DNA of 64,000 bases, from NCBI RefSeq assembly GCF_014279775.1, contig NZ_CP047961.1:496001-560000 (forward strand), in the 5' to 3' direction. The notes under the pieces are model-generated. The model was not told the origin of the DNA, did no database searches, and worked only from the letters and a program-made list of their open reading frames with translations. Of the stretch, positions 1 through 64,000 are shown one piece after another. Origin of the DNA: Synechococcus sp. PROS-9-1 (GTDB lineage: Bacteria > Cyanobacteriota > Cyanobacteriia > PCC-6307 > Cyanobiaceae). Position 1 is the stretch's first letter. The number at the start of each line of letters is the position of its first letter. A program made the position numbers and the translations under genes.

Positions 1-500
1 TCGAAATATATCTCTCTGCATTTTACTTGTAGTTCCTTTAGACATATCATTAATGCGTTGACTGGTACTTCTAGTATTGAATACAATTCTTGAACTGCCT
101 TTACCCCCTCCTTGTCAGTAATATCTGTATTTCCCGCTGCTGTTCCGTAGATGCTGATTCTTGCAAAGTGAAAGCAATCTCTCCAGCATGCCTCTGCTCT
201 TTCCTCCGGATAGAGCGAACCACCCGGCTCTATGATCTCTGGAAATCTTCGGAGAAGAACATCTTTCGCTTCATCAATTAATCTTGGCAATATATTTTGC
301 AGTTCTTCAAGCTTGCTGGCATCGCTATGAGACCTCTCGCAGAGGATATTCAGCTCTTCAGTGCTCAATAATCTTTTTGCTCTATCGGCTGAATCAAGAA
401 TTTTCGCATTGCTTTCTGGTAACTGATTATTTTTATGTAATCCAAATAGCTCTGCTTTTTTTGTTAGCTCTTTTATTTTGGCTGACGAATCGTTGTTCAT
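1..500 (-). CDS. Phycobiliprotein-fold (phycobilisome family) protein, 3' end cut by window edge
   Basis: An open frame of 166 codons runs from an ATG at 498-500 to the window edge without a stop. The translation follows the phycobiliprotein pattern. After an N-terminal extension of about 20 residues come an RLLSTEELN segment, FPEIIEPGGSLYPEERAEA, and C105-W-R-D with Y118 exactly 13 residues after the Cys. In phycocyanin and allophycocyanin the same C-x-R-D and Tyr spacing marks the Cys-84 bilin site. The usual AGD is AGN here, and LEVPVNAL matches the LGVP segment. It is divergent from the standard rod and core subunits, so it could be a bilin-binding accessory protein or a non-canonical subunit. 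The start lies 7 nt after the stop of the upstream gene and has no Shine-Dalgarno of its own, which suggests translational coupling. The fold call is firm; the role is unknown. Confidence 0.8.
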   Translation of the reverse strand, partial: MNNDSSAKIKELTKKAELFGLHKNNQLPESNAKILDSADRAKRLLSTEELNILCERSHSDASKLEELQNILPRLIDEAKDVLLRRFPEIIEPGGSLYPEERAEACWRDCFHFARISIYGTAAGNTDITDKEGVKAVQELYSILEVPVNALMICLKELQVKCREIYF

Positions 501-507
501 TTTTGAT

Positions 508-936
508 TTATGTGGTTGTTGTGTCCATAATTGGTGATGCCGTTAGCCACCCATGTCGTTCTAAATAAAATGCCCAAGTAATGTCATTTCCAAGTCCTGG
601 ACAGTGTTTGCTTGCTGCTTCGGCAATATCACTAGGTACATCAAGTGATATTAATAAGTTTATGATGTCACTTGTCTTTTCGATCTTTGTGGATCGAATT
701 GCAGCACCTACGATCCATGTGAGTTTTGTCTCTGATAATTCTACTTGGTTGCTCTCGCATGCAAGAAGAATATTTCCTGGATTAGAGATATTTTTTAGGG
801 TATCTCCCCATAGCATTATGTCTTCCGACTTTAAATTTAGCCTAAGGACTCCGTCCCCGACGTTGAAGTGAACCTCTTCCTCCTCTGAACTACTTTTTAG
901 CAGGTTTGAAAGTGTCTGTTTGGCTTTGCTTTGCAT
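508..936 (-). CDS. Hypothetical protein preceding the phycobiliprotein-like gene
   Basis: This 142-residue protein is not recognised. The ATG at 934-936 has a strong ribosome-binding site, GGGAGG at about 944-950 read on the minus strand, so the start is well supported. The sequence has an acidic stretch near residues 17-21 (SEEEE), then alternating hydrophobic and polar segments, a GLGND turn and a WAFYLERHGWL block near the C-terminus. No signal peptide or membrane segment is visible. It sits 7 nt upstream of the phycobiliprotein-like gene on the same strand, so the two are probably co-transcribed. The pairing suggests, but does not show, a role tied to that protein. Base composition is AT-richer than in the core genes further right. 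Confidence 0.7.
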   Translation of the reverse strand: MQSKAKQTLSNLLKSSSEEEEVHFNVGDGVLRLNLKSEDIMLWGDTLKNISNPGNILLACESNQVELSETKLTWIVGAAIRSTKIEKTSDIINLLISLDVPSDIAEAASKHCPGLGNDITWAFYLERHGWLTASPIMDTTTT

Positions 937-1037
937 TTGTTGAACCTCCCGCTTTTTTTGTCTATCAGTAAATATGTCTTTATTCTCTTCTCTTTGATTC
1001 GTTATCCTTGGCTATTTTCTGATTTTATCATTAATCT

Positions 1038-1220
1038 TTATATATCCTGCTTTCCTGCTTGTTTGGTTTGCTTCTCAGTTTTCCTTGGTGACTTCATTGC
1101 CTTTTCTTTTTTTCCCTTAAAGTTCGTTTTCTTTGTTTTCATCCTATCTTTTTTGGCAAGCGACTTTATTGCTAGTTTCAATCTTTCGATAATTGCTGAG
1201 ATGTTCCTTCTGTGAATCAA
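1038..1220 (-). CDS. Possible small Lys-rich protein
   Basis: A 60-codon frame starts with TTG at 1218-1220, with an AGGA about 6 nt upstream. The product is extremely basic, rich in Lys and Arg, and low in complexity, so composition alone could produce the frame. It points the same way as the two genes downstream and would be the first gene of that unit. Nothing recognisable is present. It could be a small nucleic-acid-binding protein or a chance frame in an A-rich stretch; I favour neither strongly. The rest of 937-1388 shows no convincing gene. Confidence 0.25.
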   Translation of the reverse strand: MIHRRNISAIIERLKLAIKSLAKKDRMKTKKTNFKGKKEKAMKSPRKTEKQTKQAGKQDI

Positions 1221-1388
1221 TGTGTCCTGTCAATTTCGTTCAGCAATCGACTTTCTGAAGGAGCTCGTGGTTTTCAAAGCAGTCACCGCACCCCAGGTTT
1301 CCTTTCTCCCATTGCACTGCTGCGACTCAAGCTCTTGCGCTGATCAATTGAGCCAGCAGGCCTTTCTCTGCAAAAGAGCTCGTTCAGA

Positions 1389-1874
1389 GTGGACAAGTTC
1401 ATCATGATCGATACCATCAGCGTGATGAGCGCGGAGTTCACTCCAATGTCCACTTCTAGCCAAGACATGATTCAGCAGTTGAGTGGTCAACTTCACTTCG
1501 TCAGCGAGATTGCTGAATCTTTGACGCTCAGGTTGCTAGCGCTCGAAGAAAAACATCACGAACTCACTGCGCATTTGGAGTCTGTTGAGCCGGAGAAGGC
1601 TGATGACTCCAATAGTTTTTTATTACTCGCCGATAGTAGCGACCGTCTTGAGCAACTCCGCGGCTTGCTCCATGAGAGAAGCGAAGAGCCGATCCAGCTA
1701 GAGACCCCTCGACTTGAAGCCGTTGACGATTCTCCTGTCGACCCAGGCCCCACGATGGATGAGCCTGAAGATTTTGATCTGGAGCCAACCGTGTACGTCA
1801 ATGATTCTCAGGAACCACCTTCAGACACGCTTGATCCAGAGATGGAGCAGATCGATGAGCTGCTGTCAGCTTGA
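1389..1874 (+). CDS. Hypothetical acidic protein
   Basis: The frame starts at GTG 1389, with an ATG alternative at 1404, and gives about 160 residues. The first third contains a likely helical, coiled-coil-like segment (roughly residues 28-60, leucine- and glutamate-rich). A long acidic tail rich in Asp, Glu and Pro follows, ending DELLSA. There is no membrane segment, signal peptide or known domain that I recognise. The coiled-coil start and disordered acidic end resemble an adaptor or regulatory protein, but no function can be assigned. Its 3' end overlaps the convergent gene at 1866-2120 by 9 nt. Codon use looks more like the core genome than the flanking AT-rich stretches. Confidence 0.6.
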   Translation: MDKFIMIDTISVMSAEFTPMSTSSQDMIQQLSGQLHFVSEIAESLTLRLLALEEKHHELTAHLESVEPEKADDSNSFLLLADSSDRLEQLRGLLHERSEEPIQLETPRLEAVDDSPVDPGPTMDEPEDFDLEPTVYVNDSQEPPSDTLDPEMEQIDELLSA

Positions 1875-2120
1875 GTGGTTTGAGCCATCTAGTTTGAGCA
1901 GTCGAACCCTGAAGATGGCAACCTGACGTGCTTGTTCGGGTTCGTTCTGTAGGAATGGATGGTCGTCCATCTGTTTAATCACTAGATCGATGCGTTCATC
2001 AATGGACAGATCAGCAAATTCCTCAGTTTTTGCTGATTGCTTCCACGTTCGGTCAAACACCATCGCAAATCCGTCAGGATTATTGAAGGTGCGATCGTCA
2101 TCGAGCGGTACGCGGATCAT
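1866..2120 (-). CDS. Hypothetical protein next to the att-like repeat
   Basis: Starting at the ATG at 2118-2120 gives an 84-residue protein with MIRVPLDDD at the N-terminus and a charged helical middle (LSIDERIDLVIKQMDD). A longer reading from GTG at 2190-2192 would run straight through the tRNA-Phe-like repeat at 2135-2162, so the shorter start is preferred. The product is not recognised. The repeat lies only 15 nt upstream of this ATG, so the gene's natural 5' region may have been replaced by the insertion. It converges on the gene at 1389-1874. Confidence 0.5.
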   Translation of the reverse strand: MIRVPLDDDRTFNNPDGFAMVFDRTWKQSAKTEEFADLSIDERIDLVIKQMDDHPFLQNEPEQARQVAIFRVRLLKLDGSNHSS

Positions 2121-2134
2121 CAGCTTATGGATGC

Positions 2135-2162
2135 AAATACCAGGATCCAGATTTGAACTGGG
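2135..2162 (-). repeat. att-like direct repeat: partial copy of tRNA-Phe 3' end
   Basis: These 28 bases match 5582-5609 with two mismatches, in the same orientation. The 16-base core CCAGATTTGAACTGGG is identical. The second copy is the T-arm and 3' acceptor side of the intact tRNA-Phe gene. A displaced copy of a tRNA 3' end is the classic footprint of site-specific integration, with the repeats acting as the two att sites. Confidence 0.7.
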
Positions 2163-2216
2163 AGCATTTCGACAATTTGCCCCTTCAAGCACTCAAATTG
2201 GTGTAGCAGTGATGCT

Positions 2217-2240
2217 AAAAAGCGCCCAGGAGGCGTTTTT
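2217..2240 (+). terminator. Weak hairpin with T-run
   Basis: An A-run followed by GCGCC, a 5-nt loop, GGCG and TTTTT forms a short stem with one bulge. It could terminate in either direction. It lies just inside the left att-like repeat, with no obvious upstream plus-strand gene. The stem is short, so confidence is low. Confidence 0.35.
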
Positions 2241-2314
2241 GCTTGCTGCTGATCTACCTCTCTCAAGCCGTAGAGCAAGTTGTTTGGTAGGTCCAACGCA
2301 TTCCTGAGGGATGC

Positions 2315-2473
2315 ATGGATCTCAGAACTCTATCCCTCGCCCGTTTCTTCAGGTTTGATGAGCCTGCCTTTGATCTTTTTCAGCTTCCTGGTAACCATGC
2401 GAGTCAGTTCTTTCTACGGGTGGGAAGCCAATCCATTGGTCGATACCTAAATGTTTCTGCTATCCGTTATTGA
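2315..2473 (+). CDS. Possible small protein (52 aa)
   Basis: An ATG at 2315 with GAGG about 7 nt upstream opens a 52-codon frame. The product has an aromatic-rich start (ARFFRFDEPAFDLFQLPG) and ends SAIRY. No known domain is recognised. It is the only candidate coding stretch between the left att-like repeat and the next gene. The composition looks coding-like, but the frame is short and a chance ORF cannot be excluded. Confidence 0.35.
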   Translation: MDLRTLSLARFFRFDEPAFDLFQLPGNHASQFFLRVGSQSIGRYLNVSAIRY

Positions 2474-2525
2474 CGCCACTGGTCTCAGTTTAGAAGCATT
2501 GCATCCGCCTCTTTCACGCTTGGCT

Positions 2526-3188
2526 TTATCGCTTCATATATGCATTGGCATACTGATCAATAACGCTTGCGTCGTAATGATGGGAGGATAAGACTTCCGT
2601 AATCCTATGTGCCATGGTCCTAGATGTTGCCGAATATCGATGGCCGAGTGGTTTGAGTCTTTTGCCCTGATCTCTCAATTTAGGGATCTTTGCCGCTCGA
2701 TATTGCTCTTCTGCAAGGTCGATCATATCTCCACTGCTATTTTCAAGCCACCAGTGGTAGTCATTTGTTTCTTCAAGTTTGCGTGAACCTCTGATGCAGT
2801 CAAAATCTTTCCAAAAGAAGCGATGTAGCGTATGCATGGTAAATAAGTGCCACCCTCTCGTTTGATTGAGTGAAGTAGGCAGAGGGTCTTTTGATGAGTG
2901 TTCTTGATTCTCTATTTGGATTGCCCCACCAAATTCTCTTTCAATCTCAACAGTTGAATACAACCACTTTTTCCCTTTTGACCTTTTCTCTTGCATCATG
3001 CCCATCGGGTTGATGAAGAGATCCAGGAAGCACTGAGAAATCGTCAGGATATTTTGATCAGTTGAAGGGATTGATAGGTCGCCATCGCAAAATTGATCAG
3101 ATGGAAAGAGTCCATCCGTGTGCTGCTTTAGGACCCTATTTCCGTTAAAACAGAGATGACCAGATCGACTAGAAAGAAGAAAACTCAT
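2526..3188 (-). CDS. Hypothetical protein with phage-like HWWL...ID..EEQ motif
   Basis: A 220-residue protein starts from ATG at 3186-3188, without a clear ribosome-binding site. Residues 144-163 carry YHWWLENSSGDMIDLAEEQY. This resembles a pattern (H-W/Y-W-L ... ID-x-T/A-xEQ) that I recall from small uncharacterised phage and bacterial proteins; the resemblance is from memory and not tested. Arg, Lys and His are plentiful in the last 60 residues. No signal peptide or membrane segment is seen. It lies inside the tRNA-Phe-bounded islet, which fits a phage or mobile origin. Function unknown. Confidence 0.6.
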   Translation of the reverse strand: MSFLLSSRSGHLCFNGNRVLKQHTDGLFPSDQFCDGDLSIPSTDQNILTISQCFLDLFINPMGMMQEKRSKGKKWLYSTVEIEREFGGAIQIENQEHSSKDPLPTSLNQTRGWHLFTMHTLHRFFWKDFDCIRGSRKLEETNDYHWWLENSSGDMIDLAEEQYRAAKIPKLRDQGKRLKPLGHRYSATSRTMAHRITEVLSSHHYDASVIDQYANAYMKR

Positions 3189-3400
3189 GTGGCTTGGTTA
3201 GAGCCTTCCTGATTGATTTATTTCACTTATCTTACCTCGCCACTGGGTGATTTCATCCGTTTTTAAGGACTTCCTCGCATCTCATTCGTTGATTTCATTG
3301 CACTCATCCATTCATGCTCAGGATCTGGAGGCCCTGGCAATGCCTTCGGCCAGACCGATTGTTTGAAATCTTGGACGTCTGAGTGGAGGCAGTGTTCTTC

Positions 3401-3940
3401 TCATGCCTCGGATGCATTCCAGTCAAAGACCAGAACCATTTGTACCCTTAGTTGAGCTGCGGCTTCCAGAGCAGGAGTGAGGCTGCGTTGCCGTTGAGGG
3501 TTTTGTTTCATTACGTACTCAAGGTCCTGTAAGAGCATGGAATTCATATTCATTGCAAGAATGCATTGAGCATTTTCACAGTGATTCTGTTTGATGTCGT
3601 TGTACATGGTGACAACATCCTTGATGTAATCAATGAAGACCATGCTTGATCGCTCCATTGCTAAAATCTCTTCTTTGTTCCATCCAAGAGTCGTAATCAG
3701 TTGATGGCATGCTTCCAGAGCGGCGATGGTGTTTTCGGTTTCTTTAAAGGATGTCTTGATCAATGCATCGATATTTGCAATGCAAAAATGCATCCCATAC
3801 ACCATGTTGTCGGCTTGCTCTAAGTCGTCTTGAATCCTGTCCCAGGTAATGCGTGCAATACGGTCGTCGGGTTGCAGCTCTGCAAGAGCTGTTAATTGAA
3901 GAGACCGTGACATCAGTTCTTTATTTAGCTTGCTGTTCAT
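3401..3940 (-). CDS. Hypothetical helical protein
   Basis: A 179-residue protein starts from ATG at 3938-3940, with only a weak AGAG upstream. The sequence looks mostly alpha-helical, with regularly spaced Leu, Ile and Met and several Cys and Met residues in the centre (MVYGMHFCIANIDAL, ENAQCILAMNMNSM). It ends in a VLVFDWNASEA strand-like tail. No catalytic motif, membrane helix or known domain is recognised. It belongs to the islet and runs in the same direction as most of its neighbours. Confidence 0.6.
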   Translation of the reverse strand: MNSKLNKELMSRSLQLTALAELQPDDRIARITWDRIQDDLEQADNMVYGMHFCIANIDALIKTSFKETENTIAALEACHQLITTLGWNKEEILAMERSSMVFIDYIKDVVTMYNDIKQNHCENAQCILAMNMNSMLLQDLEYVMKQNPQRQRSLTPALEAAAQLRVQMVLVFDWNASEA

Positions 3941-4066
3941 TGATCTCTAGACAAAATAAGAGTCGACGAAATGGTTGTTTAGCGTAACCGCTTCTTCAAT
4001 GGCGAATTTTGCTTGGGTCGCGCTCCGTCGTCCCTCGGCGTAGGTCTCAGCTCCCCGCGGATAGGA

Positions 4067-4330
4067 ATGGAGTGGCTGCTGAGGAATGATGCGCTGCGGC
4101 CTCTTCGGCAAGATGGAAGCTTCAGCGTTCGCTTTATGACGTACGAGCAAGAGGTCATCATCAAGTGCGCTATCAAAGGCACGCTTGGCGGTCTCGACAG
4201 GAAAATGACCGCAGAGGAGCTTGATGAGTTGCTGAACGGCTCCCAGGATTGGAGGAAGCACTTGGTGATTGAAGAGATCACAGAGGTGGCCACCATCCAT
4301 GCAGGGCGCCGTCGTCCAGAAATCGACTAG
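4067..4330 (+). CDS. Uncertain small gene, opposite-strand alternative exists
   Basis: The plus-strand frame from ATG 4067, with AGGA directly before it, gives 87 residues with a plausible charged second half (MTAEELDELLNG, RKHLVIEEITEV). A minus-strand frame over 3947-4300 is also open and also looks partly coding (TQAKFAIEEAVTLNNHFVD). I cannot decide between them from sequence alone. The plus frame has the more protein-like composition, while the minus frame fits the local gene direction. Neither product is recognised. Confidence 0.35.
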   Translation: MEWLLRNDALRPLRQDGSFSVRFMTYEQEVIIKCAIKGTLGGLDRKMTAEELDELLNGSQDWRKHLVIEEITEVATIHAGRRRPEID

Positions 4331-4396
4331 GGATGAAGGCTCTGCCCTTTGGCAGCAGATTCGGAATTGGCCAACTGTTCAGCGATGTTTTGCTTT

Positions 4397-4430
4397 CCTC
4401 TGAACTCCAATAGCTTTTGGAGTTCAGAGG
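4397..4430. repeat. Perfect 14-bp inverted repeat
   Basis: The arms at 4397-4410 and 4417-4430 are perfectly complementary (CCTCTGAACTCCAA and TTGGAGTTCAGAGG) around a 6-base TAGCTT loop. No T-run follows on either strand, so it is not a standard intrinsic terminator. Possible roles are an RNA hairpin, a protein-binding palindrome, or a recombination or replication signal of the islet. It lies between small unrecognised genes. Confidence 0.85.
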
Positions 4431-4523
4431 AGATTCAATTGTCTAGGCGATCGTTCTACACCTATGAGATCTAGTGCTGAGGAAGCGACTTGAAGCTGTA
4501 AAGGGTTACCTCGCCTTACGTTT

Positions 4524-4700
4524 TTATGATCCTTTGCCCATCGCTGGACCTCGGGCGAACTCTGAGTAGAGCGCCGCTGCCTCATTGGACATCCCTTTGT
4601 CCCAAAGGGTTTGCGCTCTTTCCTGCATCCATAACCCTGCTTCGCTCCAGATTTGTCGCTTAAGAGTGTCTTGAAGATGCTTCTTATCTTGCTGATGCAT
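4524..4700 (-). CDS. Hypothetical small protein (58 aa)
   Basis: From the ATG at 4698-4700 the product is MHQQDKKHLQ-, a short charged protein with a likely helix containing W and E residues and ending ARGPAMGKGS. A GTG three codons further upstream is an alternative start. The amino-acid use looks coding-like. No known domain is seen. It is one of several small minus-strand genes in the islet. Confidence 0.45.
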   Translation of the reverse strand: MHQQDKKHLQDTLKRQIWSEAGLWMQERAQTLWDKGMSNEAAALYSEFARGPAMGKGS

Positions 4701-4837
4701 GCCTTTCACAACATTTTGAGGTTGTATAGGCGCCCGCCAACTGGGAATCGGCAGCGGTTTTTACCAGAACAAAAAACTTTCGGATCCGATCTCAGTTCGT
4801 TCCGCTCATTGGCGAATGTTTCCTGCGCCCAGCTCTC

Positions 4838-5005
4838 TCAAGATTCTTCCGTCGGTTGGAGTTGATGAATAGAACTGCAGTTGAGGTCAGACCGCTTCGA
4901 TTCCTCCTCCGCCCTCATCAGTCTCTCTACCAGGTTGAGGGTGTCGTTGTTGGACAACTCTCCGTCTTTGCCCCATTTGAGACTGGATAGGTCGGTGGGA
5001 GACAT
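4838..5005 (-). CDS. Hypothetical small protein (55 aa)
   Basis: An ATG at 5003-5005 opens MSPTDLSSLKWGKDG-, a short acidic and helical protein with LNLVERLMRAEEESKR in the middle. The frame stays open upstream to a TTG at 5072-5074, but the extension looks less protein-like. Not recognised. It is the last gene before the terminator-rich stretch and the tRNA-Phe gene. Confidence 0.45.
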   Translation of the reverse strand: MSPTDLSSLKWGKDGELSNNDTLNLVERLMRAEEESKRSDLNCSSIHQLQPTEES

Positions 5006-5233
5006 TTGGATCTGAATACGTCGTCTAAGGAAAATAAGGGCACTGAGATCGCTGTTGTGGCAATGCTCCCACAAGATTCACTGAAGAAATTCTGAAATCA
5101 GTATCCGTTCGATACACAACTGAATTCACTGCTGATTTGGGATCGAAGAGTCACCAGGTGTCCGTCCCTACACAAGAGTTCTTACGGATACATAAGACTC
5201 TGTTTGTTCCTGGTTTGGGAATGCACGGCAAGG

Positions 5234-5264
5234 GGGAGGGTTGTGAGAGACCCTCCCTTTTTTT
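5234..5264 (+). terminator. Intrinsic terminator
   Basis: GGGAGGGT (5234-5241) pairs with ACCCTCCC (5250-5257) around an 8-nt loop and is followed by seven T. It is a clear plus-strand intrinsic terminator, although no plus-strand gene lies immediately upstream. Confidence 0.85.
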
Positions 5265-5381
5265 GGTCCGCTGACGACCTCATAGGGATTTAGTGCTTGT
5301 TCCTACAAATGAGTTCAGTTTGATACACAAGAATCTCACCAGCCTCTTGGGGTGGAATCCAAGGGGAATGCGTCGAACTGG

Positions 5382-5410
5382 GGAGGTCTGGGGAGACCTT
5401 CCTTTTTTTT
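5382..5410 (+). terminator. Intrinsic terminator (second copy)
   Basis: GGAGGTCT (5382-5389) pairs with AGACCTTCC (5394-5402), with one bulged T and a GGGG loop, followed by eight T. It is a second plus-strand terminator close to the first, again with no assigned gene. Confidence 0.8.
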
Positions 5411-5584
5411 ATGCATTGGTTAAGGGGAGTTCTGGCTTTGCTTTGTGTTTAAAGAGTTCTCAGAACATTCCCAACCGCTCCAATGCCTATTGGGGATGGA
5501 GAGGAAAATCTTATCTAGCAGTGAAAAGCCAGTCGCTACAGCGCATGCGTTTCAGCAACGTGCTTTTAATGGCGTTTTGGGAAA

Positions 5585-5657
5585 TGCCAGGACCCAGATT
5601 TGAACTGGGGACACGGCGATTTTCAGTCGCCTGCTCTACCAACTGAGCTATCCCGGC
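5585..5657 (-). tRNA. tRNA-Phe (GAA)
   Basis: A 73-nt cloverleaf. The acceptor GCCGGGA pairs with TCCTGGC (one G-U), the anticodon loop reads CTGAAAA with anticodon GAA, and the T-arm is CCCAGTTCAAATCTGGG. CCA is not encoded. The gene is intact, and its 3' end is duplicated at 2135-2162, marking it as an integration target. Confidence 0.97.
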
Positions 5658-5687
5658 ACGTCGCTTTCACGACACCGGAATCTTAAA

Positions 5688-6317
5688 TCACGGGGTGCGC
5701 CCCAGGCAGATCAATCCCCTGACCTCTAAACCAGCACGCTTCAACGTATGGAGTGCTTCTTGGGCTGTGGCACCACTCGTGAGGATGTCATCGACAATCC
5801 AGGTGGGAGTTGCAGAAACGCACCAGGATTGTTGATCTGGGTGGATCGCGAAAGCAGATTTCATGTTCACAAGCCGCTGACGGCGACTGAGATGGTGTTG
5901 GCCCACGGTGGGCCGACAGCGTTTCAGCAGCGTCTTGGTGGTGCGTCCCAGGCTCCGGCAGATCAAGGCCGGCAGCGGATTGGCTCGCTTCTGCGTTTTC
6001 CAGCTTGGGATTGGAACCAAGAGGGCCTTGGCGGGAAGGGTTCGTTGCAGAGCGAAGGTGATCGCCTTCAGCACTGATACGTCTTGATTGAGCCTTAGGC
6101 GCAAGATCTCTCGGCGAAGCTCTCCTCGATACCAACCTGCCGCGTTGAAACGAACAGGCGTGACGCCGCGCAGCCCCGATTCTATGAGGCCCAGCCTTTG
6201 CGTGCACTCGCTGCAAGCTTGATCAGCGTGTTGATGGGGTTGGATCACCTTCTTGCATATCGGGCAAGAAGGCACAACGAACAGGTCTTGAAGGCAATCT
6301 TGGAGTGCTGTTAGCAA
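5688..6317 (-). CDS. comF: ComF-family phosphoribosyltransferase-like protein
   Basis: A 209-residue protein. An N-terminal zinc-finger-like pair (C18-x2-C21 and C35-x2-C38) precedes a type I phosphoribosyltransferase fold with the PRPP loop VDDILTSGAT near residues 175-184. This architecture and length are typical of ComF, which in naturally competent bacteria is needed for DNA uptake or processing; its biochemical activity is not settled. The gene lies immediately to the right of tRNA-Phe and heads leftward. With dprA further right, it supports at least an ancestral transformation capacity. Cytoplasmic, with no signal peptide. Confidence 0.9.
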   Translation of the reverse strand: MLTALQDCLQDLFVVPSCPICKKVIQPHQHADQACSECTQRLGLIESGLRGVTPVRFNAAGWYRGELRREILRLRLNQDVSVLKAITFALQRTLPAKALLVPIPSWKTQKRANPLPALICRSLGRTTKTLLKRCRPTVGQHHLSRRQRLVNMKSAFAIHPDQQSWCVSATPTWIVDDILTSGATAQEALHTLKRAGLEVRGLICLGRTP

Positions 6318-6336
6318 AGCATCAAAACGACTGCTT

Positions 6337-6624
6337 TCAGGATTCCCCTTTGCTCCCGTCAGAGGGCATCGCTCTCAGCATGGCCACCATGGTGCGGTGG
6401 GCGTCCTCACTGTCAGTGAGTGTGTGATCAAAAGGGATCCTGAGGGGTTTCCCGTCTACCTCAAGGCTCATAGCGTCAGCGTTAACCGCCGTCATGGTGG
6501 CGATATTGGCAGCACTGACTCCTCCGTAATGGAGGGCGTACTGAAGCACTGCATCGCCATGGTCATCATTCATGTGACGACAGATGCGTTCGCTAACAGC
6601 GGGGGTAAGCGGATCAGCGGTCAT
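6337..6624 (-). CDS. DUF2470 domain protein
   Basis: A 95-residue single-domain protein. The sequence SERICRHMNDDHGDAVLQYA matches the start of the DUF2470 family, the domain found C-terminally in HugZ-type haem-utilisation and pyridoxamine-oxidase-like proteins. The MNDDH segment and the later LRIPFDHTL are typical. Stand-alone copies occur in cyanobacteria and plants, where a link to haem or tetrapyrrole metabolism is suspected but not established for this protein. It lies 19 nt upstream of comF on the same strand and may be co-transcribed with it. Confidence 0.85.
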   Translation of the reverse strand: MTADPLTPAVSERICRHMNDDHGDAVLQYALHYGGVSAANIATMTAVNADAMSLEVDGKPLRIPFDHTLTDSEDAHRTMVAMLRAMPSDGSKGES

Positions 6625-6660
6625 GGTGGAAAGGGGCGAAGGTGAGGGTGGGGGAGTGGC

Positions 6661-6774
6661 TCAGCTAAAGCGTTGCCAGAGCAGGATGGCGAGCCGAAAC
6701 CCGCTGAATCCCACATATCCGGCAAGAACGATGAACAGGCCAAGGGCAAGGCCGTCACGAAGTCGGTTGGGCAA
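6661..6774 (-). CDS. Possible small single-membrane-span protein (37 aa)
   Basis: A frame from TTG 6772-6774 to TGA 6661-6663 encodes a basic N-terminus (LPNRLRDG) followed by about 22 hydrophobic residues (LALGLFIVLAGYVGFSGF) and a short basic tail (WQRFS). No ATG or GTG is available before the upstream in-frame stop, and the start is uncertain. The positive-inside layout and size are like small thylakoid or inner-membrane subunits. It sits directly after the FGGY kinase gene. Not recognised as a known psb, pet or ndh small subunit. Confidence 0.4.
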   Translation of the reverse strand: MPNRLRDGLALGLFIVLAGYVGFSGFRLAILLWQRFS

Positions 6775-6792
6775 GGGCTCGGTGATGCTTGT

Positions 6793-8064
6793 TTAATTCT
6801 CGCCTAGATGAATCGTCTTGTCTGGAGCTTGTACAGCCTGTAGAGCTAGACGAGCTACTCCTGCGGCTGGAGGTGTATTGCAGCTGCGAATCGGAACACC
6901 GAGTTGGCGCTCGCGCAGTCGACGCCATTGAGGATTGCGCGCTCCACCTCCAAGGGTCACGATCTTTCTCGGAGGATCGGCTCCAAGGCTTGTGAGGCGT
7001 TGCCATCCTGCGTGTTCGATTTGCGTTAAACCCTCTAAAAGGCCGTGCAGATAGAGGGAATCGCTGACAGGACGGGGCGTGAGAATGGGTTCGAGATGGG
7101 GGTCATCCACAGGAAAGCGCTCTCCACATCTGGGAAGGGGCCGCAGCTGTAAGCCGCTGTTCTGCTCAGGATCGATCTGACGGCTCAGTTCAGCGAGGTT
7201 GATCTCAGGAAAGAGTTGTTTCAGTACCGCAGCACCAGCATTAGAGGCTCCTCCGCATAACCAACGACCTCCCACGCGATGGCTCGAGGTCCCTGGCCCT
7301 TGAGCCAGGGGCTGATCGGTGAATCGTTTAAGCACCAAGGTGCTTCCCAGCACTGTGATGCCCTCGTCGTCGTCCGCATCAGCCGTGAGAACGGCAGCGT
7401 TGGAATCTGTGGTCCCGGCGACCACCAACAGATCCTCTGGCAGGTCTAGATCCTTGGCGCGTTGGGGCGAAAGGGGGCCAAGCACTGAGCCACTGGCGCG
7501 AATCTCTGGAAGTGCATCCCACCAGGGTTGGCTGGAGAAGCTGTCTGGCCACGCTCTTTTGCTGAGGTCCCATCCCAGGCGAAGGTTGTTGCCCTCCTCC
7601 CCATAGCGCCAATTGTCAAGAAGCCACCCGCTGATCCAGTCGGCTTGATGGCGAAGCAGGAGAGGGGTTTTGTGTTGGTCGACTAGGCGCAGCGCCCTTG
7701 CAAGGCTGCCACTGGCGCTTGAAGCTGGTCCACCCTGTGGACTCAAAGCTTGGATCTGATCAACGTAATTTGGGCATGCGAACGAATAGGGCAGGGCGTC
7801 AGAAAGGGGTACCCCTTGTTGATCGCATGCCAGCAACGTTCCTGAGGTGCCATCCACGGCGATGGCTTTAAGGCGATGTCGGTAGTCGGGCTTGAGGCGC
7901 CCAATCAATGTGCAACATTGCTCGCGCCAGTCGAAGGGGTTGATCAGACCGATCTGGTACGACGCACTTTCGGTCTGGAGCAGGGCACAGCTGCTGTCGA
8001 TGACAGCAATGCGGACACCGCTTGTGCCTAGGTCAATGCCGAGCACCAGCGGGTCTTGCATCAT
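6793..8064 (-). CDS. FGGY-family carbohydrate kinase, probable D-ribulokinase
   Basis: A 423-residue protein. The N-terminal ATPase motif LGIDLGTSGVRIAV and the later VVAGTTDSNAAVL and VTLGGGARNP are hallmarks of FGGY kinases. Length and sequence style match the cyanobacterial and plant 'xylulose kinase-1' group, whose characterised members phosphorylate D-ribulose rather than xylulose. It probably makes ribulose 5-phosphate from free ribulose, feeding the pentose-phosphate and Calvin pathways. Two ATG codons in tandem (8059-8064) make either start possible. It is followed by the small membrane ORF and preceded by metK on the same strand. The substrate is inferred. Confidence 0.85.
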   Translation of the reverse strand: MMQDPLVLGIDLGTSGVRIAVIDSSCALLQTESASYQIGLINPFDWREQCCTLIGRLKPDYRHRLKAIAVDGTSGTLLACDQQGVPLSDALPYSFACPNYVDQIQALSPQGGPASSASGSLARALRLVDQHKTPLLLRHQADWISGWLLDNWRYGEEGNNLRLGWDLSKRAWPDSFSSQPWWDALPEIRASGSVLGPLSPQRAKDLDLPEDLLVVAGTTDSNAAVLTADADDDEGITVLGSTLVLKRFTDQPLAQGPGTSSHRVGGRWLCGGASNAGAAVLKQLFPEINLAELSRQIDPEQNSGLQLRPLPRCGERFPVDDPHLEPILTPRPVSDSLYLHGLLEGLTQIEHAGWQRLTSLGADPPRKIVTLGGGARNPQWRRLRERQLGVPIRSCNTPPAAGVARLALQAVQAPDKTIHLGEN

Positions 8065-8107
8065 GAGTTTGGGCTCTAAAGCTCTTGCAGGCTTGGATTT
8101 GGCTGGC

Positions 8108-9334
8108 TTACGCCTGCTTCAGGGCTGCGGCTTTGTCGCTGACATCTTCCCAAGGCAAGTTCAGGTCTGGACGACCGAAGTGGCCATAGGCAGCCGTGTC
8201 GCGGTAAAAGCGTCCACCGTTGAGGGAAGGCATTTCCCGAAGCTTGAACTGTTCGATGATCGCGCCTGGGCGCAGGTCAAAGTGCTCTTGCACGAGGTCG
8301 GTGAGCTCTGCATTCGAGATCTTGCCTGAGCCAAACGACTCCACAAGGATCGAGACAGGTTTGGCCACTCCGATGGCATAGCTCAGTTGAACTTCCACAC
8401 GGTTGGCAAGACCAGCGGCCACGAGTGCTTTTGCCACATATCGCGCGGCATAGGCAGCGGAGCGATCCACCTTGGTGGGGTCTTTGCCTGAGAAGGCACC
8501 ACCACCGTGACGGGCATAGCCGCCGTAGGTGTCCACAATGATTTTCCGACCCGTGAGACCGGCATCACCCTGAGGACCACCGACCACGAACTTGCCTGTG
8601 GGGTTCACCAGATAACGGCACTTGGCGCGATCTGGTTTGAGAGGGAGATCTGCAGTGGCAGGCACCACAACGTGAGTCCAGAGGTCTTCACTGATGCGGT
8701 TGCGCACTTCTTGTTCATCGGTCAAACCAGTCACCTCGGCGGTGTGCTGGGTTGAAATCAGGATGGTGTCGATCTCAACCGGCTGGTCGTTCTCGTAGAC
8801 GACACTCACCTGGGTCTTGCCGTCAGGGAGCAGGTAGTCGAGTGTTCCGTTGTGGCGGACTTCTGCCAGGCGCCTTGCAAGTCTGTGGGCAAGGCTGATC
8901 GGCAGAGGCATCAGCTCGGGAGTTTCATTGCAGGCATAGCCAAACATGATTCCCTGATCACCGGCGCCCACCTTGTCGAGGGGATCGCCTTCGTGATCAT
9001 CGGCCTCATTGACACCCTGAGCAATGTCAGGTGATTGCTGGTCAAGGGCGACCAGCACGGCGCAACTGTTGGCATCAAAGCCACCAGCTCGTGCTCCGCT
9101 GTAGCCGATATCTCGAATCACATCGCGTACGAGATGGATGAAATCCACCTGGGCTTTGGAGGTGACTTCGCCTGTGATCATGCACAGACCGGTATTCACA
9201 ACCGTTTCGCAGGCCACTCGGCTTGTGCTGTCTTGGGCTAAGAGAGCATCCAGGACGGCATCACTGACTTGATCGCAGATCTTGTCGGGATGTCCTTCCG
9301 TTACCGATTCGGAGGTGAAAACGTATCGACTCAT
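8108..9334 (-). CDS. metK: S-adenosylmethionine synthetase
   Basis: A full-length 408-residue MetK. Characteristic segments are [13 protein letters not shown] near the N-terminus, [12 protein letters not shown] with the following ETPELMPLP, and [19 protein letters not shown]. The enzyme makes S-adenosylmethionine from methionine and ATP in the cytoplasm, normally as a tetramer. No SAM riboswitch is visible in the 37 nt upstream. It lies between the HAD hydrolase gene and the FGGY kinase gene, all on the minus strand. The acireductone dioxygenase at 47815-48405 belongs to the methionine salvage route that returns sulfur to this pathway. Confidence 0.98.
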
Positions 9335-9371
9335 AAGTAATTAGGGCGTGATGGGATTTTACGGGTTGCCC

Positions 9372-10163
9372 TTACTGAGCTTGTTCAACCCTTAGCTCTT
9401 GCCAGTGATGGATCAAATATTGATGGGATGTCAGCTCGGGGGTTCGATGCCATCCCGCTACATAGCCAAGCGCACAACCAATGCCTGCGCGGCGTGCCAT
9501 CAGCAGATCGGAGTCGGCATCCCCGATCAGTGCGCATTGTGATGGATCCAAATGCAGCTGTTTGCACAAACCATGCACAGCCCCTGGGTCTGGTTTGCAT
9601 GGGCTGTCATCAGCGCTCCAGATTCCTGTGATGCAGTTGCTCAAGCCATGGTCTTGAAGAAACTGTTCAATCCCTTGGCGGGTGTCATTGCTGATCACGG
9701 CACAGATCACCCCTGCGCTGTGCAGCTCGTTGAGCAATTCCTTTGAATGGGGCAAAGGGGTTCTGGCGCTGAGACTTACTTGCGTTGCGGTGTGCTTGTG
9801 GAGGCGGTCCACAGTGTCGAAGATCTCTTCTGCGAGCACGAGTGCTTGAGGCCAGCTGAGATCAAACAGACAGAAAAGAGTTGCGGTGCTCAACAGATTG
9901 TGTTGACGGGATGCAACGGCCAACGTTCCATCAGGAATCAAGCCGGAGTCGCACCGGCCCATCGCGCGCTTGAGCAAGCCCTGGAGTTCAGCTTGGACGT
10001 TGGTTGATGCGCCACGGGATGCAAAGACGCGAATGATTTCCTCAATCCTGGCGTCGGCCAGCTCGATGAGATGGGGTTCGCTATGGGAAAGGGTGCCGTC
10101 CTTGTCGAACAGCACCCCATGGATCAAGCCAAGTGAATGGCCTCTCAGAGATAAATGAGCCAT
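9372..10163 (-). CDS. HAD-superfamily hydrolase (phosphoglycolate-phosphatase-like)
   Basis: A 263-residue protein. The HAD motif I is VLFDKDGTL (nucleophile near residue 20), motif II ISNDT lies in the middle and motif IV is IGDADSDLLMARRAG. An alpha-helical cap lies between motifs I and II, as in Gph-like phosphatases. The substrate cannot be read from sequence; phosphoglycolate is one option, given photorespiration in cyanobacteria. It sits 13 nt downstream of rpsA, so it is probably transcribed with it. Confidence 0.88.
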   Translation of the reverse strand: MAHLSLRGHSLGLIHGVLFDKDGTLSHSEPHLIELADARIEEIIRVFASRGASTNVQAELQGLLKRAMGRCDSGLIPDGTLAVASRQHNLLSTATLFCLFDLSWPQALVLAEEIFDTVDRLHKHTATQVSLSARTPLPHSKELLNELHSAGVICAVISNDTRQGIEQFLQDHGLSNCITGIWSADDSPCKPDPGAVHGLCKQLHLDPSQCALIGDADSDLLMARRAGIGCALGYVAGWHRTPELTSHQYLIHHWQELRVEQAQ

Positions 10164-10176
10164 GGGCTCATGCCGC

Positions 10177-11277
10177 TCAGACCATCATCGAGCTCAAGGG
10201 TTCTTCTCCCTCTTCCGCTTGCTCAAGAAGCATCTGCTTATAGCGAGCTGCCATTTCCTCTGCCTTGTCAAAGACCTTTTGAGGATCGGTGAGCATGTCA
10301 CCGGGTTCTGGCTCCAGAGCCTTGGTAGACAGTGAGATCCGACCGCGTTCGGCATCGAGGTCGATAATCATCACCTTCATTTGATCATTCACGTTCAGCA
10401 CGGAATGAGGTGTTTCGATGTGCTCGTGACTGATTTCGGAAATGTGAAGCAAACCGCTCACTCCACCGATGTCGATAAAGGCGCCGTAGGGCTTGATGCC
10501 ACGAACGGTGCCGATCACCACTTCGCCGACTTCAAGACGATTCATCTTGCGCTCGACCAGGGCGCGGCGATGACTGAGAACCAGACGATTGCGCTCTTCG
10601 TCGACTTCAAGGAATTTGAGAGGCAAGAAGTCTGCAACCAGCTCTTCTTTCGGTTTGCGCGTACTGATGTGAGATCCAGGGATGAAGCCGCGAAGGCCTT
10701 CCACCCGAACGAGAGCACCACCACGGTTGGTGGCAAACACTTCTGAATAAATGGTGGCGTCTTCTTTTTGCAGCTGACGCACCCGTTCCCAGGCCCGCTG
10801 GTACTCGATACGGCGAACCGAGAGGGAGAGTTGGCCGTCTTCGTTTTCTTCACTCATGATGAAGAATTCCCGAATCTCACCGGGTAGCAACACGTCGCTC
10901 AGACCTTCCACCCTGTTGATGGAGACCTCTTGGAGGGGCATGAAAGCGGCGGTTTTGGCGCCGATATCGATCATCGCCCCCTTCGTTTCCAGCGCGAAGA
11001 CTGTGCCGTTAACAATGTCGCCTGGCTTGAAGTTGTAGTCGTACTTGCTAAGCAGTGAGGCGAAATCATCAATGGTGAAGCCGGCCCCATCCAAATCCTT
11101 AGGGTTGGCACGACTGCTGGGATCGTCGGCAGTAGGAATGTCTTCCGGGATGCTGAGATCTTCGTCCGTTCCAAAATCGGCTTGGTCCGCTGTGGCTTCG
11201 ACGGCTGTGCTCTCGTCGATGGCAGTGGTGGTCTCCACAGCAAGATCCTGAGCCGGATCGGTTGGGGTAACAGTCAT
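10177..11277 (-). CDS. rpsA: 30S ribosomal protein S1
   Basis: A 366-residue protein with an acidic, low-complexity N-terminal extension of about 75 residues, then three S1 RNA-binding domains. Typical segments are KPGDIVNGTVFALETKGAMIDIGAK in the first and VVIGTVRGIKPYGAFIDIGGVSGLLHIS in the third. Cyanobacterial S1 is shorter than the six-domain enterobacterial protein, so three domains is normal here. It helps mRNA binding on the 30S subunit. A 100-nt gap separates it from nrdR upstream, and the HAD gene follows after 13 nt. Confidence 0.96.
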   Translation of the reverse strand: MTVTPTDPAQDLAVETTTAIDESTAVEATADQADFGTDEDLSIPEDIPTADDPSSRANPKDLDGAGFTIDDFASLLSKYDYNFKPGDIVNGTVFALETKGAMIDIGAKTAAFMPLQEVSINRVEGLSDVLLPGEIREFFIMSEENEDGQLSLSVRRIEYQRAWERVRQLQKEDATIYSEVFATNRGGALVRVEGLRGFIPGSHISTRKPKEELVADFLPLKFLEVDEERNRLVLSHRRALVERKMNRLEVGEVVIGTVRGIKPYGAFIDIGGVSGLLHISEISHEHIETPHSVLNVNDQMKVMIIDLDAERGRISLSTKALEPEPGDMLTDPQKVFDKAEEMAARYKQMLLEQAEEGEEPLSSMMV

Positions 11278-11378
11278 GGATGGTTGGCGGTCTGCCCGAG
11301 GACAGTGCGATAAAAATTGATCCAGTGCCCGCCGACAAAGGATCAGTATTTTTTAATTTTACAGAACAGCCTTGCTTT

Positions 11379-11855
11379 TTAGACGAGTGCGGCGAGCTCA
11401 GCTTTGTCTGCGTTCATCCCTTCGAGCGTGGAGACGAAATCGCTGACGCTGCGAAAGTGTCGATACACCGAGGCAAAACGTACATAAGCAACCTCGCTGA
11501 GCCCCTTGAGATGCCCCAGCACCAACTCACCGATCTCTGAACTGGTGATCTCACGGCTATTGCTTTGCTGAAGACTGAGTTCGAGCTCGTCAACAATCGC
11601 TTCGAGTTTGCTGGGGGTTAGCTCCGTTTTTTCACAGGCGCGGCTCAGGCCGTGCAGAAGTTTGTTGCGATTGAAAATTTCACGATGACCATTGCGTTTG
11701 ATCACGGTGATTGGAACCATTTCAACCCGCTCGTAAGTGGTGAATCTGAATTCACAATTCAGGCATTCACGGCGCCGGCGCACACTGCGTCCTCCCTCGG
11801 CTGCTCTCGATTCGAGAACCCGGCTATCCGTGTTTTGGCAAGAGGGGCACTGCAC
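11379..11855 (-). CDS. nrdR: Transcriptional repressor NrdR
   Basis: A 158-residue protein of standard length. The N-terminal zinc ribbon has Cys 3, 6, 31 and 34 (MQCPSCQN ... [15 protein letters not shown]), followed by an ATP-cone domain from about residue 49 ([19 protein letters not shown]). NrdR senses (d)ATP and represses ribonucleotide reductase genes by binding NrdR boxes. No nrd gene lies in this window. It is in a minus-strand series between psbT and rpsA. Confidence 0.97.
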
Positions 11856-11947
11856 GCCCTAATCGATCCAATATGAATTCTTCACATTGTATAGAACATC
11901 TGGAACTTTGAAAAGTGTTTGTGAACTAAGGGATCTGAATTTGGGCA

Positions 11948-11975
11948 ATAAAAAACCCCGCTTTTAGGCGGGGTT
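11948..11975 (-). terminator. Intrinsic terminator after psbT
   Basis: AACCCCGC (11954-11961) pairs with GCGGGGTT (11968-11975) around a TTTTAG loop. Read on the minus strand it ends in a run of T. It lies 17 nt past the psbT stop and separates psbB-psbT from nrdR. Confidence 0.9.
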
Positions 11976-11991
11976 AGATCTGCTGGGCGGA

Positions 11992-12087
11992 CTACTTACC
12001 GATCTTCGGTGGATCGCGAAATGCGATCGCGAAGAACAAGGTGGCAATCGCCAGGCCGAGAATGAGGATGTAAGCGAAGCTTTCCAT
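11992..12087 (-). CDS. psbT: Photosystem II subunit PsbT
   Basis: A 31-residue single-span protein, [19 protein letters not shown]- with the conserved tail FRDPPKIGK. This is the standard PsbT sequence and length. It is a small thylakoid subunit at the photosystem II dimer interface, involved in assembly and repair of the reaction centre. It follows psbB by 21 nt, the usual psbB-psbT order in cyanobacteria, and GGAGACTC upstream of the ATG acts as ribosome-binding site. An intrinsic terminator follows. Confidence 0.97.
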
Positions 12088-12108
12088 CGAGAGTCTCCTA
12101 GAGAGCGA

Positions 12109-13671
12109 TCAACTGAGGGGTGTGGATCCCGTGGGAGGAACATATCCCTCGGGTAGGCGACGTGTTGATTTGTCGCCGAGTTTTTGGAAGAGGCCGAATT
12201 CAACCTGTTCACCAAGATCTGGATCAATTCCTGCGAACACGTCGCGGTAGAGGGTGCGTGCACCGTGCCAGATGTGACCGAAGAAGAAGAGCAGAGCGAA
12301 GGTTGCGTGGCCGAAGGTGAACCAGCCGCGAGGTGAACTACGGAACGTTCCGTCCGAGTTGTAGGTTTCGCGATCGAAATCGAATCCTTCTCCGAGTTGG
12401 GCCTTACGGGCCAGGCGCTTCACATCAGCAGGATCAGTGAAGACCTTGCCATCGAGAGAACCGCCATAAACGGTTGCTGTAACGCCTCTCTGTTCAAAGG
12501 AGTACTTGGCTTCGGCACGACGGAAGGGAATGTCAGCGCGAACGATGCCGTCATTGTCTTCAAGAACAACGGGGAAGTTCTCGAAGAAGTTGGGAAGACG
12601 ACGTACTTGAAGTTCACGACCTTCCTTGTCGGTGAAGACAGGGTGACCAATCCATCCAGTCGCGAGACCATCTCCATTCACCATCGGACCAACACGGAAT
12701 AGGCCGCCTTTGGCGGGACTATTCCCTACGTAGTCATAGAAGGCGAGTTTTTCGGGGACGGCAGCGTAGGCCTCATCAATGGAGGCTCCTTCATCAAGAG
12801 CCGTCTGAACGCGGCGATTGATTTCTGTCTTGAAGTAGCTCTGATCCCACTGATAACGAGTGGGGCCAAAGAGCTCAACCGGGGTTGCAGCGGCGCCGTA
12901 CCACATGGTTCCAGCGACAATGAATGCAGCGAAGAACACAGCTGCGATGGCGCTAGCCAAAACAGTCTCGATGTTTCCCATCCGCAAGGCCTTATAAAGA
13001 CGCTCCGGTGGTCGAGTTGTGATGTGGAAAATGCCGGCAATGATGCCCACGATGCCTGCGGCAATGTGGTGAGCAACAATTCCTCCTGGATTGAAGGGGT
13101 TGAAGCCTTCCGGTCCCCACGACGGTTGAACCGCTTCTAGATGACCTGTTAATGCATACGGATCAGAGATCCACATGCCAGGTCCGAAGACACCTGTGAG
13201 GTGAAAGGCACCAAATCCAAAACAGCCCAATCCTGCAAGCAGGAGGTGGATGCCGAAAATTTTCGGGAGGTCAAGAGCTGGTTCGCCCGTACGGGGGTCT
13301 TGCCAAATTTCAAGATCCCAATACGTCCAGTGCCAAATCGCAGCGAGCATCAATAGGCCGCTGAAGACGATATGAGCTGCTGCGACGCCTTCGAAGCTCC
13401 AGAAGCCAGGATCGACTCCCGTTTCTCCTGTAATGCTCCAGCCTCCCCAGCTTCCGGTGACGCCCAGACGCGACATGAAGGGCATGACAAACATGCCCTG
13501 ACGCCACATGGGGTTCAGGACTGGATCCGATGGATCAAAAATTGCGAGTTCGTAGAGGGCCATCGAGCCGGCCCAGCCGGCAACGAGGGCAGTGTGCATG
13601 AGGTGCACGGCCAAGAGTCGGCCTGGGTCGTTAATAACGACGGTGTGCACCCGATACCAGGGCAATCCCAT
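12109..13671 (-). CDS. psbB: Photosystem II CP47 chlorophyll apoprotein
   Basis: A full-length 520-residue protein beginning [15 protein letters not shown], the canonical CP47 start. Six membrane spans carry the His residues that bind chlorophyll (for example [16 protein letters not shown], and [17 protein letters not shown] in the middle). The large lumenal loop lies between spans five and six. CP47 is the core antenna next to D2 in photosystem II. It is co-directional with psbT. The roughly 240-nt gap to the divergent ferredoxin gene must hold its promoter, but I cannot point to a clear -35/-10. Confidence 0.99.
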
Positions 13672-13914
13672 GGGTCAGGTTCAGGTGGAACGGAGCTGCT
13701 GATGCAGACAGACCTAGCGATCGTAAGGGGTTCGCTCAATTGAGTGGGGCGTGTTGTCGCGAGCTGCAATGTCTTGTGTTGAGACCGCTTGAATTGTTTT
13801 CTGCACTGTCCTGTCAGTGCTTCCGTTCTTTGGCTGCCGCATTCAGGTCTGGCTGAGGGGGTTACAAAACGCAACCTTTGGGCGCAAAGTGGACCTTTAC
13901 CGCTGGAGCACTCC

Positions 13915-14382
13915 ATGCCAGTCATTCGTTTTCTGCGTGAGGGACGTGATGTGGAGTGTTATCCAGGAGAAAATCTGCGCGACGTCGCTCTGCGCGAAAA
14001 CATCGAGCTCTATGGCTTGAAGGGGCAACTGGGGAATTGTGGTGGATGCGGTCAGTGCATCACCTGTTTTGTCGATGTTGTGGGATCCGACGCCGACGCT
14101 CCCTTAACGGCTCGAACCGTTGTTGAGGACAACAAGCTCAGGCGACGTCCTGAGTCCTGGAGATTGGCTTGTCAGGCTCTTGTGGAGCAATCCGTGATCG
14201 TGCTCACCCGCCCGCAAGTTCGCTTGGCTGAACTCGATAAGAAAAAGGCAGCGGCACGCGCTGAAGCGCTGCCAGCCGGGCCAACGTCATGGCCGGTTGA
14301 CGAGAGCGCTGACGAGGCTGAAGAGGGGTCTGAACAGAAGACTGAAACCGATTCGCCTGCTACGCCCAGTGACGAGGGGTGA
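13915..14382 (+). CDS. 2Fe-2S ferredoxin-like protein
   Basis: The start at ATG 13915, after CTGGAGCACTCC, is preferred to upstream in-frame starts because MPVIRFLREGRD begins the conserved domain and a GGAG ribosome-binding site is present. The 155-residue product has the plant-type [2Fe-2S] loop NCGGCGQCITC plus a further Cys in RLACQ, giving four potential ligands. It is followed by an acidic, probably disordered tail rich in Glu, Asp and Ala that ordinary PetF lacks. It is found beside psbB and psbM, so a photosynthesis-related electron-transfer or assembly role is likely, but the partner is unknown. Confidence 0.88.
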   Translation: MPVIRFLREGRDVECYPGENLRDVALRENIELYGLKGQLGNCGGCGQCITCFVDVVGSDADAPLTARTVVEDNKLRRRPESWRLACQALVEQSVIVLTRPQVRLAELDKKKAAARAEALPAGPTSWPVDESADEAEEGSEQKTETDSPATPSDEG

Positions 14383-14442
14383 GCTGAAGCTCATCGTTGC
14401 TCCCGAACGATGATACGTTCGGCCTTGCATCATTAATCGCCC

Positions 14443-14553
14443 ATGGAAACCAACGATCTCGGCTTCGTTGCCAGCCTCATGTTCGTCCTGGTTCCGACGG
14501 TGTTTCTGATCGTCTTGTTCATCCAGACCAACAGCCGAGAAGGGTCCTCCTGA
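14443..14553 (+). CDS. psbM: Photosystem II subunit PsbM
   Basis: A 36-residue protein METNDLGFVASLMFVLVPT- with one membrane span, ending FIQTNSREGSS. Sequence and length are those of PsbM, a small thylakoid subunit that lines the photosystem II dimer interface. It follows the ferredoxin gene by 60 nt and is probably transcribed with it. Confidence 0.96.
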   Translation: METNDLGFVASLMFVLVPTVFLIVLFIQTNSREGSS

Positions 14554-14581
14554 TCGACTGTTGGTTCAAAACTGGTCCGCT

Positions 14582-15430
14582 TCAATTGCGTTCTGGCTCA
14601 CGGACCAGAAGAACCGGCGCAGGCGCGTGGACTCGGATGTAATCGCTGATCGAGCCGCCAAGGAGCTTGTCCAAATCCACGAGACCTCTTGCCACAAGGG
14701 GGCGCCTGTCCTGTGACGCGATCACAACGAGGTCGGCGCCAATCTCTTCGGCTGCTTCGCAAACCCCTCGGCCGATGTCCTGATTCGCCACATGCATGGG
14801 TTTGAGGTCAACGCCCATGCTCCGAGCACGTTGGACTGCGGCAGTCAGCAAACCATCGGCTTTGCTGTCGCCACCACGGGAGGCCGATAGGTCTTGCCTT
14901 GCGATGTGAACACCCGTGAGCTGTCCGCCGGGGATGTCGCGAACCATTTCGCAGGCAATCCGGAGTGCATCATCGCCAACCCCCGTTCCGTCAATGGTCA
15001 CCATGAGGCGATTCACGTGGCGAACGTAGAGGTCGTCACGGACCAGCAACATCGGACGTGTTGACAGCTGAAACACGTATTGGCTGGTGCTGTTGGACAG
15101 GATGGACTGGAGTCGACCAAGGCCTCTGGATCCCATCACGATCAAGTCGGCATTGATTTCTTCAGCCACCTTGAGAACGGTTTGTTTGGCATCCCCCTGG
15201 CGGATGATCGAATTCACGTCACTCGGGTCAAGCCCTAATTGAGTCACCGCCTTGGACAGCAGGCTTCCTGCTGTTGTCCAATGATCTTCTGAGTTGACCT
15301 TGCCTTGCTCAGAAACCACGTGCAGCAGGTTGATACGAGCCGTTCTGAACCCTGGAAGGTCACGGAGCATCCGCACCATTTCTCCGACATGCCCTTTGCC
15401 GGAATCAGCAATCAGAAGATTCTTGAACAC
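14582..15430 (-). CDS. Universal stress protein with two UspA domains
   Basis: A 282-residue protein made of two tandem UspA domains of about 140 residues. The first ends with IVMGSRGLGRLQSILSNSTS, carrying the ATP-binding G-2x-G-9x-G(S/T) pattern. The second has a comparable but less canonical block (VVIASQDRRPLVARG ... GGSISDYIRVHAP), so only the first may bind nucleotide. Such proteins act in stress adaptation; the specific role is unknown. It converges on psbM and diverges from the thioesterase gene. Confidence 0.93.
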   Translation of the reverse strand: MFKNLLIADSGKGHVGEMVRMLRDLPGFRTARINLLHVVSEQGKVNSEDHWTTAGSLLSKAVTQLGLDPSDVNSIIRQGDAKQTVLKVAEEINADLIVMGSRGLGRLQSILSNSTSQYVFQLSTRPMLLVRDDLYVRHVNRLMVTIDGTGVGDDALRIACEMVRDIPGGQLTGVHIARQDLSASRGGDSKADGLLTAAVQRARSMGVDLKPMHVANQDIGRGVCEAAEEIGADLVVIASQDRRPLVARGLVDLDKLLGGSISDYIRVHAPAPVLLVREPERN

Positions 15431-15464
15431 GATGAAGAGTTAGGTCTGCTTCAGCCTATGGCTG

Positions 15465-15932
15465 ATGCTCCAGGCCGTGTTGATGGTGACTGAGAGCGTT
15501 ACGCGTCTTCCTTGGCAATTGAACAAGCGTGTGCTGCCACAGCACACCGATCACGGCGGTGTGATGTGGCACGGCGCCTATGTCGGTTGGTTGGAAGAGG
15601 CTCGTGTGGAAGCACTCGCGGCGGTAGGGCTGCCCTACCAACTGATGGCTCTTGAAGGGTTGGAAATGCCAGTGGTGCGCTTGGAAATGTCTTACAAGCG
15701 AGCCCTCATGCATGGCGACCAGGTTGTGCTTCAAAGCCATGCGCTTGCGCCAGACGGTCCGCGCTGGCGCTGGCAGACGCACCTGTTAAGAGCCGATGGT
15801 GATTGCGCCTTCAAGGCGCATGTGGAGTTGGTTTTGGTCCGTCTCAACGGAGATAGGCGCCAGGTTTTGCGCCGCCCTCCAGCGTCTGTTGCAACAGCGC
15901 TTGAGCTGTTGACCCAAGGGCCGCCCCAATAA
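15465..15932 (+). CDS. Acyl-CoA thioesterase, hot-dog fold (4HBT family)
   Basis: About 155 residues from ATG 15465; the ATG at 15483 (MVTESVTRLPW) is an equally good start. The segment HTDHGGVMWHGAYVGWLEEAR is the 4-hydroxybenzoyl-CoA thioesterase signature, with the catalytic Asp in place of HTD and the strand-helix pattern of a hot-dog domain. In cyanobacteria one such enzyme hydrolyses 1,4-dihydroxy-2-naphthoyl-CoA for phylloquinone synthesis. This copy could do that or act on other acyl-CoAs. It is followed by dprA on the same strand. Confidence 0.88.
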   Translation: MLQAVLMVTESVTRLPWQLNKRVLPQHTDHGGVMWHGAYVGWLEEARVEALAAVGLPYQLMALEGLEMPVVRLEMSYKRALMHGDQVVLQSHALAPDGPRWRWQTHLLRADGDCAFKAHVELVLVRLNGDRRQVLRRPPASVATALELLTQGPPQ

Positions 15933-15964
15933 TGTGCTAGTACATTTGTACTTGAGCTGAGCTG

Positions 15965-17068
15965 TTGGGAGAGCGTGGCTGGTGGTGGCTGTGGATCTCA
16001 TGCCCAGGACTGGGTTTTGCCAGGATTCGGGCTCTGAGGGCTGTTGCTCAAGCCCATCAGGTGACCTTGGCTGATCTGTGGTCATGGCCCCTATTGCGTT
16101 TGCAAGCAGCCCTGCGCTGGCCCGACTCCTTGATGGCGCGTGTCGAGTCTTATCGGCTGCGCAAAGGGATGTCGCCCAGTCTTTTGGTTCCAGACAATGC
16201 TCTGTTTCCCCTGGATCAGGACTGGCCGATCTCATTCGATTTGTTGAAGCGTCCTCCACTTGCTGTGCACTGGTCTGGGCGCAAGCAGTGCTGGCCTGCC
16301 TTATCAGCTCAAAAGGCTGTCGCGGTGGTGGGAACGCGCCGACCATCGGATCATGGCTGTCGGATGGCCCGTGCGCTTGGTGAGTGCCTCGCGCGAGCTG
16401 GTTGGCCCGTAGTGAGTGGTCTTGCAGAAGGAATAGATGCCGCCTCTCACCATGGTTGTCTTGCAGCTGGTGGCCTTCCGGTTGGCGTGTTGGGCACGCC
16501 TTTGGACCGTGTGTATCCGCCTGAGCATGAGGCCCTGCAGGCCCAAGTTGAGTCTGCTGGCTTGTTGTTGAGCGAATGGCCTTGTGGTGCTCGGGTGCAG
16601 CGATCCAACTTTGCGTTGCGGAATCGCCTATTGGTGAGTGTGTCTTGTGCCCTGGTGGTGGTTGAGTGCCCTGAGACAAGCGGCTCACTGCTATCAGCCC
16701 AGATCGCGCGCACTCAGAATTGTCCTGTTTGGGTGGTTCCAGGGGATGCGCTGCGTTGGTCTTGTAAAGGCAGCAATGGTTTGTTGCAGGAGGGGGCAAC
16801 ACCTTTGCTATCACCTGAGTCGTTGCTTGATGTCCTTGGACCAGGACCGCTTGCGGCCGCGAGGACTGCGTCGATGCCATTGGAACGATCCCGGTCTTCA
16901 TCCGAGCGGAATCCATCGCTATTGCGTTGCGTTGATCAAGGGCTCACCCTGGAGCAGCTATCTGCAGCACTGAGCTGCAGTCCAACTCAGGTGGCGCATG
17001 AGTTGTTGCAGCTTGAGCTTGAGGGTGTCATCGAGCCCAAGCCTGGTTTGCGTTGGCGCTCCGTTTAA
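15965..17068 (+). CDS. dprA: DNA processing protein DprA/Smf
   Basis: A 367-residue protein starting at TTG 15965 (or a later codon). The Rossmann-like core carries VAVVGTRRPSDHGCRMA, VVSGLAEGIDAASHHG and LGTPLDRVYPPEHEAL, the DprA signature. A short winged-helix-like C-terminal segment follows (LTLEQLSAALSCSPTQVAHELLQLELEG). DprA loads RecA onto incoming single-stranded DNA during natural transformation. With comF at 5688-6317, this gives two transformation-related genes in the window. It is followed after 9 nt by prmC. Confidence 0.94.
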   Translation: MGERGWWWLWISCPGLGFARIRALRAVAQAHQVTLADLWSWPLLRLQAALRWPDSLMARVESYRLRKGMSPSLLVPDNALFPLDQDWPISFDLLKRPPLAVHWSGRKQCWPALSAQKAVAVVGTRRPSDHGCRMARALGECLARAGWPVVSGLAEGIDAASHHGCLAAGGLPVGVLGTPLDRVYPPEHEALQAQVESAGLLLSEWPCGARVQRSNFALRNRLLVSVSCALVVVECPETSGSLLSAQIARTQNCPVWVVPGDALRWSCKGSNGLLQEGATPLLSPESLLDVLGPGPLAAARTASMPLERSRSSSERNPSLLRCVDQGLTLEQLSAALSCSPTQVAHELLQLELEGVIEPKPGLRWRSV

Positions 17069-17077
17069 CCTGATCCG

Positions 17078-17998
17078 ATGGGCGTTATCCGCTGCAAGGG
17101 AACAGATCTACTGGTGTGGAGGCGTGAGCTGATCCGACAGGGAGGACGTGCTGTGGATTTGGATTGGCTGCTTTCGATGGCCGCAGATTGTTCTTGGGGT
17201 GATCTTCAAAAACTACGAATTTGCCCAGACGTAGAGATCGAGCTGAGTTCCTCGTTGCACCAGCTCACGGATCTTTGGACCCAGCATTGCGATCAGCACA
17301 TTCCCCTTCAGCACTTGGTTGGGCTTTGTCCATGGCGAGATCTTGAGCTGGAGGTGTCGGCCGACGCCTTGATCCCCCGTCAAGAAACCGAGCTGCTCAT
17401 CGACTTCGCTTTGCAGTGTTTGCAAGAGGATGCACCCGAGGTGGAAGGGATCTGGGCCGACTTGGGAACGGGCTCTGGAGCTTTGGCCGTGGCGCTTGCC
17501 CGTGTTCTCCCTCACTGGCAGGGCCATGCCGTGGACTCCAGTAGAAACGCGCTTGCTCTTGCTGAACGCAATCTGATCGCCCTCGCTGGAGACAGTAGTT
17601 GTCAACTCCATCTCGGCAGTTGGTGGGAACCTCTCAAACCATGGTGGGGGCAGTTGGACCTTGTGCTGAGTAACCCGCCTTACATCCCAACGGCTGTGAT
17701 GGATGAGCTCGAGCCCGTCGTTAAAGACCATGAGCCTCATCTGGCTCTGTGTGGTGGTGGTGATGGACTCGACTGTTGCAGGCAGATCATCCGAGATGCT
17801 TGCAGAGCACTAGCGCCAGGCGGCTGGATCCTCTTGGAGCACCACCATGACCAGAGTGCGATGGTGCTGGAGTTGCTCACTGATGCAGGACTCGAACGGC
17901 CAGAAGCCCGTTATGACCTTCAGGGCATTCCCCGCTTTGCTCTTGCTCAGCGAGCGTGCCAATCCATAGCCCCCGATCAGCAGACGGAGGAGCGATGA
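17078..17998 (+). CDS. prmC: Release factor glutamine methyltransferase PrmC
   Basis: A 306-residue protein with the SAM-binding DLGTGSGALAVAL at about 128-139 and the catalytic NPPY at 199-202. The N-terminal helical domain that recognises release factors precedes IPRQETELL. The enzyme methylates the Gln of the GGQ motif in RF1 and RF2. Its stop overlaps the start of tsaC (ATGA at 17995-17998), so the two are translationally coupled. Confidence 0.96.
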   Translation: MGVIRCKGTDLLVWRRELIRQGGRAVDLDWLLSMAADCSWGDLQKLRICPDVEIELSSSLHQLTDLWTQHCDQHIPLQHLVGLCPWRDLELEVSADALIPRQETELLIDFALQCLQEDAPEVEGIWADLGTGSGALAVALARVLPHWQGHAVDSSRNALALAERNLIALAGDSSCQLHLGSWWEPLKPWWGQLDLVLSNPPYIPTAVMDELEPVVKDHEPHLALCGGGDGLDCCRQIIRDACRALAPGGWILLEHHHDQSAMVLELLTDAGLERPEARYDLQGIPRFALAQRACQSIAPDQQTEER

Positions 17999-18612
17999 CG
18001 ACCAATCCGCTCAATCTGTTGGATCGCGATGGCATCGAAGCGCATTTGCGTGCTGGGGGCGCCGCCCTACTCCCAACAGACACCCTTCCGGCATTGGCTG
18101 CGCTGCCAGAGCAGGCGGCTCAACTTTGGCGCTTGAAAAAACGGCCCCAGGACAAGCCGTTAATTCTGATGGGTGCAGACCTTGATGGGTTGTTATGCCA
18201 TATCTCCCCAGCTGCTCGAGCTGATGCCAGCGCCCTGGCGCAACTGCACTGGCCAGGGGCCCTCACCCTGGTTTTACCAGCCTTTGGCCCTTGTGCAGAG
18301 GCCCTCAACCCTGGAGTGGCAACCCTTGGTTTGCGCATCCCAGCTTGCAAGCCCATGTTGGATCTTCTGCGTTGCAGCGGTCCGCTTGCCACGACTAGTG
18401 CCAATGCCTCGGGAGAACCCGCCAGTCGAACCGAAATGGAGGCGGCAGGTGCATTTCCGGACTTGCCTTTGCTTGCACCCCTCCCTTGGCCTGCTCCGTC
18501 CTGTCAAGCGAGCTCGGTGATTGCTTGGCGAGGACTTGAAGGCTGGCATTGGCTTCGCAGAGGCGCTGTGATGCCAGCAGGTGTGGTGAGCCTTCCCGAA
18601 TGCTCTGGTTGA
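17995..18612 (+). CDS. tsaC: Threonylcarbamoyl-AMP synthase (Sua5/YciO/YrdC family)
   Basis: A 205-residue single-domain protein starting at ATG 17995. It has the YrdC pattern: AALLPTDTLPALAAL, RLKKRPQDKPL for the phosphate-binding basic loop, and the HWPGALTLVLPA and TTSANASGEPA blocks. The enzyme makes threonylcarbamoyl-AMP for t6A37 modification of ANN-decoding tRNAs. No C-terminal Sua5 domain is present, so it is TsaC-type. It overlaps prmC at the start and a small membrane gene at the end. Confidence 0.93.
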   Translation: MTTNPLNLLDRDGIEAHLRAGGAALLPTDTLPALAALPEQAAQLWRLKKRPQDKPLILMGADLDGLLCHISPAARADASALAQLHWPGALTLVLPAFGPCAEALNPGVATLGLRIPACKPMLDLLRCSGPLATTSANASGEPASRTEMEAAGAFPDLPLLAPLPWPAPSCQASSVIAWRGLEGWHWLRRGAVMPAGVVSLPECSG

Positions 18613-18761
18613 TTGCTTCGTTGATTTTGCTTCAAACCGTCATGCACTGGCTGTTTGAACCGGTGGTCCAACTGCTCACGCCATGGGCTGGTTTGGATGT
18701 GCTCCCGTGGCTGTTTGCCATCGTTGGGATCTGGATCTTTACAGGTCGTTCAGGCCGCTGA
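18600..18761 (+). CDS. Small two-span membrane protein
   Basis: An ATG at 18600, within the last codons of tsaC, opens a 53-residue protein (MLWLIASLILLQTVMHW- ... -WLFAIVGIWIFTGRSGR). It has two hydrophobic segments joined by a short loop and a basic C-terminus. It overlaps tsaC by 13 nt, so it is probably translated from the same mRNA. The family is not recognised. The high fraction of hydrophobic and Trp residues and the coupling make it likely real. Confidence 0.7.
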   Translation: MLWLIASLILLQTVMHWLFEPVVQLLTPWAGLDVLPWLFAIVGIWIFTGRSGR

Positions 18762-18811
18762 TCCCACCCTGGAGCTGGAGAGCTGATCGTGCCTTATGGA
18801 TCTTGACTGAA

Positions 18812-18883
18812 GCCGGCTAACGGATTTGAACCGATGACCTTCGCTTTACAAAAGCGCTGCTCTACCACTGAGCTAAGCCGGCA
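18812..18883 (-). tRNA. tRNA-Thr (TGT)
   Basis: A 72-nt cloverleaf with acceptor GCCGGCT pairing with AGCCGGC, D-arm TAGCTCAGTGGTAGAGCA, anticodon loop TTTGTAA (anticodon TGT) and T-arm ATCGGTTCAAATCCGTT. CCA is not encoded. The frame of the small LuxR-type gene ends inside its first 11 nt. Confidence 0.97.
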
Positions 18884-19142
18884 TTGAAGGGACTTTAACG
18901 CTGCACGTTCTCGTGGACTCTGAATGGGTGCGGAGCCACCACATTGAAAGTTCAAGTCTCGAGCGGCAACCACTTTTATCGAGAGCGTTGCTGATGTGAC
19001 TTTCAACCGTGCGGATGCTTACCACCAGCCTGGAAGCAATGGCTCGATTACTAAGCCCCTCCAGGAGGAGTTTGACCACGGTGGTTTCTGCGGGAGTGAA
19101 GCCTTGCTCAGCCATGAGGTCTGGAAATGCTTCCAGAACCAT
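18873..19142 (-). CDS. Small LuxR/GerE-type DNA-binding regulator
   Basis: An 89-residue protein consisting mainly of a LuxR-type helix-turn-helix: FTPAETTVVKLLLEGLSNRAIASRL then VSIRTVESHISNALDKSG. There is no receiver or ligand domain, so it is a stand-alone DNA-binding module. The ATG at 19140-19142 has a strong GGGGGA ribosome-binding site and lies 6 nt after minE, so it is the last gene of a minC-minD-minE unit. Its stop lies 11 nt inside the tRNA-Thr gene; the C-terminal tail (STRTCSVKVPSMPA) is therefore partly tRNA sequence. A regulator bound to the division operon is notable, and its targets are unknown. Confidence 0.87.
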   Translation of the reverse strand: MVLEAFPDLMAEQGFTPAETTVVKLLLEGLSNRAIASRLVVSIRTVESHISNALDKSGCRSRLELSMWWLRTHSESTRTCSVKVPSMPA

Positions 19143-19148
19143 TCCCCC

Positions 19149-19433
19149 TTAGTCAGATTTGGGACTGGTTGATGCAACCGGTCGACGAAACGGCAAGTTG
19201 GCAACAAGGGCCGTCACACGATCCTCGGTTTCCAGGCTCACATCACCTTCCTCCAGGTCGATGTCAACGTACTTAGCCACCACTTCAAAAATTTCACGAC
19301 GCATTTGGTCGAGAAGCTCAGGGCTTAGGTCACTGCGGTCATGGGCCAGAACGAGTTGAAGCCTGTCTCTGGCGGTACTGGCGCTCGCTGGTTGGCGCCC
19401 AAGCAATTTGTCGACGAGGTCACGGAGAGTCAT
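19149..19433 (-). CDS. minE: Cell division topological specificity factor MinE
   Basis: A 94-residue protein of usual length. The N-terminal MinD-interaction segment includes [19 protein letters not shown], followed by the topological domain with [19 protein letters not shown]. MinE stimulates the MinD ATPase and drives pole-to-pole oscillation that places the FtsZ ring at midcell. It follows minD by 4 nt. Confidence 0.97.
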
Positions 19434-19437
19434 CAGC

Positions 19438-20253
19438 TCAGAAGATCTTCGTTTGCATCAAGCGGCGCACTGTGGCCCGCAGGCCCGAACGCTCCTTGGA
19501 GGGATCCACCAATGGAATCTCCTCGCCTTGCAGGCGTCCAGCAATATTGCTGTAGGCCTTGGCTGCTGGTGATTTTGTTCCATTCAGGGTGAGGGGTTCG
19601 CCCCGATTGGTGCTCACGATCACCTGCTCATCTTCCAGGACTAATCCGAGCAAGGGGAGGGCCAGGATGTCTGTGACGTCATCCACAGCCAGCATCTCTT
19701 GATTGGCCATCATTTTGGGCCTGACCCGATTGAGAACGAGCTGGACTGGGGTCACTCCGTGGGTGTTGAGCAATCCGATCACGCGATCCGCATCACGCAC
19801 AGCCGACACTTCAGGAGTGGTGATCACGATGGCTTCACGCGCTGCGGCGACGGCGTTTTTGAAGCCGTCTTCAATGCCCGCAGGGCAGTCGATCAACACG
19901 TAATCGAATCTTTTTTCAAGCATGGAGGCAATGGCCTGCATGTCTTCTGGTTTGAGCCACTCGAGCATCCGCGGGTTGCCAGCCGGCAGCAGCGCCAAAT
20001 TGGGCACTTGTTTGTGCTTCACAAGGGCTTGATCCAAGCGGCAGGTCTCCGCCAAAACCTCTTGGGCTGTATAGACAATCCGATTTTCGAGTCCAAGCAA
20101 CAGATCGAGGTTGCGCAAACCGAAGTCGGCATCCAGAACAACGGTGCTAGACCCGCGCTGGGCAAGGGCAATCCCCAAGTTGGCCGTCAGGGTGGTCTTA
20201 CCGACCCCCCCCTTGCCTGAGCAGATCAAGATCGTTCGCGAATTTGACGTCAC
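19438..20253 (-). CDS. minD: Septum site-determining protein MinD
   Basis: A 271-residue ATPase with the deviant Walker A motif [10 protein letters not shown] at residues 12-21, a Walker B-like [13 protein letters not shown] and a C-terminal amphipathic membrane-targeting helix ([14 protein letters not shown]). MinD recruits MinC to the membrane and is released by MinE. It lies between minC and minE on the same strand. Confidence 0.98.
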
Positions 20254-20284
20254 GTTGTCGCGGTTGATCTGGCCAGGTTAGGGG

Positions 20285-21007
20285 CTAGTGCTCTTGATTG
20301 TTCAAATCGGCAGAAAGCTCTTGCATTGGCAAGTCATAACGGGGATCAGCGGGCTCGATCGAAATCACTCCATCCACAATCCGTGCTTCCTCCGCAAGTC
20401 CAGGTTGGGGCTTCTCCTCTGGTCCCCTGGCCACTAAATCCGCAATTCGTAGCTGAAGGGGACGGAGCTGTAATGCCGTGATGCGCGCATTCTGATCCCC
20501 TTTAACCCCTGCATGAGCAAAGCCACGGAGCCGCCCCCAGATCAGGACGTTCCCTCCTGCACTGATTTGCGCGCCTGGATTGACATCGCCAATGAGCAAA
20601 ACGTGGTGGCGTGCTTTGAGATGGTCTCCCGATCGCAGGGTTGCTCGATGAATCAATAAGGCAGGGGCCTGCTGTTCTTCAGGGCCATTAGGAAGCGAAT
20701 CAGCATGCTGCGGCGTTGTGAGCTGAGCTGGTATGCCGAGGGCGTTGGCGCTGACCACGGTGAGGGGATTGCAGCTTTTGATCGATAGCAATCGACATCT
20801 GCGTACCTCCAGTTGAACTTGAAAGGCAGAGAGCACCCGACCATTCAGCAACCACTCCCCGCTATCCAATTCGAGATCCTTGCCCTCAAGGCCATTGAGT
20901 TGGTCCTCCAGGGTGTCTTGCCAAGGGATGTGCCGATTGGTGGGCAAAACCAGGCGATGGCATGCAGCTTGAAGGGTCCCTTGGGTCAAAGCCACCGACG
21001 TGATCAA
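20285..21007 (-). CDS. minC: Septum site-determining protein MinC
   Basis: A 240-residue protein. The C-terminal beta-helix domain is clear: LIHRATLRSGDHLKARHHVLLIGDVNPGA, then AGGNVLIWGRLRGFAHAGVKG, then residues recognising MinD. The N-terminal half is the variable FtsZ-inhibiting domain. MinC blocks FtsZ assembly near the poles. It is 31 nt upstream of minD and 15 nt downstream of the HD-domain gene, all on the minus strand. Confidence 0.96.
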   Translation of the reverse strand: MITSVALTQGTLQAACHRLVLPTNRHIPWQDTLEDQLNGLEGKDLELDSGEWLLNGRVLSAFQVQLEVRRCRLLSIKSCNPLTVVSANALGIPAQLTTPQHADSLPNGPEEQQAPALLIHRATLRSGDHLKARHHVLLIGDVNPGAQISAGGNVLIWGRLRGFAHAGVKGDQNARITALQLRPLQLRIADLVARGPEEKPQPGLAEEARIVDGVISIEPADPRYDLPMQELSADLNNQEH

Positions 21008-21022
21008 GAGTGGAGGCTGACC

Positions 21023-22279
21023 TTAAATCTGCGCCAGGTATTGGCCCACCTTTCTTTTCAGTTCCTGACTGATCTGCTTTGGATAGATCAGCCAGCTGGT
21101 GCTGGCAGGCTTGCTCAAGCTTTGAACGAGTGCTGAGCTTTGCTCGAGTGCTTGAAGTTGCTGACCATTCCAGAGCCTCAGCCCGCCGCGATAGGGGTGA
21201 TATCCATGCAGTTGTTGGTGGCATAGACCGCAACACAAACTCGGATCCAATCCCTTCGCTTCCGCCAATCCCCTTGCGTGGGCCAAGCATTCGAGCTGCT
21301 TCTCCTTCGAGAGACTGTCCACATCTAGTGCTTTGAGGAGTCGTCGGTTGAGAAACCGATCACAGAGATCAGCGAGCGGGCGAGGAGCTTCCTCTCGCCA
21401 GCGCAACAGGTGATAGCCAGTTCGTAGGTCATCGTTAGCCAAATAGGCCTCGAGATCGAGCTCATGGGGGGACCAAAGCCAGCAGCGCATCGTTGAATCT
21501 GTCCAAACTTGATCGGGGCCTAGTTCACGGGCCAGGCGGATCATTTGTTCCAGCAGCCAATTGCAAACCACATTGAGGCGGTGGTTGTAAACACTGCGGT
21601 ACATCAGGTTTCGCACCACGAGGTAGTGCTCTACAGCCATTAGGCCCTTGGGATGGATGGCGAGTTCCCCATCTGGCGCCAGGGTGAGTGCGGCCAGGAT
21701 TCTCTCTAAATCCAGTTGGCCATAGCTCGTCCCTGTGCTGTAGCTATCTCGCAGCAAGTAATCGAGTCTGTCGCAGTCGAGTTGGCTGCTAACGAGGTCT
21801 TTAATCACCCTCCGTTCTGTGGTGCCGTGCTCTAGAAGGGCAGCCACAGCGTCAGAGCTTCCTGGTTGAAATCGTTCGAGTGGCTCCCGGATCGCGGGGT
21901 GCTCTCGAACGATGCGTGCCGACCACCGTTCATGGTGGGTGCCAAACATTTCCTCGCCGGTGTGGCTCAGGGGCGCATGACCCAAGTCATGGAGCAGGGC
22001 TGCCGCATAGAGAACGCCTCGATGAAGTTCCAGTGATGGATCCATGGCCAACAGGCGCTGAAAGGCCTGTCGCGCGATGTGGAACACGCCAAGAGAGTGG
22101 GTGAACCGGCTCGATTCAGCACCGTGGAAGGTTAAAAACGCAGGTCCGAGCTGACGAATGCGCCGAAGTCTTTGGAAGGGGGCTGCGTCAACGAGTTCGA
22201 GCACCAGCGCTTCAGCAGGGTCGTCTGTATTGAGTGCGATGCCGCCATGGAGAGGGTCGTGATAAGTGCGGCTACTCAT
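21023..22279 (-). CDS. HD-domain phosphohydrolase (dNTPase-like)
   Basis: A 418-residue protein. The HD motif region is ALLHDLGHAPLSHTGEEMFG, preceded by QRLRRIRQLGPAFLTFHGAE and followed by SSQLDCDRLDYLLRDSYSTG, the pattern of the SAMHD1/YwfO-like HD superfamily. Members of the group hydrolyse dNTPs or other phosphate esters with metal ions bound by the HD residues. A Cys-rich stretch (LDPSLCCGLCHQQLHGYH) near the C-terminus is unusual. The start ATG overlaps the ctpA stop by 4 nt, so the two are coupled. Confidence 0.9.
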   Translation of the reverse strand: MSSRTYHDPLHGGIALNTDDPAEALVLELVDAAPFQRLRRIRQLGPAFLTFHGAESSRFTHSLGVFHIARQAFQRLLAMDPSLELHRGVLYAAALLHDLGHAPLSHTGEEMFGTHHERWSARIVREHPAIREPLERFQPGSSDAVAALLEHGTTERRVIKDLVSSQLDCDRLDYLLRDSYSTGTSYGQLDLERILAALTLAPDGELAIHPKGLMAVEHYLVVRNLMYRSVYNHRLNVVCNWLLEQMIRLARELGPDQVWTDSTMRCWLWSPHELDLEAYLANDDLRTGYHLLRWREEAPRPLADLCDRFLNRRLLKALDVDSLSKEKQLECLAHARGLAEAKGLDPSLCCGLCHQQLHGYHPYRGGLRLWNGQQLQALEQSSALVQSLSKPASTSWLIYPKQISQELKRKVGQYLAQI

Positions 22280-23583
22280 GCTGTTGCTGCCATCTCCTCT
22301 GGATTGATGGCATCGGCTGTTGGAGGAGATTCGGCGGTCTGGCGATCGATGATGGCCTCCAGCACCCGTTCTGCATCCGTTAACCAGCGGTCTCCTTCGC
22401 CCCCGGGGTTCAGTGGTTCGGGCTGATCCAGCAAGCGATCTGGTGTAATTCCTTGCCCCTGAATATCACGTCCGCTTGGGGTGACATAGCCGGCCACGGT
22501 AACCGCCAAACCACTGCCATCACTCAGGTTGGTCAGGGTCTGGATCAGCCCTTTGCCGAAGGTTTCGCTGCCGAGCAGCAGCGAACGATCATTGTCCTGA
22601 AGGGCCCCCGCAAGGATCTCGCTTGCACTGGCGGTGCCGGCGTTGACGAGGGTCACCATCGGACCGTCGTACAGCGTGATTGGGTTCGATTGAATGGGAT
22701 CAGCAATCCCGTCTCGATTGCGTGTTTCCACGATGGGCTCTTGGTCCAGGAAGGCGTCAGCAACGGCGAGTCCGCCGCTGACGAGACCCCCAGAGTTGTT
22801 CCGAAGATCAAGAACCACCCCTTCCACTCCCTTATCTGTGAGTTCTTGCAAGGCTTCTTGCACTTGCTTCGGCACGCCTTCGCTGAACTGCGTGATGCGT
22901 AAGTGGCCAAGAGTATGGGTGTCACTACGAAGACGCCGAGTGCGAACAGGGCGCAGGTCAACATTGCGTCGTTCCAATGTGAGCTCTTCTGTCTCTCCAT
23001 TCGGGGGTTGCACGGTCAGCAAAACCTGCGTTCCTACATCGCCTCGCAAGCGAGCTGCTGTGGTCTCGAGTCCCAGAAGAGCTGTGGATTCTCCGTTCAC
23101 CGCCAGCAGGGCGGCGCCGCTGACCACGCCAGCGTCAGCTGCGGGTGACCCATCGAGTGCAGCGATCACAACGACTGAGTCTTCATCGTTGTGATGGCCG
23201 AGTTGAAGTCCTACGCCACTCAGGCTTCCGGAGTTGCTGGACTTCATGACGGAGTAATCGTCAGGTCTCAACAAGCGTGTGTAGGGATCATCGAGGGGCT
23301 CAAGCATGGTTTCAATGGCGCTGTAGGCCTGCTCGCTGGTTTCGATCGTCTGCTCGAGAGCCTTCTGCCGCAGACGCTTCCAGTGAATACGGTCGAAACT
23401 CGAGGGGTCGACATAGCTCTGATTCACCAGCCGCCAGGTTTCAACCACCAACTGCTGGGCATCGTTGAGAGCCAGAGCAGGCGCTGGGATTAAGAGGCTG
23501 CAAAGAAAAAGGCAGGCCAAGCCGGATGCCAGCTGCCGCAGGCCTTTTTTCATGTAATTAACAATCGGCAACATCAGCTTCAT
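22276..23583 (-). CDS. ctpA: Carboxyl-terminal processing protease (S41)
   Basis: A 435-residue protein. An N-terminal signal/membrane segment (about residues 18-38) is followed by a PDZ domain around 120-195 and the S41 catalytic domain with NAGTASASEI: Ser 319 and Lys 344 (ETFGKG) are spaced exactly as in the Ser/Lys dyad of Tsp. In cyanobacteria CtpA matures the D1 protein of photosystem II in the lumen; paralogues have other duties, so the D1 role is likely but not proven here. It is divergent from petB, with about 58 nt between. Confidence 0.94.
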   Translation of the reverse strand: MKLMLPIVNYMKKGLRQLASGLACLFLCSLLIPAPALALNDAQQLVVETWRLVNQSYVDPSSFDRIHWKRLRQKALEQTIETSEQAYSAIETMLEPLDDPYTRLLRPDDYSVMKSSNSGSLSGVGLQLGHHNDEDSVVVIAALDGSPAADAGVVSGAALLAVNGESTALLGLETTAARLRGDVGTQVLLTVQPPNGETEELTLERRNVDLRPVRTRRLRSDTHTLGHLRITQFSEGVPKQVQEALQELTDKGVEGVVLDLRNNSGGLVSGGLAVADAFLDQEPIVETRNRDGIADPIQSNPITLYDGPMVTLVNAGTASASEILAGALQDNDRSLLLGSETFGKGLIQTLTNLSDGSGLAVTVAGYVTPSGRDIQGQGITPDRLLDQPEPLNPGGEGDRWLTDAERVLEAIIDRQTAESPPTADAINPEEMAATA

Positions 23584-23641
23584 TCTGTCGCGTCGGCTGG
23601 AGCGTCATCGGTAGACTCTCGAAATCCAAACCGACCTTTGC

Positions 23642-24298
23642 ATGGCGAACTCCTCACCTGTCTACGACTGGTTCCAGGAACGTCTTGAAATCCAGGACAT
23701 CGCTGATGACTTCAGCACCAAGTACGTTCCGCCCCACGTCAATATTTTTTATTGCCTGGGCGGCATCACACTTGTTTGTTTCCTGATTCAGTTCGCGACC
23801 GGGTTCGCGATGACTTTCTATTACAAGCCCACTGTTGCTGAGGCTTACAGCTCAGTTCAGTACCTGATGACAGATGTGAGCTTCGGGTGGCTCATTCGCT
23901 CAGTTCACAGATGGAGCGCCTCGATGATGGTGCTCATGCTGATTCTCCACGTCTTCCGGGTGTATCTCACAGGTGGCTTTAAGCGTCCCCGTGAGCTCAC
24001 TTGGGTCACCGGCGTGACGATGGCTGTGATCACTGTTTCTTTTGGTGTTACCGGCTACTCGCTCCCTTGGGATCAAGTTGGTTATTGGGCAGTCAAAATT
24101 GTTTCTGGAGTGCCTGCCGCCATTCCAGTTGTTGGTGACTTCATGGTTGAGCTGTTGCGTGGTGGCGAAAGCGTTGGTCAATCCACACTCACTCGCTTCT
24201 ACAGCCTTCACACGTTTGTGATGCCTTGGTTGCTTGCTGTGTTCATGCTCATGCACTTCTTGATGATCCGTAAGCAGGGCATTTCTGGTCCTTTGTGA
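23642..24298 (+). CDS. petB: Cytochrome b6
   Basis: A full-length 218-residue protein with four membrane spans. Haem-ligating His residues lie in the second and fourth spans ([23 protein letters not shown] and [22 protein letters not shown]), and Cys 38 for the extra haem c_n is in [12 protein letters not shown]. It is the core redox subunit of the cytochrome b6f complex in the thylakoid. It is followed by petD on the same strand, the usual order. Confidence 0.99.
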
Positions 24299-24375
24299 TC
24301 CATTTCAGTTGCTTTACGCACTGATTCAAGTTTCGAACTTTCCCACTTACCGTTCGCTCATTACCGCTTCGCACC

Positions 24376-24858
24376 ATGCATATTCTCAAGAAGCCTGATC
24401 TCACTGATCCCAAGCTGCGGGCCAAGCTCGCCAAAGGCATGGGGCACAACTATTACGGTGAGCCTGCATGGCCCAACGATCTTCTCTACATCTTCCCTGT
24501 AGTGATCCTTGGAACCATCGCTTGCATTGTTGGACTCTCTGTTTTAGATCCAGCCATGCTGGGTGATAAGGCTGATCCTTTTGCAACACCGCTGGAGATC
24601 CTTCCTGAGTGGTATCTCTATCCGGTGTTTCAGATCCTTAGGGTTGTTCCTAACAAGCTTCTGGGTATTGCACTGCAAACCTTGGTTCCCCTTGGTCTGA
24701 TGCTCATCCCCTTTATCGAGAGCTTCAACAAGTTTCAGAACCCATTCCGCCGTCCTATCGCGATGGCAGTGTTCTTGTTCGGTACAGCTACCACCATCTA
24801 TTTGGGAATCGGTGCTGCGATGCCGATCGACAAGTCCCTGACTCTCGGTTTGTTCTGA
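24376..24858 (+). CDS. petD: Cytochrome b6f complex subunit IV
   Basis: A 160-residue protein, [29 protein letters not shown]-type start, with three membrane spans and the PEWY quinol-site motif ([14 protein letters not shown]). Together with PetB it forms the quinol oxidation site of the b6f complex. It is followed by an intrinsic terminator and then the convergent invertase gene. Confidence 0.99.
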
Positions 24859-24870
24859 GCCAAAGGGTTT

Positions 24871-24904
24871 AAAAAAACCCCTAGCTGATCGCTGGGGGTT
24901 TTTT
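24871..24904. terminator. Bidirectional terminator between petD and invertase gene
   Basis: An A-run plus ACCCCTAGC (24871-24885) pairs with GCTGGGGGT plus a T-run (24891-24904) around a TGATC loop, with one wobble pair. T-runs end it on both strands, so it can serve petD and the convergent invertase gene. Confidence 0.9.
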
Positions 24905-24931
24905 GTTGTTCGGCGTTTTTGAGCTGTTGTT

Positions 24932-26413
24932 CTAAGACCCTGGTGGTCCGTCAAGGTCGAGCATCTCTACATCATCAGGATTCACCCTAAGGAAGTGGTG
25001 GAGCAGAAGAAATCCAACGATGGTCCAGGTCTGATATGTCCGTGATTGCTGGCCCATCCAAGTGCCAGTGGGTCCATCGAAATATTCAGCCCACTGTTGT
25101 CTTGGCAGTTGGTTGAGCTGGCTCCAGTAACAATCCTCCAGCATCGCCTTCATCTGACCCATCAGCAGGATGTCTGCATTGGGGTGACGGCGTTCATGGA
25201 GGAGGATCGAGGCCCCGAAATACCAAAGAAGGCTCGGCCAATGGCCGCCATTGTGGTAACTCCACGGCCAGTTTTTAGGGTCGGATCCGGTCTTGTTTTG
25301 CCACTCCAACGTTTCCATCGGTGGATGGCAAATTCGCATCGGCATCTGAGCCATCAGATGATCGCGGTTGTGAAGTGTGAGCCGAAACAGTGCTCGCTGT
25401 TGTGGTGCTGTGAGAAGTCCGAACAGGCAGCCCAGAGAATTGCCAAGACTGTAAAAACGGAAATCGGGCCGGCCTGTACGGATGTTGCCGATGAGATAGC
25501 CACCGCGGTTCTCGAGCCAGTCCTGCAGCCAATCAGGGATCACTTGGGGCTGCACATTGAATTCGTTTTGGTGCTGATTGTCGCCGTATTGCTCTGTGGG
25601 TCTTCGCCTTAAAACTTGCATCGTCTTACTGGTCACCCAGTAGTGCTTCAGCAGAAACTTGCGGAGGTCGTGAATCCACTGGCGCGTGAGTACCAAACGT
25701 TGGTCGAGCAGGCGACTGTTTTGATTCCGTCGGCCAAGCTCCATGAGCTGAGCGCAGCAACGCAGGGAGGCATACAAGAGCACCTCAACTTCTAGGGGTG
25801 CACCCCATACGTCCATTGGACGATCGATCATGAACGCACAATCCGGCACAAAAAGCACCGGTGTGCCCTCAAACGTGGGGTGAAGCACGAGGTCCAACAA
25901 GAGTTGGACCCCTCGTTGGACTCCAGGGGTGGATCCAAATTGTTCGTCTCCGCTGGCTTTGACGTACATCCAGCAGAGGACTGGCCACCAGAGACTGGCG
26001 TCGACAGAGGTGATTCTTCCGATCGAACGTTGGCCGTAATCGGCAATGAGCTCCCCGTTCTCCTCAACAAAGCTGGTTGGGAACACTCCTCGGGTTTGAT
26101 ACGTGGTGCTCTGGAGGTCGAGGCAGATCTGGAGGAACTGCTTGACGATCTTGAACCTTTTTTGCGTCAACAGGTAGACCATCACTGGCACGTTGTCGCG
26201 CAGGAAGATCTCGCCGTAGTTGAGGGCCTCGTCGGCACTGGGGTGCTGGAGAGCAGCAACGCTGCCCGCAAGGCTGCCCGCAATGGGAATCAGAGTGCGT
26301 TCGAAATGCTCTTTGGCCTTTTGAACGACCTGGTCTTCTTTGGAGCTGGGACGGACCCGCTGGTTCTGTTGGCTGAAGCGTTCGGCCATGGTGCTTTTGC
26401 GACCATTGCTCAA
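24932..26413 (-). CDS. Alkaline/neutral invertase (GH100)
   Basis: A 493-residue protein of GH100 invertase length. Recognisable segments are NYGEIFLRDNVPVMVYLL near the start, the GRITSVDASLWWPVL block with catalytic Asp, and FRFYSLGNSLGCLFGL. The enzyme hydrolyses sucrose to glucose and fructose at neutral to alkaline pH in the cytoplasm. In marine Synechococcus sucrose is a minor compatible solute, so it may control its turnover. It converges on petD; its upstream region overlaps the structured segment at 26515-26694 on the other side of the start. Confidence 0.92.
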   Translation of the reverse strand: MSNGRKSTMAERFSQQNQRVRPSSKEDQVVQKAKEHFERTLIPIAGSLAGSVAALQHPSADEALNYGEIFLRDNVPVMVYLLTQKRFKIVKQFLQICLDLQSTTYQTRGVFPTSFVEENGELIADYGQRSIGRITSVDASLWWPVLCWMYVKASGDEQFGSTPGVQRGVQLLLDLVLHPTFEGTPVLFVPDCAFMIDRPMDVWGAPLEVEVLLYASLRCCAQLMELGRRNQNSRLLDQRLVLTRQWIHDLRKFLLKHYWVTSKTMQVLRRRPTEQYGDNQHQNEFNVQPQVIPDWLQDWLENRGGYLIGNIRTGRPDFRFYSLGNSLGCLFGLLTAPQQRALFRLTLHNRDHLMAQMPMRICHPPMETLEWQNKTGSDPKNWPWSYHNGGHWPSLLWYFGASILLHERRHPNADILLMGQMKAMLEDCYWSQLNQLPRQQWAEYFDGPTGTWMGQQSRTYQTWTIVGFLLLHHFLRVNPDDVEMLDLDGPPGS

Positions 26414-26514
26414 AACTTAGTGATGGACCTTGCTCTGGCCAGTGGAAGCAAGTCTGGAGATGCTCAACCCTTGTTCGTAGTTGCAAAAGGGGAGGTTATT
26501 GGGTTATGGTTTTG

Positions 26515-26694
26515 GACTGCGCAGGGGAGCAATGCTCCGACGCGCAGTCTTAGGGCGGAAAGAGCGAAAGCTTGGAGTGCACTGAGGGTTCTTACGAGGT
26601 TGAGGGAGCAATCCCACGATGTTGTAAGTTTCAAAGGCGGTCGCGAGACCGCAGGCCGACCGTCTCTGAAAGGGGACGCAAAGCCAGAACCTGG
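26515..26694 (+). ncRNA. Structured RNA candidate upstream of the rRNA operon
   Basis: Five hairpins can be drawn on the plus strand. They are 26515-26549 (GACTGCGC/GCGCAGTC with an inner GGAGC-AAT-GCTCC), 26591-26628 (CTTAC/GTAAG with GGG-AGCAAT-CCC inside), 26637-26652 (GCGGTC-GCGA-GACCGC), 26662-26677 (GTCTC-TGAAA-GGGGAC) and 26684-26694. The segment GGGGACGCAAAGCC at 26672-26685 resembles the 3' half of the GEMM (c-di-GMP-I) aptamer, and GGCCGACC 5' of it resembles GGCAAACC. The second GEMM domain is not apparent. The orientation is uncertain: the minus strand would be a 5' leader of the invertase gene. No known family (RNase P, 6S, SRP, tmRNA) is recognised. Confidence 0.4.
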
Positions 26695-27060
26695 ACAATT
26701 GAAAAGTTTAGGAACTGACGCTTTTATCGCGTTTAGTTTGAGTTAAGGCCGGAAGGTTTTAATGAGGACTAAATGATATTGCGATAAAGGTGTGAGGTCC
26801 CGTCAACAAAATTTTAGTTGCAGAGAAGCATTGTGCTTACAACTTGAAGGTTTTCACGAACCGTTGAGTTGTCGGTGTGCGCAATGTGGAGCAACGACCG
26901 GATCTGAGATCCTGGAAAGTCAAAGGAGGAAGAGATTCTAAATTTGCACTCTTGTGAATCCTTCTGTCAGAGGAAGGGGGCGACAACTGCGAGCAGTACG
27001 CCAGTGCTGTGAAGTGGGTGAAGCAAGTCAATCTGAGGTGAGAACCAAAAGGGATTGATC
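26695..27060 (+). other. rRNA operon leader and promoter region
   Basis: There is no protein gene in this stretch ahead of the 16S gene. It should carry the rRNA promoter and 16S leader processing sites. One candidate promoter is TTGAAA near 26699 with TTTATC about 18 nt downstream. Nothing else is firmly identifiable. Confidence 0.5.
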
Positions 27061-28545
<1,485 letters not shown>

Positions 28546-28728
28546 ACAGGGAGACAAACAACGATTTTGATGTCTGAGTTATTTATTCTTAGGCCGAAAT
28601 CCTGTCACCTTAGGTCGATCGGTACCTCAACTTTGAAGCTAAGAGTTCCAGCAATGGATTTCTGCTTAGTGGAGATTTTTAGTTCCTAAACTTTGTCTAG
28701 TTCACAACCCATTAGGGATGAGACTCCT

Positions 28729-28802
<74 letters not shown>

Positions 28803-28811
28803 TTCGGTGTA

Positions 28812-28884
28812 GGGGGTTTAGCTCAGTTGGTAGAGCGCCTGCTTTGCAAGCAGGATGTCAGGAGTTCGAGTCTCCTAACCTCCA
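28812..28884 (+). tRNA. tRNA-Ala (TGC)
   Basis: A 73-nt cloverleaf, GGGGGTTTAGCTCAGTTGG start, anticodon loop TTTGCAA with anticodon TGC, T-arm GAGTTCGAGTCTC. It follows tRNA-Ile in the rRNA spacer. Confidence 0.97.
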
Positions 28885-29302
28885 CTGACTGCAAAGAATC
28901 CCCATCTCCAAAACCTGGAGTATGAACTCGTATGGATTGTGATTTAGATGTGTCCGCTAGATGACCCTAGCTTCTTGTCATTTTAAGGCGTGGAAATTAT
29001 TCCATGATTTGATTGATAGGATGCTGGGCTCGATGCAATGTATTGAGAGATCAATGCATTGTTTTGATGTCTGGCCGAACCTTGACAACTGCATAGTAAG
29101 TCTGGAAAGAATAAAGCATCTTTATGGATGCATCATTCTTGAGTGTTAATTCACGATGGGATGGTGTTAATTCTAAAGCAAGAGCCGAGACTCCAGCATG
29201 TTCTTTCAAATGTGTCGAGCATTTGAGAGTTTGATTTTAATTTCTACTTGTAGAAGTTAGAAGAATCTGTTTCAACGACAGCAAGCGTGTTGGAGATACA
29301 TT
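28885..29302 (+). other. 16S-23S spacer, second half
   Basis: This 418-nt AT-rich stretch lies between tRNA-Ala and 23S. It should contain antitermination (box B/box A) and processing stems; I could not fix these with certainty. A short open frame at 28961-29149 looks like chance. Confidence 0.6.
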
Positions 29303-32166
<2,864 letters not shown>

Positions 32167-32282
32167 AACACTTGGTTCTTGCCTTTAAAAGACTTTATTC
32201 AATCCAGATTGCATCATCAAGACGAAAGTTGAGGTGATGTAGCTATGCAGTTCTCAGGGGTCAAACCTTGGGAATTTTTCTA

Positions 32283-32400
32283 TCCTGGTGTCCATAGCGC
32301 TGTGGAACCACTCCGATCCATCTCGAACTCGGTTGTGAAACGCAGCAGCGGCGACGATATTTGGGGGGTAGCCCCCTGAGAAAATAGCTCGATGCCAGGT
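32283..32400 (+). rRNA. rrf: 5S ribosomal RNA
   Basis: A 118-nt gene beginning TCCTGGTGTCC and ending GATGCCAGGT, whose ends pair. It lies 116 nt after the 23S gene. Confidence 0.95.
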
Positions 32401-32421
32401 AAAAACATTCCAAACGAAGAA

Positions 32422-32450
32422 AGCCATCCCTTGAAGGGGTGGCTTTTTTT
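32422..32450 (+). terminator. Terminator of the rRNA operon
   Basis: AGCCATCCC (32422-32430) pairs with GGGGTGGCT (32436-32444) with one wobble, followed by seven T. It ends the rRNA operon. Confidence 0.92.
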
Positions 32451-32691
32451 GTGATCTTTTTCTTGTTAGTTTGGTTTTGATTGGTGCCAGCACCTGAGAT
32501 GGTTAGACAGAGGTTGCTGAGACGCTTGATTCGTAGTCTTTGGCGCGCCTGTTTGCGTTGGGCGAAGTGCGATTGCGTGGATTGTTTGTGTCGTGACTGA
32601 TTCATATCTTTCTTGTTCTGTTTGCCTGGACCAGGCTTTTGTGATTTGGTTCAATTATTTTCCTCTCTGATTCTGTGATTGGATTGCACTT

Positions 32692-33561
32692 TTACGTCTG
32701 GCAGTGAGAGCACCAGTGAGTGCTGCGTCCTGCCAGTTTGATGCGTTCGATGGCTTCCCCACATCTTGGACATGGTTGTCCTGTTCGCCTATAAACCGCT
32801 GCTTGCCCTCCGTAATTACCATTCACGCCTTCTAGATCTCTGAAGTCACTAAATGTGGTTCCGCCCGCACCAATACTCAGCGATAAGATCTCGATCAGGC
32901 ATTCCCTGAGTTTGTCTAATTGTTTGCGATTCAATTGGCCTGCTGCTGTTTCCGGGCGAATACCCGCAGCAAACAAGCTTTCATCGGCATAGATGTTGCC
33001 CGTGCCAGCCACAATGGACTGATCCAACAATGCTGCTTTGATTGAGCGTGTGGAACCTTTGAATCGCTCTTGTAAGTACTGCGTTTTGAAGTCTTGGCTA
33101 AACGGTTCGGGGCCCAACTTTTTTAAGCCTGTGATGATTGACTCCACGGCAACATCGGCTGGGACCCACCACATTTCCGCGAAACTTCTGAGGTCAACGA
33201 AGCGCAACTCTTGCCCCTTCGCATTCCAAAAACGAACGCGAGTGTGTTTGCAAGGTGGCGTGTCGTTTTCAATCCACTGAAATTGGCCTGTCATGCGTAA
33301 GTGAACTCCCCAATATCCAGCGCTCTCCTCAGGAGGATCTATTCCGGCTGATCCAGGCCGATGGAGTTCTGCGTAGAGGTACTTTCCTCTTCTCGTCCAA
33401 TGGCCAACGCGGCAATTGATGAGTCCTGACTCAAAGCACTCAGTTCCACCAGGACTTGCAATCGCCCTGTCCCGGCACACTTCAAGATCGCTGATCACGA
33501 ATTGATCGAGACGATTCGCTAAACCACGACGAACCGTCTCAACTTCTGGGAGTTCGGGCAA
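32692..33561 (-). CDS. mutM: Formamidopyrimidine-DNA glycosylase
   Basis: A 289-residue protein beginning MPELPEVETVRRGL, with catalytic Pro 2 and Glu 3. The C-terminal zinc finger reads CPRCGEAIERIKLAGRSTHWCSHC. The enzyme removes 8-oxoguanine and other oxidised purines and nicks the abasic site. An insertion or extended loop near residue 70-80 (GSAGIDPPEESAGYW) makes it slightly longer than the E. coli protein. It follows psaE by 5 nt, so the two are co-transcribed; a DNA-repair gene tied to photosystem I is typical of these genomes. Confidence 0.97.
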   Translation of the reverse strand: MPELPEVETVRRGLANRLDQFVISDLEVCRDRAIASPGGTECFESGLINCRVGHWTRRGKYLYAELHRPGSAGIDPPEESAGYWGVHLRMTGQFQWIENDTPPCKHTRVRFWNAKGQELRFVDLRSFAEMWWVPADVAVESIITGLKKLGPEPFSQDFKTQYLQERFKGSTRSIKAALLDQSIVAGTGNIYADESLFAAGIRPETAAGQLNRKQLDKLRECLIEILSLSIGAGGTTFSDFRDLEGVNGNYGGQAAVYRRTGQPCPRCGEAIERIKLAGRSTHWCSHCQT

Positions 33562-33566
33562 CGGCC

Positions 33567-33776
33567 TCAGGCCGGCTCGAGTTCCGCTTGAGCGAAATTA
33601 TTGGTGTTGATTCCGCCTTCTGATCCGGAAATCCCGTTGTAATTCACCTTTTCAAAGCGAACGACCACCGGGTAACGAATGCCAGATGTGTCGATGGACG
33701 CCACCGTGCCGACATCATTGAACCAATAGGACTCAGGGCGCTTAACGCGCACCTTGTCACCGCGGGAAATAGCCAT
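33567..33776 (-). CDS. psaE: Photosystem I reaction centre subunit IV
   Basis: The correct start is the ATG at 33774-33776 ([19 protein letters not shown]), giving 69 residues. The frame is open further upstream, but the extension does not belong to the family. The SH3-like fold with [26 protein letters not shown] is standard PsaE, a stromal photosystem I subunit that assists ferredoxin docking and cyclic electron flow. It is divergent from the HTH gene. Confidence 0.98.
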
Positions 33777-33920
33777 CGCTGCCCAGAAACGTTGATGCAA
33801 CCCGAGCGTATCGCTGCATGGTCTCAAGATGGAGTGAGCGTCACAGAATGTCGTTCGCTTCTTGCAAAGAAACCTGCACCGGCATGGCAGCATCCATGAC
33901 CACCCCTCCAAACACCGTCT

Positions 33921-34958
33921 TTGACGAACCAGAGTCCCGAAGCACCCACGTTCAATCTCGATCTTCCTGATCCTGAACGGGATGACATCAGCACGATGGA
34001 ATTCCTGGCTCGTCTTGAGCAGGCCTGGGATGTGTGCGACAAATTTGATCTACAAACCGAAATTTGGCGTGGTCGCATCCTGAAATCGGTGCGTGATCGA
34101 GAAAAACGCGGCGGTGAAGGACGTGGAGCAGGCTTTTTGCAGTGGCTTCGCGAACGGGAAATCAGTAAGACCAGGGCGTATGGATTGATTCAGCTGGCCG
34201 AATCGGAGCAAGGCTTGGTTGGTGAGGGTTTGCTTGAGCCAGCGAGTGTGAACCAGTTTTCAAAACGGGCTTTTCTTGAGACCGCTTTGGCAGCTCCTGA
34301 AGTGCAGGTGATGATTGCGGAAGCTGCCAACGAGGGGCAGGAAATCACCCGCAAGCAGGTTCGCAGGCTCACGGACGATTTCACCTCTGCAACCAGTCCC
34401 TTGCTTCCGGATGAAATCCGTCAACGGGCGCAAGAGAATTTGCTGCCATCCAAGGTTGTTGCGCCTCTGGTGCGTGAATTGTCAAAGCTTCCAGCGCTCC
34501 AGCAGGAAGACTTCCGCAAGGTGTTACGCGATGAGCCAGAACTCGATCGGATTAAGGACGTCACCCATACGGCGCGATGGATCACCAAAGCCACGGAATC
34601 AGGCGTTGCTGTTCGTGCCTTTCAACAGGGGGAACTGGATCTGGAGAAAGCGATGCAGGAGGCTCAGCGTCTCGATGCTCTGGGCTTGCTCGCCGATGCC
34701 GTAGGGCAGGCTCAGACGCTGGAGGCTGCGGTTCTCAAGCTGCATACCTCTTGGAGGCGGTTAGGTGGTCTGTATGAACGTCTGTGGGTGGAAAGCGGAA
34801 GCAGCACCCCTTATTTACGCGATGTTTTAACAGCGCTACAAACCTTGAGTGGAGCCACGATGCGGGTGTCGCTCGGTGAACTTGCTGGGGGCAAGAGGGT
34901 GAGACTTCAACTTGTTGAGGAGGCTCCTGACCAACTGGAGCCTCCGGAAATCCTCTAG
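33921..34958 (+). CDS. Hypothetical HTH-like protein
   Basis: A 345-residue protein from TTG 33921. Residues around 75-95 ([24 protein letters not shown]) look like the helix-turn-helix of ParB-, KorB- or DUF3102-like DNA-binding proteins, followed by a helical [18 protein letters not shown] segment. The C-terminal half is helical and Leu/Glu-rich. An ATG at 33896 in another frame encodes [14 protein letters not shown] before its own stop, and a one-nucleotide shift would join it to this frame. The true N-terminus may therefore be different. A DNA-binding role is inferred only. Confidence 0.7.
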
Positions 34959-35008
34959 ATCTGGTGCTCGTTAAGGTGAAGGCGCTATCTGTGGAGTGAG
35001 GGTGAGCT

Positions 35009-36499
35009 TTGGATCCACTCCTTAAAGCTCTCCACAGGCATTACGGCTGGGACTCCTTTCGTTCCGGGCAACGTCCAGTGATCGAAGCCCTGCTCAGCGG
35101 TCGAGATTGTTTAGCAGTGCTGCCAACTGGAGGCGGCAAATCCCTGTGCTTTCAGCTCCCTGCTTTGGTGCGACAAGGGTTGGTCGTGGTGATTTCTCCA
35201 CTCGTCGCTCTGATGGATGATCAGGTGTTGCAACTGCAGCGGCGAGGTATCGCAGCCGCCTGCTTGCACCGCGGGATTCAACCCGAACAACGACGCTTGA
35301 TACAGGAGCAGTTATCCGCTGGCACGTTGCGTCTGCTCTACCTCGCCCCTGAGCGTCTTCAAGGTGAGGCGGCGAGGGCCATGCTCTCTGCGCATGCGAG
35401 GGAAGGCCGGTTGGTGGCTTTGGCCGTGGATGAGGCCCATTGCATCAGCGCTTGGGGGCATGATTTTCGGCCCGACTACAGGCGTCTTGGTCAGCTTCGG
35501 GCCCTGTGTCCTGGTGTCCCGCTCGTTGCCTTGAGTGCAACCGCAGCCCCAAGGGTGCGGGCTGACATTCTCCGTTTGCTTGGGTTATGCAAACCGCTCA
35601 TCCAGGTGTCGTCGGCGCAACGCAGCAACCTCCACTACACGATGCGTCGTCGTCCGAGCGATCCGCTTCCCGATGTCTTAAGTGCCCTGAAGCAGTCACG
35701 GGGTGCCACCTTGATCTATGCCAGGACCCGCCGTTCGGTAGAGCTCTGGGCAGAACGGTTGCAATCCCAAGGCATTCCAGCGATTACCTATCACGCGGGG
35801 CTGGAGGCGGAGCGTCGTGAGGAGGCGCTAAGGCATTTCTTAGAAGCTGATGCGCCGGTGTTGGTGGCCACCGTGGCGTTTGGGATGGGTGTTGACCGCT
35901 CGGATGTGGGGTTGGTGTTGCACTTGGATTTGCCTGCCACCCCGGAGGGGTACCTCCAGGAGTCAGGTCGCGCTGGACGCGATGGCAGACCGGCCCATTG
36001 CCTTGTGCTGTTTTCGCCTGGAGATCGAACCAGCTTGGGCTGGGCGATGCAGTCCACGTTGCGTCGTGCTCCTGAAGCCAAGGCGTCCGACGACGACGTT
36101 TGGCGTGTGGAGTTTTCACAGCAGCAATTGAGGCGGATGGAGGCGGTTGCTGAGGGAGAGATTTGCCGAGAGCAAGCTTTGCTGCTCTCGGTGGGTGAGC
36201 TGACGTCTCCTTGCGGCCGCTGTGATCGTTGTTTGGCTGATCTGCGGGCCAAGGATTGGTCAAATCGCGCCCAAGAATTGCTGGAGGTGATCGATGCCGG
36301 CCAGGGAGCAGACATTCGCAGCCTGACCGAGCGCTTGCGGAAGCTTGATGGCAGCGAAGAGCGTTGGGGTTGGCTTGCGCGCAGACTCGTGCAAGAGGAG
36401 CTCATTCGTGAGAGCAATGACGGCGCCCAACGCTTGTCATTAAGGGATAGCGGCAGACAATTCCTGCATGCCCCTTGGCCCCTGAATTACGCGGCTTGA
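35009..36499 (+). CDS. recQ: ATP-dependent DNA helicase RecQ
   Basis: A 496-residue protein from TTG 35009 with GAGGGTG as ribosome-binding site; an in-frame stop sits just upstream. The helicase core has LPTGGGKS (Walker A near 39-45), DEAH at 141-144 and the C-terminal QESGRAGRDG motif. The zinc-binding region with spaced Cys (CREQALLL ... SPCGRCDRC) follows. It is shorter than E. coli RecQ because an HRDC domain is not evident. Cytoplasmic; unwinds recombination and repair intermediates. Confidence 0.94.
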   Translation: MDPLLKALHRHYGWDSFRSGQRPVIEALLSGRDCLAVLPTGGGKSLCFQLPALVRQGLVVVISPLVALMDDQVLQLQRRGIAAACLHRGIQPEQRRLIQEQLSAGTLRLLYLAPERLQGEAARAMLSAHAREGRLVALAVDEAHCISAWGHDFRPDYRRLGQLRALCPGVPLVALSATAAPRVRADILRLLGLCKPLIQVSSAQRSNLHYTMRRRPSDPLPDVLSALKQSRGATLIYARTRRSVELWAERLQSQGIPAITYHAGLEAERREEALRHFLEADAPVLVATVAFGMGVDRSDVGLVLHLDLPATPEGYLQESGRAGRDGRPAHCLVLFSPGDRTSLGWAMQSTLRRAPEAKASDDDVWRVEFSQQQLRRMEAVAEGEICREQALLLSVGELTSPCGRCDRCLADLRAKDWSNRAQELLEVIDAGQGADIRSLTERLRKLDGSEERWGWLARRLVQEELIRESNDGAQRLSLRDSGRQFLHAPWPLNYAA

Positions 36500-36500
36500 C

Positions 36501-37559
36501 TTAGGCGGTTTTGTTACAGCGATCCTTCACCAGGTCCTTCTCAAAATTGGTCTGCGGGGCAATCCAGCTTTTCCATGCACCATCAGAACCGGTGACATTG
36601 ATTTTGCGTACAGAGCAGTTCACCGCCACGTACAGGGGTTTGCCTTCGTTGTTCAAAGTTGGAGCCACCATGCTGCCGCCCATGGATTGCCAGTTGCTCC
36701 AGTCCACTTGGAGCGGGCCGTAGGTGCGCCATGTCGCTGCTTTGGCCACCACTGCTTTGGCTACCACTGATTTGGTTGGAGTGGTCTTTGCTGGAGCGGC
36801 CTTTCTTGGAGCTGTCTTCGTGACAGCTGGTTTGGCTTGAACTGGTTTGGACTGAACTGGCTTGGCTTGAACCGTCTTGGTTGGTTGGCTGGCCGTTGCA
36901 GTGAGAACGGGTTTTGCTTCTGGCGTGGGGCTGGTTTGCACGGATGTGCTGACCGATTCGGTGGGAAGGGTCTCCCGCAGCATCAACTTGGTTCCAATCG
37001 TCACCTTGTTGGGGTCATTGATGGTGTTGAGATCAATCAGAGAGGCCACGGGAACCTCATAGGCTCGAGCGATCTGGGTGAGGGTCTGACCTCTGGCCAC
37101 GGTGTGGGATGTGGCGTTTGGATTGGCTTTGATCGGCGTTGGCTTGGCCTTCGCTACGGGCTTTGGCTTGGGAAGCACGGCTGATGTGGGCAGCTTCAGC
37201 GTTTGGCCAAGCTCAACATGATCAGCGCTTCGAAGGCTGTTGATCGCGATTAGATCCCTTTCTTTGACGCGATATTGAGCGGCAATGCCACCGAGGGTGT
37301 CTCCTCCTTTAACCGTGTGACGTCCTTGGCCAGCGCTGACAACGCCCCTGGCCCCGCTGGGCAAACGCAACGTTTGCCCAGCTTCTACATGGTTGGAATT
37401 ACGGATTCCATTGGCTCTCATCAAGCGTCCAACCGATACGCCATAGCGATCAGCGAGACCGGAGATGGTGTCTCCTGGTTTGACGGTGATCGATGCCGCG
37501 CCCGCTTGAAGGGGCATCAATGCCGACAGGGTTAGGGCGGCGGCAAAAATGCTTCGCAT
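36501..37559 (-). CDS. LysM-domain protein, probably secreted or periplasmic
   Basis: The start at ATG 37557-37559 gives MRSIFAAALTLSALMPLQAGAA-, a good signal peptide; the longer frame only adds an unlikely prefix. Three LysM domains follow (ITVKPGDTISGLADRYGV, HTVKGGDTLGGIAAQYRV and HTVARGQTLTQIARAYEV), each ending in a GQTLRLP-like or KLMLR-like strand. A Pro/Ala/Lys-rich linker then leads to a C-terminal domain with two Cys (VNCSVRK, KDRCNKTA). LysM modules bind peptidoglycan. It may be a cell-wall or cell-surface factor; the C-terminal domain is not recognised. Confidence 0.9.
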   Translation of the reverse strand: MRSIFAAALTLSALMPLQAGAASITVKPGDTISGLADRYGVSVGRLMRANGIRNSNHVEAGQTLRLPSGARGVVSAGQGRHTVKGGDTLGGIAAQYRVKERDLIAINSLRSADHVELGQTLKLPTSAVLPKPKPVAKAKPTPIKANPNATSHTVARGQTLTQIARAYEVPVASLIDLNTINDPNKVTIGTKLMLRETLPTESVSTSVQTSPTPEAKPVLTATASQPTKTVQAKPVQSKPVQAKPAVTKTAPRKAAPAKTTPTKSVVAKAVVAKAATWRTYGPLQVDWSNWQSMGGSMVAPTLNNEGKPLYVAVNCSVRKINVTGSDGAWKSWIAPQTNFEKDLVKDRCNKTA

Positions 37560-37653
37560 GCTTATTTCTGTGCTGGGCGAAAGATAAGGTGTCTGGCCCA
37601 ACTCGCCAGTCCCTCGCGCGGATTCATTTGATTTGGTTGATTTGGAGCGATGT

Positions 37654-39054
37654 TCAGCTCACAAAACGGCGAAATATCGCAGGATTCAATGTATACGGCG
37701 GGTAGCGGTGACGAATGTCTAGAAAAAAGGGACGGCTCAGCACCGAACGTTCGTGGGAGAAGGTTTGAAAGCCTGCTTCTGCCTGATAGGTGCCCATACC
37801 GCTGGGCCCCACTCCACCGAATGGCAATTCCGGAACCCCCTTTTGCATCACCACATCGTTGAAGCAGACCCCACCTGAACTGGTGCGTTGCAGAACCGCG
37901 CTTTGGTCGTTGCGATCACCGCCAAAGAGATAGATGGCTAAGGGTTTGTCTTGTTGTTGGATGCGTGTGATGGCGTCATCCAAGGTCTCCACAGTCAAGA
38001 TTGGTAATAACGGGCCAAAGATTTCCTCTGCCATTAAGGGGTCCTGATCGCTGTGAACCTCAATCAGGGTGGGTGCGATCTTGCGGCGTTGGCGGTCGCA
38101 TTCGCCTCCAAACAGGATGCGCCCCTCTGCTCGAGCTGTTGCTAGTAGGCCTTCGAGATGTTGAAAATGCCGATCGTGGATTAAGCAGCTGAGATCAGCG
38201 GAAGCGAGTGGATCGTCTCCATACAGATTCCTCCGCTCCTCTTGCAAAGCCTGCACAAGGCGCTCCCGGATGCTGGTCTGAACCAGGAGGTGGTCAGGGG
38301 CGATGCAGGTTTGTCCAGCATTGATTCCTTTGCCCCAGATCAAGCGGCGTGCTGTGACGGCAAGGTCGGCACTATCGAGCACGACAGCAGGATTTTTGCC
38401 TCCAAGCTCCAGCGTGACAGGAGTGAGATGACAGGCGGCACCAGCCAGCACCTTGGCTCCAATCGTTCCGCTACCGGTAAAGAAGATGTGGTCAAAGCCA
38501 AGGTCCACAAGAGCGGCTGCGGTGGATCCATCCCCATTCACCACTCTCACCACATCACTGGGGAATCCCTCCGTGATGAGGCGCGTGATCAGGGCTGCGG
38601 CGGCAGGGGCATGCTCCGAGGGTTTCAAGACAACGGTGTTTCCCGCCGCAAGGGCACTAATCAGGGGCTGGAACGTCAGCATGAAGGGGTAGTTCCACGG
38701 CCCGATCACGAGCACACAGCCCAAGGGCTCTCGGATGAGTTGGGCCCGCCCTGGCCGTTGCGCGATCGGCACAGGGATGCGTCGAGGTCGCATCCAGGTC
38801 TTGAGGCGTCGTCGCGTGATTTTTAATTCTTGAAGCAAAGCCACAATTTCAAACATCCCCTCCAGCTCTGGCTTGGCGAGGTCGATACGAAGGGCTTGAA
38901 GGATGTCTGCTTCATGGCGATCGAGCAGGTCACTAAGGCGTTTTAATTGCAGGCGCCGCCAAGCTTCCGGTCGGGTTTGACCCGACACGACAGGGGAGCG
39001 GAGGGTCTTTAAATCAGCAGCTTGAAAGGCCTCGTTGGGGGAGGGGCTGACCAT
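37654..39054 (-). CDS. Aldehyde dehydrogenase (class 3-like)
   Basis: A 466-residue NAD(P)-dependent aldehyde dehydrogenase. Key segments are ELGGKNPAVVLDSADL, the GINAGQTCIAPDH block with catalytic Cys, GSGTIGAKVLAGAA for cofactor binding, and EEIFGPLLPIL. Length and the PFMLTFQPL and EAGFQTFSHERSVL style fit the fatty-aldehyde/class 3 group. The substrate is unknown; long-chain or lipid-derived aldehydes are likely. It is divergent from the GH13 gene. Confidence 0.93.
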   Translation of the reverse strand: MVSPSPNEAFQAADLKTLRSPVVSGQTRPEAWRRLQLKRLSDLLDRHEADILQALRIDLAKPELEGMFEIVALLQELKITRRRLKTWMRPRRIPVPIAQRPGRAQLIREPLGCVLVIGPWNYPFMLTFQPLISALAAGNTVVLKPSEHAPAAAALITRLITEGFPSDVVRVVNGDGSTAAALVDLGFDHIFFTGSGTIGAKVLAGAACHLTPVTLELGGKNPAVVLDSADLAVTARRLIWGKGINAGQTCIAPDHLLVQTSIRERLVQALQEERRNLYGDDPLASADLSCLIHDRHFQHLEGLLATARAEGRILFGGECDRQRRKIAPTLIEVHSDQDPLMAEEIFGPLLPILTVETLDDAITRIQQQDKPLAIYLFGGDRNDQSAVLQRTSSGGVCFNDVVMQKGVPELPFGGVGPSGMGTYQAEAGFQTFSHERSVLSRPFFLDIRHRYPPYTLNPAIFRRFVS

Positions 39055-39166
39055 CAGAAGACGTGGGATCTAAGTCCATGCTCGCAGTCCTGATCGATGG
39101 ATTGCGAAAGAGGGGGTGACGTCGCGGCCGATCGGGGTTAGTACGAGATGGAATGGTGCCGGCGTG

Positions 39167-40915
39167 ATGACTAAGCAGCAGCCGTGGTGGAACGGCGCCG
39201 TCATCTATCAGCTGATCGTGCGCAGCTTCGCCGATGGCAATGGCGATGGTATTGGCGACTTGCAGGGCCTGGCCAATCGCCTGCCCTATCTGCGTTGGTT
39301 GGGAGTTGAAGCGATCTGGCTGACCCCGATTTATCCATCACCACTGCAGGACGGTGGTTATGACATCACCGACTTCAAGTCCATTCATCCAGAACTGGGT
39401 GATTTGGCGGCTTTTCATCGGGTCTTGATCGCTGCTCACTCACATGGCATCAAGGTGGTGATGGACCTGGTGCTGAATCACACCAGCACACTCCATCCTT
39501 GGTTTCAGCGCGCCCGTTGGGCCCCAGAAGGCAGTCCAGAACGGGATGTGTATGTGTGGAGTGATGACCCCAAGCGCTATGCAGATGCACCAGTGCTGTT
39601 CCGTCATTTCGAGTCTTCGAACTGGGAATGGGACGAGGTGGCGCAGCAGTACTACTTCCACCGTTTTTTGCGCCATCAACCCGACCTCAATTACGACAGT
39701 CCAATCGTGCAAAAGGAGATGCTCGATGTGGTGGATTTTTGGATTGAACGGGGCGTGGATGGTTTCCGTCTCGATGCGGTTCCCTTCCTTTTTGAAACCG
39801 AGGGATCTCGTTGTGAGGGCTTGCCTGAAACCCATGAATTCCTCAAGCGCTTACGCGCAAGGGTGGACAGCCATGGCAAGGATGTGTTGCTCCTCGCTGA
39901 AGCGATTCAACCAGTGGAGGAGGCCGCTCCTTACCTCGCCGATGATGAATTGCATGGAGCTTTCAACTTCGCCCTAACGGCTCATTTGTTTGCCTCGATT
40001 GCCAGCGGAACGGTGGAGGCCTTGCGCGAGTGCTTGCAGGCAGCTCAGAACGCTGTGGGGGGTAGTAGGTGGGCCTTGCCTCTACGCAATCACGATGAGC
40101 TTTGGCTTGGCGATGGCCATCTGGTTTCAGAAGACGTGATTCAAACGATCCGAGCCGGATTGCATCAGGGGCAGGGGCATTGGCTGAATTGGGGCATCAA
40201 CCGGCGTCTTGCGCCTTTGCTCAATGGTGATCCTGGTTCCAATCGGGTGATGCATGCCCTGCTTTACAGCCTTCCAGGACTTCCCTGCCTGTACTACGGA
40301 GATGAGCTCGGGATGGGGGATTGGCCAGGCTTGCGCGACCGCGACCCGAACCGCACTCCGATGGCCTGGACGCCTGGACGGAATGGTGGATTTTCAACGG
40401 CTCCAGATCCCCTGCTGGTGTTGCCACCAATTACCGCTCCCGGATACGACTATCGGGTGGTGAACGTGGAAGTTCAGAAGCAGCTGCCTGGTTCGCTTCT
40501 CAATTGGCATCGGCGCATGCTCACCTGCCGCAAGCTTCTTCCAGCCCTACGCAATGGCGGCTTTGAGCTGTTGGAGTGTGCCCATCCTGGCGTGATCGTG
40601 TATGTCCGCACGAACGCCACCATGACGGTGATGGTGGCGGCAAATCTCTCCGCTGCTGGGGCATCGTTTCGCCTCGATCTAAGCCGCTGGTCTGGTGAAC
40701 GCACCCGTGAGGTGCTGTGGGGGTGCGACTTCCCTCCTGCCGATGCCGATTGGTTTGTCTACCTCGCTGCGCATGGGTTCAGCTGGTGGTTGATTGGTGA
40801 AGTGGAGGAATCAGACAACAGCAGCGAGGACTTTGAGGGTCAGCAGGACAAATTGAGTCCTGATCCCTCTGGAGCCTTGGGATCTCCCACCTCCGCCTCT
40901 TCTAGAAGGGCTTGA
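39167..40915 (+). CDS. Trehalose synthase-like GH13 enzyme
   Basis: Starting at ATG 39167 (MTKQQPWWNGAVIYQL) gives about 582 residues. Catalytic residues are the nucleophile D203 (GFRLDAVPFL), acid/base E245 (LLLAEAIQ) and D310 (LRNHDEL). The segments LRNHDE, YYGDELGMGDWPGL and RDRDPNRTPMAW match trehalose synthase (TreS), which interconverts maltose and trehalose; a hydrolytic or sucrose-type GH13 cannot be excluded. The maltokinase domain is absent. Its 3' end overlaps the convergent glpD by 76 nt, encoding an acidic tail that may be dispensable. Confidence 0.85.
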   Translation: MTKQQPWWNGAVIYQLIVRSFADGNGDGIGDLQGLANRLPYLRWLGVEAIWLTPIYPSPLQDGGYDITDFKSIHPELGDLAAFHRVLIAAHSHGIKVVMDLVLNHTSTLHPWFQRARWAPEGSPERDVYVWSDDPKRYADAPVLFRHFESSNWEWDEVAQQYYFHRFLRHQPDLNYDSPIVQKEMLDVVDFWIERGVDGFRLDAVPFLFETEGSRCEGLPETHEFLKRLRARVDSHGKDVLLLAEAIQPVEEAAPYLADDELHGAFNFALTAHLFASIASGTVEALRECLQAAQNAVGGSRWALPLRNHDELWLGDGHLVSEDVIQTIRAGLHQGQGHWLNWGINRRLAPLLNGDPGSNRVMHALLYSLPGLPCLYYGDELGMGDWPGLRDRDPNRTPMAWTPGRNGGFSTAPDPLLVLPPITAPGYDYRVVNVEVQKQLPGSLLNWHRRMLTCRKLLPALRNGGFELLECAHPGVIVYVRTNATMTVMVAANLSAAGASFRLDLSRWSGERTREVLWGCDFPPADADWFVYLAAHGFSWWLIGEVEESDNSSEDFEGQQDKLSPDPSGALGSPTSASSRRA

Positions 40916-42423
40916 ACCTGCGGGAGCAGCCGCTCGGCTTCCTGTTGATCCACCATGGCCAAGCGGCAGCGACGGGCGAGGACATCCGTTGCGGTACAGG
41001 CGTGTTCGGCGCTGATGGCATGCCGTAATTCACCACGGCAAACGGGGATGACATCGCTCAAAGGCTCACGGTCGCTTTCACTCCAGCTGGCCACGAGTGC
41101 AGCCGCTTCTAATCCGAAACTGGATTGGAGGTGGGCCCGTTGTTGATCACGTAGAGAGGTCTCCGGCAGCAGGCGTTCCAGGGCGCGGACTTGCTCTTGC
41201 AGCAGTGCTGGAGTGCGTTTGGGGTCTTGATCTGCTCCGATCAGCGGCAAGGCAGCTGGGTCTGAAAGGGAGCTCCCCAATTGCTTTTCCACCGCCTGCA
41301 GGGTGTCGATCGCCATCGGTCTGCAAGTGGTCCATTTGCCCCCCATCACGCTGATGAGGCCACTGTTCAACGTCTCAACCTCATGCTCACGGACCACCCT
41401 GCTGCTATTTACCTCAGCACCGGATGGCTTGAGCAGCGGTCGTCCACCTGCCCAGCAGCTCCCCACATCGGGATCACCCAGATCGGGGAACCAGCGCTTC
41501 ACATAATCGATTAAATAGTTTTTCTCGTCTTCAGATGGAGCCGTTGCGCCCGCTTGCGAGCACTTTGTGTCTGTGGTGCCGACCAGCGTGCGTCCAAAGA
41601 ACGGCAACATGAACAGAACGCGTCCGTCATCGGTGGATGGCAACAGCAAGCCGAGTCCCTCAGGACAGAGGTTTGCTCTTAAAACCAAATGCACTCCCCT
41701 GCTGGTGAGCATGCGCATGGAGCAGTTGGGATCAGCCATCCGGCGGATGGCATCCGCATGGATGCCTGTGGCATTCACCACTGCCCTGGCTTCCCAGCGC
41801 TCTTGCTCCCCTTGGTTGTTTTCGCTGATGGCGGCACAGATCTGTCCCTGGCTGTTGCGTTCCAGCTCCCGAACCTTGGTGCGGGTCCGAATCACAGCAC
41901 CGGCCCGTTCAGCAGTGAGAGCCAGCAGCAGATTCAGGCGAGCATCATCGAATTGCCCGTCGCTGTAGGCCACTCCGCGTTGAACATCGGGACGCAGAAG
42001 AGGGAGTGCTTGGTGGAGTTGCTTGGAGGAAAGCATGCGGCTGCTGCCGATCCCGGCACGACCGGACAGGGCGTCATAAAGCCCAAGGCCGATGCGGTAG
42101 TAGGCCTGGCCAAGACGACAGTCGCTGGGCAGGGCCAGTTCAAGGCGTTGGGCTAAGAACGGGGCTTGTTCCAGCCAGTGGCCTCGCTCCAGCAAGGCTT
42201 CTCGAACCAAGCGCAATTGGGCGAGGTCGGCTGTTTTGAAAGCAAGTTCGAGATAACGAACCCCTCCATGCAGGAGCTTGGTGCTGCGGCAGCTGGTGCC
42301 ACTGCCGAGGTCATGGCCCTCGAGCAGAGCAACCCTCAGGCCGCGGCGGACCGCTTCATAGGCCACGCTGCATCCACTGGCGCCGCCGCCGATGACGACG
42401 AGGTCAAAACGTTGATCAGCCAT
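40840..42423 (-). CDS. glpD: Glycerol-3-phosphate dehydrogenase (FAD)
   Basis: A 527-residue protein with the N-terminal FAD-binding motif VVIGGGASGCSVAYEAVRRG, followed by LLEGHDLGSGTSCRSTKLLHGG and, near the middle, VMGGKWTTCRPMA. This is the GlpD/GlpA type of flavoprotein that oxidises glycerol 3-phosphate to dihydroxyacetone phosphate and feeds electrons into the quinone pool. It overlaps glpK at its start (8 nt), so glycerol kinase and dehydrogenase are coupled. The C-terminus overlaps the convergent GH13 gene by 76 nt. Confidence 0.94.
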   Translation of the reverse strand: MADQRFDLVVIGGGASGCSVAYEAVRRGLRVALLEGHDLGSGTSCRSTKLLHGGVRYLELAFKTADLAQLRLVREALLERGHWLEQAPFLAQRLELALPSDCRLGQAYYRIGLGLYDALSGRAGIGSSRMLSSKQLHQALPLLRPDVQRGVAYSDGQFDDARLNLLLALTAERAGAVIRTRTKVRELERNSQGQICAAISENNQGEQERWEARAVVNATGIHADAIRRMADPNCSMRMLTSRGVHLVLRANLCPEGLGLLLPSTDDGRVLFMLPFFGRTLVGTTDTKCSQAGATAPSEDEKNYLIDYVKRWFPDLGDPDVGSCWAGGRPLLKPSGAEVNSSRVVREHEVETLNSGLISVMGGKWTTCRPMAIDTLQAVEKQLGSSLSDPAALPLIGADQDPKRTPALLQEQVRALERLLPETSLRDQQRAHLQSSFGLEAAALVASWSESDREPLSDVIPVCRGELRHAISAEHACTATDVLARRCRLAMVDQQEAERLLPQVQALLEEAEVGDPKAPEGSGLNLSC

Positions 42424-43927
42424 TCCAGTGAAGGCTCCTGCTCACAGCATCGTTCCAACGTTGGCGCCAACGTTGGCGTTGCTCCAGGGTTTGTTGGGGC
42501 TCAAACACGCTGGAGTCTTGGCTGCGATTCGGCACCAGGTCTTTGAGGTCTGAAATCGCGCCGGCTTGCAAGCCAGCCAGCAGGGCCACACCGCGAGCGG
42601 TGCTTTCCAGATGAACGGGGCGGCGCACGCGTAAACCAGTGCTGTCGGCTTGGGCTTGCAGGAGAAGGTCAGAAGCCGCTGCTCCCCCATCCACTGCAAG
42701 CTCCCCGAGGCTTTGCTCCATGGCTTGCTCTGCCAACTCCACAAGACTGGCAACGGAGAGGGCGATTCCTTCCAGGGCGGCTCGGGCGATATGGCCTCGG
42801 CGGGTGTCGCGGGTGATCCCGATCAATAAACCACGGGCACTGGGGTCCCAGTGGGGTGTGCCCCATCCGGTGAAGGCTGGAACAAGCATCACCCCGGCGG
42901 CGTTCTCCACCTCTTGCGCCAGGGGATTGACCTCCTCGGCACTGCCAATGATGCCGAGGCCGTCGCGCAGCCATTGCACCACCGTGCCCGCATTAAACAG
43001 GCTTCCTTCTAGGCAATAGGTGGGGGTGCCGTGCTCATCGGTCCAGCCCAGGGTGCTCAGCAGGCCAGCGTCGGAATGGCGGATGCTGCTGCCGGTGTTC
43101 ACCACGAGAAAGGCGCCGGTGCCGTAGGTGCATTTTCCTTCGCCTGGTTTCAGGCAGAGTTGCCCCAGGGTGGCTGCCTGTTGGTCACCAAGCAGCGCTT
43201 GAATAGGCACGCCAGCGAAGGGCAAGCCTGCTTGGATCACTCCGAAATCTCCACGGCATGGCCTGAGTTCGGGGAGGGCCTGCTTGGGTAAGCCAATTTC
43301 AGCGCAGGCGTCATCGATCCATTGCCGCCGTTCCAGATCCATCAACAGGGTGCGGCTGGCATTGCTCATGTCTGTGGCATGAATGGTGCCGCCACTGAGC
43401 TGCCATAGGAGCCAGCTCTCCACCGTTCCAAAGCAGAGATCACCCTGGGCCGCGGCACTGCTTGCGGTAGTTTCATGGTCGAGCAGCCAGCGAATTTTGC
43501 TCGCGCTGAAATAGGGGTCGAGCATCAGGCCGGTTTTGGCTCTCCAGCTCGTTTCAAGGCCGCTTGCCTTCCATTGCTCACAGAGATCGGCGGTGCGGCC
43601 GTCCTGCCAGACCAGGGCTGGGCCGCAGGGGCTGCCATCGCTTCGTTTCCAGAGCGTGGTGGTTTCGCGCTGATTGGTGATGCCGCAGCTGATCACGGCT
43701 TGCCGCTGCTCTGGAGTGATCGCCTGCTCAAGGCGGCTCATCGCCAGGCGCTGGCTCTCCCAGATCGCCGTAGGACTTTGTTCCACCCAGCCATCGGCGG
43801 GGTAGTGAATTTCAAGGGGAGCGGAAGCGCTGGCGACTGGGCGGCCATCCGTATCGAAGAGAGCAGCGCGTGAGCTGCTGGTGCCTTGATCTAGTGCGAG
43901 CAGGAGGGGCGGTGCTGCCATAGCCAT
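42416..43927 (-). CDS. glpK: Glycerol kinase
   Basis: A 503-residue FGGY kinase beginning LLALDQGTSSSRAALFD. Glycerol-specific features include LVWQDGRTADLCEQW and AFTGWGTPHWDPSARG, and CGITNQRETTTLWKR typical of GlpK. It phosphorylates glycerol in the cytoplasm and lies directly upstream of glpD, forming a complete glycerol-catabolic pair. No glycerol facilitator (glpF) is seen in this window. Confidence 0.96.
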   Translation of the reverse strand: MAMAAPPLLLALDQGTSSSRAALFDTDGRPVASASAPLEIHYPADGWVEQSPTAIWESQRLAMSRLEQAITPEQRQAVISCGITNQRETTTLWKRSDGSPCGPALVWQDGRTADLCEQWKASGLETSWRAKTGLMLDPYFSASKIRWLLDHETTASSAAAQGDLCFGTVESWLLWQLSGGTIHATDMSNASRTLLMDLERRQWIDDACAEIGLPKQALPELRPCRGDFGVIQAGLPFAGVPIQALLGDQQAATLGQLCLKPGEGKCTYGTGAFLVVNTGSSIRHSDAGLLSTLGWTDEHGTPTYCLEGSLFNAGTVVQWLRDGLGIIGSAEEVNPLAQEVENAAGVMLVPAFTGWGTPHWDPSARGLLIGITRDTRRGHIARAALEGIALSVASLVELAEQAMEQSLGELAVDGGAAASDLLLQAQADSTGLRVRRPVHLESTARGVALLAGLQAGAISDLKDLVPNRSQDSSVFEPQQTLEQRQRWRQRWNDAVSRSLHWNG

Positions 43928-43939
43928 CTCGTTTCCTAC

Positions 43940-45406
43940 TTGCTAGCGATGGGACCAGAGGCCTGCAAAGGAATGGTGGAGACACAACGCATTAGCAGGT
44001 TTCCCTCCTGGGTTGCTGAGGCGGTGGTCTACCAAATTTTTCCCGATCGTTTTCGCCGCAGTGGCCGGGTGGAAGCGCAGCAGGGCTTGGCGTTGCAGCC
44101 CTGGGGAACAGATCCTGCAGAACAGGGTTTTCAGGGGGGAGATCTCTATGGAGTGATCGACGCTCTCGACCACCTTCAGGGGTTGGGAGTGACCTGCTTG
44201 TACCTGACGCCGGTGTTTCGTTCGGCGGCCAATCATCGCTATCACGCCTACGACTACTTCGAGGTGGATCCTCTCTTGGGAGGCAATGCTGCGCTTGATG
44301 CCTTGATTGCGGCGGTGCATCAACGGGGCATGCGCCTGATCCTCGATGGGGTATTCAACCATTGTGGGCGCGGCTTTTGGGCGTTTCATCACCTGCTGGA
44401 AAACGGGGATCGCTCTCCCTATCGCGACTGGTTCCATGTGCATCAGTGGCCGCTTCGGCCTTATCCGCGGAAGGGCCAAGACTGTGGTTACAGCTGTTGG
44501 TGGTGTGATCCTGCGCTGCCGAAGTTCAACCACGACCATCCGCCCGTGAAGGAGCACCTGTTAGCGGTTGGTAGGCACTGGTTGGAACGGGGAATCGATG
44601 GTTGGCGCTTGGACGTGCCTGATGAGGTGCCTGCGGCGTTTTGGATGGAGTTTCGGCGCATGGTGAAAGCCGTGAATCCCGAGGCCTGGATCGTGGGTGA
44701 AATTTGGGGAGATGCCAGGTCTTGGCTGCAGGGAGAGCATTTCGATGGCGTGATGAATTACCGCTTGGGCTGGAGCAGCCTTTGTTGGGTGGCGGGCACG
44801 CGTTTGCGACGCAGCTACCGCAACCCGATGTACCCGTTGCGCCCCCTGGAGACGGAGGCATTGCTTGAGATCTGGGCTGAGACAAAGGGTTGGTACGTAC
44901 AGGAGGTGAACCGCTGCCAACTCAATCTTCTAGACAGTCACGATGTGCCTAGGGCGTTGCACACTCTTAAAGGGGATGGTCAGGCCTTGGCATTGGCGAT
45001 GCTTCTGTTGATGCTTCAGCCCGGGGCCCCTTGCCTCTATTACGGAACGGAAGTGGGTCTGGAGGGCGGTCCAGAACCGGGCTGCCGTGAGGCGATGCCG
45101 TGGGAGGCGCCTTGGCCCCATGATTTGCGCAAGCTGATCTTGACGTTGACCAAGATCCGCCAACAGGTAGAGGCGGTGAGGGATCGTGGGCTGTTGTGGC
45201 AGGCCTACACCCCTGACGGCCTCATGGGACGCGCGCCTGGGGTGGTGGTGGTGGTAAACCGCTCTCGGAGGAAGGCTTTGCCTCTTGAGTCTCACGACGT
45301 TGCACAAGTTGGCTGGGACACGGATGGTGCGTTGATTGGTACGTACCAGGAGGCTCGCCATACACTTGGTCCTCAATCAGCGGTGCTGTTTAAAGCTCTG
45401 GGATGA
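43940..45406 (+). CDS. GH13 alpha-amylase family enzyme (neopullulanase-like)
   Basis: A 488-residue protein; ATG 43949 or 43973 may be the real start. Catalytic residues are D225 (GWRLDVPDEV), E254 (VGEIWGD) and D335 (NLLDSHDVPR). The opening VVYQIFPDRF and the GFQGGDLYGVIDALDHLQ block are typical of the neopullulanase/cyclomaltodextrinase subgroup, but the N-terminal domain usual in that group is missing. It should act on maltodextrins or similar alpha-glucans. Together with the TreS-like gene it could link glycogen-derived maltose to trehalose; this is an inference. Confidence 0.88.
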   Translation: MLAMGPEACKGMVETQRISRFPSWVAEAVVYQIFPDRFRRSGRVEAQQGLALQPWGTDPAEQGFQGGDLYGVIDALDHLQGLGVTCLYLTPVFRSAANHRYHAYDYFEVDPLLGGNAALDALIAAVHQRGMRLILDGVFNHCGRGFWAFHHLLENGDRSPYRDWFHVHQWPLRPYPRKGQDCGYSCWWCDPALPKFNHDHPPVKEHLLAVGRHWLERGIDGWRLDVPDEVPAAFWMEFRRMVKAVNPEAWIVGEIWGDARSWLQGEHFDGVMNYRLGWSSLCWVAGTRLRRSYRNPMYPLRPLETEALLEIWAETKGWYVQEVNRCQLNLLDSHDVPRALHTLKGDGQALALAMLLLMLQPGAPCLYYGTEVGLEGGPEPGCREAMPWEAPWPHDLRKLILTLTKIRQQVEAVRDRGLLWQAYTPDGLMGRAPGVVVVVNRSRRKALPLESHDVAQVGWDTDGALIGTYQEARHTLGPQSAVLFKALG

Positions 45407-45497
45407 GCCTCCCTCCCCTGATTCCCTCCGCTGATTAAGCCTATTTTCAATTTAATTTGCCATCAATGTATTCAAGTCATGCACTTCTTTATGGGCC

Positions 45498-45659
45498 ATG
45501 TATTGGTTTGATAGTCGTCATTTTTGGCGACCAATGTCATCTGAGTGGATGATTGGCTGGGCAAAAGCTAATACAACATGGCCGATGCTTGAACATAATA
45601 TGCTGTTTAGACTTCCCATTGCTTGCTATTTAGTGGTTCATGTGGATGGCTGTTCTTGA
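45498..45659 (+). CDS. Possible small protein (53 aa)
   Basis: An ATG at 45498 opens a Trp- and Met-rich frame (MYWFDSRHFWRPMSSEWMIGWAKANTTW-) ending VVHVDGCS. It is preceded by no clear ribosome-binding site. It overlaps the next small ORF by 20 nt. The amino-acid composition is unusual, but the codon pattern looks real. Not recognised. Confidence 0.4.
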   Translation: MYWFDSRHFWRPMSSEWMIGWAKANTTWPMLEHNMLFRLPIACYLVVHVDGCS

Positions 45660-45818
45660 GGTGACCGTCTGGTGTAAGGGTAAAGCTGTGACCATTAGCG
45701 AGAGCGTTGAATGTCAAAGTTTTTTGTCAGCTATCGATGCTGTTGATTCACGAGCCAATGCGTTGAATCGCAACCCTGTGTTGCAAAGGTCCAGCAACCA
45801 ATCGTGGGGTGAGATTGA

Positions 45819-45837
<19 letters not shown>
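45640..45837 (+). CDS. Possible small gene running into tRNA-Thr
   Basis: The 65-residue frame from ATG 45640 (alternative ATG 45646) has a beta-like start, AVLEVTVWCKGKAVTISESV, and continues as a helix. Its last six codons and stop lie inside the tRNA-Thr gene. This could mean a natural small gene with overlapping end or a gene truncated by an insertion at the tRNA. Not recognised. Confidence 0.4.
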
Positions 45838-45890
<53 letters not shown>

Positions 45891-45900
45891 GTGTGGTGGA

Positions 45901-45982
45901 TGGGCCGGGTTGGATTTGAACCAACGTAGGCAGAGCCAGTGGATTTACAGTCCACCCCCATTAACCACTCGGGCACCGACCC
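45901..45982 (-). tRNA. tRNA-Tyr (GTA)
   Basis: A class II tRNA of 82 nt with a long variable arm. Acceptor GGGTCGG pairs with CCGGCCC (one wobble), anticodon loop CTGTAAA has anticodon GTA, T-arm GTTGGTTCAAATCCAAC. CCA is not encoded. Confidence 0.96.
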
Positions 45983-46049
45983 GAACCACACCCAGAGAGG
46001 TTACCAGCAAGGCTGTCGATACGATCAACCTACGTTTACGAGTCGGGCC

Positions 46050-46505
46050 ATGCACCTTTTGCTGCTCAACGGCCCCAACCTCAATCTGCTGGGTCAGCGG
46101 GAACCAGGCCTCTACGGACGCCAGACCCTCGATCAGATCGAGACGGCACTCAGCGAGCGGGCCAGCGCTGATGGCCTAACGCTGGAGTGTTTCCAGAGCA
46201 ATTTCGAAGGTGCCCTGGTGGATCGCATCCATCAGGCGATGGGAAAGGTGGATGGAATCCTGATCAACGCAGGGGCCTACACCCACACCTCGATTGCGAT
46301 CCGTGATGCCCTGCTGGGGACAGCGATCCCCTATGTGGAGCTGCACTTGAGCAACACCCATGCCCGTGAACCATTTCGGCATCGTTCGTTTCTGGCCGAT
46401 CGAGCCGTTGGTGTGATTTGTGGTTTTGGACCCGTGAGCTACGACTTGGCCCTCGATGGCTTGGTCCGTCACCTGCGCAAATCTGCGAGCGGAGGGGAGG
46501 GTTGA
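46050..46505 (+). CDS. aroQ: 3-dehydroquinate dehydratase, type II
   Basis: The start at ATG 46050 ([15 protein letters not shown]) gives 151 residues, the standard type II length; upstream in-frame codons lie in the tRNA-Tyr region and are excluded. Conserved catalytic and flexible-loop residues are in [16 protein letters not shown], the [17 protein letters not shown] block and [15 protein letters not shown]. It dehydrates 3-dehydroquinate in the shikimate pathway. The stop overlaps the miaE start (TGATG), so the two are coupled. Confidence 0.97.
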
Positions 46506-47131
46506 TGCCCCCAACGTCTGTGGCCAGCATCCGCTGGTTGGCTGCACCCACGAGTGCCTCTTGGCTGCAGCAAGCGATTTCGAGACCGATGGAGGTCTTG
46601 ATTGATCATGCGCACTGTGAGCGCAAAGCAGCTGGTTCGGCGGTGCAGCTGATGTTTCGCTACCTCTGCGAACCAGGCTTGGGGGAAGTGTTGAGTCCGT
46701 TGGCGCGCGAGGAGCTCGAGCATTTCGAGCAGGTGCTTGCCTTGCTGCAGGCGCGAGGACGCTATCTGGAACCCTTGCCTTCCCCAGGGTATGGAGGCTT
46801 TCTTGCCAAGCACATCCGCAAAGGAGAGCCGCTGCGGATGCTCGATTCGTTTTTGGTGGCGGGGTTGATCGAAGCGCGTAGCCACGAACGAATGGCCTTG
46901 TTGGCGGAGCACAGCCTGGAGCAGGATTTAAAGGACCTTTACGGAAGTTTGTTGTTGAGTGAGGCACGTCATTTCGGCCTCTATTGGGTGCTGTGCGAAC
47001 AGCGTTGGGATCGCTCGGTGATCGTGCCCCGCTTGGAGGAACTGGCACAGGTTGAAGTTCAAGCTCTAACTGGGGTTTTAGAAAAACCAGAAGATGTGAG
47101 GATGCATAGTTGTGGCGTTGATAGTTTCTAG
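46505..47131 (+). CDS. miaE: tRNA-(ms2io6A)-hydroxylase
   Basis: A 208-residue protein from ATG 46505. It has the four-helix diiron pattern of MiaE: ISRPMEVLIDHAHCERKAAG, LAREELEHFEQVL, DSFLVAGLIEARSHERM and LLLSEARHFGLYWVL, with paired Glu and His ligands. MiaE hydroxylates the isopentenyl group of ms2i6A37 in tRNA, an oxygen-dependent step. It is coupled to aroQ. Confidence 0.92.
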   Translation: MPPTSVASIRWLAAPTSASWLQQAISRPMEVLIDHAHCERKAAGSAVQLMFRYLCEPGLGEVLSPLAREELEHFEQVLALLQARGRYLEPLPSPGYGGFLAKHIRKGEPLRMLDSFLVAGLIEARSHERMALLAEHSLEQDLKDLYGSLLLSEARHFGLYWVLCEQRWDRSVIVPRLEELAQVEVQALTGVLEKPEDVRMHSCGVDSF

Positions 47132-47658
47132 CATTTGGACCAGTTCTTCATGACTAGTGTCTTAAATAGCCTCTATTGGTTGCTTTTTGTGTGCTGATCA
47201 GGTTGTCAATGCTTTGAAGATTGCAGCTCTCAGTAGTGAGCAGAACCTTCTAGATATTTGAGTATGATCTCTGGAATTGTTGTGTCCGAATGCGTTGAAT
47301 TTGGGATCTGTTTCAACATTTACTCCTGTTGCCATGGCATAAAAAAGCTGCTCCGGTCAAAGAGCAGCTCTGAGCATGCACCTAAGTTATCCAAACCAAG
47401 AGCATGGGCTGGAAGAAGTATCCCGAACCGAAGCCAATGAGACCGTCGAATAAGAACTCTTTAGGTGTTCATATGCTGGTTGATGGTGTTATCAATGATT
47501 GGATTTATCTGGCCGCTGGCCAATACTCTTCTAATGCACGGGTCTGTTCATTGATAACTTTGAGTCAATTAAAGACATCTTTTCTGGATCAGACAATGAA
47601 GTCCCAACTTGATCTGCAAATGCTGAACGCAAAGGAGTGCTGAGTCTTCAATCGTTGA
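47132..47658. other. Gene-poor stretch with a minus-strand terminator
   Basis: Plus-strand frames at 47264-47440 and 47404-47643 are open but not convincing. A strong minus-strand terminator at 47341-47369 implies a transcript arriving from the right, yet only a 24-codon frame (47659-47733) is found upstream of it on that strand. A further short minus-strand frame ending near 47380 has a hydrophobic composition (LIGFGSGYFFQPMLLVW) but lacks a usable start. Confidence 0.4.
47341..47369 (-). terminator. Minus-strand intrinsic terminator, orphan
   Basis: AGCTGCTC (47346-47353) pairs with GAGCAGCT (47362-47369), and the minus strand ends in TTTTTTATGCC. The same tail follows the two terminators at 53462-53616. 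No well-supported gene lies upstream on the minus strand. Confidence 0.85.
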
Positions 47659-47733
47659 TCAGTTTTTGTCCGTTAATGACTTGGACATTGCGGCCGCAAG
47701 AGCAACACAACCAACGACAATGAGATAGCCCAT
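47659..47733 (-). CDS. Possible 24-residue membrane peptide
   Basis: ATG at 47731-47733 opens MGYLIVVGCVALAAAMSKSL-, with about 15 hydrophobic residues then a polar tail TDKN. The size and layout fit a single-span peptide. It is below usual detection limits, so support is limited to composition and the terminator further downstream. Confidence 0.35.
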   Translation of the reverse strand: MGYLIVVGCVALAAAMSKSLTDKN

Positions 47734-47814
47734 GAGATTTGTTTGAAGACCTAGGCATCATTCGGCTTGGAGATGCCTGCTGACTGTCTCCGATGAGACC
47801 AAATCTTCAATCGA

Positions 47815-48405
47815 TCAGCCCTGGGTTGTCTGTTCCCTTGCGCAAGGAAGGCCTGGATAGTGATTGGCGATCGGATCATCGGTGAAGGACGCCACCCATC
47901 CTCCTGAGTTTTTGAAAAAACGAATCACGCAATAGTTCGGGTTGGCGCCCATGTCGAACCAGTGCCGGGTTCCAGCTGGAATTGTGATCCAATCATTGGC
48001 TTCGCAGATCACTTGAAGCACCTCGTCTTTGATGTGGAGTGAGAAGAGGCCGCAACCTTCCACAAAAAAGCGCACTTCATCCTCTTGATGTTGGTGTTCC
48101 TGCAGAAATGTTTGCCGCAATGATGAGGTGTTGGGCTGATCGCTCCCAACGCGCATCACATCAACGGTTTGGTACCCCTCGTGTTTTTGGACGGAAGCAA
48201 TCAGCGATGCATAGGCCTCCAAAATCCGCTCTTGTCTGGCCTGTTGTTCAAGCTCTGGTTTGCTTGGCCAGCGCTGAAACTTGATTCCCCGCATTTTGAG
48301 TTCTGCGCTGATCTGTACAGCGTTGCTGGTGCTGAGGAGTGGCTCCGGTGCTGTCTCAACGCCCGTATCCCGCGTTGCGTAAATCCTCAGCTCCGTCATC
48401 AGCAC
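47815..48405 (-). CDS. mtnD: Acireductone dioxygenase
   Basis: A 196-residue cupin; ATG 48397-48399 (MTELRIYATRD) is a possible alternative start. The metal-binding pattern is EHQHQEDEVRFFVEG (His, His, Glu), with a later His in PAGTRHWFDMG. In the methionine salvage pathway the enzyme converts acireductone to the ketoacid precursor of methionine (Fe form). metK in the same window supplies the SAM whose methylthioadenosine by-product feeds this route, but the other mtn genes are not here. Confidence 0.93.
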   Translation of the reverse strand: MLMTELRIYATRDTGVETAPEPLLSTSNAVQISAELKMRGIKFQRWPSKPELEQQARQERILEAYASLIASVQKHEGYQTVDVMRVGSDQPNTSSLRQTFLQEHQHQEDEVRFFVEGCGLFSLHIKDEVLQVICEANDWITIPAGTRHWFDMGANPNYCVIRFFKNSGGWVASFTDDPIANHYPGLPCAREQTTQG

Positions 48406-48450
48406 GGCGTTGTTTGAACTTCACCTCTCTAGCCCTGGTGGGTCTCTGCC

Positions 48451-49251
48451 GTGGCGCTTGCTCCACCGGACGCTGTCATTGTTGACCTGTTGGTCGTGGA
48501 TCCTTTGCCTCACGCTCTGCAATTGATCGGAGTGGGCCCTGGTGATCCAGAGCTTCTCACCATTGCTGCTGTTCGCGCGATTGAAACCGCCGATGTCGTG
48601 GCTTATCCCGTTGCGCGTGCCGATGCTGAAGGGATGGCTTGGACCATTGCTTCTCGCTGGACGCGTTCTAGTCAGCGGCGCCTGCCTCTGGTTTTTCCGA
48701 TGGTGGAGGAAGCCGAGCCACGATTGAAGGCTTGGCGCCATGCCGCAGATTCGCTGGCGTCCGAGTTGCGACGAGGTTTGGCGGTGGTTTTGCTCTGCGA
48801 AGGCGATGCCTCTTTGTTTGCCTCGAGCAGCTATGTGCAACTGGCGCTGCGCAAGCAGCATCCTGATCTCACAATCAAGCTGATTCCAGGTATTCCCGCG
48901 GTTTGTGCCGCCGCCGCCGCTAGCGCAGCGATGGCGATTGATTGGCCCCTTGCCTTGCAGCAAGACGGGGTTCTGATTCGTCCTTGCCCAGACCATGAAT
49001 CAGATCTGGAGGGGTTGCTTGAATCAGCTGAATCGAACTCCATGGTGCTGGCATTGATCAAGCTCGGTCAGCGATGGCCATGGGTTCGGGCCTGCCTGGA
49101 GAGGCATCAGCTGCTCGAGGGCTCTTTGTTTGCGCAACGGGTGGGTTGGCCGGATCAGGTCTTGGCGCGAGCGATCGAGATTCCCGCTGAGTCGAAGCCT
49201 TATTTTTCATTGCTGCTGATTCGGCAGACTTGGCCTGAGGTATTGCCGTGA
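48451..49251 (+). CDS. cobI: Precorrin-2 C20-methyltransferase
   Basis: A 266-residue SAM-dependent methyltransferase from GTG 48451. The LIGVGPGDPELLTIAAVRAIETADVV and VVLLCEGDASLFASS segments fit the CobI/CbiL family of corrin-ring methylases. It adds the C20 methyl in cobalamin synthesis. Marine Synechococcus make pseudocobalamin, so the enzyme belongs to that pathway. Its stop overlaps the start of the DUF4079 gene (GTGA at 49248-49251). Confidence 0.92.
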   Translation: MALAPPDAVIVDLLVVDPLPHALQLIGVGPGDPELLTIAAVRAIETADVVAYPVARADAEGMAWTIASRWTRSSQRRLPLVFPMVEEAEPRLKAWRHAADSLASELRRGLAVVLLCEGDASLFASSSYVQLALRKQHPDLTIKLIPGIPAVCAAAAASAAMAIDWPLALQQDGVLIRPCPDHESDLEGLLESAESNSMVLALIKLGQRWPWVRACLERHQLLEGSLFAQRVGWPDQVLARAIEIPAESKPYFSLLLIRQTWPEVLP

Positions 49252-49874
49252 CGGAAAGCGTTTCGTTTCTCACGTCCTTGAATTGGCTCGGGCTGGTTCA
49301 CCCCGTTTTGATGATTTTGTTTGTCTATCCGGTGGTGGGTGCCACGATTCGGCTGGGCATTTTGGCCCGTGAAAGGCGGCTGGATCTCAATCCGATTGCG
49401 CCAACGGTGCCTGTGGAACACGCCGATCACGGGCGCTGGGTCACCGGGGGAATGGTGCTGGCGGTGTTGGTGGCTCTATTTCACAACGCCCTGGCTGGTG
49501 GGATGCAGGGTGATCAGATGTTGGGCTTCCTGCTGGCTGTTGTGGGTGCTGCAGCGGCTTACGTGGCGTTGTTAGGTGCCAAAGCAGTGATCGTAAAGAT
49601 GTTGTGGGCAGCAGCCTGTTGGTTCACCCTGATGCTGATTGCCTCTCAGCCTGTATTGCTCGAGTGGCGCCAGGCTTTCCCAACAGCGGTTTGGCAGTCG
49701 CACCTTTGGGGTGGTTCGGCCTTAATCGCCCTCATGCTGGCTGCGGTGGTGATGCAAAAGCAGATTGCTGGTCGGCTCTGGATGCGACGGCTGCATGTCT
49801 CGATGAATGTTGTTGTTGCTTTGTTGCTAGCAACGCAGGCGATCACGGGAACGCGTGATTTATTGATGCGCTGA
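49248..49874 (+). CDS. DUF4079 membrane protein
   Basis: A 208-residue protein from GTG 49248 with about five hydrophobic segments, beginning NWLGLVHPVLMILFVYPVVG and ending in an MNVVVALLLATQAITGTRD span. The layout matches the cyanobacterial DUF4079 family of small membrane proteins. The function is unknown; His residues near membrane ends could bind haem, but this is speculative. It is coupled to cobI, and its end overlaps the convergent glycosyltransferase gene by 15 nt. Confidence 0.85.
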   Translation: MTESVSFLTSLNWLGLVHPVLMILFVYPVVGATIRLGILARERRLDLNPIAPTVPVEHADHGRWVTGGMVLAVLVALFHNALAGGMQGDQMLGFLLAVVGAAAAYVALLGAKAVIVKMLWAAACWFTLMLIASQPVLLEWRQAFPTAVWQSHLWGGSALIALMLAAVVMQKQIAGRLWMRRLHVSMNVVVALLLATQAITGTRDLLMR

Positions 49875-51875
49875 GGTTTGGATTGTTGGAGGGTGCTGCG
49901 GGATCAGACTCGGGTTGAAGGGGCCGCGCTTAGTTGGTGCGATCAGCCGCCGGAGTAGGGCCAGCAAGGCACGCGCCTCCATTGGCGCCTGCCGATCGAC
50001 CCAGCATCCCGGCCGGCAAAAGAGCCAGCGGATTAGGGCATAGCGCTCGTTCCGCGGCAAGTCTCCCCAGTGGAGAAGGGCTTCCGATTTTGTTTTGTTG
50101 GTCAAGATCACGGGCAATGCGGGCAGCTCTTGGCACCAGCGCAGCCTGGAACTGGCAACCCATGGCAGGGTCGAAAGGGAGCCGGAGATCTTGGCGCCGC
50201 TTTCGCTTAAGGCGGTGATGCAGCAGGGGTAACGGTGCCCCCCGTCGTCTTCAATCCAGGCTTCTATTTTGAGCTTCTGCCACGGGGCGAGATCCGTCGC
50301 GGCAGGGTCCCAACAGGGACGAACTGCCACGATCAAACTGAGCAGATTGATCACTCCCCACACCAAACCGACCGGTCGTCCGGCGAGCACCTGAGCTGGT
50401 AGATCGCTGGCGTTGGAGAGCAGTCCTTGGAGGTTCACCAGATTGAACAGCACAAGGGCCAGAAGTGGCAGCAGAAGCTCCACGCTGCAGCTCCCGCGAT
50501 CACGGCGCTGATGTTTGGGGGTCACCCGAAATCCACCGATGCGTCCAATCAGATTGGCCAGCACGGTCACGGTGAGAGGAACGGTGAGCACCCAGCCGGT
50601 GAGTTCGCTTAAAAAAGCCGTTCGTGAACCACGGTTTAACCAGCCCAGGGGCAACACTTGCAAACCCCAAAGCGGTAGAAGCAAGGTCAATGCCGCTTTG
50701 CTATTGAGCAAAATCGGAATGATGCCGAGAAGGCCATAGCTGAGTGGCATCAGCATCAACACCAGCCTTGGCAGGTTGTTGAACCAATGCATCACGCCCT
50801 CGAGGTAAGCGATACGTTGCCCCAGCGATAACCCCTTAGACCGCAATGGGCCGCTGCTGAGCCTGAGGCTTTGCAAGGTGCCAGAGGCCCAGCGTTGTCG
50901 CTGGTGCACGAAATCAGCCATGGTTTCGGCCGCTAAACCAGCGCTGAGTTTTTCCTGCAAATAGAGCAGTCGCCAGTGCTGACGGGTCAGGCTGATCCCG
51001 GTTACGAAATCCTCAGAGATGGCTTGTTCCACGAAGCCATCGATTTGATCGAGTGCTTTCCGTTTGACAACAAAAGACGTGCCTGCACACACCACGGCCC
51101 CCCAGCCATCGCGAACTGGTTGGATCCAGCGGTAGAAACTTTCTTCATCAGACAGAAGCCAATTCTCCATCCCCAGATTGCGCATCACCGGGTCGGCGTT
51201 GATGAAGGTTTGAGGCGTCTGAATCAGCGCAACCTCAGGGTCGAGCAGGAAGCCAATGCTGCGATCTAGAAATGTGCGTTGGGGAATGAAGTCGGCGTCG
51301 AAGACAGCAACCAGTTCTCCTCGGCAGTGGCGGAGACCATGGTTGAGGTTGCCAGCCTTGGCATTCGCGCGCTCCGCGCGGTGCAAGTAGCGGCACCCGA
51401 GCTCAGCAGCGAGGGCTTTTACTTCATGACGTCCGCTGTCGTCGAGCACCCACACCTTGGTGTGGGGATAGGACAAGTTTGTGCAACCAATCAGGGCTCG
51501 TTCGAGCACCTTGATCGGTTCGCCGTAGGTGGGAACCAAGATGTCCACGTGTGGTTTCCAGCCGCTCTCAGCCCAGCGCTTTTGCCGGTCGTTGATCTCG
51601 ACGCGGCGATCGGGGAACCGCCGCCAAGCCAGCCAGAGCGGTACCAAGCCAATGAGAAGCAGCCAGGCTTCGGCGACCAGGAGCAGCAGGCTGAGGGTGA
51701 TCGATAAGCGGCTATCAAAGTTGAGGCTGGAGGTCACTCTCCAGACCAAATAGCGAAGGGTGAACAGGCTGATCAGCAGGATCAGGCTGCGGCGTCCCCA
51801 GATCGGGGTGTCTTGTTCGGGGCGACGAATTAGCCAGAGCGGCCAGATCAGCAGCAGAGGCAACAGCTCATTCAC
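49860..51875 (-). CDS. Cellulose synthase-like glycosyltransferase (GT2)
   Basis: A 671-residue membrane protein. After two N-terminal membrane-span clusters (about 30-85) comes the GT2 domain: DILVPTYGEP, LDDSGRHEV (144-152), the metal-binding DAD at 193-195, the SED general-base motif at 287-289 and QRQRW at 325-329. Several membrane spans and a C-terminal cytosolic domain follow (about 545-650). The motif set matches processive beta-glucan synthases such as BcsA. The C-terminal domain sits where PilZ normally binds c-di-GMP but has no clear RxxxR-DxSxxG. The product could be cellulose or another beta-glucan. It starts inside the dus stop (ATGA). Confidence 0.9.
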   Translation of the reverse strand: MNELLPLLLIWPLWLIRRPEQDTPIWGRRSLILLISLFTLRYLVWRVTSSLNFDSRLSITLSLLLLVAEAWLLLIGLVPLWLAWRRFPDRRVEINDRQKRWAESGWKPHVDILVPTYGEPIKVLERALIGCTNLSYPHTKVWVLDDSGRHEVKALAAELGCRYLHRAERANAKAGNLNHGLRHCRGELVAVFDADFIPQRTFLDRSIGFLLDPEVALIQTPQTFINADPVMRNLGMENWLLSDEESFYRWIQPVRDGWGAVVCAGTSFVVKRKALDQIDGFVEQAISEDFVTGISLTRQHWRLLYLQEKLSAGLAAETMADFVHQRQRWASGTLQSLRLSSGPLRSKGLSLGQRIAYLEGVMHWFNNLPRLVLMLMPLSYGLLGIIPILLNSKAALTLLLPLWGLQVLPLGWLNRGSRTAFLSELTGWVLTVPLTVTVLANLIGRIGGFRVTPKHQRRDRGSCSVELLLPLLALVLFNLVNLQGLLSNASDLPAQVLAGRPVGLVWGVINLLSLIVAVRPCWDPAATDLAPWQKLKIEAWIEDDGGHRYPCCITALSESGAKISGSLSTLPWVASSRLRWCQELPALPVILTNKTKSEALLHWGDLPRNERYALIRWLFCRPGCWVDRQAPMEARALLALLRRLIAPTKRGPFNPSLIPQHPPTIQTSAHQ

Positions 51876-52867
51876 TGAATTCGCTGCATCTGTTGATCGA
51901 GTAGATCAAGGGCCGCGGCAGGCGTGGGAGCGCGCATGAGTTGCTGCCGAAACTGGGATGCGCCGGGGAAGCCAGTGCAAGTCCAGCTCATGTGTTTTCG
52001 CGCAATCAGCAGGCCATGATCTCCGCGTGCCTCGATTAGCGCCAGAAGTTGTTCTTTGGCGAGGACTAGGCGATCCAGTGGTGCGGGCGTTGTTGGAATC
52101 GGCAGGCCACTCAGTGCGGCATCGATTTGGCCCACAAGCCAGGGGGCACCCATGCTTCCGCGACCCACCATCACGCCATCGGCCCCGGTGATCCGCAGGC
52201 AACGCAGCGCTTCCTCAGGGCTGTTCACATCTCCATTGGCGATCACAGGAATGCGTAGGGCTGCTTTGACAGCGGCAATCGCGTTCCAATCCGCAGTGCC
52301 GCTGAAGCGTTGCTCTCGCGTGCGGCCGTGGAGCGTCAGCATTCGCGCTCCTGCATCTTCCAAGCGTCGGCACCAGTTCACGGCGGCCTCAACCCCTATG
52401 GCGTTGTGTTCACTACACCAACCGAGGCGCGTTTTCACCGTGACTGGAAGCCCCACTGCGGCCTCCACTTTTTCCACAATTCTGCAGGCCAGATCTGGGT
52501 CACGAATCAGCCCGCTGCCCCCGCCTTTACGGGCGATTTTGCGAACAGGACAGCCCATGTTGATGTCGATCAGGAAGGCTCCGGCATCGGCGGCACGGCG
52601 GGCTGCATCTGCCATCGCGTCGGGATGATGATCAAACAGCTGCACCCCAATGGGCCCTGTTTCTTCTTGCAGCCCATCCATTTTGAGCCGTCCGTGGCCC
52701 AGCTCCAGGCTGGTGGCATTCACCATCTCGGTGAACAGCAGTGCATCGGGAGCCCAGCGACGCACCAGGTTTCTGAAAATCCGATCGCTGACGCCAGCCA
52801 GGGGGGATTGCAGTGCGCGGCACCTGAGTTGTCGCTCTAAAAGTCGACCCTGAATCTTCAGCGGCAT
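51872..52867 (-). CDS. dus: tRNA-dihydrouridine synthase
   Basis: A 331-residue FMN enzyme. Typical segments are LQSPLAGVSDRIFRNLVRRWAP, INMGCPVRKIARKGGGSGL with the catalytic Cys, and the LTLHGRTREQRFSG and VIANGDVNSPEEA blocks. It reduces uridines in tRNA D-loops. Which Dus subtype is not certain. Its stop overlaps the start of the glycosyltransferase gene, so both lie on one mRNA, although the functions are unrelated. Confidence 0.94.
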   Translation of the reverse strand: MPLKIQGRLLERQLRCRALQSPLAGVSDRIFRNLVRRWAPDALLFTEMVNATSLELGHGRLKMDGLQEETGPIGVQLFDHHPDAMADAARRAADAGAFLIDINMGCPVRKIARKGGGSGLIRDPDLACRIVEKVEAAVGLPVTVKTRLGWCSEHNAIGVEAAVNWCRRLEDAGARMLTLHGRTREQRFSGTADWNAIAAVKAALRIPVIANGDVNSPEEALRCLRITGADGVMVGRGSMGAPWLVGQIDAALSGLPIPTTPAPLDRLVLAKEQLLALIEARGDHGLLIARKHMSWTCTGFPGASQFRQQLMRAPTPAAALDLLDQQMQRIQ

Positions 52868-52989
52868 GGCCAGAGGCCGAAGACTGAATCATTCTGCTCG
52901 TTTGGCTGTGGGTCTGAGAGTTGGTGTGACGGTTGGGCTTGTCAAGGCAAGGCGATAGGGCGAAGGATGGAGGCCTCCGGTCTGCTCGC

Positions 52990-53451
52990 ATGTCCCCTAC
53001 CCCTTGGCCGCTTAGCCGCTTGTTGTTGGATCGAATCCTGGAAGACCGAATGAGTGATCGCTTTGTGGCAGAGAGGGTTTGGGAGCGCTTGGGGTACCAG
53101 CCGCAGGGGGAAGGCCTGATCTGGCTTGCTGGGCCTGAGACGCCCTCGACGTGGAGAGAGGTGTTCCCCCAGGCCCCTGAAGTGATCAGTATTCGCCCAG
53201 CTTCCGTGCAACTCACCCGCTCGATTCCACGCGAGCACAAGCAGCTGTTGAAAGAGCAGCTGAAGTTTGCCGGGTATCGGATCGGGGAGCTTTACCCCCG
53301 GCGCACGCGTCGCGCTACAGCCGTGAATTGGCTGCTGGCCTGGCTTGCAGCCCGGGAGCAGTTGCTGGCAGAGGACGGCCCCCTGCCACCGCTGCTTGAT
53401 CCGCCGCTCAACCCAGTGAGCGGTCACCCAGGTGATCTTCCTGTGAGTTGA
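52990..53451 (+). CDS. DUF1823 protein
   Basis: ATG 52990 (MSPTPWPLSRLLLDRILEDR) gives 153 residues; upstream in-frame codons extend over a region without support. The sequence DRFVAERVWERLGYQPQG and the YPRRTRRATAVNWLLAWLAA block match the DUF1823 family found in cyanobacteria and plastid-bearing eukaryotes. Function unknown; the helical arginine-rich part might bind nucleic acid. It is followed by two minus-strand terminators. Confidence 0.85.
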   Translation: MSPTPWPLSRLLLDRILEDRMSDRFVAERVWERLGYQPQGEGLIWLAGPETPSTWREVFPQAPEVISIRPASVQLTRSIPREHKQLLKEQLKFAGYRIGELYPRRTRRATAVNWLLAWLAAREQLLAEDGPLPPLLDPPLNPVSGHPGDLPVS

Positions 53452-53461
53452 GCCTGTGGCA

Positions 53462-53495
53462 TAAAAAAAGAACAGTCGACCTCTGCTGACTGTTC
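53462..53495 (-). terminator. Minus-strand intrinsic terminator A
   Basis: GAACAGTC (53470-53477) pairs with GACTGTTC (53488-53495), and the minus strand ends TTTTTTTATGCC. It also terminates near the end of the plus-strand DUF1823 gene, but the T-run is on the minus side. Confidence 0.85.
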
Positions 53496-53590
53496 CTTTC
53501 AGCGAACACGGGGGTGGTCGCTTCACTATCAACTTGGCTGTGAAGCAAGCAGGTGTCCGTAGAGACAAGTGCTTATTTTTCTCCGGGCAT

Positions 53591-53616
53591 AAAAAAGGAG
53601 GGCGTCTAACCCCTCC
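53591..53616 (-). terminator. Minus-strand intrinsic terminator B
   Basis: GGAGGG (53597-53602) pairs with CCCTCC (53611-53616) around an 8-nt loop, followed on the minus strand by TTTTTTATGCCC. It lies about 100 nt from terminator A. No supported minus-strand gene lies to its right. Confidence 0.8.
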
Positions 53617-54013
53617 CGAAAAGGCTCTCCGTTCCACCGAAGCTCCCTATTTACAAAATGTAATACTTGCGACTCTTCTGGGGAAGGGCGGTTCTCCTCC
53701 CTGCTAGTGACTTGAGCGCTCAGCGGCAAGCCTTTTAGCGACATGCGTCACTCCGACCGCGATGACCGAGAAGACGACCTCTCCCTTCCTCCAATTGGCA
53801 TCGGCTCGGCTCCTAATGCAGCCTGCTGCGTTGTCTGGACGATTGCGTCGTCACCGGTCCTGAAGTTAAGGGTCGCTGGAGCCTTGCTTCCAGTCAGTGC
53901 TTTCACATGCCTACTTGTGTTGGATGCATCTCATTCGCCTCTGTATGAATGACTTCGCATTTCTGTGATGGGTCACCTCTGTACTGTCAAGAAAGTTTTT
54001 TTGAGCTCCTGTC
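53617..54013. other. Intergenic stretch, candidate small RNA source
   Basis: The two minus-strand terminators imply short transcripts coming from about 53700. A possible -10 element (GTAAAT) lies near 53650 on the minus strand, which would give a transcript of roughly 60-80 nt ending at terminator B. Open frames on both strands here look like chance, and the 71-codon minus frame would run through terminator B. The der promoter must lie at the right end. Confidence 0.35.
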
Positions 54014-55381
54014 TTGGCGCGTCCGGTCGTAGCAATCATCGGCCGTCCCAACGTCGGCAAGTCCACCTTGGTGAATCGTCTCTGTAGAAGTCGTGAGGCG
54101 ATTGTTCACGACCAGCCAGGTGTGACGCGAGATCGCACCTATCAAGACGGCTATTGGGGTGATCGAGAATTCAAGGTGGTGGACACCGGGGGCCTGGTCT
54201 TCGATGACGACAGTGAGTTCCTTCCTGAAATCCGGGAGCAGGCCAGCCTCGCCCTCGCTGAAGCCAGCGTGGCGTTGGTGATTGTGGATGGTCAGCAGGG
54301 ATTGACGGCTGCTGATGAATCGATCGCGGAATGGCTGCGTACGCAGAACTGCAAGACCCTGCTGGCGGTCAATAAGTGTGAGTCTCCGGAGCAGGGATTA
54401 GGGATGGCCGCGGAGTTCTGGCGGCTCGGTCTTGGTGAACCCCATCCGATTTCGGCGATCCATGGTGCTGGCACCGCCGAGCTGCTCGATCAGGTACTCA
54501 CTTTCCTTCCGCCCAAGGATGAAGAGAGCGATGAAGAGGAGCCGATTCAGCTCGCGATCATTGGCCGCCCCAACGTGGGGAAGTCCAGCTTGCTCAACGC
54601 CATCTGTGGTGAGATGCGGGCGATTGTGAGTCCGATTCGTGGCACCACCCGCGACACGATTGATACACGCATTGAACGGGAGAATCGTCCCTGGAGATTG
54701 ATCGACACCGCAGGGATACGTCGGCGTCGCAGTGTGAATTACGGGCCGGAATTTTTTGGGATCAACCGCAGTTTTAAAGCGATCGAACGCAGTGATGTCT
54801 GCGTTTTAGTGATCGATGCTCTCGATGGTGTAACCGAGCAGGATCAACGCTTAGCGGGACGGATCGAAGAGGACGGTCGCGCTTGCGTGGTGGTGGTGAA
54901 CAAGTGGGATGCGGTGGAAAAAGACAGCCACACGATGTCGGCGATGGAGAAGGAGCTGCGCGCCAAGCTCTATTTCCTTGATTGGGCTCCGATGCTGTTT
55001 ACCTCTGCACTCACGGGGCAGCGGGTCGACAGCATTTTCGCCTTGGCGTCTCTTGCTGTGGAACAGCACCGCCGCCGGGTGAGCACATCAGTTGTGAACG
55101 AAGTTCTCAAGGAAGCCCTCAGCTGGCGAAGTCCTCCCACCACTCGTGGTGGCCGGCAGGGCCGCTTGTACTACGGCACCCAGGTGGCGAGTCGTCCGCC
55201 CAGTTTCACCTTGTTCGTGAATGAGCCCAAGCTGTTTGGCGATACCTATCGCCGCTATGTGGAGCGTCAAATTCGTGAAGGCCTCGGCTTTGACGGCACT
55301 CCGGTGAAGCTGTTCTGGCGTGGCAAGCAACAGCGGGATGCGGAAAAGGAGCTGGTCCGCCAGCAGCACCGCCAAGGCTGA
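54014..55381 (+). CDS. der: GTPase Der (EngA)
   Basis: A 455-residue protein with two tandem GTPase domains ([14 protein letters not shown] and [14 protein letters not shown]) and a C-terminal KH-like domain. The start is TTG 54014 ([16 protein letters not shown]), supported by the family's N-terminus. Der assists 50S ribosome assembly. The acidic linker between the domains ([11 protein letters not shown]) is normal. The EcfT-like gene follows after 6 nt. Confidence 0.97.
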
Positions 55382-55387
55382 TTCCCC

Positions 55388-56302
55388 ATGGACTGGTTGC
55401 GTCAGATTCCGATCGGGCAGTACGTCGATGGCAGCGCTGGTTGGCTGCGTCTGATCGATCCTCGTTTGAAGCTGGGCTGGGTCGTGATGTTTTTGTTGAC
55501 CCCCGTGCTGGCAGGTCCGTTATGGCGTCTCGGGCTCGTTCTGGCCTTGATGGTGATCACCGCCCTGAGTGGCTTGCCGGCCAGGTTGTGGTGGCGCTCA
55601 TTGCTTTTGGTGGTGTGTCTTGGGGTTGGCTTTGGCCTCCTGGCGATGTTCTTGCCAACGGGAGACCCAGCAGCCTCACAGGCCATAAGGCCTGTGCAGG
55701 AGTTGCAGGGTTTGTCCCTGCAGACGCCCAGCTGGGAGTTGTTTCGGCTGGGTCCTGTTCAGCTTGGGCCGCTCAACCTCGGTCCACTATCGGTGGATCG
55801 GAGATCGGCTGAGCTCGGTCTCAACAGCGCAACGTTGATTGTCACCGTGGTGCATAGCGTGAATCTCATGCTGCTGTCCACACCTAGTGAGGATCTGATG
55901 TGGGCCCTGAATTGGTGTTTGTTCCCCCTAACCAAACTTGGTTTGCCAGTGGATCGTCTTTGCTTTCAGCTGTTGTTGGCACTCCGTTTTCTGCCCTTGG
56001 TGCAAGAGGAATTGCAGAATCTGGTGCGCTCCGTGGCGAGTCGAGCGGTCAATCTCCGTCAGTTGGGCTTCAAGGCTTCCTTCGGATTGCTCCTGTCGGT
56101 GGGAGAACGCCTTCTCGCCAACATTTTGTTGCGCGCTGAGCAAGGCGCTGATGCCTTGATTGCTAGGGGAGGGCGTTGGCTTCCTGCGGATTGCTTCCGC
56201 CCTGTTCAGAACACATCTGCCGTGGCGCGTGGTTTGAACCTGCTGTCATTTGTGGCCCTTCTCGCGGTGGTGGGATTGCGAGGCAAGTACGGTGCTCTCT
56301 AA
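55388..56302 (+). CDS. Energy-coupling-factor transporter transmembrane protein (EcfT/CbiQ family)
   Basis: A 304-residue protein with about five to six membrane spans. IDPRLKLGWVVMFLLTPVLAG near the N-terminus and LRAEQGADALIARGGRW near the C-terminus (the A-R-G motif that contacts the ATPases) match EcfT/CbiQ. The substrate (cobalt, biotin or another vitamin) cannot be told, since the S-component and ATPase genes are not here. Marine cyanobacteria carry conserved CbiQ-like genes of unclear substrate. It is transcribed with der and pipX. Confidence 0.85.
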   Translation: MDWLRQIPIGQYVDGSAGWLRLIDPRLKLGWVVMFLLTPVLAGPLWRLGLVLALMVITALSGLPARLWWRSLLLVVCLGVGFGLLAMFLPTGDPAASQAIRPVQELQGLSLQTPSWELFRLGPVQLGPLNLGPLSVDRRSAELGLNSATLIVTVVHSVNLMLLSTPSEDLMWALNWCLFPLTKLGLPVDRLCFQLLLALRFLPLVQEELQNLVRSVASRAVNLRQLGFKASFGLLLSVGERLLANILLRAEQGADALIARGGRWLPADCFRPVQNTSAVARGLNLLSFVALLAVVGLRGKYGAL

Positions 56303-56320
56303 ATCTTGATGGACTGAGTT

Positions 56321-56587
56321 GTGGGAGCGGAGCGTTATCTCAATCACCCCACCTTTGGAATGCTTTATCAGGTGTCGACCGCGGGCGAAGGACGGGACCT
56401 TTACGCCACGCTTTATGCCCAGCGCATGTTTTTCTTGGTGACGCTGCAACCCAGGGGGGCTCAGTTTGAGGTGATTCCTTATCAGGACGCCCGGCATCAT
56501 GCAGAGCTTCACCTCGCGCGCTGTCGTCGTGATCGCTCTGCCGATTTTGCCGATTGGAAGCAGCTGTTCGATCAAACCTTCATTTGA
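56321..56587 (+). CDS. pipX: PII-interacting protein X
   Basis: An 88-residue protein, the standard length, from GTG 56321. It follows the family closely: ERYLNHPTFGMLYQVSTAG, ATLYAQRMFFLVTLQP, then ending ADWKQLFDQTFI. PipX binds PII at low 2-oxoglutarate and co-activates NtcA at high 2-oxoglutarate, so it links carbon/nitrogen status to transcription. Its stop overlaps the start of the next gene (TGATG), as in the conserved pipX-pipY pair. Confidence 0.97.
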   Translation: MGAERYLNHPTFGMLYQVSTAGEGRDLYATLYAQRMFFLVTLQPRGAQFEVIPYQDARHHAELHLARCRRDRSADFADWKQLFDQTFI

Positions 56588-57261
56588 TGGCGTCGAGCAG
56601 CTCGGAATCTGAGACGATTCAGTCCCGCTGGCAGGCGATTCACGCTGATTGTCCAGACGCTGTTCATCTTTTGGCTGTCAGCAAAGGCCACCCGGCCATG
56701 GCGGTGCGAGAGCTGGCCGCCTTGGGGCAAGTTGATTTTGGTGAGAGCAGGGTGCAGGAAGCACTCCCGAAACAACAGGATTTAGGCGACCTCAGCGGCT
56801 TGCGTTGGCATTTCATTGGACGCCTACAGGCCAACAAAGTCCGGGCTGTTGTGCGGGCCTTTCCCGTGATTCATTCGATCGACTCTCAAGGACTTGCAGA
56901 ACGCACTTCAAGGATTGCGCTGGAGGAAAAGCAGACTCCGGAGGTGTTTTTTCAGGTCAAGCTTCGCGACGACCCGGCGAAGGGTGGCTGGGAGCCGGAT
57001 GCCTTGCGTGAGGTTTGGCCTGAGCTGCAGTCGCTTCCAGGCTTGAAGCCCATTGGGCTGATGACCATGGCCCCACTTGGCTTAGGTCCTGAAGACCGTC
57101 AAGGTCTCTTCCATGACTGCAGAACCCTTGCCGATGAGCTCGCTTTGCCTGATTGCTCGATGGGGATGAGCGGAGATTGGAAGCAGGCTGCTACGGCTGG
57201 TGCCACCTGGGTTCGCGTGGGATCTGGGTTGTTTGGACCACGGCCTGAACGCTTGGTTTGA
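56587..57261 (+). CDS. pipY: Pyridoxal-phosphate homeostasis protein PipY (YggS family)
   Basis: A 224-residue PLP-binding protein from ATG 56587. Conserved segments are HLLAVSKGHPAMAVRELAALG with the PLP Lys, DFGESRVQEALPKQ, LRWHFIGRLQANKV and the C-terminal WVRVGSGLFGPRP. YggS-type proteins keep PLP and amino-acid pools balanced. Coupling to pipX is a cyanobacterial hallmark. Confidence 0.96.
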   Translation: MASSSSESETIQSRWQAIHADCPDAVHLLAVSKGHPAMAVRELAALGQVDFGESRVQEALPKQQDLGDLSGLRWHFIGRLQANKVRAVVRAFPVIHSIDSQGLAERTSRIALEEKQTPEVFFQVKLRDDPAKGGWEPDALREVWPELQSLPGLKPIGLMTMAPLGLGPEDRQGLFHDCRTLADELALPDCSMGMSGDWKQAATAGATWVRVGSGLFGPRPERLV

Positions 57262-57369
57262 CCCCCACTTGTTAGGGCAGCCTGTTGTGAAGATGATCAA
57301 ATCGCCCAGTCACTCTTGCTCACAACTCTGTAGAGCGCTATTCAGGGTCCAGGTTTGATTTAGTTTCCG

Positions 57370-57945
57370 GTGTCGCTGATTTCTCGTCTTCGTGCTGTCG
57401 TTGCGGGTGATGATTACCTTGATGGTGATTATGACGACCTCGATTACGACACTGGCGAACAGGACGAAGTCGAAGAAGGTTCGTCTCACTCCATGTCGAG
57501 TGCTTTGGCAACTCTTGATTCGAGCAATCCCTTTGAAAGTGAGCATTCTTTCACTGGATCAAATGTGATCGGGATGCCTGGTATAAGCACCGGAACCGCC
57601 GAGGTCTCTTTGATGGAGCCTCGCAGTTTTGATGAAATGCCTGGAGCGATCCAAGCCCTGCGTGAGCGCAAAACGGTGATCCTCAATCTCACGATGATGG
57701 AGCCTGATCAAGCGCAACGCGCTGTGGACTTCGTAGCTGGCGGAACCTTTGCCATTGATGGTCATCAAGAGCGTGTTGGCGAAAGTATTTTTCTGTTCGC
57801 GCCCAGCTGCGTGACCGTGACCAACGCCACCCAGGACGAAACCTCCGTTCCGACCCACGTTTCTAAGGACGTCGAGCAAGCCTCTTCTGAGGCCAGCATC
57901 GCTCCAACTCCCGCCTGGAGTGCCACAAGCGCTACCGCACTTTGA
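57370..57945 (+). CDS. sepF: Cell division protein SepF
   Basis: A 191-residue protein from GTG 57370. The N-terminal [22 protein letters not shown] is followed by an acidic, disordered linker and the SepF core from about residue 75: [28 protein letters not shown] and [25 protein letters not shown]. SepF tethers FtsZ to the membrane in cyanobacteria (Cdv2). The tail after the core is Ser/Thr-rich. proC starts within or just after its stop. Confidence 0.95.
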
Positions 57946-57952
57946 GCCAACA

Positions 57953-58783
57953 GTGCCGTTTGCCTTTGGTGTGATTGGTCTGGGCCGGATGGCTCAGGCC
58001 CTTGTGATTCCTCTGATTGAGCAGGGCCTCATTCCTGCCGATAAGACGATCGCCGTTGTTGGCCGCGCGGACTCCGTTGCAACGGTGTCCGCGCGAGTGC
58101 CCTCCGAAGTCAAGGTCGTTGCTGCCAGTGATCCTGCGGCACAGGACGCTTGGGGGGCATCGGTTCAACTCTTGGCCGTCAAGCCCCAGATGCTCGATGC
58201 GGTTGCGGCCTCTGCGCCACCTGCAACAGCGACGCCTGCGCCTGGTTCAAGCCTTTTGCTCTCCGTGCTGGCTGGGGTTCCCTTGACGCGGCTTCAAACG
58301 TTATTTCCTGGCCGGATCTGTGTGCGTGCCGTGCCCAATACCCCTTGCCTGGTGGGTCAGGGACTCACGGGCTTGGCTTGGGGGGAGGGCATCTCTGATC
58401 AACAAAAGCAGCAAGTGCGCTCCTTTTTTGAGCCTGTTAGTGAGGTTTTGGAGCTCCCCGAAGAACGGCTGGATGCTTTCCTTGCGCTCACCTCCTCTGG
58501 TCCTGCCTATGTGGCTTTAATCGCAGAGGCGATGGCCGATGGTGCCGTTGCCGTGGGAATGCCTCGGGCCCAAGCCCATCATTTGGCCCATCGAACCCTC
58601 GCTGGAACCGCGGCTTTGCTTCAGGAACAAGAGCTGCATCCTGGCGAACTCAAAGATATGGTGGCCTCCCCTGGTGGCACCACCATGGCGGCGTTGCGTC
58701 AGCTCGAAAAAGCGGGGTTGCGTTCGGCCTTGATTGAAGCGATTGTTGCCGCCACGCAACATGGCCGGGGCATGGCGAACTAG
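57953..58783 (+). CDS. proC: Pyrroline-5-carboxylate reductase
   Basis: The start is taken as GTG 57953 (VPFAFGVIGLGRMAQAL), 8 nt after the sepF stop; an in-frame GTG at 57920 inside sepF is the alternative. About 276 residues. The Rossmann motif GVIGLGRMA and the C-terminal signature KDMVASPGGTTMAALRQLEK identify ProC, which makes proline from P5C with NAD(P)H. It is adjacent to sepF, the usual neighbour in cyanobacteria. It converges on the GT4 gene. Confidence 0.96.
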   Translation: MPFAFGVIGLGRMAQALVIPLIEQGLIPADKTIAVVGRADSVATVSARVPSEVKVVAASDPAAQDAWGASVQLLAVKPQMLDAVAASAPPATATPAPGSSLLLSVLAGVPLTRLQTLFPGRICVRAVPNTPCLVGQGLTGLAWGEGISDQQKQQVRSFFEPVSEVLELPEERLDAFLALTSSGPAYVALIAEAMADGAVAVGMPRAQAHHLAHRTLAGTAALLQEQELHPGELKDMVASPGGTTMAALRQLEKAGLRSALIEAIVAATQHGRGMAN

Positions 58784-58789
58784 CCCTCC

Positions 58790-59977
58790 TTAAGCGGCTA
58801 AGGCCTTCTTGGCGATCAGGGTGCCGTAAAGCTCTTCCAGAGCATCGATGTTGGACACCATCCGGTAGCGCTCCATGACCCGCTCCCGCGCTCGCCGGCC
58901 TAGCTCCTGGGTGAGCAGAGGTTGATCACGGAGAACGGGCAGCAGGGTGCGGAGTTGGGTGGTGACCCCTTGCGTGCTGAGAACGATGCCTGCCCCACCT
59001 GCGAGCACTTCTCCATCAGCTCCAGCATCCGTGGCCACGCAGGCGCATTGGCAGGCCATGGCCTCGAGAAGGGCAATGGAGAGCCCCTCCACCAGCGATG
59101 GCAGCACAAACACCTCAGCGCACTGGAGCAGGGCGATGCGCGTGTTGAGATTTGCTTCATAGCCCCACCACAACAGATCCCCGATCCCATTGCCGTACAC
59201 GTTTTGCAGCGTGCTGCGCAGGGGGCCGTCACCCACGATCACGAGTCGGCACCCCGCTGGCTTGACCAGTCGCCAGGCCCGCAATAACGCTTCCACATTC
59301 TTCTCGGTTGCGATCCGCCCCATGTACAGAAAAATGCGCTGATCACCAAGGCGTGAGCGCACGTTATGGAGCTCCTCGCTGATCGAGGCGGGATGGCTTG
59401 GGGCCGGAGACCAGCGCTCGGGATCCACGCCATTGGGAATGACAGCAAGGCGAGTTTCGTGGACCCCTAAACGGTTCAGAACGTCCGCCTGAAGATCGGA
59501 AAAGACAATGACACGGTCGTATCGGGAGAGAGCAGGCGCGTAGAGCTGGTAGCTGAGCTGTTGCGTGCCCGCTGTGAGGTTGCGCAAGCCTGCGTCAAAC
59601 GGTGGATGAAAGGTCGCGACCAGCGGAATGCCTAACGGCTGGCAAAGCTCTGGAAGCCTGAAGTCAAGGGGGGAAAGGGTGAGGCTGGCGTGCACGACAT
59701 CGGGCTGAAGCCTCTTCAAGGACTCACGCAACTCCCTCTGCGCCCTAGGGGAGGGAATCGTGTACACCTGAGACTTCACTAAATAGGGCAGGCTCACATC
59801 TGGATCGTGTGCAAGCAACGACGTGTTGCTGCTACCGGGCGCGCCAGGATTATCGAAATGAATGAAGCTGGTTTGATGGCCGCGTTTCTTTAGGGCTTCT
59901 GTGGTGCTCAGCCCGTAGGTGACATTGCCGCAAAACGGAGTTTTTTTGCCGAGCCAGGCAATGTGGGCCACTGGCAC
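58790..59977 (-). CDS. Glycosyltransferase family 4 (GT-B), possibly lipid-linked
   Basis: A 395-residue GT-B enzyme. The N-terminal domain starts AHIAWLGKKTPFCGNVTYGLST and the C-terminal domain carries IFLYMGRIATEKNVEALLRAW, LVIVGDGPLR and the EX7E-type SLVEGLSIALLEAM. The acceptor cannot be read from sequence. The N-terminal segment resembles my recollection of cyanobacterial glycolipid GT4 enzymes such as DGDG synthase, but this was not tested. It is followed by proC in convergent orientation and preceded by an MFS transporter gene 22 nt upstream. Confidence 0.9.
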   Translation of the reverse strand: MPVAHIAWLGKKTPFCGNVTYGLSTTEALKKRGHQTSFIHFDNPGAPGSSNTSLLAHDPDVSLPYLVKSQVYTIPSPRAQRELRESLKRLQPDVVHASLTLSPLDFRLPELCQPLGIPLVATFHPPFDAGLRNLTAGTQQLSYQLYAPALSRYDRVIVFSDLQADVLNRLGVHETRLAVIPNGVDPERWSPAPSHPASISEELHNVRSRLGDQRIFLYMGRIATEKNVEALLRAWRLVKPAGCRLVIVGDGPLRSTLQNVYGNGIGDLLWWGYEANLNTRIALLQCAEVFVLPSLVEGLSIALLEAMACQCACVATDAGADGEVLAGGAGIVLSTQGVTTQLRTLLPVLRDQPLLTQELGRRARERVMERYRMVSNIDALEELYGTLIAKKALAA

Positions 59978-59999
59978 CGTCCCGAAGCCGAGTCTGAAG

Positions 60000-61418
60000 T
60001 TAGCAGCGCTCCCAAGGACGCTCCCACAAAGCGGCAGCTAAAGAAAGTGCCGCAAGCACCCAGAGCACCGGGATCAAGCCAATGCTGCTTACCAGGGCGC
60101 CGGCAAGAACCAGGGGCAGGCTGAGAGCAATGTTGATCAGGTTGTTCTGAAGCCCGAAGACCCGACCTCGCTGGGATTCTGGAGTGTCCTCCTGAATCGT
60201 GGTCTGGGCAGGAATCGCTACGAGAGCGGCACCAATGCCGAGGATGCCGCACAACAGCAAGGTGATGCTGAGATTTCCTCGCAGTTGCCCGAGCATGATC
60301 AGACACCAGGTGATCGTGCCCAGTCCGGCTGCGGCGAGTCGCCGACGGCTAAAGCGATGGCCCATTTGGGCCACCAGCACCGCGCCAATGGCCATTCCTA
60401 GTCCGCTCATTGCTAGCAGGGTGCCGAAGCCTGTTGGCCCCAGCCCTTGGATGGCAGATGCCAGGCTGATCGCCAGGACATAAAGCGCGGCTAGGAGGCT
60501 GTAAAGCACCACGAGATGCACCATGGCTCCGCGGACGGATACCTGCTCTCGAAGCACCTGTATCCCCGCCACGATTTCTTTCCAGACCGAATCGCTGCTG
60601 TCTTTTCTCGGTGGCTCGCGCATCTGGATGGTGCTCAGACTGATGGCCGCCATGCCGTAACAGAACGGCAAAAGCAGAAATTCGCCACCGTTGATGCCCA
60701 CCATTTGAAGCAGGTGGTTGAGTCCTCGCAGGATTGGATCGCCCAAGGCAAAGCCAACGATTGTGGCCCCCATGCTCGTGGCTTGATAGAGGGAGTTGGC
60801 GGCCAGAAGATGTTCTCTTGGCACCAGCAGTGGGATCGTCGCCTGTTCGGCGGGGGCGAAAAACTGGGTCAGAACCGACTCGAGGAAGGTCATGACCAGC
60901 AGAGCCCAATATCCCCAGCTCAGTCCAAACCAGTGGGGTCCAGGGATCAGGAACAGAGGGGTGCACAGCACTAATAGTGCCCGCAGGCCATTGGAGGCCA
61001 CCATCACCCTGCGTTTGGGCCAGCGGTCGACCCACACACCCGCAACGGATCCGAGCACCATCGCTGGGATGGTGTTGGCGACGTAGATGCCGGTAGCGAG
61101 CAAGGTGATGCGTTGGGCTCGCGTCTCGAAATCCATGCGAATCGCAGAGGCGATTTCAGCAAGCGCGCCATTGCTATCCGGTGTATTGGTCACCCAGTAT
61201 TGGGCGATCAAATACACCATCAAGACGATGTAGAACTTGTCCGCGAGTTGGGAGAAGATCTGGCCGACCCAGAGGCGTCGGAAGCCATCGAGATGGATCA
61301 CGGCTTGAAGGCCGCGGCGACCCTCTGGATTGGCGCTGGTGGGCAGGGCCGGGTCCGGGCTGTTTAGGGGAGGACCGCTCAAAATGTGTTCATTCGCCGA
61401 ATCATGATCGCCCACCAC
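60000..61418 (-). CDS. Major facilitator superfamily transporter
   Basis: A 472-residue protein with about twelve hydrophobic spans. Motifs include GSVAGVWVDRWPKRRVMVASNGLRALLV after span two (MFS motif A) and a repeat-like GMAIGAVLVAQMGHRFSRRRLA after span eight. The style resembles drug/metabolite efflux or lipid-handling MFS (LplT/EntS-like) proteins. The substrate is unknown. It is 22 nt upstream of the GT4 gene on the same strand, so transport of a glycosylated product is possible. Confidence 0.88.
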   Translation of the reverse strand: MVGDHDSANEHILSGPPLNSPDPALPTSANPEGRRGLQAVIHLDGFRRLWVGQIFSQLADKFYIVLMVYLIAQYWVTNTPDSNGALAEIASAIRMDFETRAQRITLLATGIYVANTIPAMVLGSVAGVWVDRWPKRRVMVASNGLRALLVLCTPLFLIPGPHWFGLSWGYWALLVMTFLESVLTQFFAPAEQATIPLLVPREHLLAANSLYQATSMGATIVGFALGDPILRGLNHLLQMVGINGGEFLLLPFCYGMAAISLSTIQMREPPRKDSSDSVWKEIVAGIQVLREQVSVRGAMVHLVVLYSLLAALYVLAISLASAIQGLGPTGFGTLLAMSGLGMAIGAVLVAQMGHRFSRRRLAAAGLGTITWCLIMLGQLRGNLSITLLLCGILGIGAALVAIPAQTTIQEDTPESQRGRVFGLQNNLINIALSLPLVLAGALVSSIGLIPVLWVLAALSLAAALWERPWERC

Positions 61419-61455
61419 AGGCCGTAGCGTGAAAACCTCTCGTCTTGCTGGATGG

Positions 61456-62271
61456 TTAGGCGCTAGCGACAGCCTCTCTCACCATGGCAAACGAGCGGAC
61501 GGGCCTTGGCAGATGCACCCGGCACCAGCACTCCACAAGGGTAAAAAGGCGGAGCCAAACCGGTCTGGGTCCCATCAATCCACCGTCTTGGCGTTCCGGC
61601 AGTTCAAGCCGTGTTAATCGCTGAAGCAGGGCGAGTTCGGAGGGGTTGATCTGAATGGCCGCTCCAGCTTGAGCACCGATGGCCAGACCTTCGTCGGCCA
61701 GCAGGCTGCAGCGCCAGTCCCAATTCCCGATCGGTGGAGACAGGGCGGCTCCACTGCGGCAACAGGTTTGGAGAGGGAGGCCATAGCCGCCGAGAGCGAG
61801 CAGATGAACACAGGCCTGAACAAGCGTTGCCAAGGTGCGATCAACACGCTCTCCTTCAGAACTTTCCCTCTCAGATTCACGCTGCCTTCGCGCCAGCAGC
61901 TCGAGCCGCTCGAGATGCATCAAGACCGCACTGAGCATCCCGGGGACGGGATCATCGCCTGCGACCAATGAGATCGAGAGCTCAGATAGGGCCTGGGCAG
62001 CTGCCAGCGTTTCCAATCGCTGGCCCACGTTGCCGAAATTGTGTTGGACCCGAAGTTGGCGTACCCGAAGCAGGCCGCTGCGTCCTCCCACCTGCAGCTC
62101 CAGGGTGGTGAGAGGAACCGCCGCCGCAAGGCTGCTGCGTGGTTTACGAGCCCCTGGTACGGCCAGGCGAATCAGGCCTACGTCATCACTGAGCAGGGTG
62201 AGCAGCCTGTCGTGCTCCCCGAGGGGTCCCACCTTTAAAGCCAACCCTTCGATCCGCCGTTCCGGGCTCAT
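61456..62271 (-). CDS. recO: DNA repair protein RecO
   Basis: A 271-residue protein with an N-terminal OB fold (LALKVGPLGEHDRLLTLLSDDVGLIRLAVPGARKPRSSLAA) and a helical C-terminal domain with spaced Cys residues (QTCCRSG) that may bind zinc. RecO helps RecA load onto SSB-covered DNA. Its start overlaps the deoC stop (ATGA at 62268-62271). Confidence 0.94.
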   Translation of the reverse strand: MSPERRIEGLALKVGPLGEHDRLLTLLSDDVGLIRLAVPGARKPRSSLAAAVPLTTLELQVGGRSGLLRVRQLRVQHNFGNVGQRLETLAAAQALSELSISLVAGDDPVPGMLSAVLMHLERLELLARRQRESERESSEGERVDRTLATLVQACVHLLALGGYGLPLQTCCRSGAALSPPIGNWDWRCSLLADEGLAIGAQAGAAIQINPSELALLQRLTRLELPERQDGGLMGPRPVWLRLFTLVECWCRVHLPRPVRSFAMVREAVASA

Positions 62272-62948
62272 TGCGGATGCCGGAGGGCCTGAATCAAAGC
62301 TGGGCCATGGCTGGTTCCCAGGGCCGTGGCGCCCTCTTCCACAAGGTCCAGCGCCGTTTCCAAGCGTTGTATGCCCCCGGCCGCCTTGATCGCGCAGTTT
62401 CCCCGCGCAAGCTCTTTGAGCTTGCGCACTTGCACCGGAGTGGTGGCCGCTCCAAACCCGTTGCCCGCTTGCAAGAACGCAGCACCGGCATCGATCGCGG
62501 CTTCAACGGCCAAGCTCAGGCGCTCTGGCTGCAAGCGGTTCACATCTAAAATCACTGTCACAGGGAGGCCGAGATCGCAGATCTGCGCGAGTTCTTCGGC
62601 ATAGGCTTCCGCCCGCCCCGCCGTGATGGCAGCGAGATTGGGCACCACATCGAGGGCATCAGCTCCTCGGGCTGCGGCCCATTCCGCTTGCGCCCGTTTG
62701 AGCTCCGCTGGAATCGTCCCGAAGGGAAAGTCCACAACAGCAAACAAGCGAAGGCGTCCGCTGGGTCCGATGCGGTTTCGTACCGCTTCTAGGTGGCAGA
62801 GGCTGGTGCAGAGCCCTCCGAAGCCGAGCAGTCGCGCCGCATCGCAGAGGTTGTGCAGAGCCTCCTCTTCCAAGAGTGGATCTAAAACGGCTTGATGAAT
62901 CATGGGCGGGAGCTCCGGAAGCTCCCGCTGACGCGGCGACGCGGTCAT
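62268..62948 (-). CDS. deoC: Deoxyribose-phosphate aldolase
   Basis: A 226-residue TIM-barrel aldolase. The class I lysine motifs are VVDFPFGTI early, VTVILDVNRL in the middle, and GNCAIKAAGGIQRLETA near the end with the Schiff-base or helper Lys. It cleaves deoxyribose 5-phosphate to glyceraldehyde 3-phosphate and acetaldehyde. It is co-transcribed with recO and lies 22 nt downstream of hpf. Confidence 0.93.
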   Translation of the reverse strand: MTASPRQRELPELPPMIHQAVLDPLLEEEALHNLCDAARLLGFGGLCTSLCHLEAVRNRIGPSGRLRLFAVVDFPFGTIPAELKRAQAEWAAARGADALDVVPNLAAITAGRAEAYAEELAQICDLGLPVTVILDVNRLQPERLSLAVEAAIDAGAAFLQAGNGFGAATTPVQVRKLKELARGNCAIKAAGGIQRLETALDLVEEGATALGTSHGPALIQALRHPQ

Positions 62949-62970
62949 CGTTGTGGGGCAAGCACTGGCC

Positions 62971-63546
62971 TTAGTTCCGCGCTTGGATCACGCCAAATCC
63001 ACCGTGATTGCGGTGATAAATCACCTGGAGTTCACCGCTTTCTTTGTCTCGAAACAGGTAGAAGTCGTGGTCGATCAGTTCGAGTTGATGGCGTGCGTCT
63101 TCAAGGCTCATCGCTGGCATTGAGAAATATTTGCGCCGAACCCCTGGGCTGGGGAGCTGCGCTTCCTTCCCTGCGATCAGTGAGTCTTCTGTGGCACGTT
63201 CCGTGAGGAGGACGTCATTTGCTGCCGTTGGGGTGATCCGATGGCCATGGTCGCTGTGGCGTTCCTTGAAGCGTCGCAGCTGGCGCGCCAACTTGCTTGC
63301 GACCAGATCGATGCTTGCGTAAAGGTTTTCGCTTCTCTCCTGGGCGCGAATCACCGTGCCATTGGCGAACACAGTGACCTCCGCGGTTTGTTGCGGAACC
63401 CTGGGGTTCCGAGCCACTGAGAGGTGTACATCCGCTTCCAGGACGAGGTCGTCGAAGTGATGGATAGCCCGTTCCAGTTTTGTTTCGGTGTATTCCCGCA
63501 GTGCGGGCGTCACATCCAAATTGCGACCATGGATCAGAAGCTTCAT
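62971..63546 (-). CDS. hpf: Ribosome hibernation promoting factor (long form)
   Basis: A 191-residue protein. The RaiA/HPF domain covers about 1-105 ([30 protein letters not shown]) and the C-terminal dimerisation domain has [31 protein letters not shown]. The long form makes inactive 100S ribosome dimers in the dark or when starved; in cyanobacteria it is also known as LrtA, light-repressed. It diverges from the lipB gene with little space between. Confidence 0.96.
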
Positions 63547-63641
63547 GGCGGTCCCCTTTGCCTGGTTCTACCGGCAACCTACTAACTGCCTCAGGCGCAG
63601 GACAGCGGTCTGCGGCATTTCTTTTTGAGCCGGTTGCGCCC

Positions 63642-64000
63642 GTGCCGTTCTCTCAGGCCTGGGATTGGCAACGTGGATGGCAGCAGCAATTACTCGCTGC
63701 GGAAGGCTCAGGCAGGGAAGCGGTTTGGATTCTTCAACATCCGTCTTGCTTCACTCTTGGTCGCGGAGCGACGGAAGATCACTTGCGCTTTGATCCCGAG
63801 AATGCGCCAGCTCCCCTGCATCGCATCGACCGGGGCGGTGAGGTCACGCACCACGCCCCTGGGCAGTTGGTGGCCTATCCGGTGTTGGACCTTCGCCGGC
63901 GTGAACCAGACCTTCATTGGTACATGCGCCAGCTCGAACAGGTGGTGATCGATGTGTTGGCGGCATTGGACTTGACAGGGCAACGCATCTCAGGGCTCAC
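63642..64000 (+). CDS. lipB: Octanoyltransferase LipB, 3' end cut by window edge
   Basis: A 119-residue partial protein from GTG 63642. The catalytic-loop pattern [33 protein letters not shown] and [19 protein letters not shown] is that of LipB, which transfers octanoyl from ACP to lipoyl domains. The frame is open upstream with a family-like FLFEPVAP segment before the GTG, so a TTG at 63558 may be the true start. That would leave only 11 nt to hpf. The continuation lies beyond the window. Confidence 0.92.

Follow-up and report, generated by a model that had tools for sequence, protein, structure and literature searches.

How a cluster of three genes of no assigned function came to lie between a copy of a tRNA-Phe 3′ end and the intact tRNA gene, and whether it can still move, is the question raised by a 3.4-kb islet left of comF in the 64,000-nucleotide stretch of DNA analysed here (the window). 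An earlier note, made from the sequence, had taken the islet for the product of tRNA-targeted integration, and for either a satellite-type element mobilised in trans or a decayed one. Our comparisons indicate that it is very probably what remains, fixed and degraded, of an integrative element whose insertion at the 3′ end of tRNA-Phe preceded the divergence of the sampled genomes of this Synechococcus lineage. The features on which this reading draws are collected in Table 1.

Table 1. Features of the tRNA-Phe islet and its borders, in window coordinates
Feature	Position	Strand	Evidence or remark
Left-flank gene, 85 aa, no assigned function	1866–2123	−	Directly abuts tRNA-Phe in empty-site genomes
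Distal att scar (copy of tRNA-Phe 3′ end)	2135–2162	+	26/28
Element-end inner arm	2163–2196	+	Scar and arm compared with L130
Fossil element end and integrase 5′ end	2170–2352	+	nhmmer E=4.6e-10, alignment, spacing
Islet gene 1, 220 aa, no assigned function	2526–3188	−	Conserved in 8 genomes
Islet gene 2, 179 aa, no assigned function	3401–3940	−	Conserved; broken in L052
Islet gene 3, 87 aa, no assigned function	4067–4330	+	Conserved
Putative remnant of second, younger insertion	4451–5583		Absent from L047–L052
Cargo fragment	4524–4709	−	61% to stretch of intact element L127
Cargo ORF	4838–5074	−	69–75% to parts of intact elements L127 and L130
Repeat module A, RNA-like, with a terminator	5136–5272	+	Common to SP2 element
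Repeat module B, in tandem with A	5274–5411	+	Common to SP2 element
tRNA-side arm	5558–5583	+	Matches arm of L127/L130, not that of L047–L052
Intact tRNA-Phe(GAA), integration target	5584–5658	−	att core copy 5582–5609

The tRNA-Phe target, its scar and the empty sites

ARAGORN and Rfam both recovered an intact minus-strand tRNA-Phe(GAA) gene, and the islet therefore occupies its 3′ side, as the earlier note had it; Rfam found nothing beyond the tRNA. The 28-base near-repeat described in that note was borne out as well, the scar being identical to the intact copy at 26 of 28 positions, in direct orientation and at a distance of 3,447 bp. The best 28-mer match obtained in random sequence of like composition (60 sequences of 56 kb) was 21/28, and an 81-nt query around the scar matched only itself and the tRNA gene across the whole 2,273,940-bp genome. 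That the scar might be a stretch of an ordinary conserved gene, a doubt raised at the outset, was rejected because the left-flank gene is complete without it; the longer start, which extends this gene to 1866–2192, merely reads through tRNA-derived sequence.

We compared the locus with its counterpart in 27 relatives, in all of which (27/27) tRNA-Phe adjoins comF. The empty sites for which the earlier note had advised searching were found in 12 of them (L038–L040, L053–L057, L059 and L063–L065), the homologue of the left-flank gene lying directly against the 3′ end of tRNA-Phe. The same site holds integrase-bearing elements in other clades. L061, where the site is occupied by 7.4 kb, has a near relative with an empty site, L065, and the collinear flanks of the two (94.3% identical on the left, 96.2% on the right) meet exactly at ATGCCAGGACCCAGATTTGAACTGGG, which this occupied/empty pair fixes as the att core. 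By this comparison insertion duplicates a core of ∼26 bp of the tRNA-Phe 3′ end, the distal copy being the scar. The islet thus has both the direct repeat at its borders and the empty sites in relatives by which tRNA-targeted elements are generally recognised, and the 12 natural empty sites, together with att arms common to intact integrase-bearing elements, support the proposal of tRNA-targeted integration.

An integrase fossil and its intact relatives

The islet had been described as lacking an integrase. This holds for an intact gene, but the 5′ end of one persists as a fossil beside the scar. Scar and inner arm together (60 bp) share 90% identity with the scar-side end of L130, an intact element of a sister genus (blastn 1.7e-16), and a longer scar-side stretch matches L127 (3e-26). 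In a second Synechococcus clade (L041–L044, L058, L060 and L062) the scars of L043, L044, L058 and L060 are followed by a truncated integrase gene, L041, L042 and L062 being more degraded. A DNA profile of the stretch inside this clade's scars, up to the integrase start and including its first codons, detected the fossil in the window and gave matches at the corresponding position in L047, L048, L049 and L051 (1e-10 to 1e-5); the match was weak in L052 (0.005) and reached only 0.5 in L050. Empty-site genomes did not rise above background with this profile and the reversed control was empty. The start codon expected at 2332 is ATC in the window and ATG in L048 and L049, and its distance from the scar is 170 bp, compared with 168–175 bp in intact tRNA-Phe elements. 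Since no intact integrase lies inside the borders and a 5′ fossil is all that is left of one, we file the islet as a remnant, not as an active element.

Intact integrase-bearing elements were found in other Synechococcus and in a sister genus. Full-length integrases of 463–475 aa lie just inside the tRNA-Phe scar in SP2, L127, L130, L128 and L061, and three of these, L127, L130 and L061, show tRNA-Phe at the opposite border. More distant integrases lie between a tRNA-Cys scar and tRNA-Cys in L132 and L134–L136; the duplicated 3′ end measures 23–33 bp in these four, and the integrase starts 137–162 bp inside the scar. Residues R299, K331, R407-H408 and Y445 are invariant, and most members have a GH motif; with the literature, this pattern fits a tyrosine-recombinase-like enzyme. 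Profile searches with the family were negative, giving no significant Pfam match and no match to PDB sequences, and viral-contig and phage searches returned nothing; hhalign against Phage_integrase proteins gave a colinear but non-significant alignment, its E-value of 0.066 being close to the 0.099 of an unrelated control. The integrase was present in 36 of 400 genomes of the family and in 4 of 291 genomes of the phylum, those four all belonging to the same family, so that in the sampled cyanobacteria it occurs only in this picocyanobacterial family. An integrase of this kind, encoded by the element itself, would have joined the element, as circular DNA, to the tRNA gene by recombination, and this step would have restored the tRNA-Phe 3′ end.

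A published family of tyrosine integrases from Prochlorococcus and Synechococcus, ‘cluster158946', adjoins tRNA-Phe or tRNA-Cys, is missed by PHROG profiles, travels with variable cargo and often, not obligatorily, has a small serine recombinase nearby (PMC10187409). The intact relatives described here show such traits: they lie at both tRNAs with duplicated tRNA ends, their integrase context matches, L127 and L061 carry a serine recombinase/resolvase (PF00239), and L130 has one as judged from its sequence. The window copy, in contrast, is fixed, spans 3.4 kb, keeps only the 5′ end and upstream region of an integrase, and yielded no small serine recombinase within the islet. The same two tRNAs, and the resolvase in L127 and L061, lead us to class the islet as a probable fossil of this element, a likeness drawn from the published description. 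In kind there is nothing unusual about it: it would be a well-resolved fossil of an element described only recently. PMC10187409 regarded the tRNAs as likely integration sites and termed the mechanism not yet known; the site inferred there can now be given at sequence level, with the att core and its two arms, examples of the site both empty and occupied, and a constant distance from scar to integrase. The att sites and the integrase form a pair that is directly testable by a laboratory recombination assay.

Tycheposons are tRNA-bordered cargo islands of picocyanobacteria that carry a tyrosine recombinase. As cited in PMC10872708, they are Prochlorococcus elements that target tRNAs; the islet is like them in its tRNA borders, cargo and type of host, and would be set apart by the statement in PMC10187409 that the tRNA-Phe/Cys integrases are distinct from those of tycheposons. 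The islands of marine Synechococcus in PMC2441476, defined as at least six genes and mainly by composition, likewise hold, close to tRNA genes, accessory genes whose functions are unknown; the islet differs in being smaller and in having a defined origin.

Conservation, age and number of insertions

Every one of the eight lineage genomes (the window, L047–L052 and SP2, which is L126) has islet genes 1–3 in the same position, and gene 1 is present in 8 of 31 genomes of the genus, exactly the window clade. The result that the earlier note had named as a refutation, the same genes in most relatives, was thus obtained within the lineage but not outside it; from this distribution we conclude that the islet is old, not absent. 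Measured against the window copies, dN/dS of the three genes was 0.03–0.20, demonstrating purifying selection, at dS values of ∼0.4–1.3 (2.0 for the broken L052 copy), while an antisense control ORF gave values above 1. The minus-strand ORF at 3947–4300 was rejected as a gene, its dN/dS exceeding 1 and its relatives carrying internal stops. The scar agrees with the tRNA end at 27 of 28 positions in L048, 25 in L049, 24 in L047 and SP2, and 20 in L050 and L052; in L051 it could not be recovered at 20/28 or better. Conserved cargo beside eroded scars points to an old insertion retained on account of its cargo: the integrase would have been lost later and the scar worn down, leaving three cargo genes trapped and retained by selection. 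If so, integrase loss, scar erosion and purifying selection on trapped genes would together show how mobile cargo can turn into a permanent part of a Synechococcus genome.

As the earlier note had found, the islet genes are unrecognised, none of the ORFs giving a significant match in Pfam, PHROG or NCBIfam, and a single-sequence AlphaFold model of gene 1 reached a pLDDT of 35, too low to be of use. A gene 1 homologue (59%) lies in a sister-genus locus (L129:8811-12440) with a repeat module and a 487-aa recombinase-like gene, which weakly matches the phage-integrase SAM domain; the locus also has an 84-aa gene common to the SP2 and L127/L130 elements.

Whether the insertion is shared with the second clade was judged from a tree of four concatenated flank proteins. 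A single insertion predating the split from that clade, inherited by both and lost in the genomes between, would account for the homology of the scar-adjacent sequence in the two; we nevertheless think it unlikely, since the second clade stands apart from the window clade, is sister, with full support, to the empty-site genomes L059 and L064, and does not share the islet cargo. Two separate insertions are the simpler reading, and with L061 added, as well as the second layer that the window and SP2 have (below), the insertion events seen at tRNA-Phe in the genus number at least four. The tRNA-Phe islands of two Synechococcus clades contain the same 83–86-aa protein (L058:14549-14809, L062:10179-10430 and L046:3110-3364), which suggests exchange of cargo between islands.

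We think it very unlikely that the islet is satellite-like and non-autonomous, and that an integrase encoded at another locus still excises and moves it in trans. The lack of an intact integrase, a scar still 26/28 with a scar-side end ∼90% conserved in the window, and the related integrases of sister strains would all suit such an element, but the same genes are fixed at the same place in all eight lineage genomes with no empty site among them, the scars have eroded to 20–25/28 in L047, L049, L050, L052 and SP2 and past recovery at 20/28 in L051, and the islet's own genome contains no homologue of the tRNA-Phe element integrase. Phage satellites such as PICMI and VEIME (PMC10803314, PMC11389934) are likewise small and without full autonomy; in the islet, however, we found no recognised phage-derived interference or packaging gene, and gene 1 had no match in phage or viral collections. 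The comparison accordingly argues against mobility today, and of the two options in the earlier note it is decay that the integrase fossil, the eroded scars and purifying selection on the cargo favour. Local duplication or gene conversion without an integrase, the genes having arrived by other means, can yield short tRNA fragments and would suit genes with no recognised mobility function, but is hardly credible given an element-end arm and integrase start adjoining the scar at the exact spacing, and integrase-bearing elements at the same site in other clades.

A second, younger layer at the same tRNA

The degraded-remnant reading applies to the part of the islet next to the scar. The element does span scar to tRNA, as in the earlier note, but falls into two layers, 2163–∼4450 and ∼4451–5583. 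From the end of the conserved islet to tRNA-Phe is ∼60–110 bp in L047–L052 and 1.1 kb in the window. Within this extra segment, 4530–4764 and 4896–5122 match cargo of L127/L130, and 5157–5408 matches the SP2 element, in a different order. SP2, the closest relative, has the order old scar, islet genes, new scar and 475-aa integrase, the new scar lying at L126:11176 (23/28) and the full-length integrase at L126:11373-12800. SP2 is a MAG and this element is split over two contigs, cargo running to the end of the first and the next, L046, ending its own cargo at tRNA-Phe; we infer the join between them. The SP2 layout and the window segment therefore point to two insertions, one after the other, at a single tRNA. 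The later element, a member of the same family, would have reused the restored tRNA-Phe and then been mostly deleted, leaving 4451–5583; its scar was not found in the window and has presumably been deleted.

Two layers of cargo at tRNA-Phe are thus seen in the window and in SP2. They raise the prospect that this tRNA acts as a ratchet, one integrase family inserting repeatedly at the same restored picocyanobacterial tRNA end, each lost integrase stranding a layer of cargo that selection keeps, and the sequence of layers, read outward from the tRNA, recording their age; we regard the case for this generalisation as evenly balanced.

The SP2 element also carries an orotate phosphoribosyltransferase (pyrE) gene at L126:13119-13667, with a very strong match to the phage phosphoribosyltransferase family phrog_32468 (E 2e-87). 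The repeat modules of the window belong to a terminator-bearing repeat of ∼125 nt, absent from Rfam, which has two subtypes, often in tandem A–B (window 5136–5272 and 5274–5411; G000:C1:608892-609015). It may represent a small RNA carried by islands or, alternatively, a recombination module. A covariance model placed it in 19 of 31 genomes of the genus; those copies that were inspected fall for the most part in variable regions, and several are 0.5–1.4 kb from tRNA-Ser.
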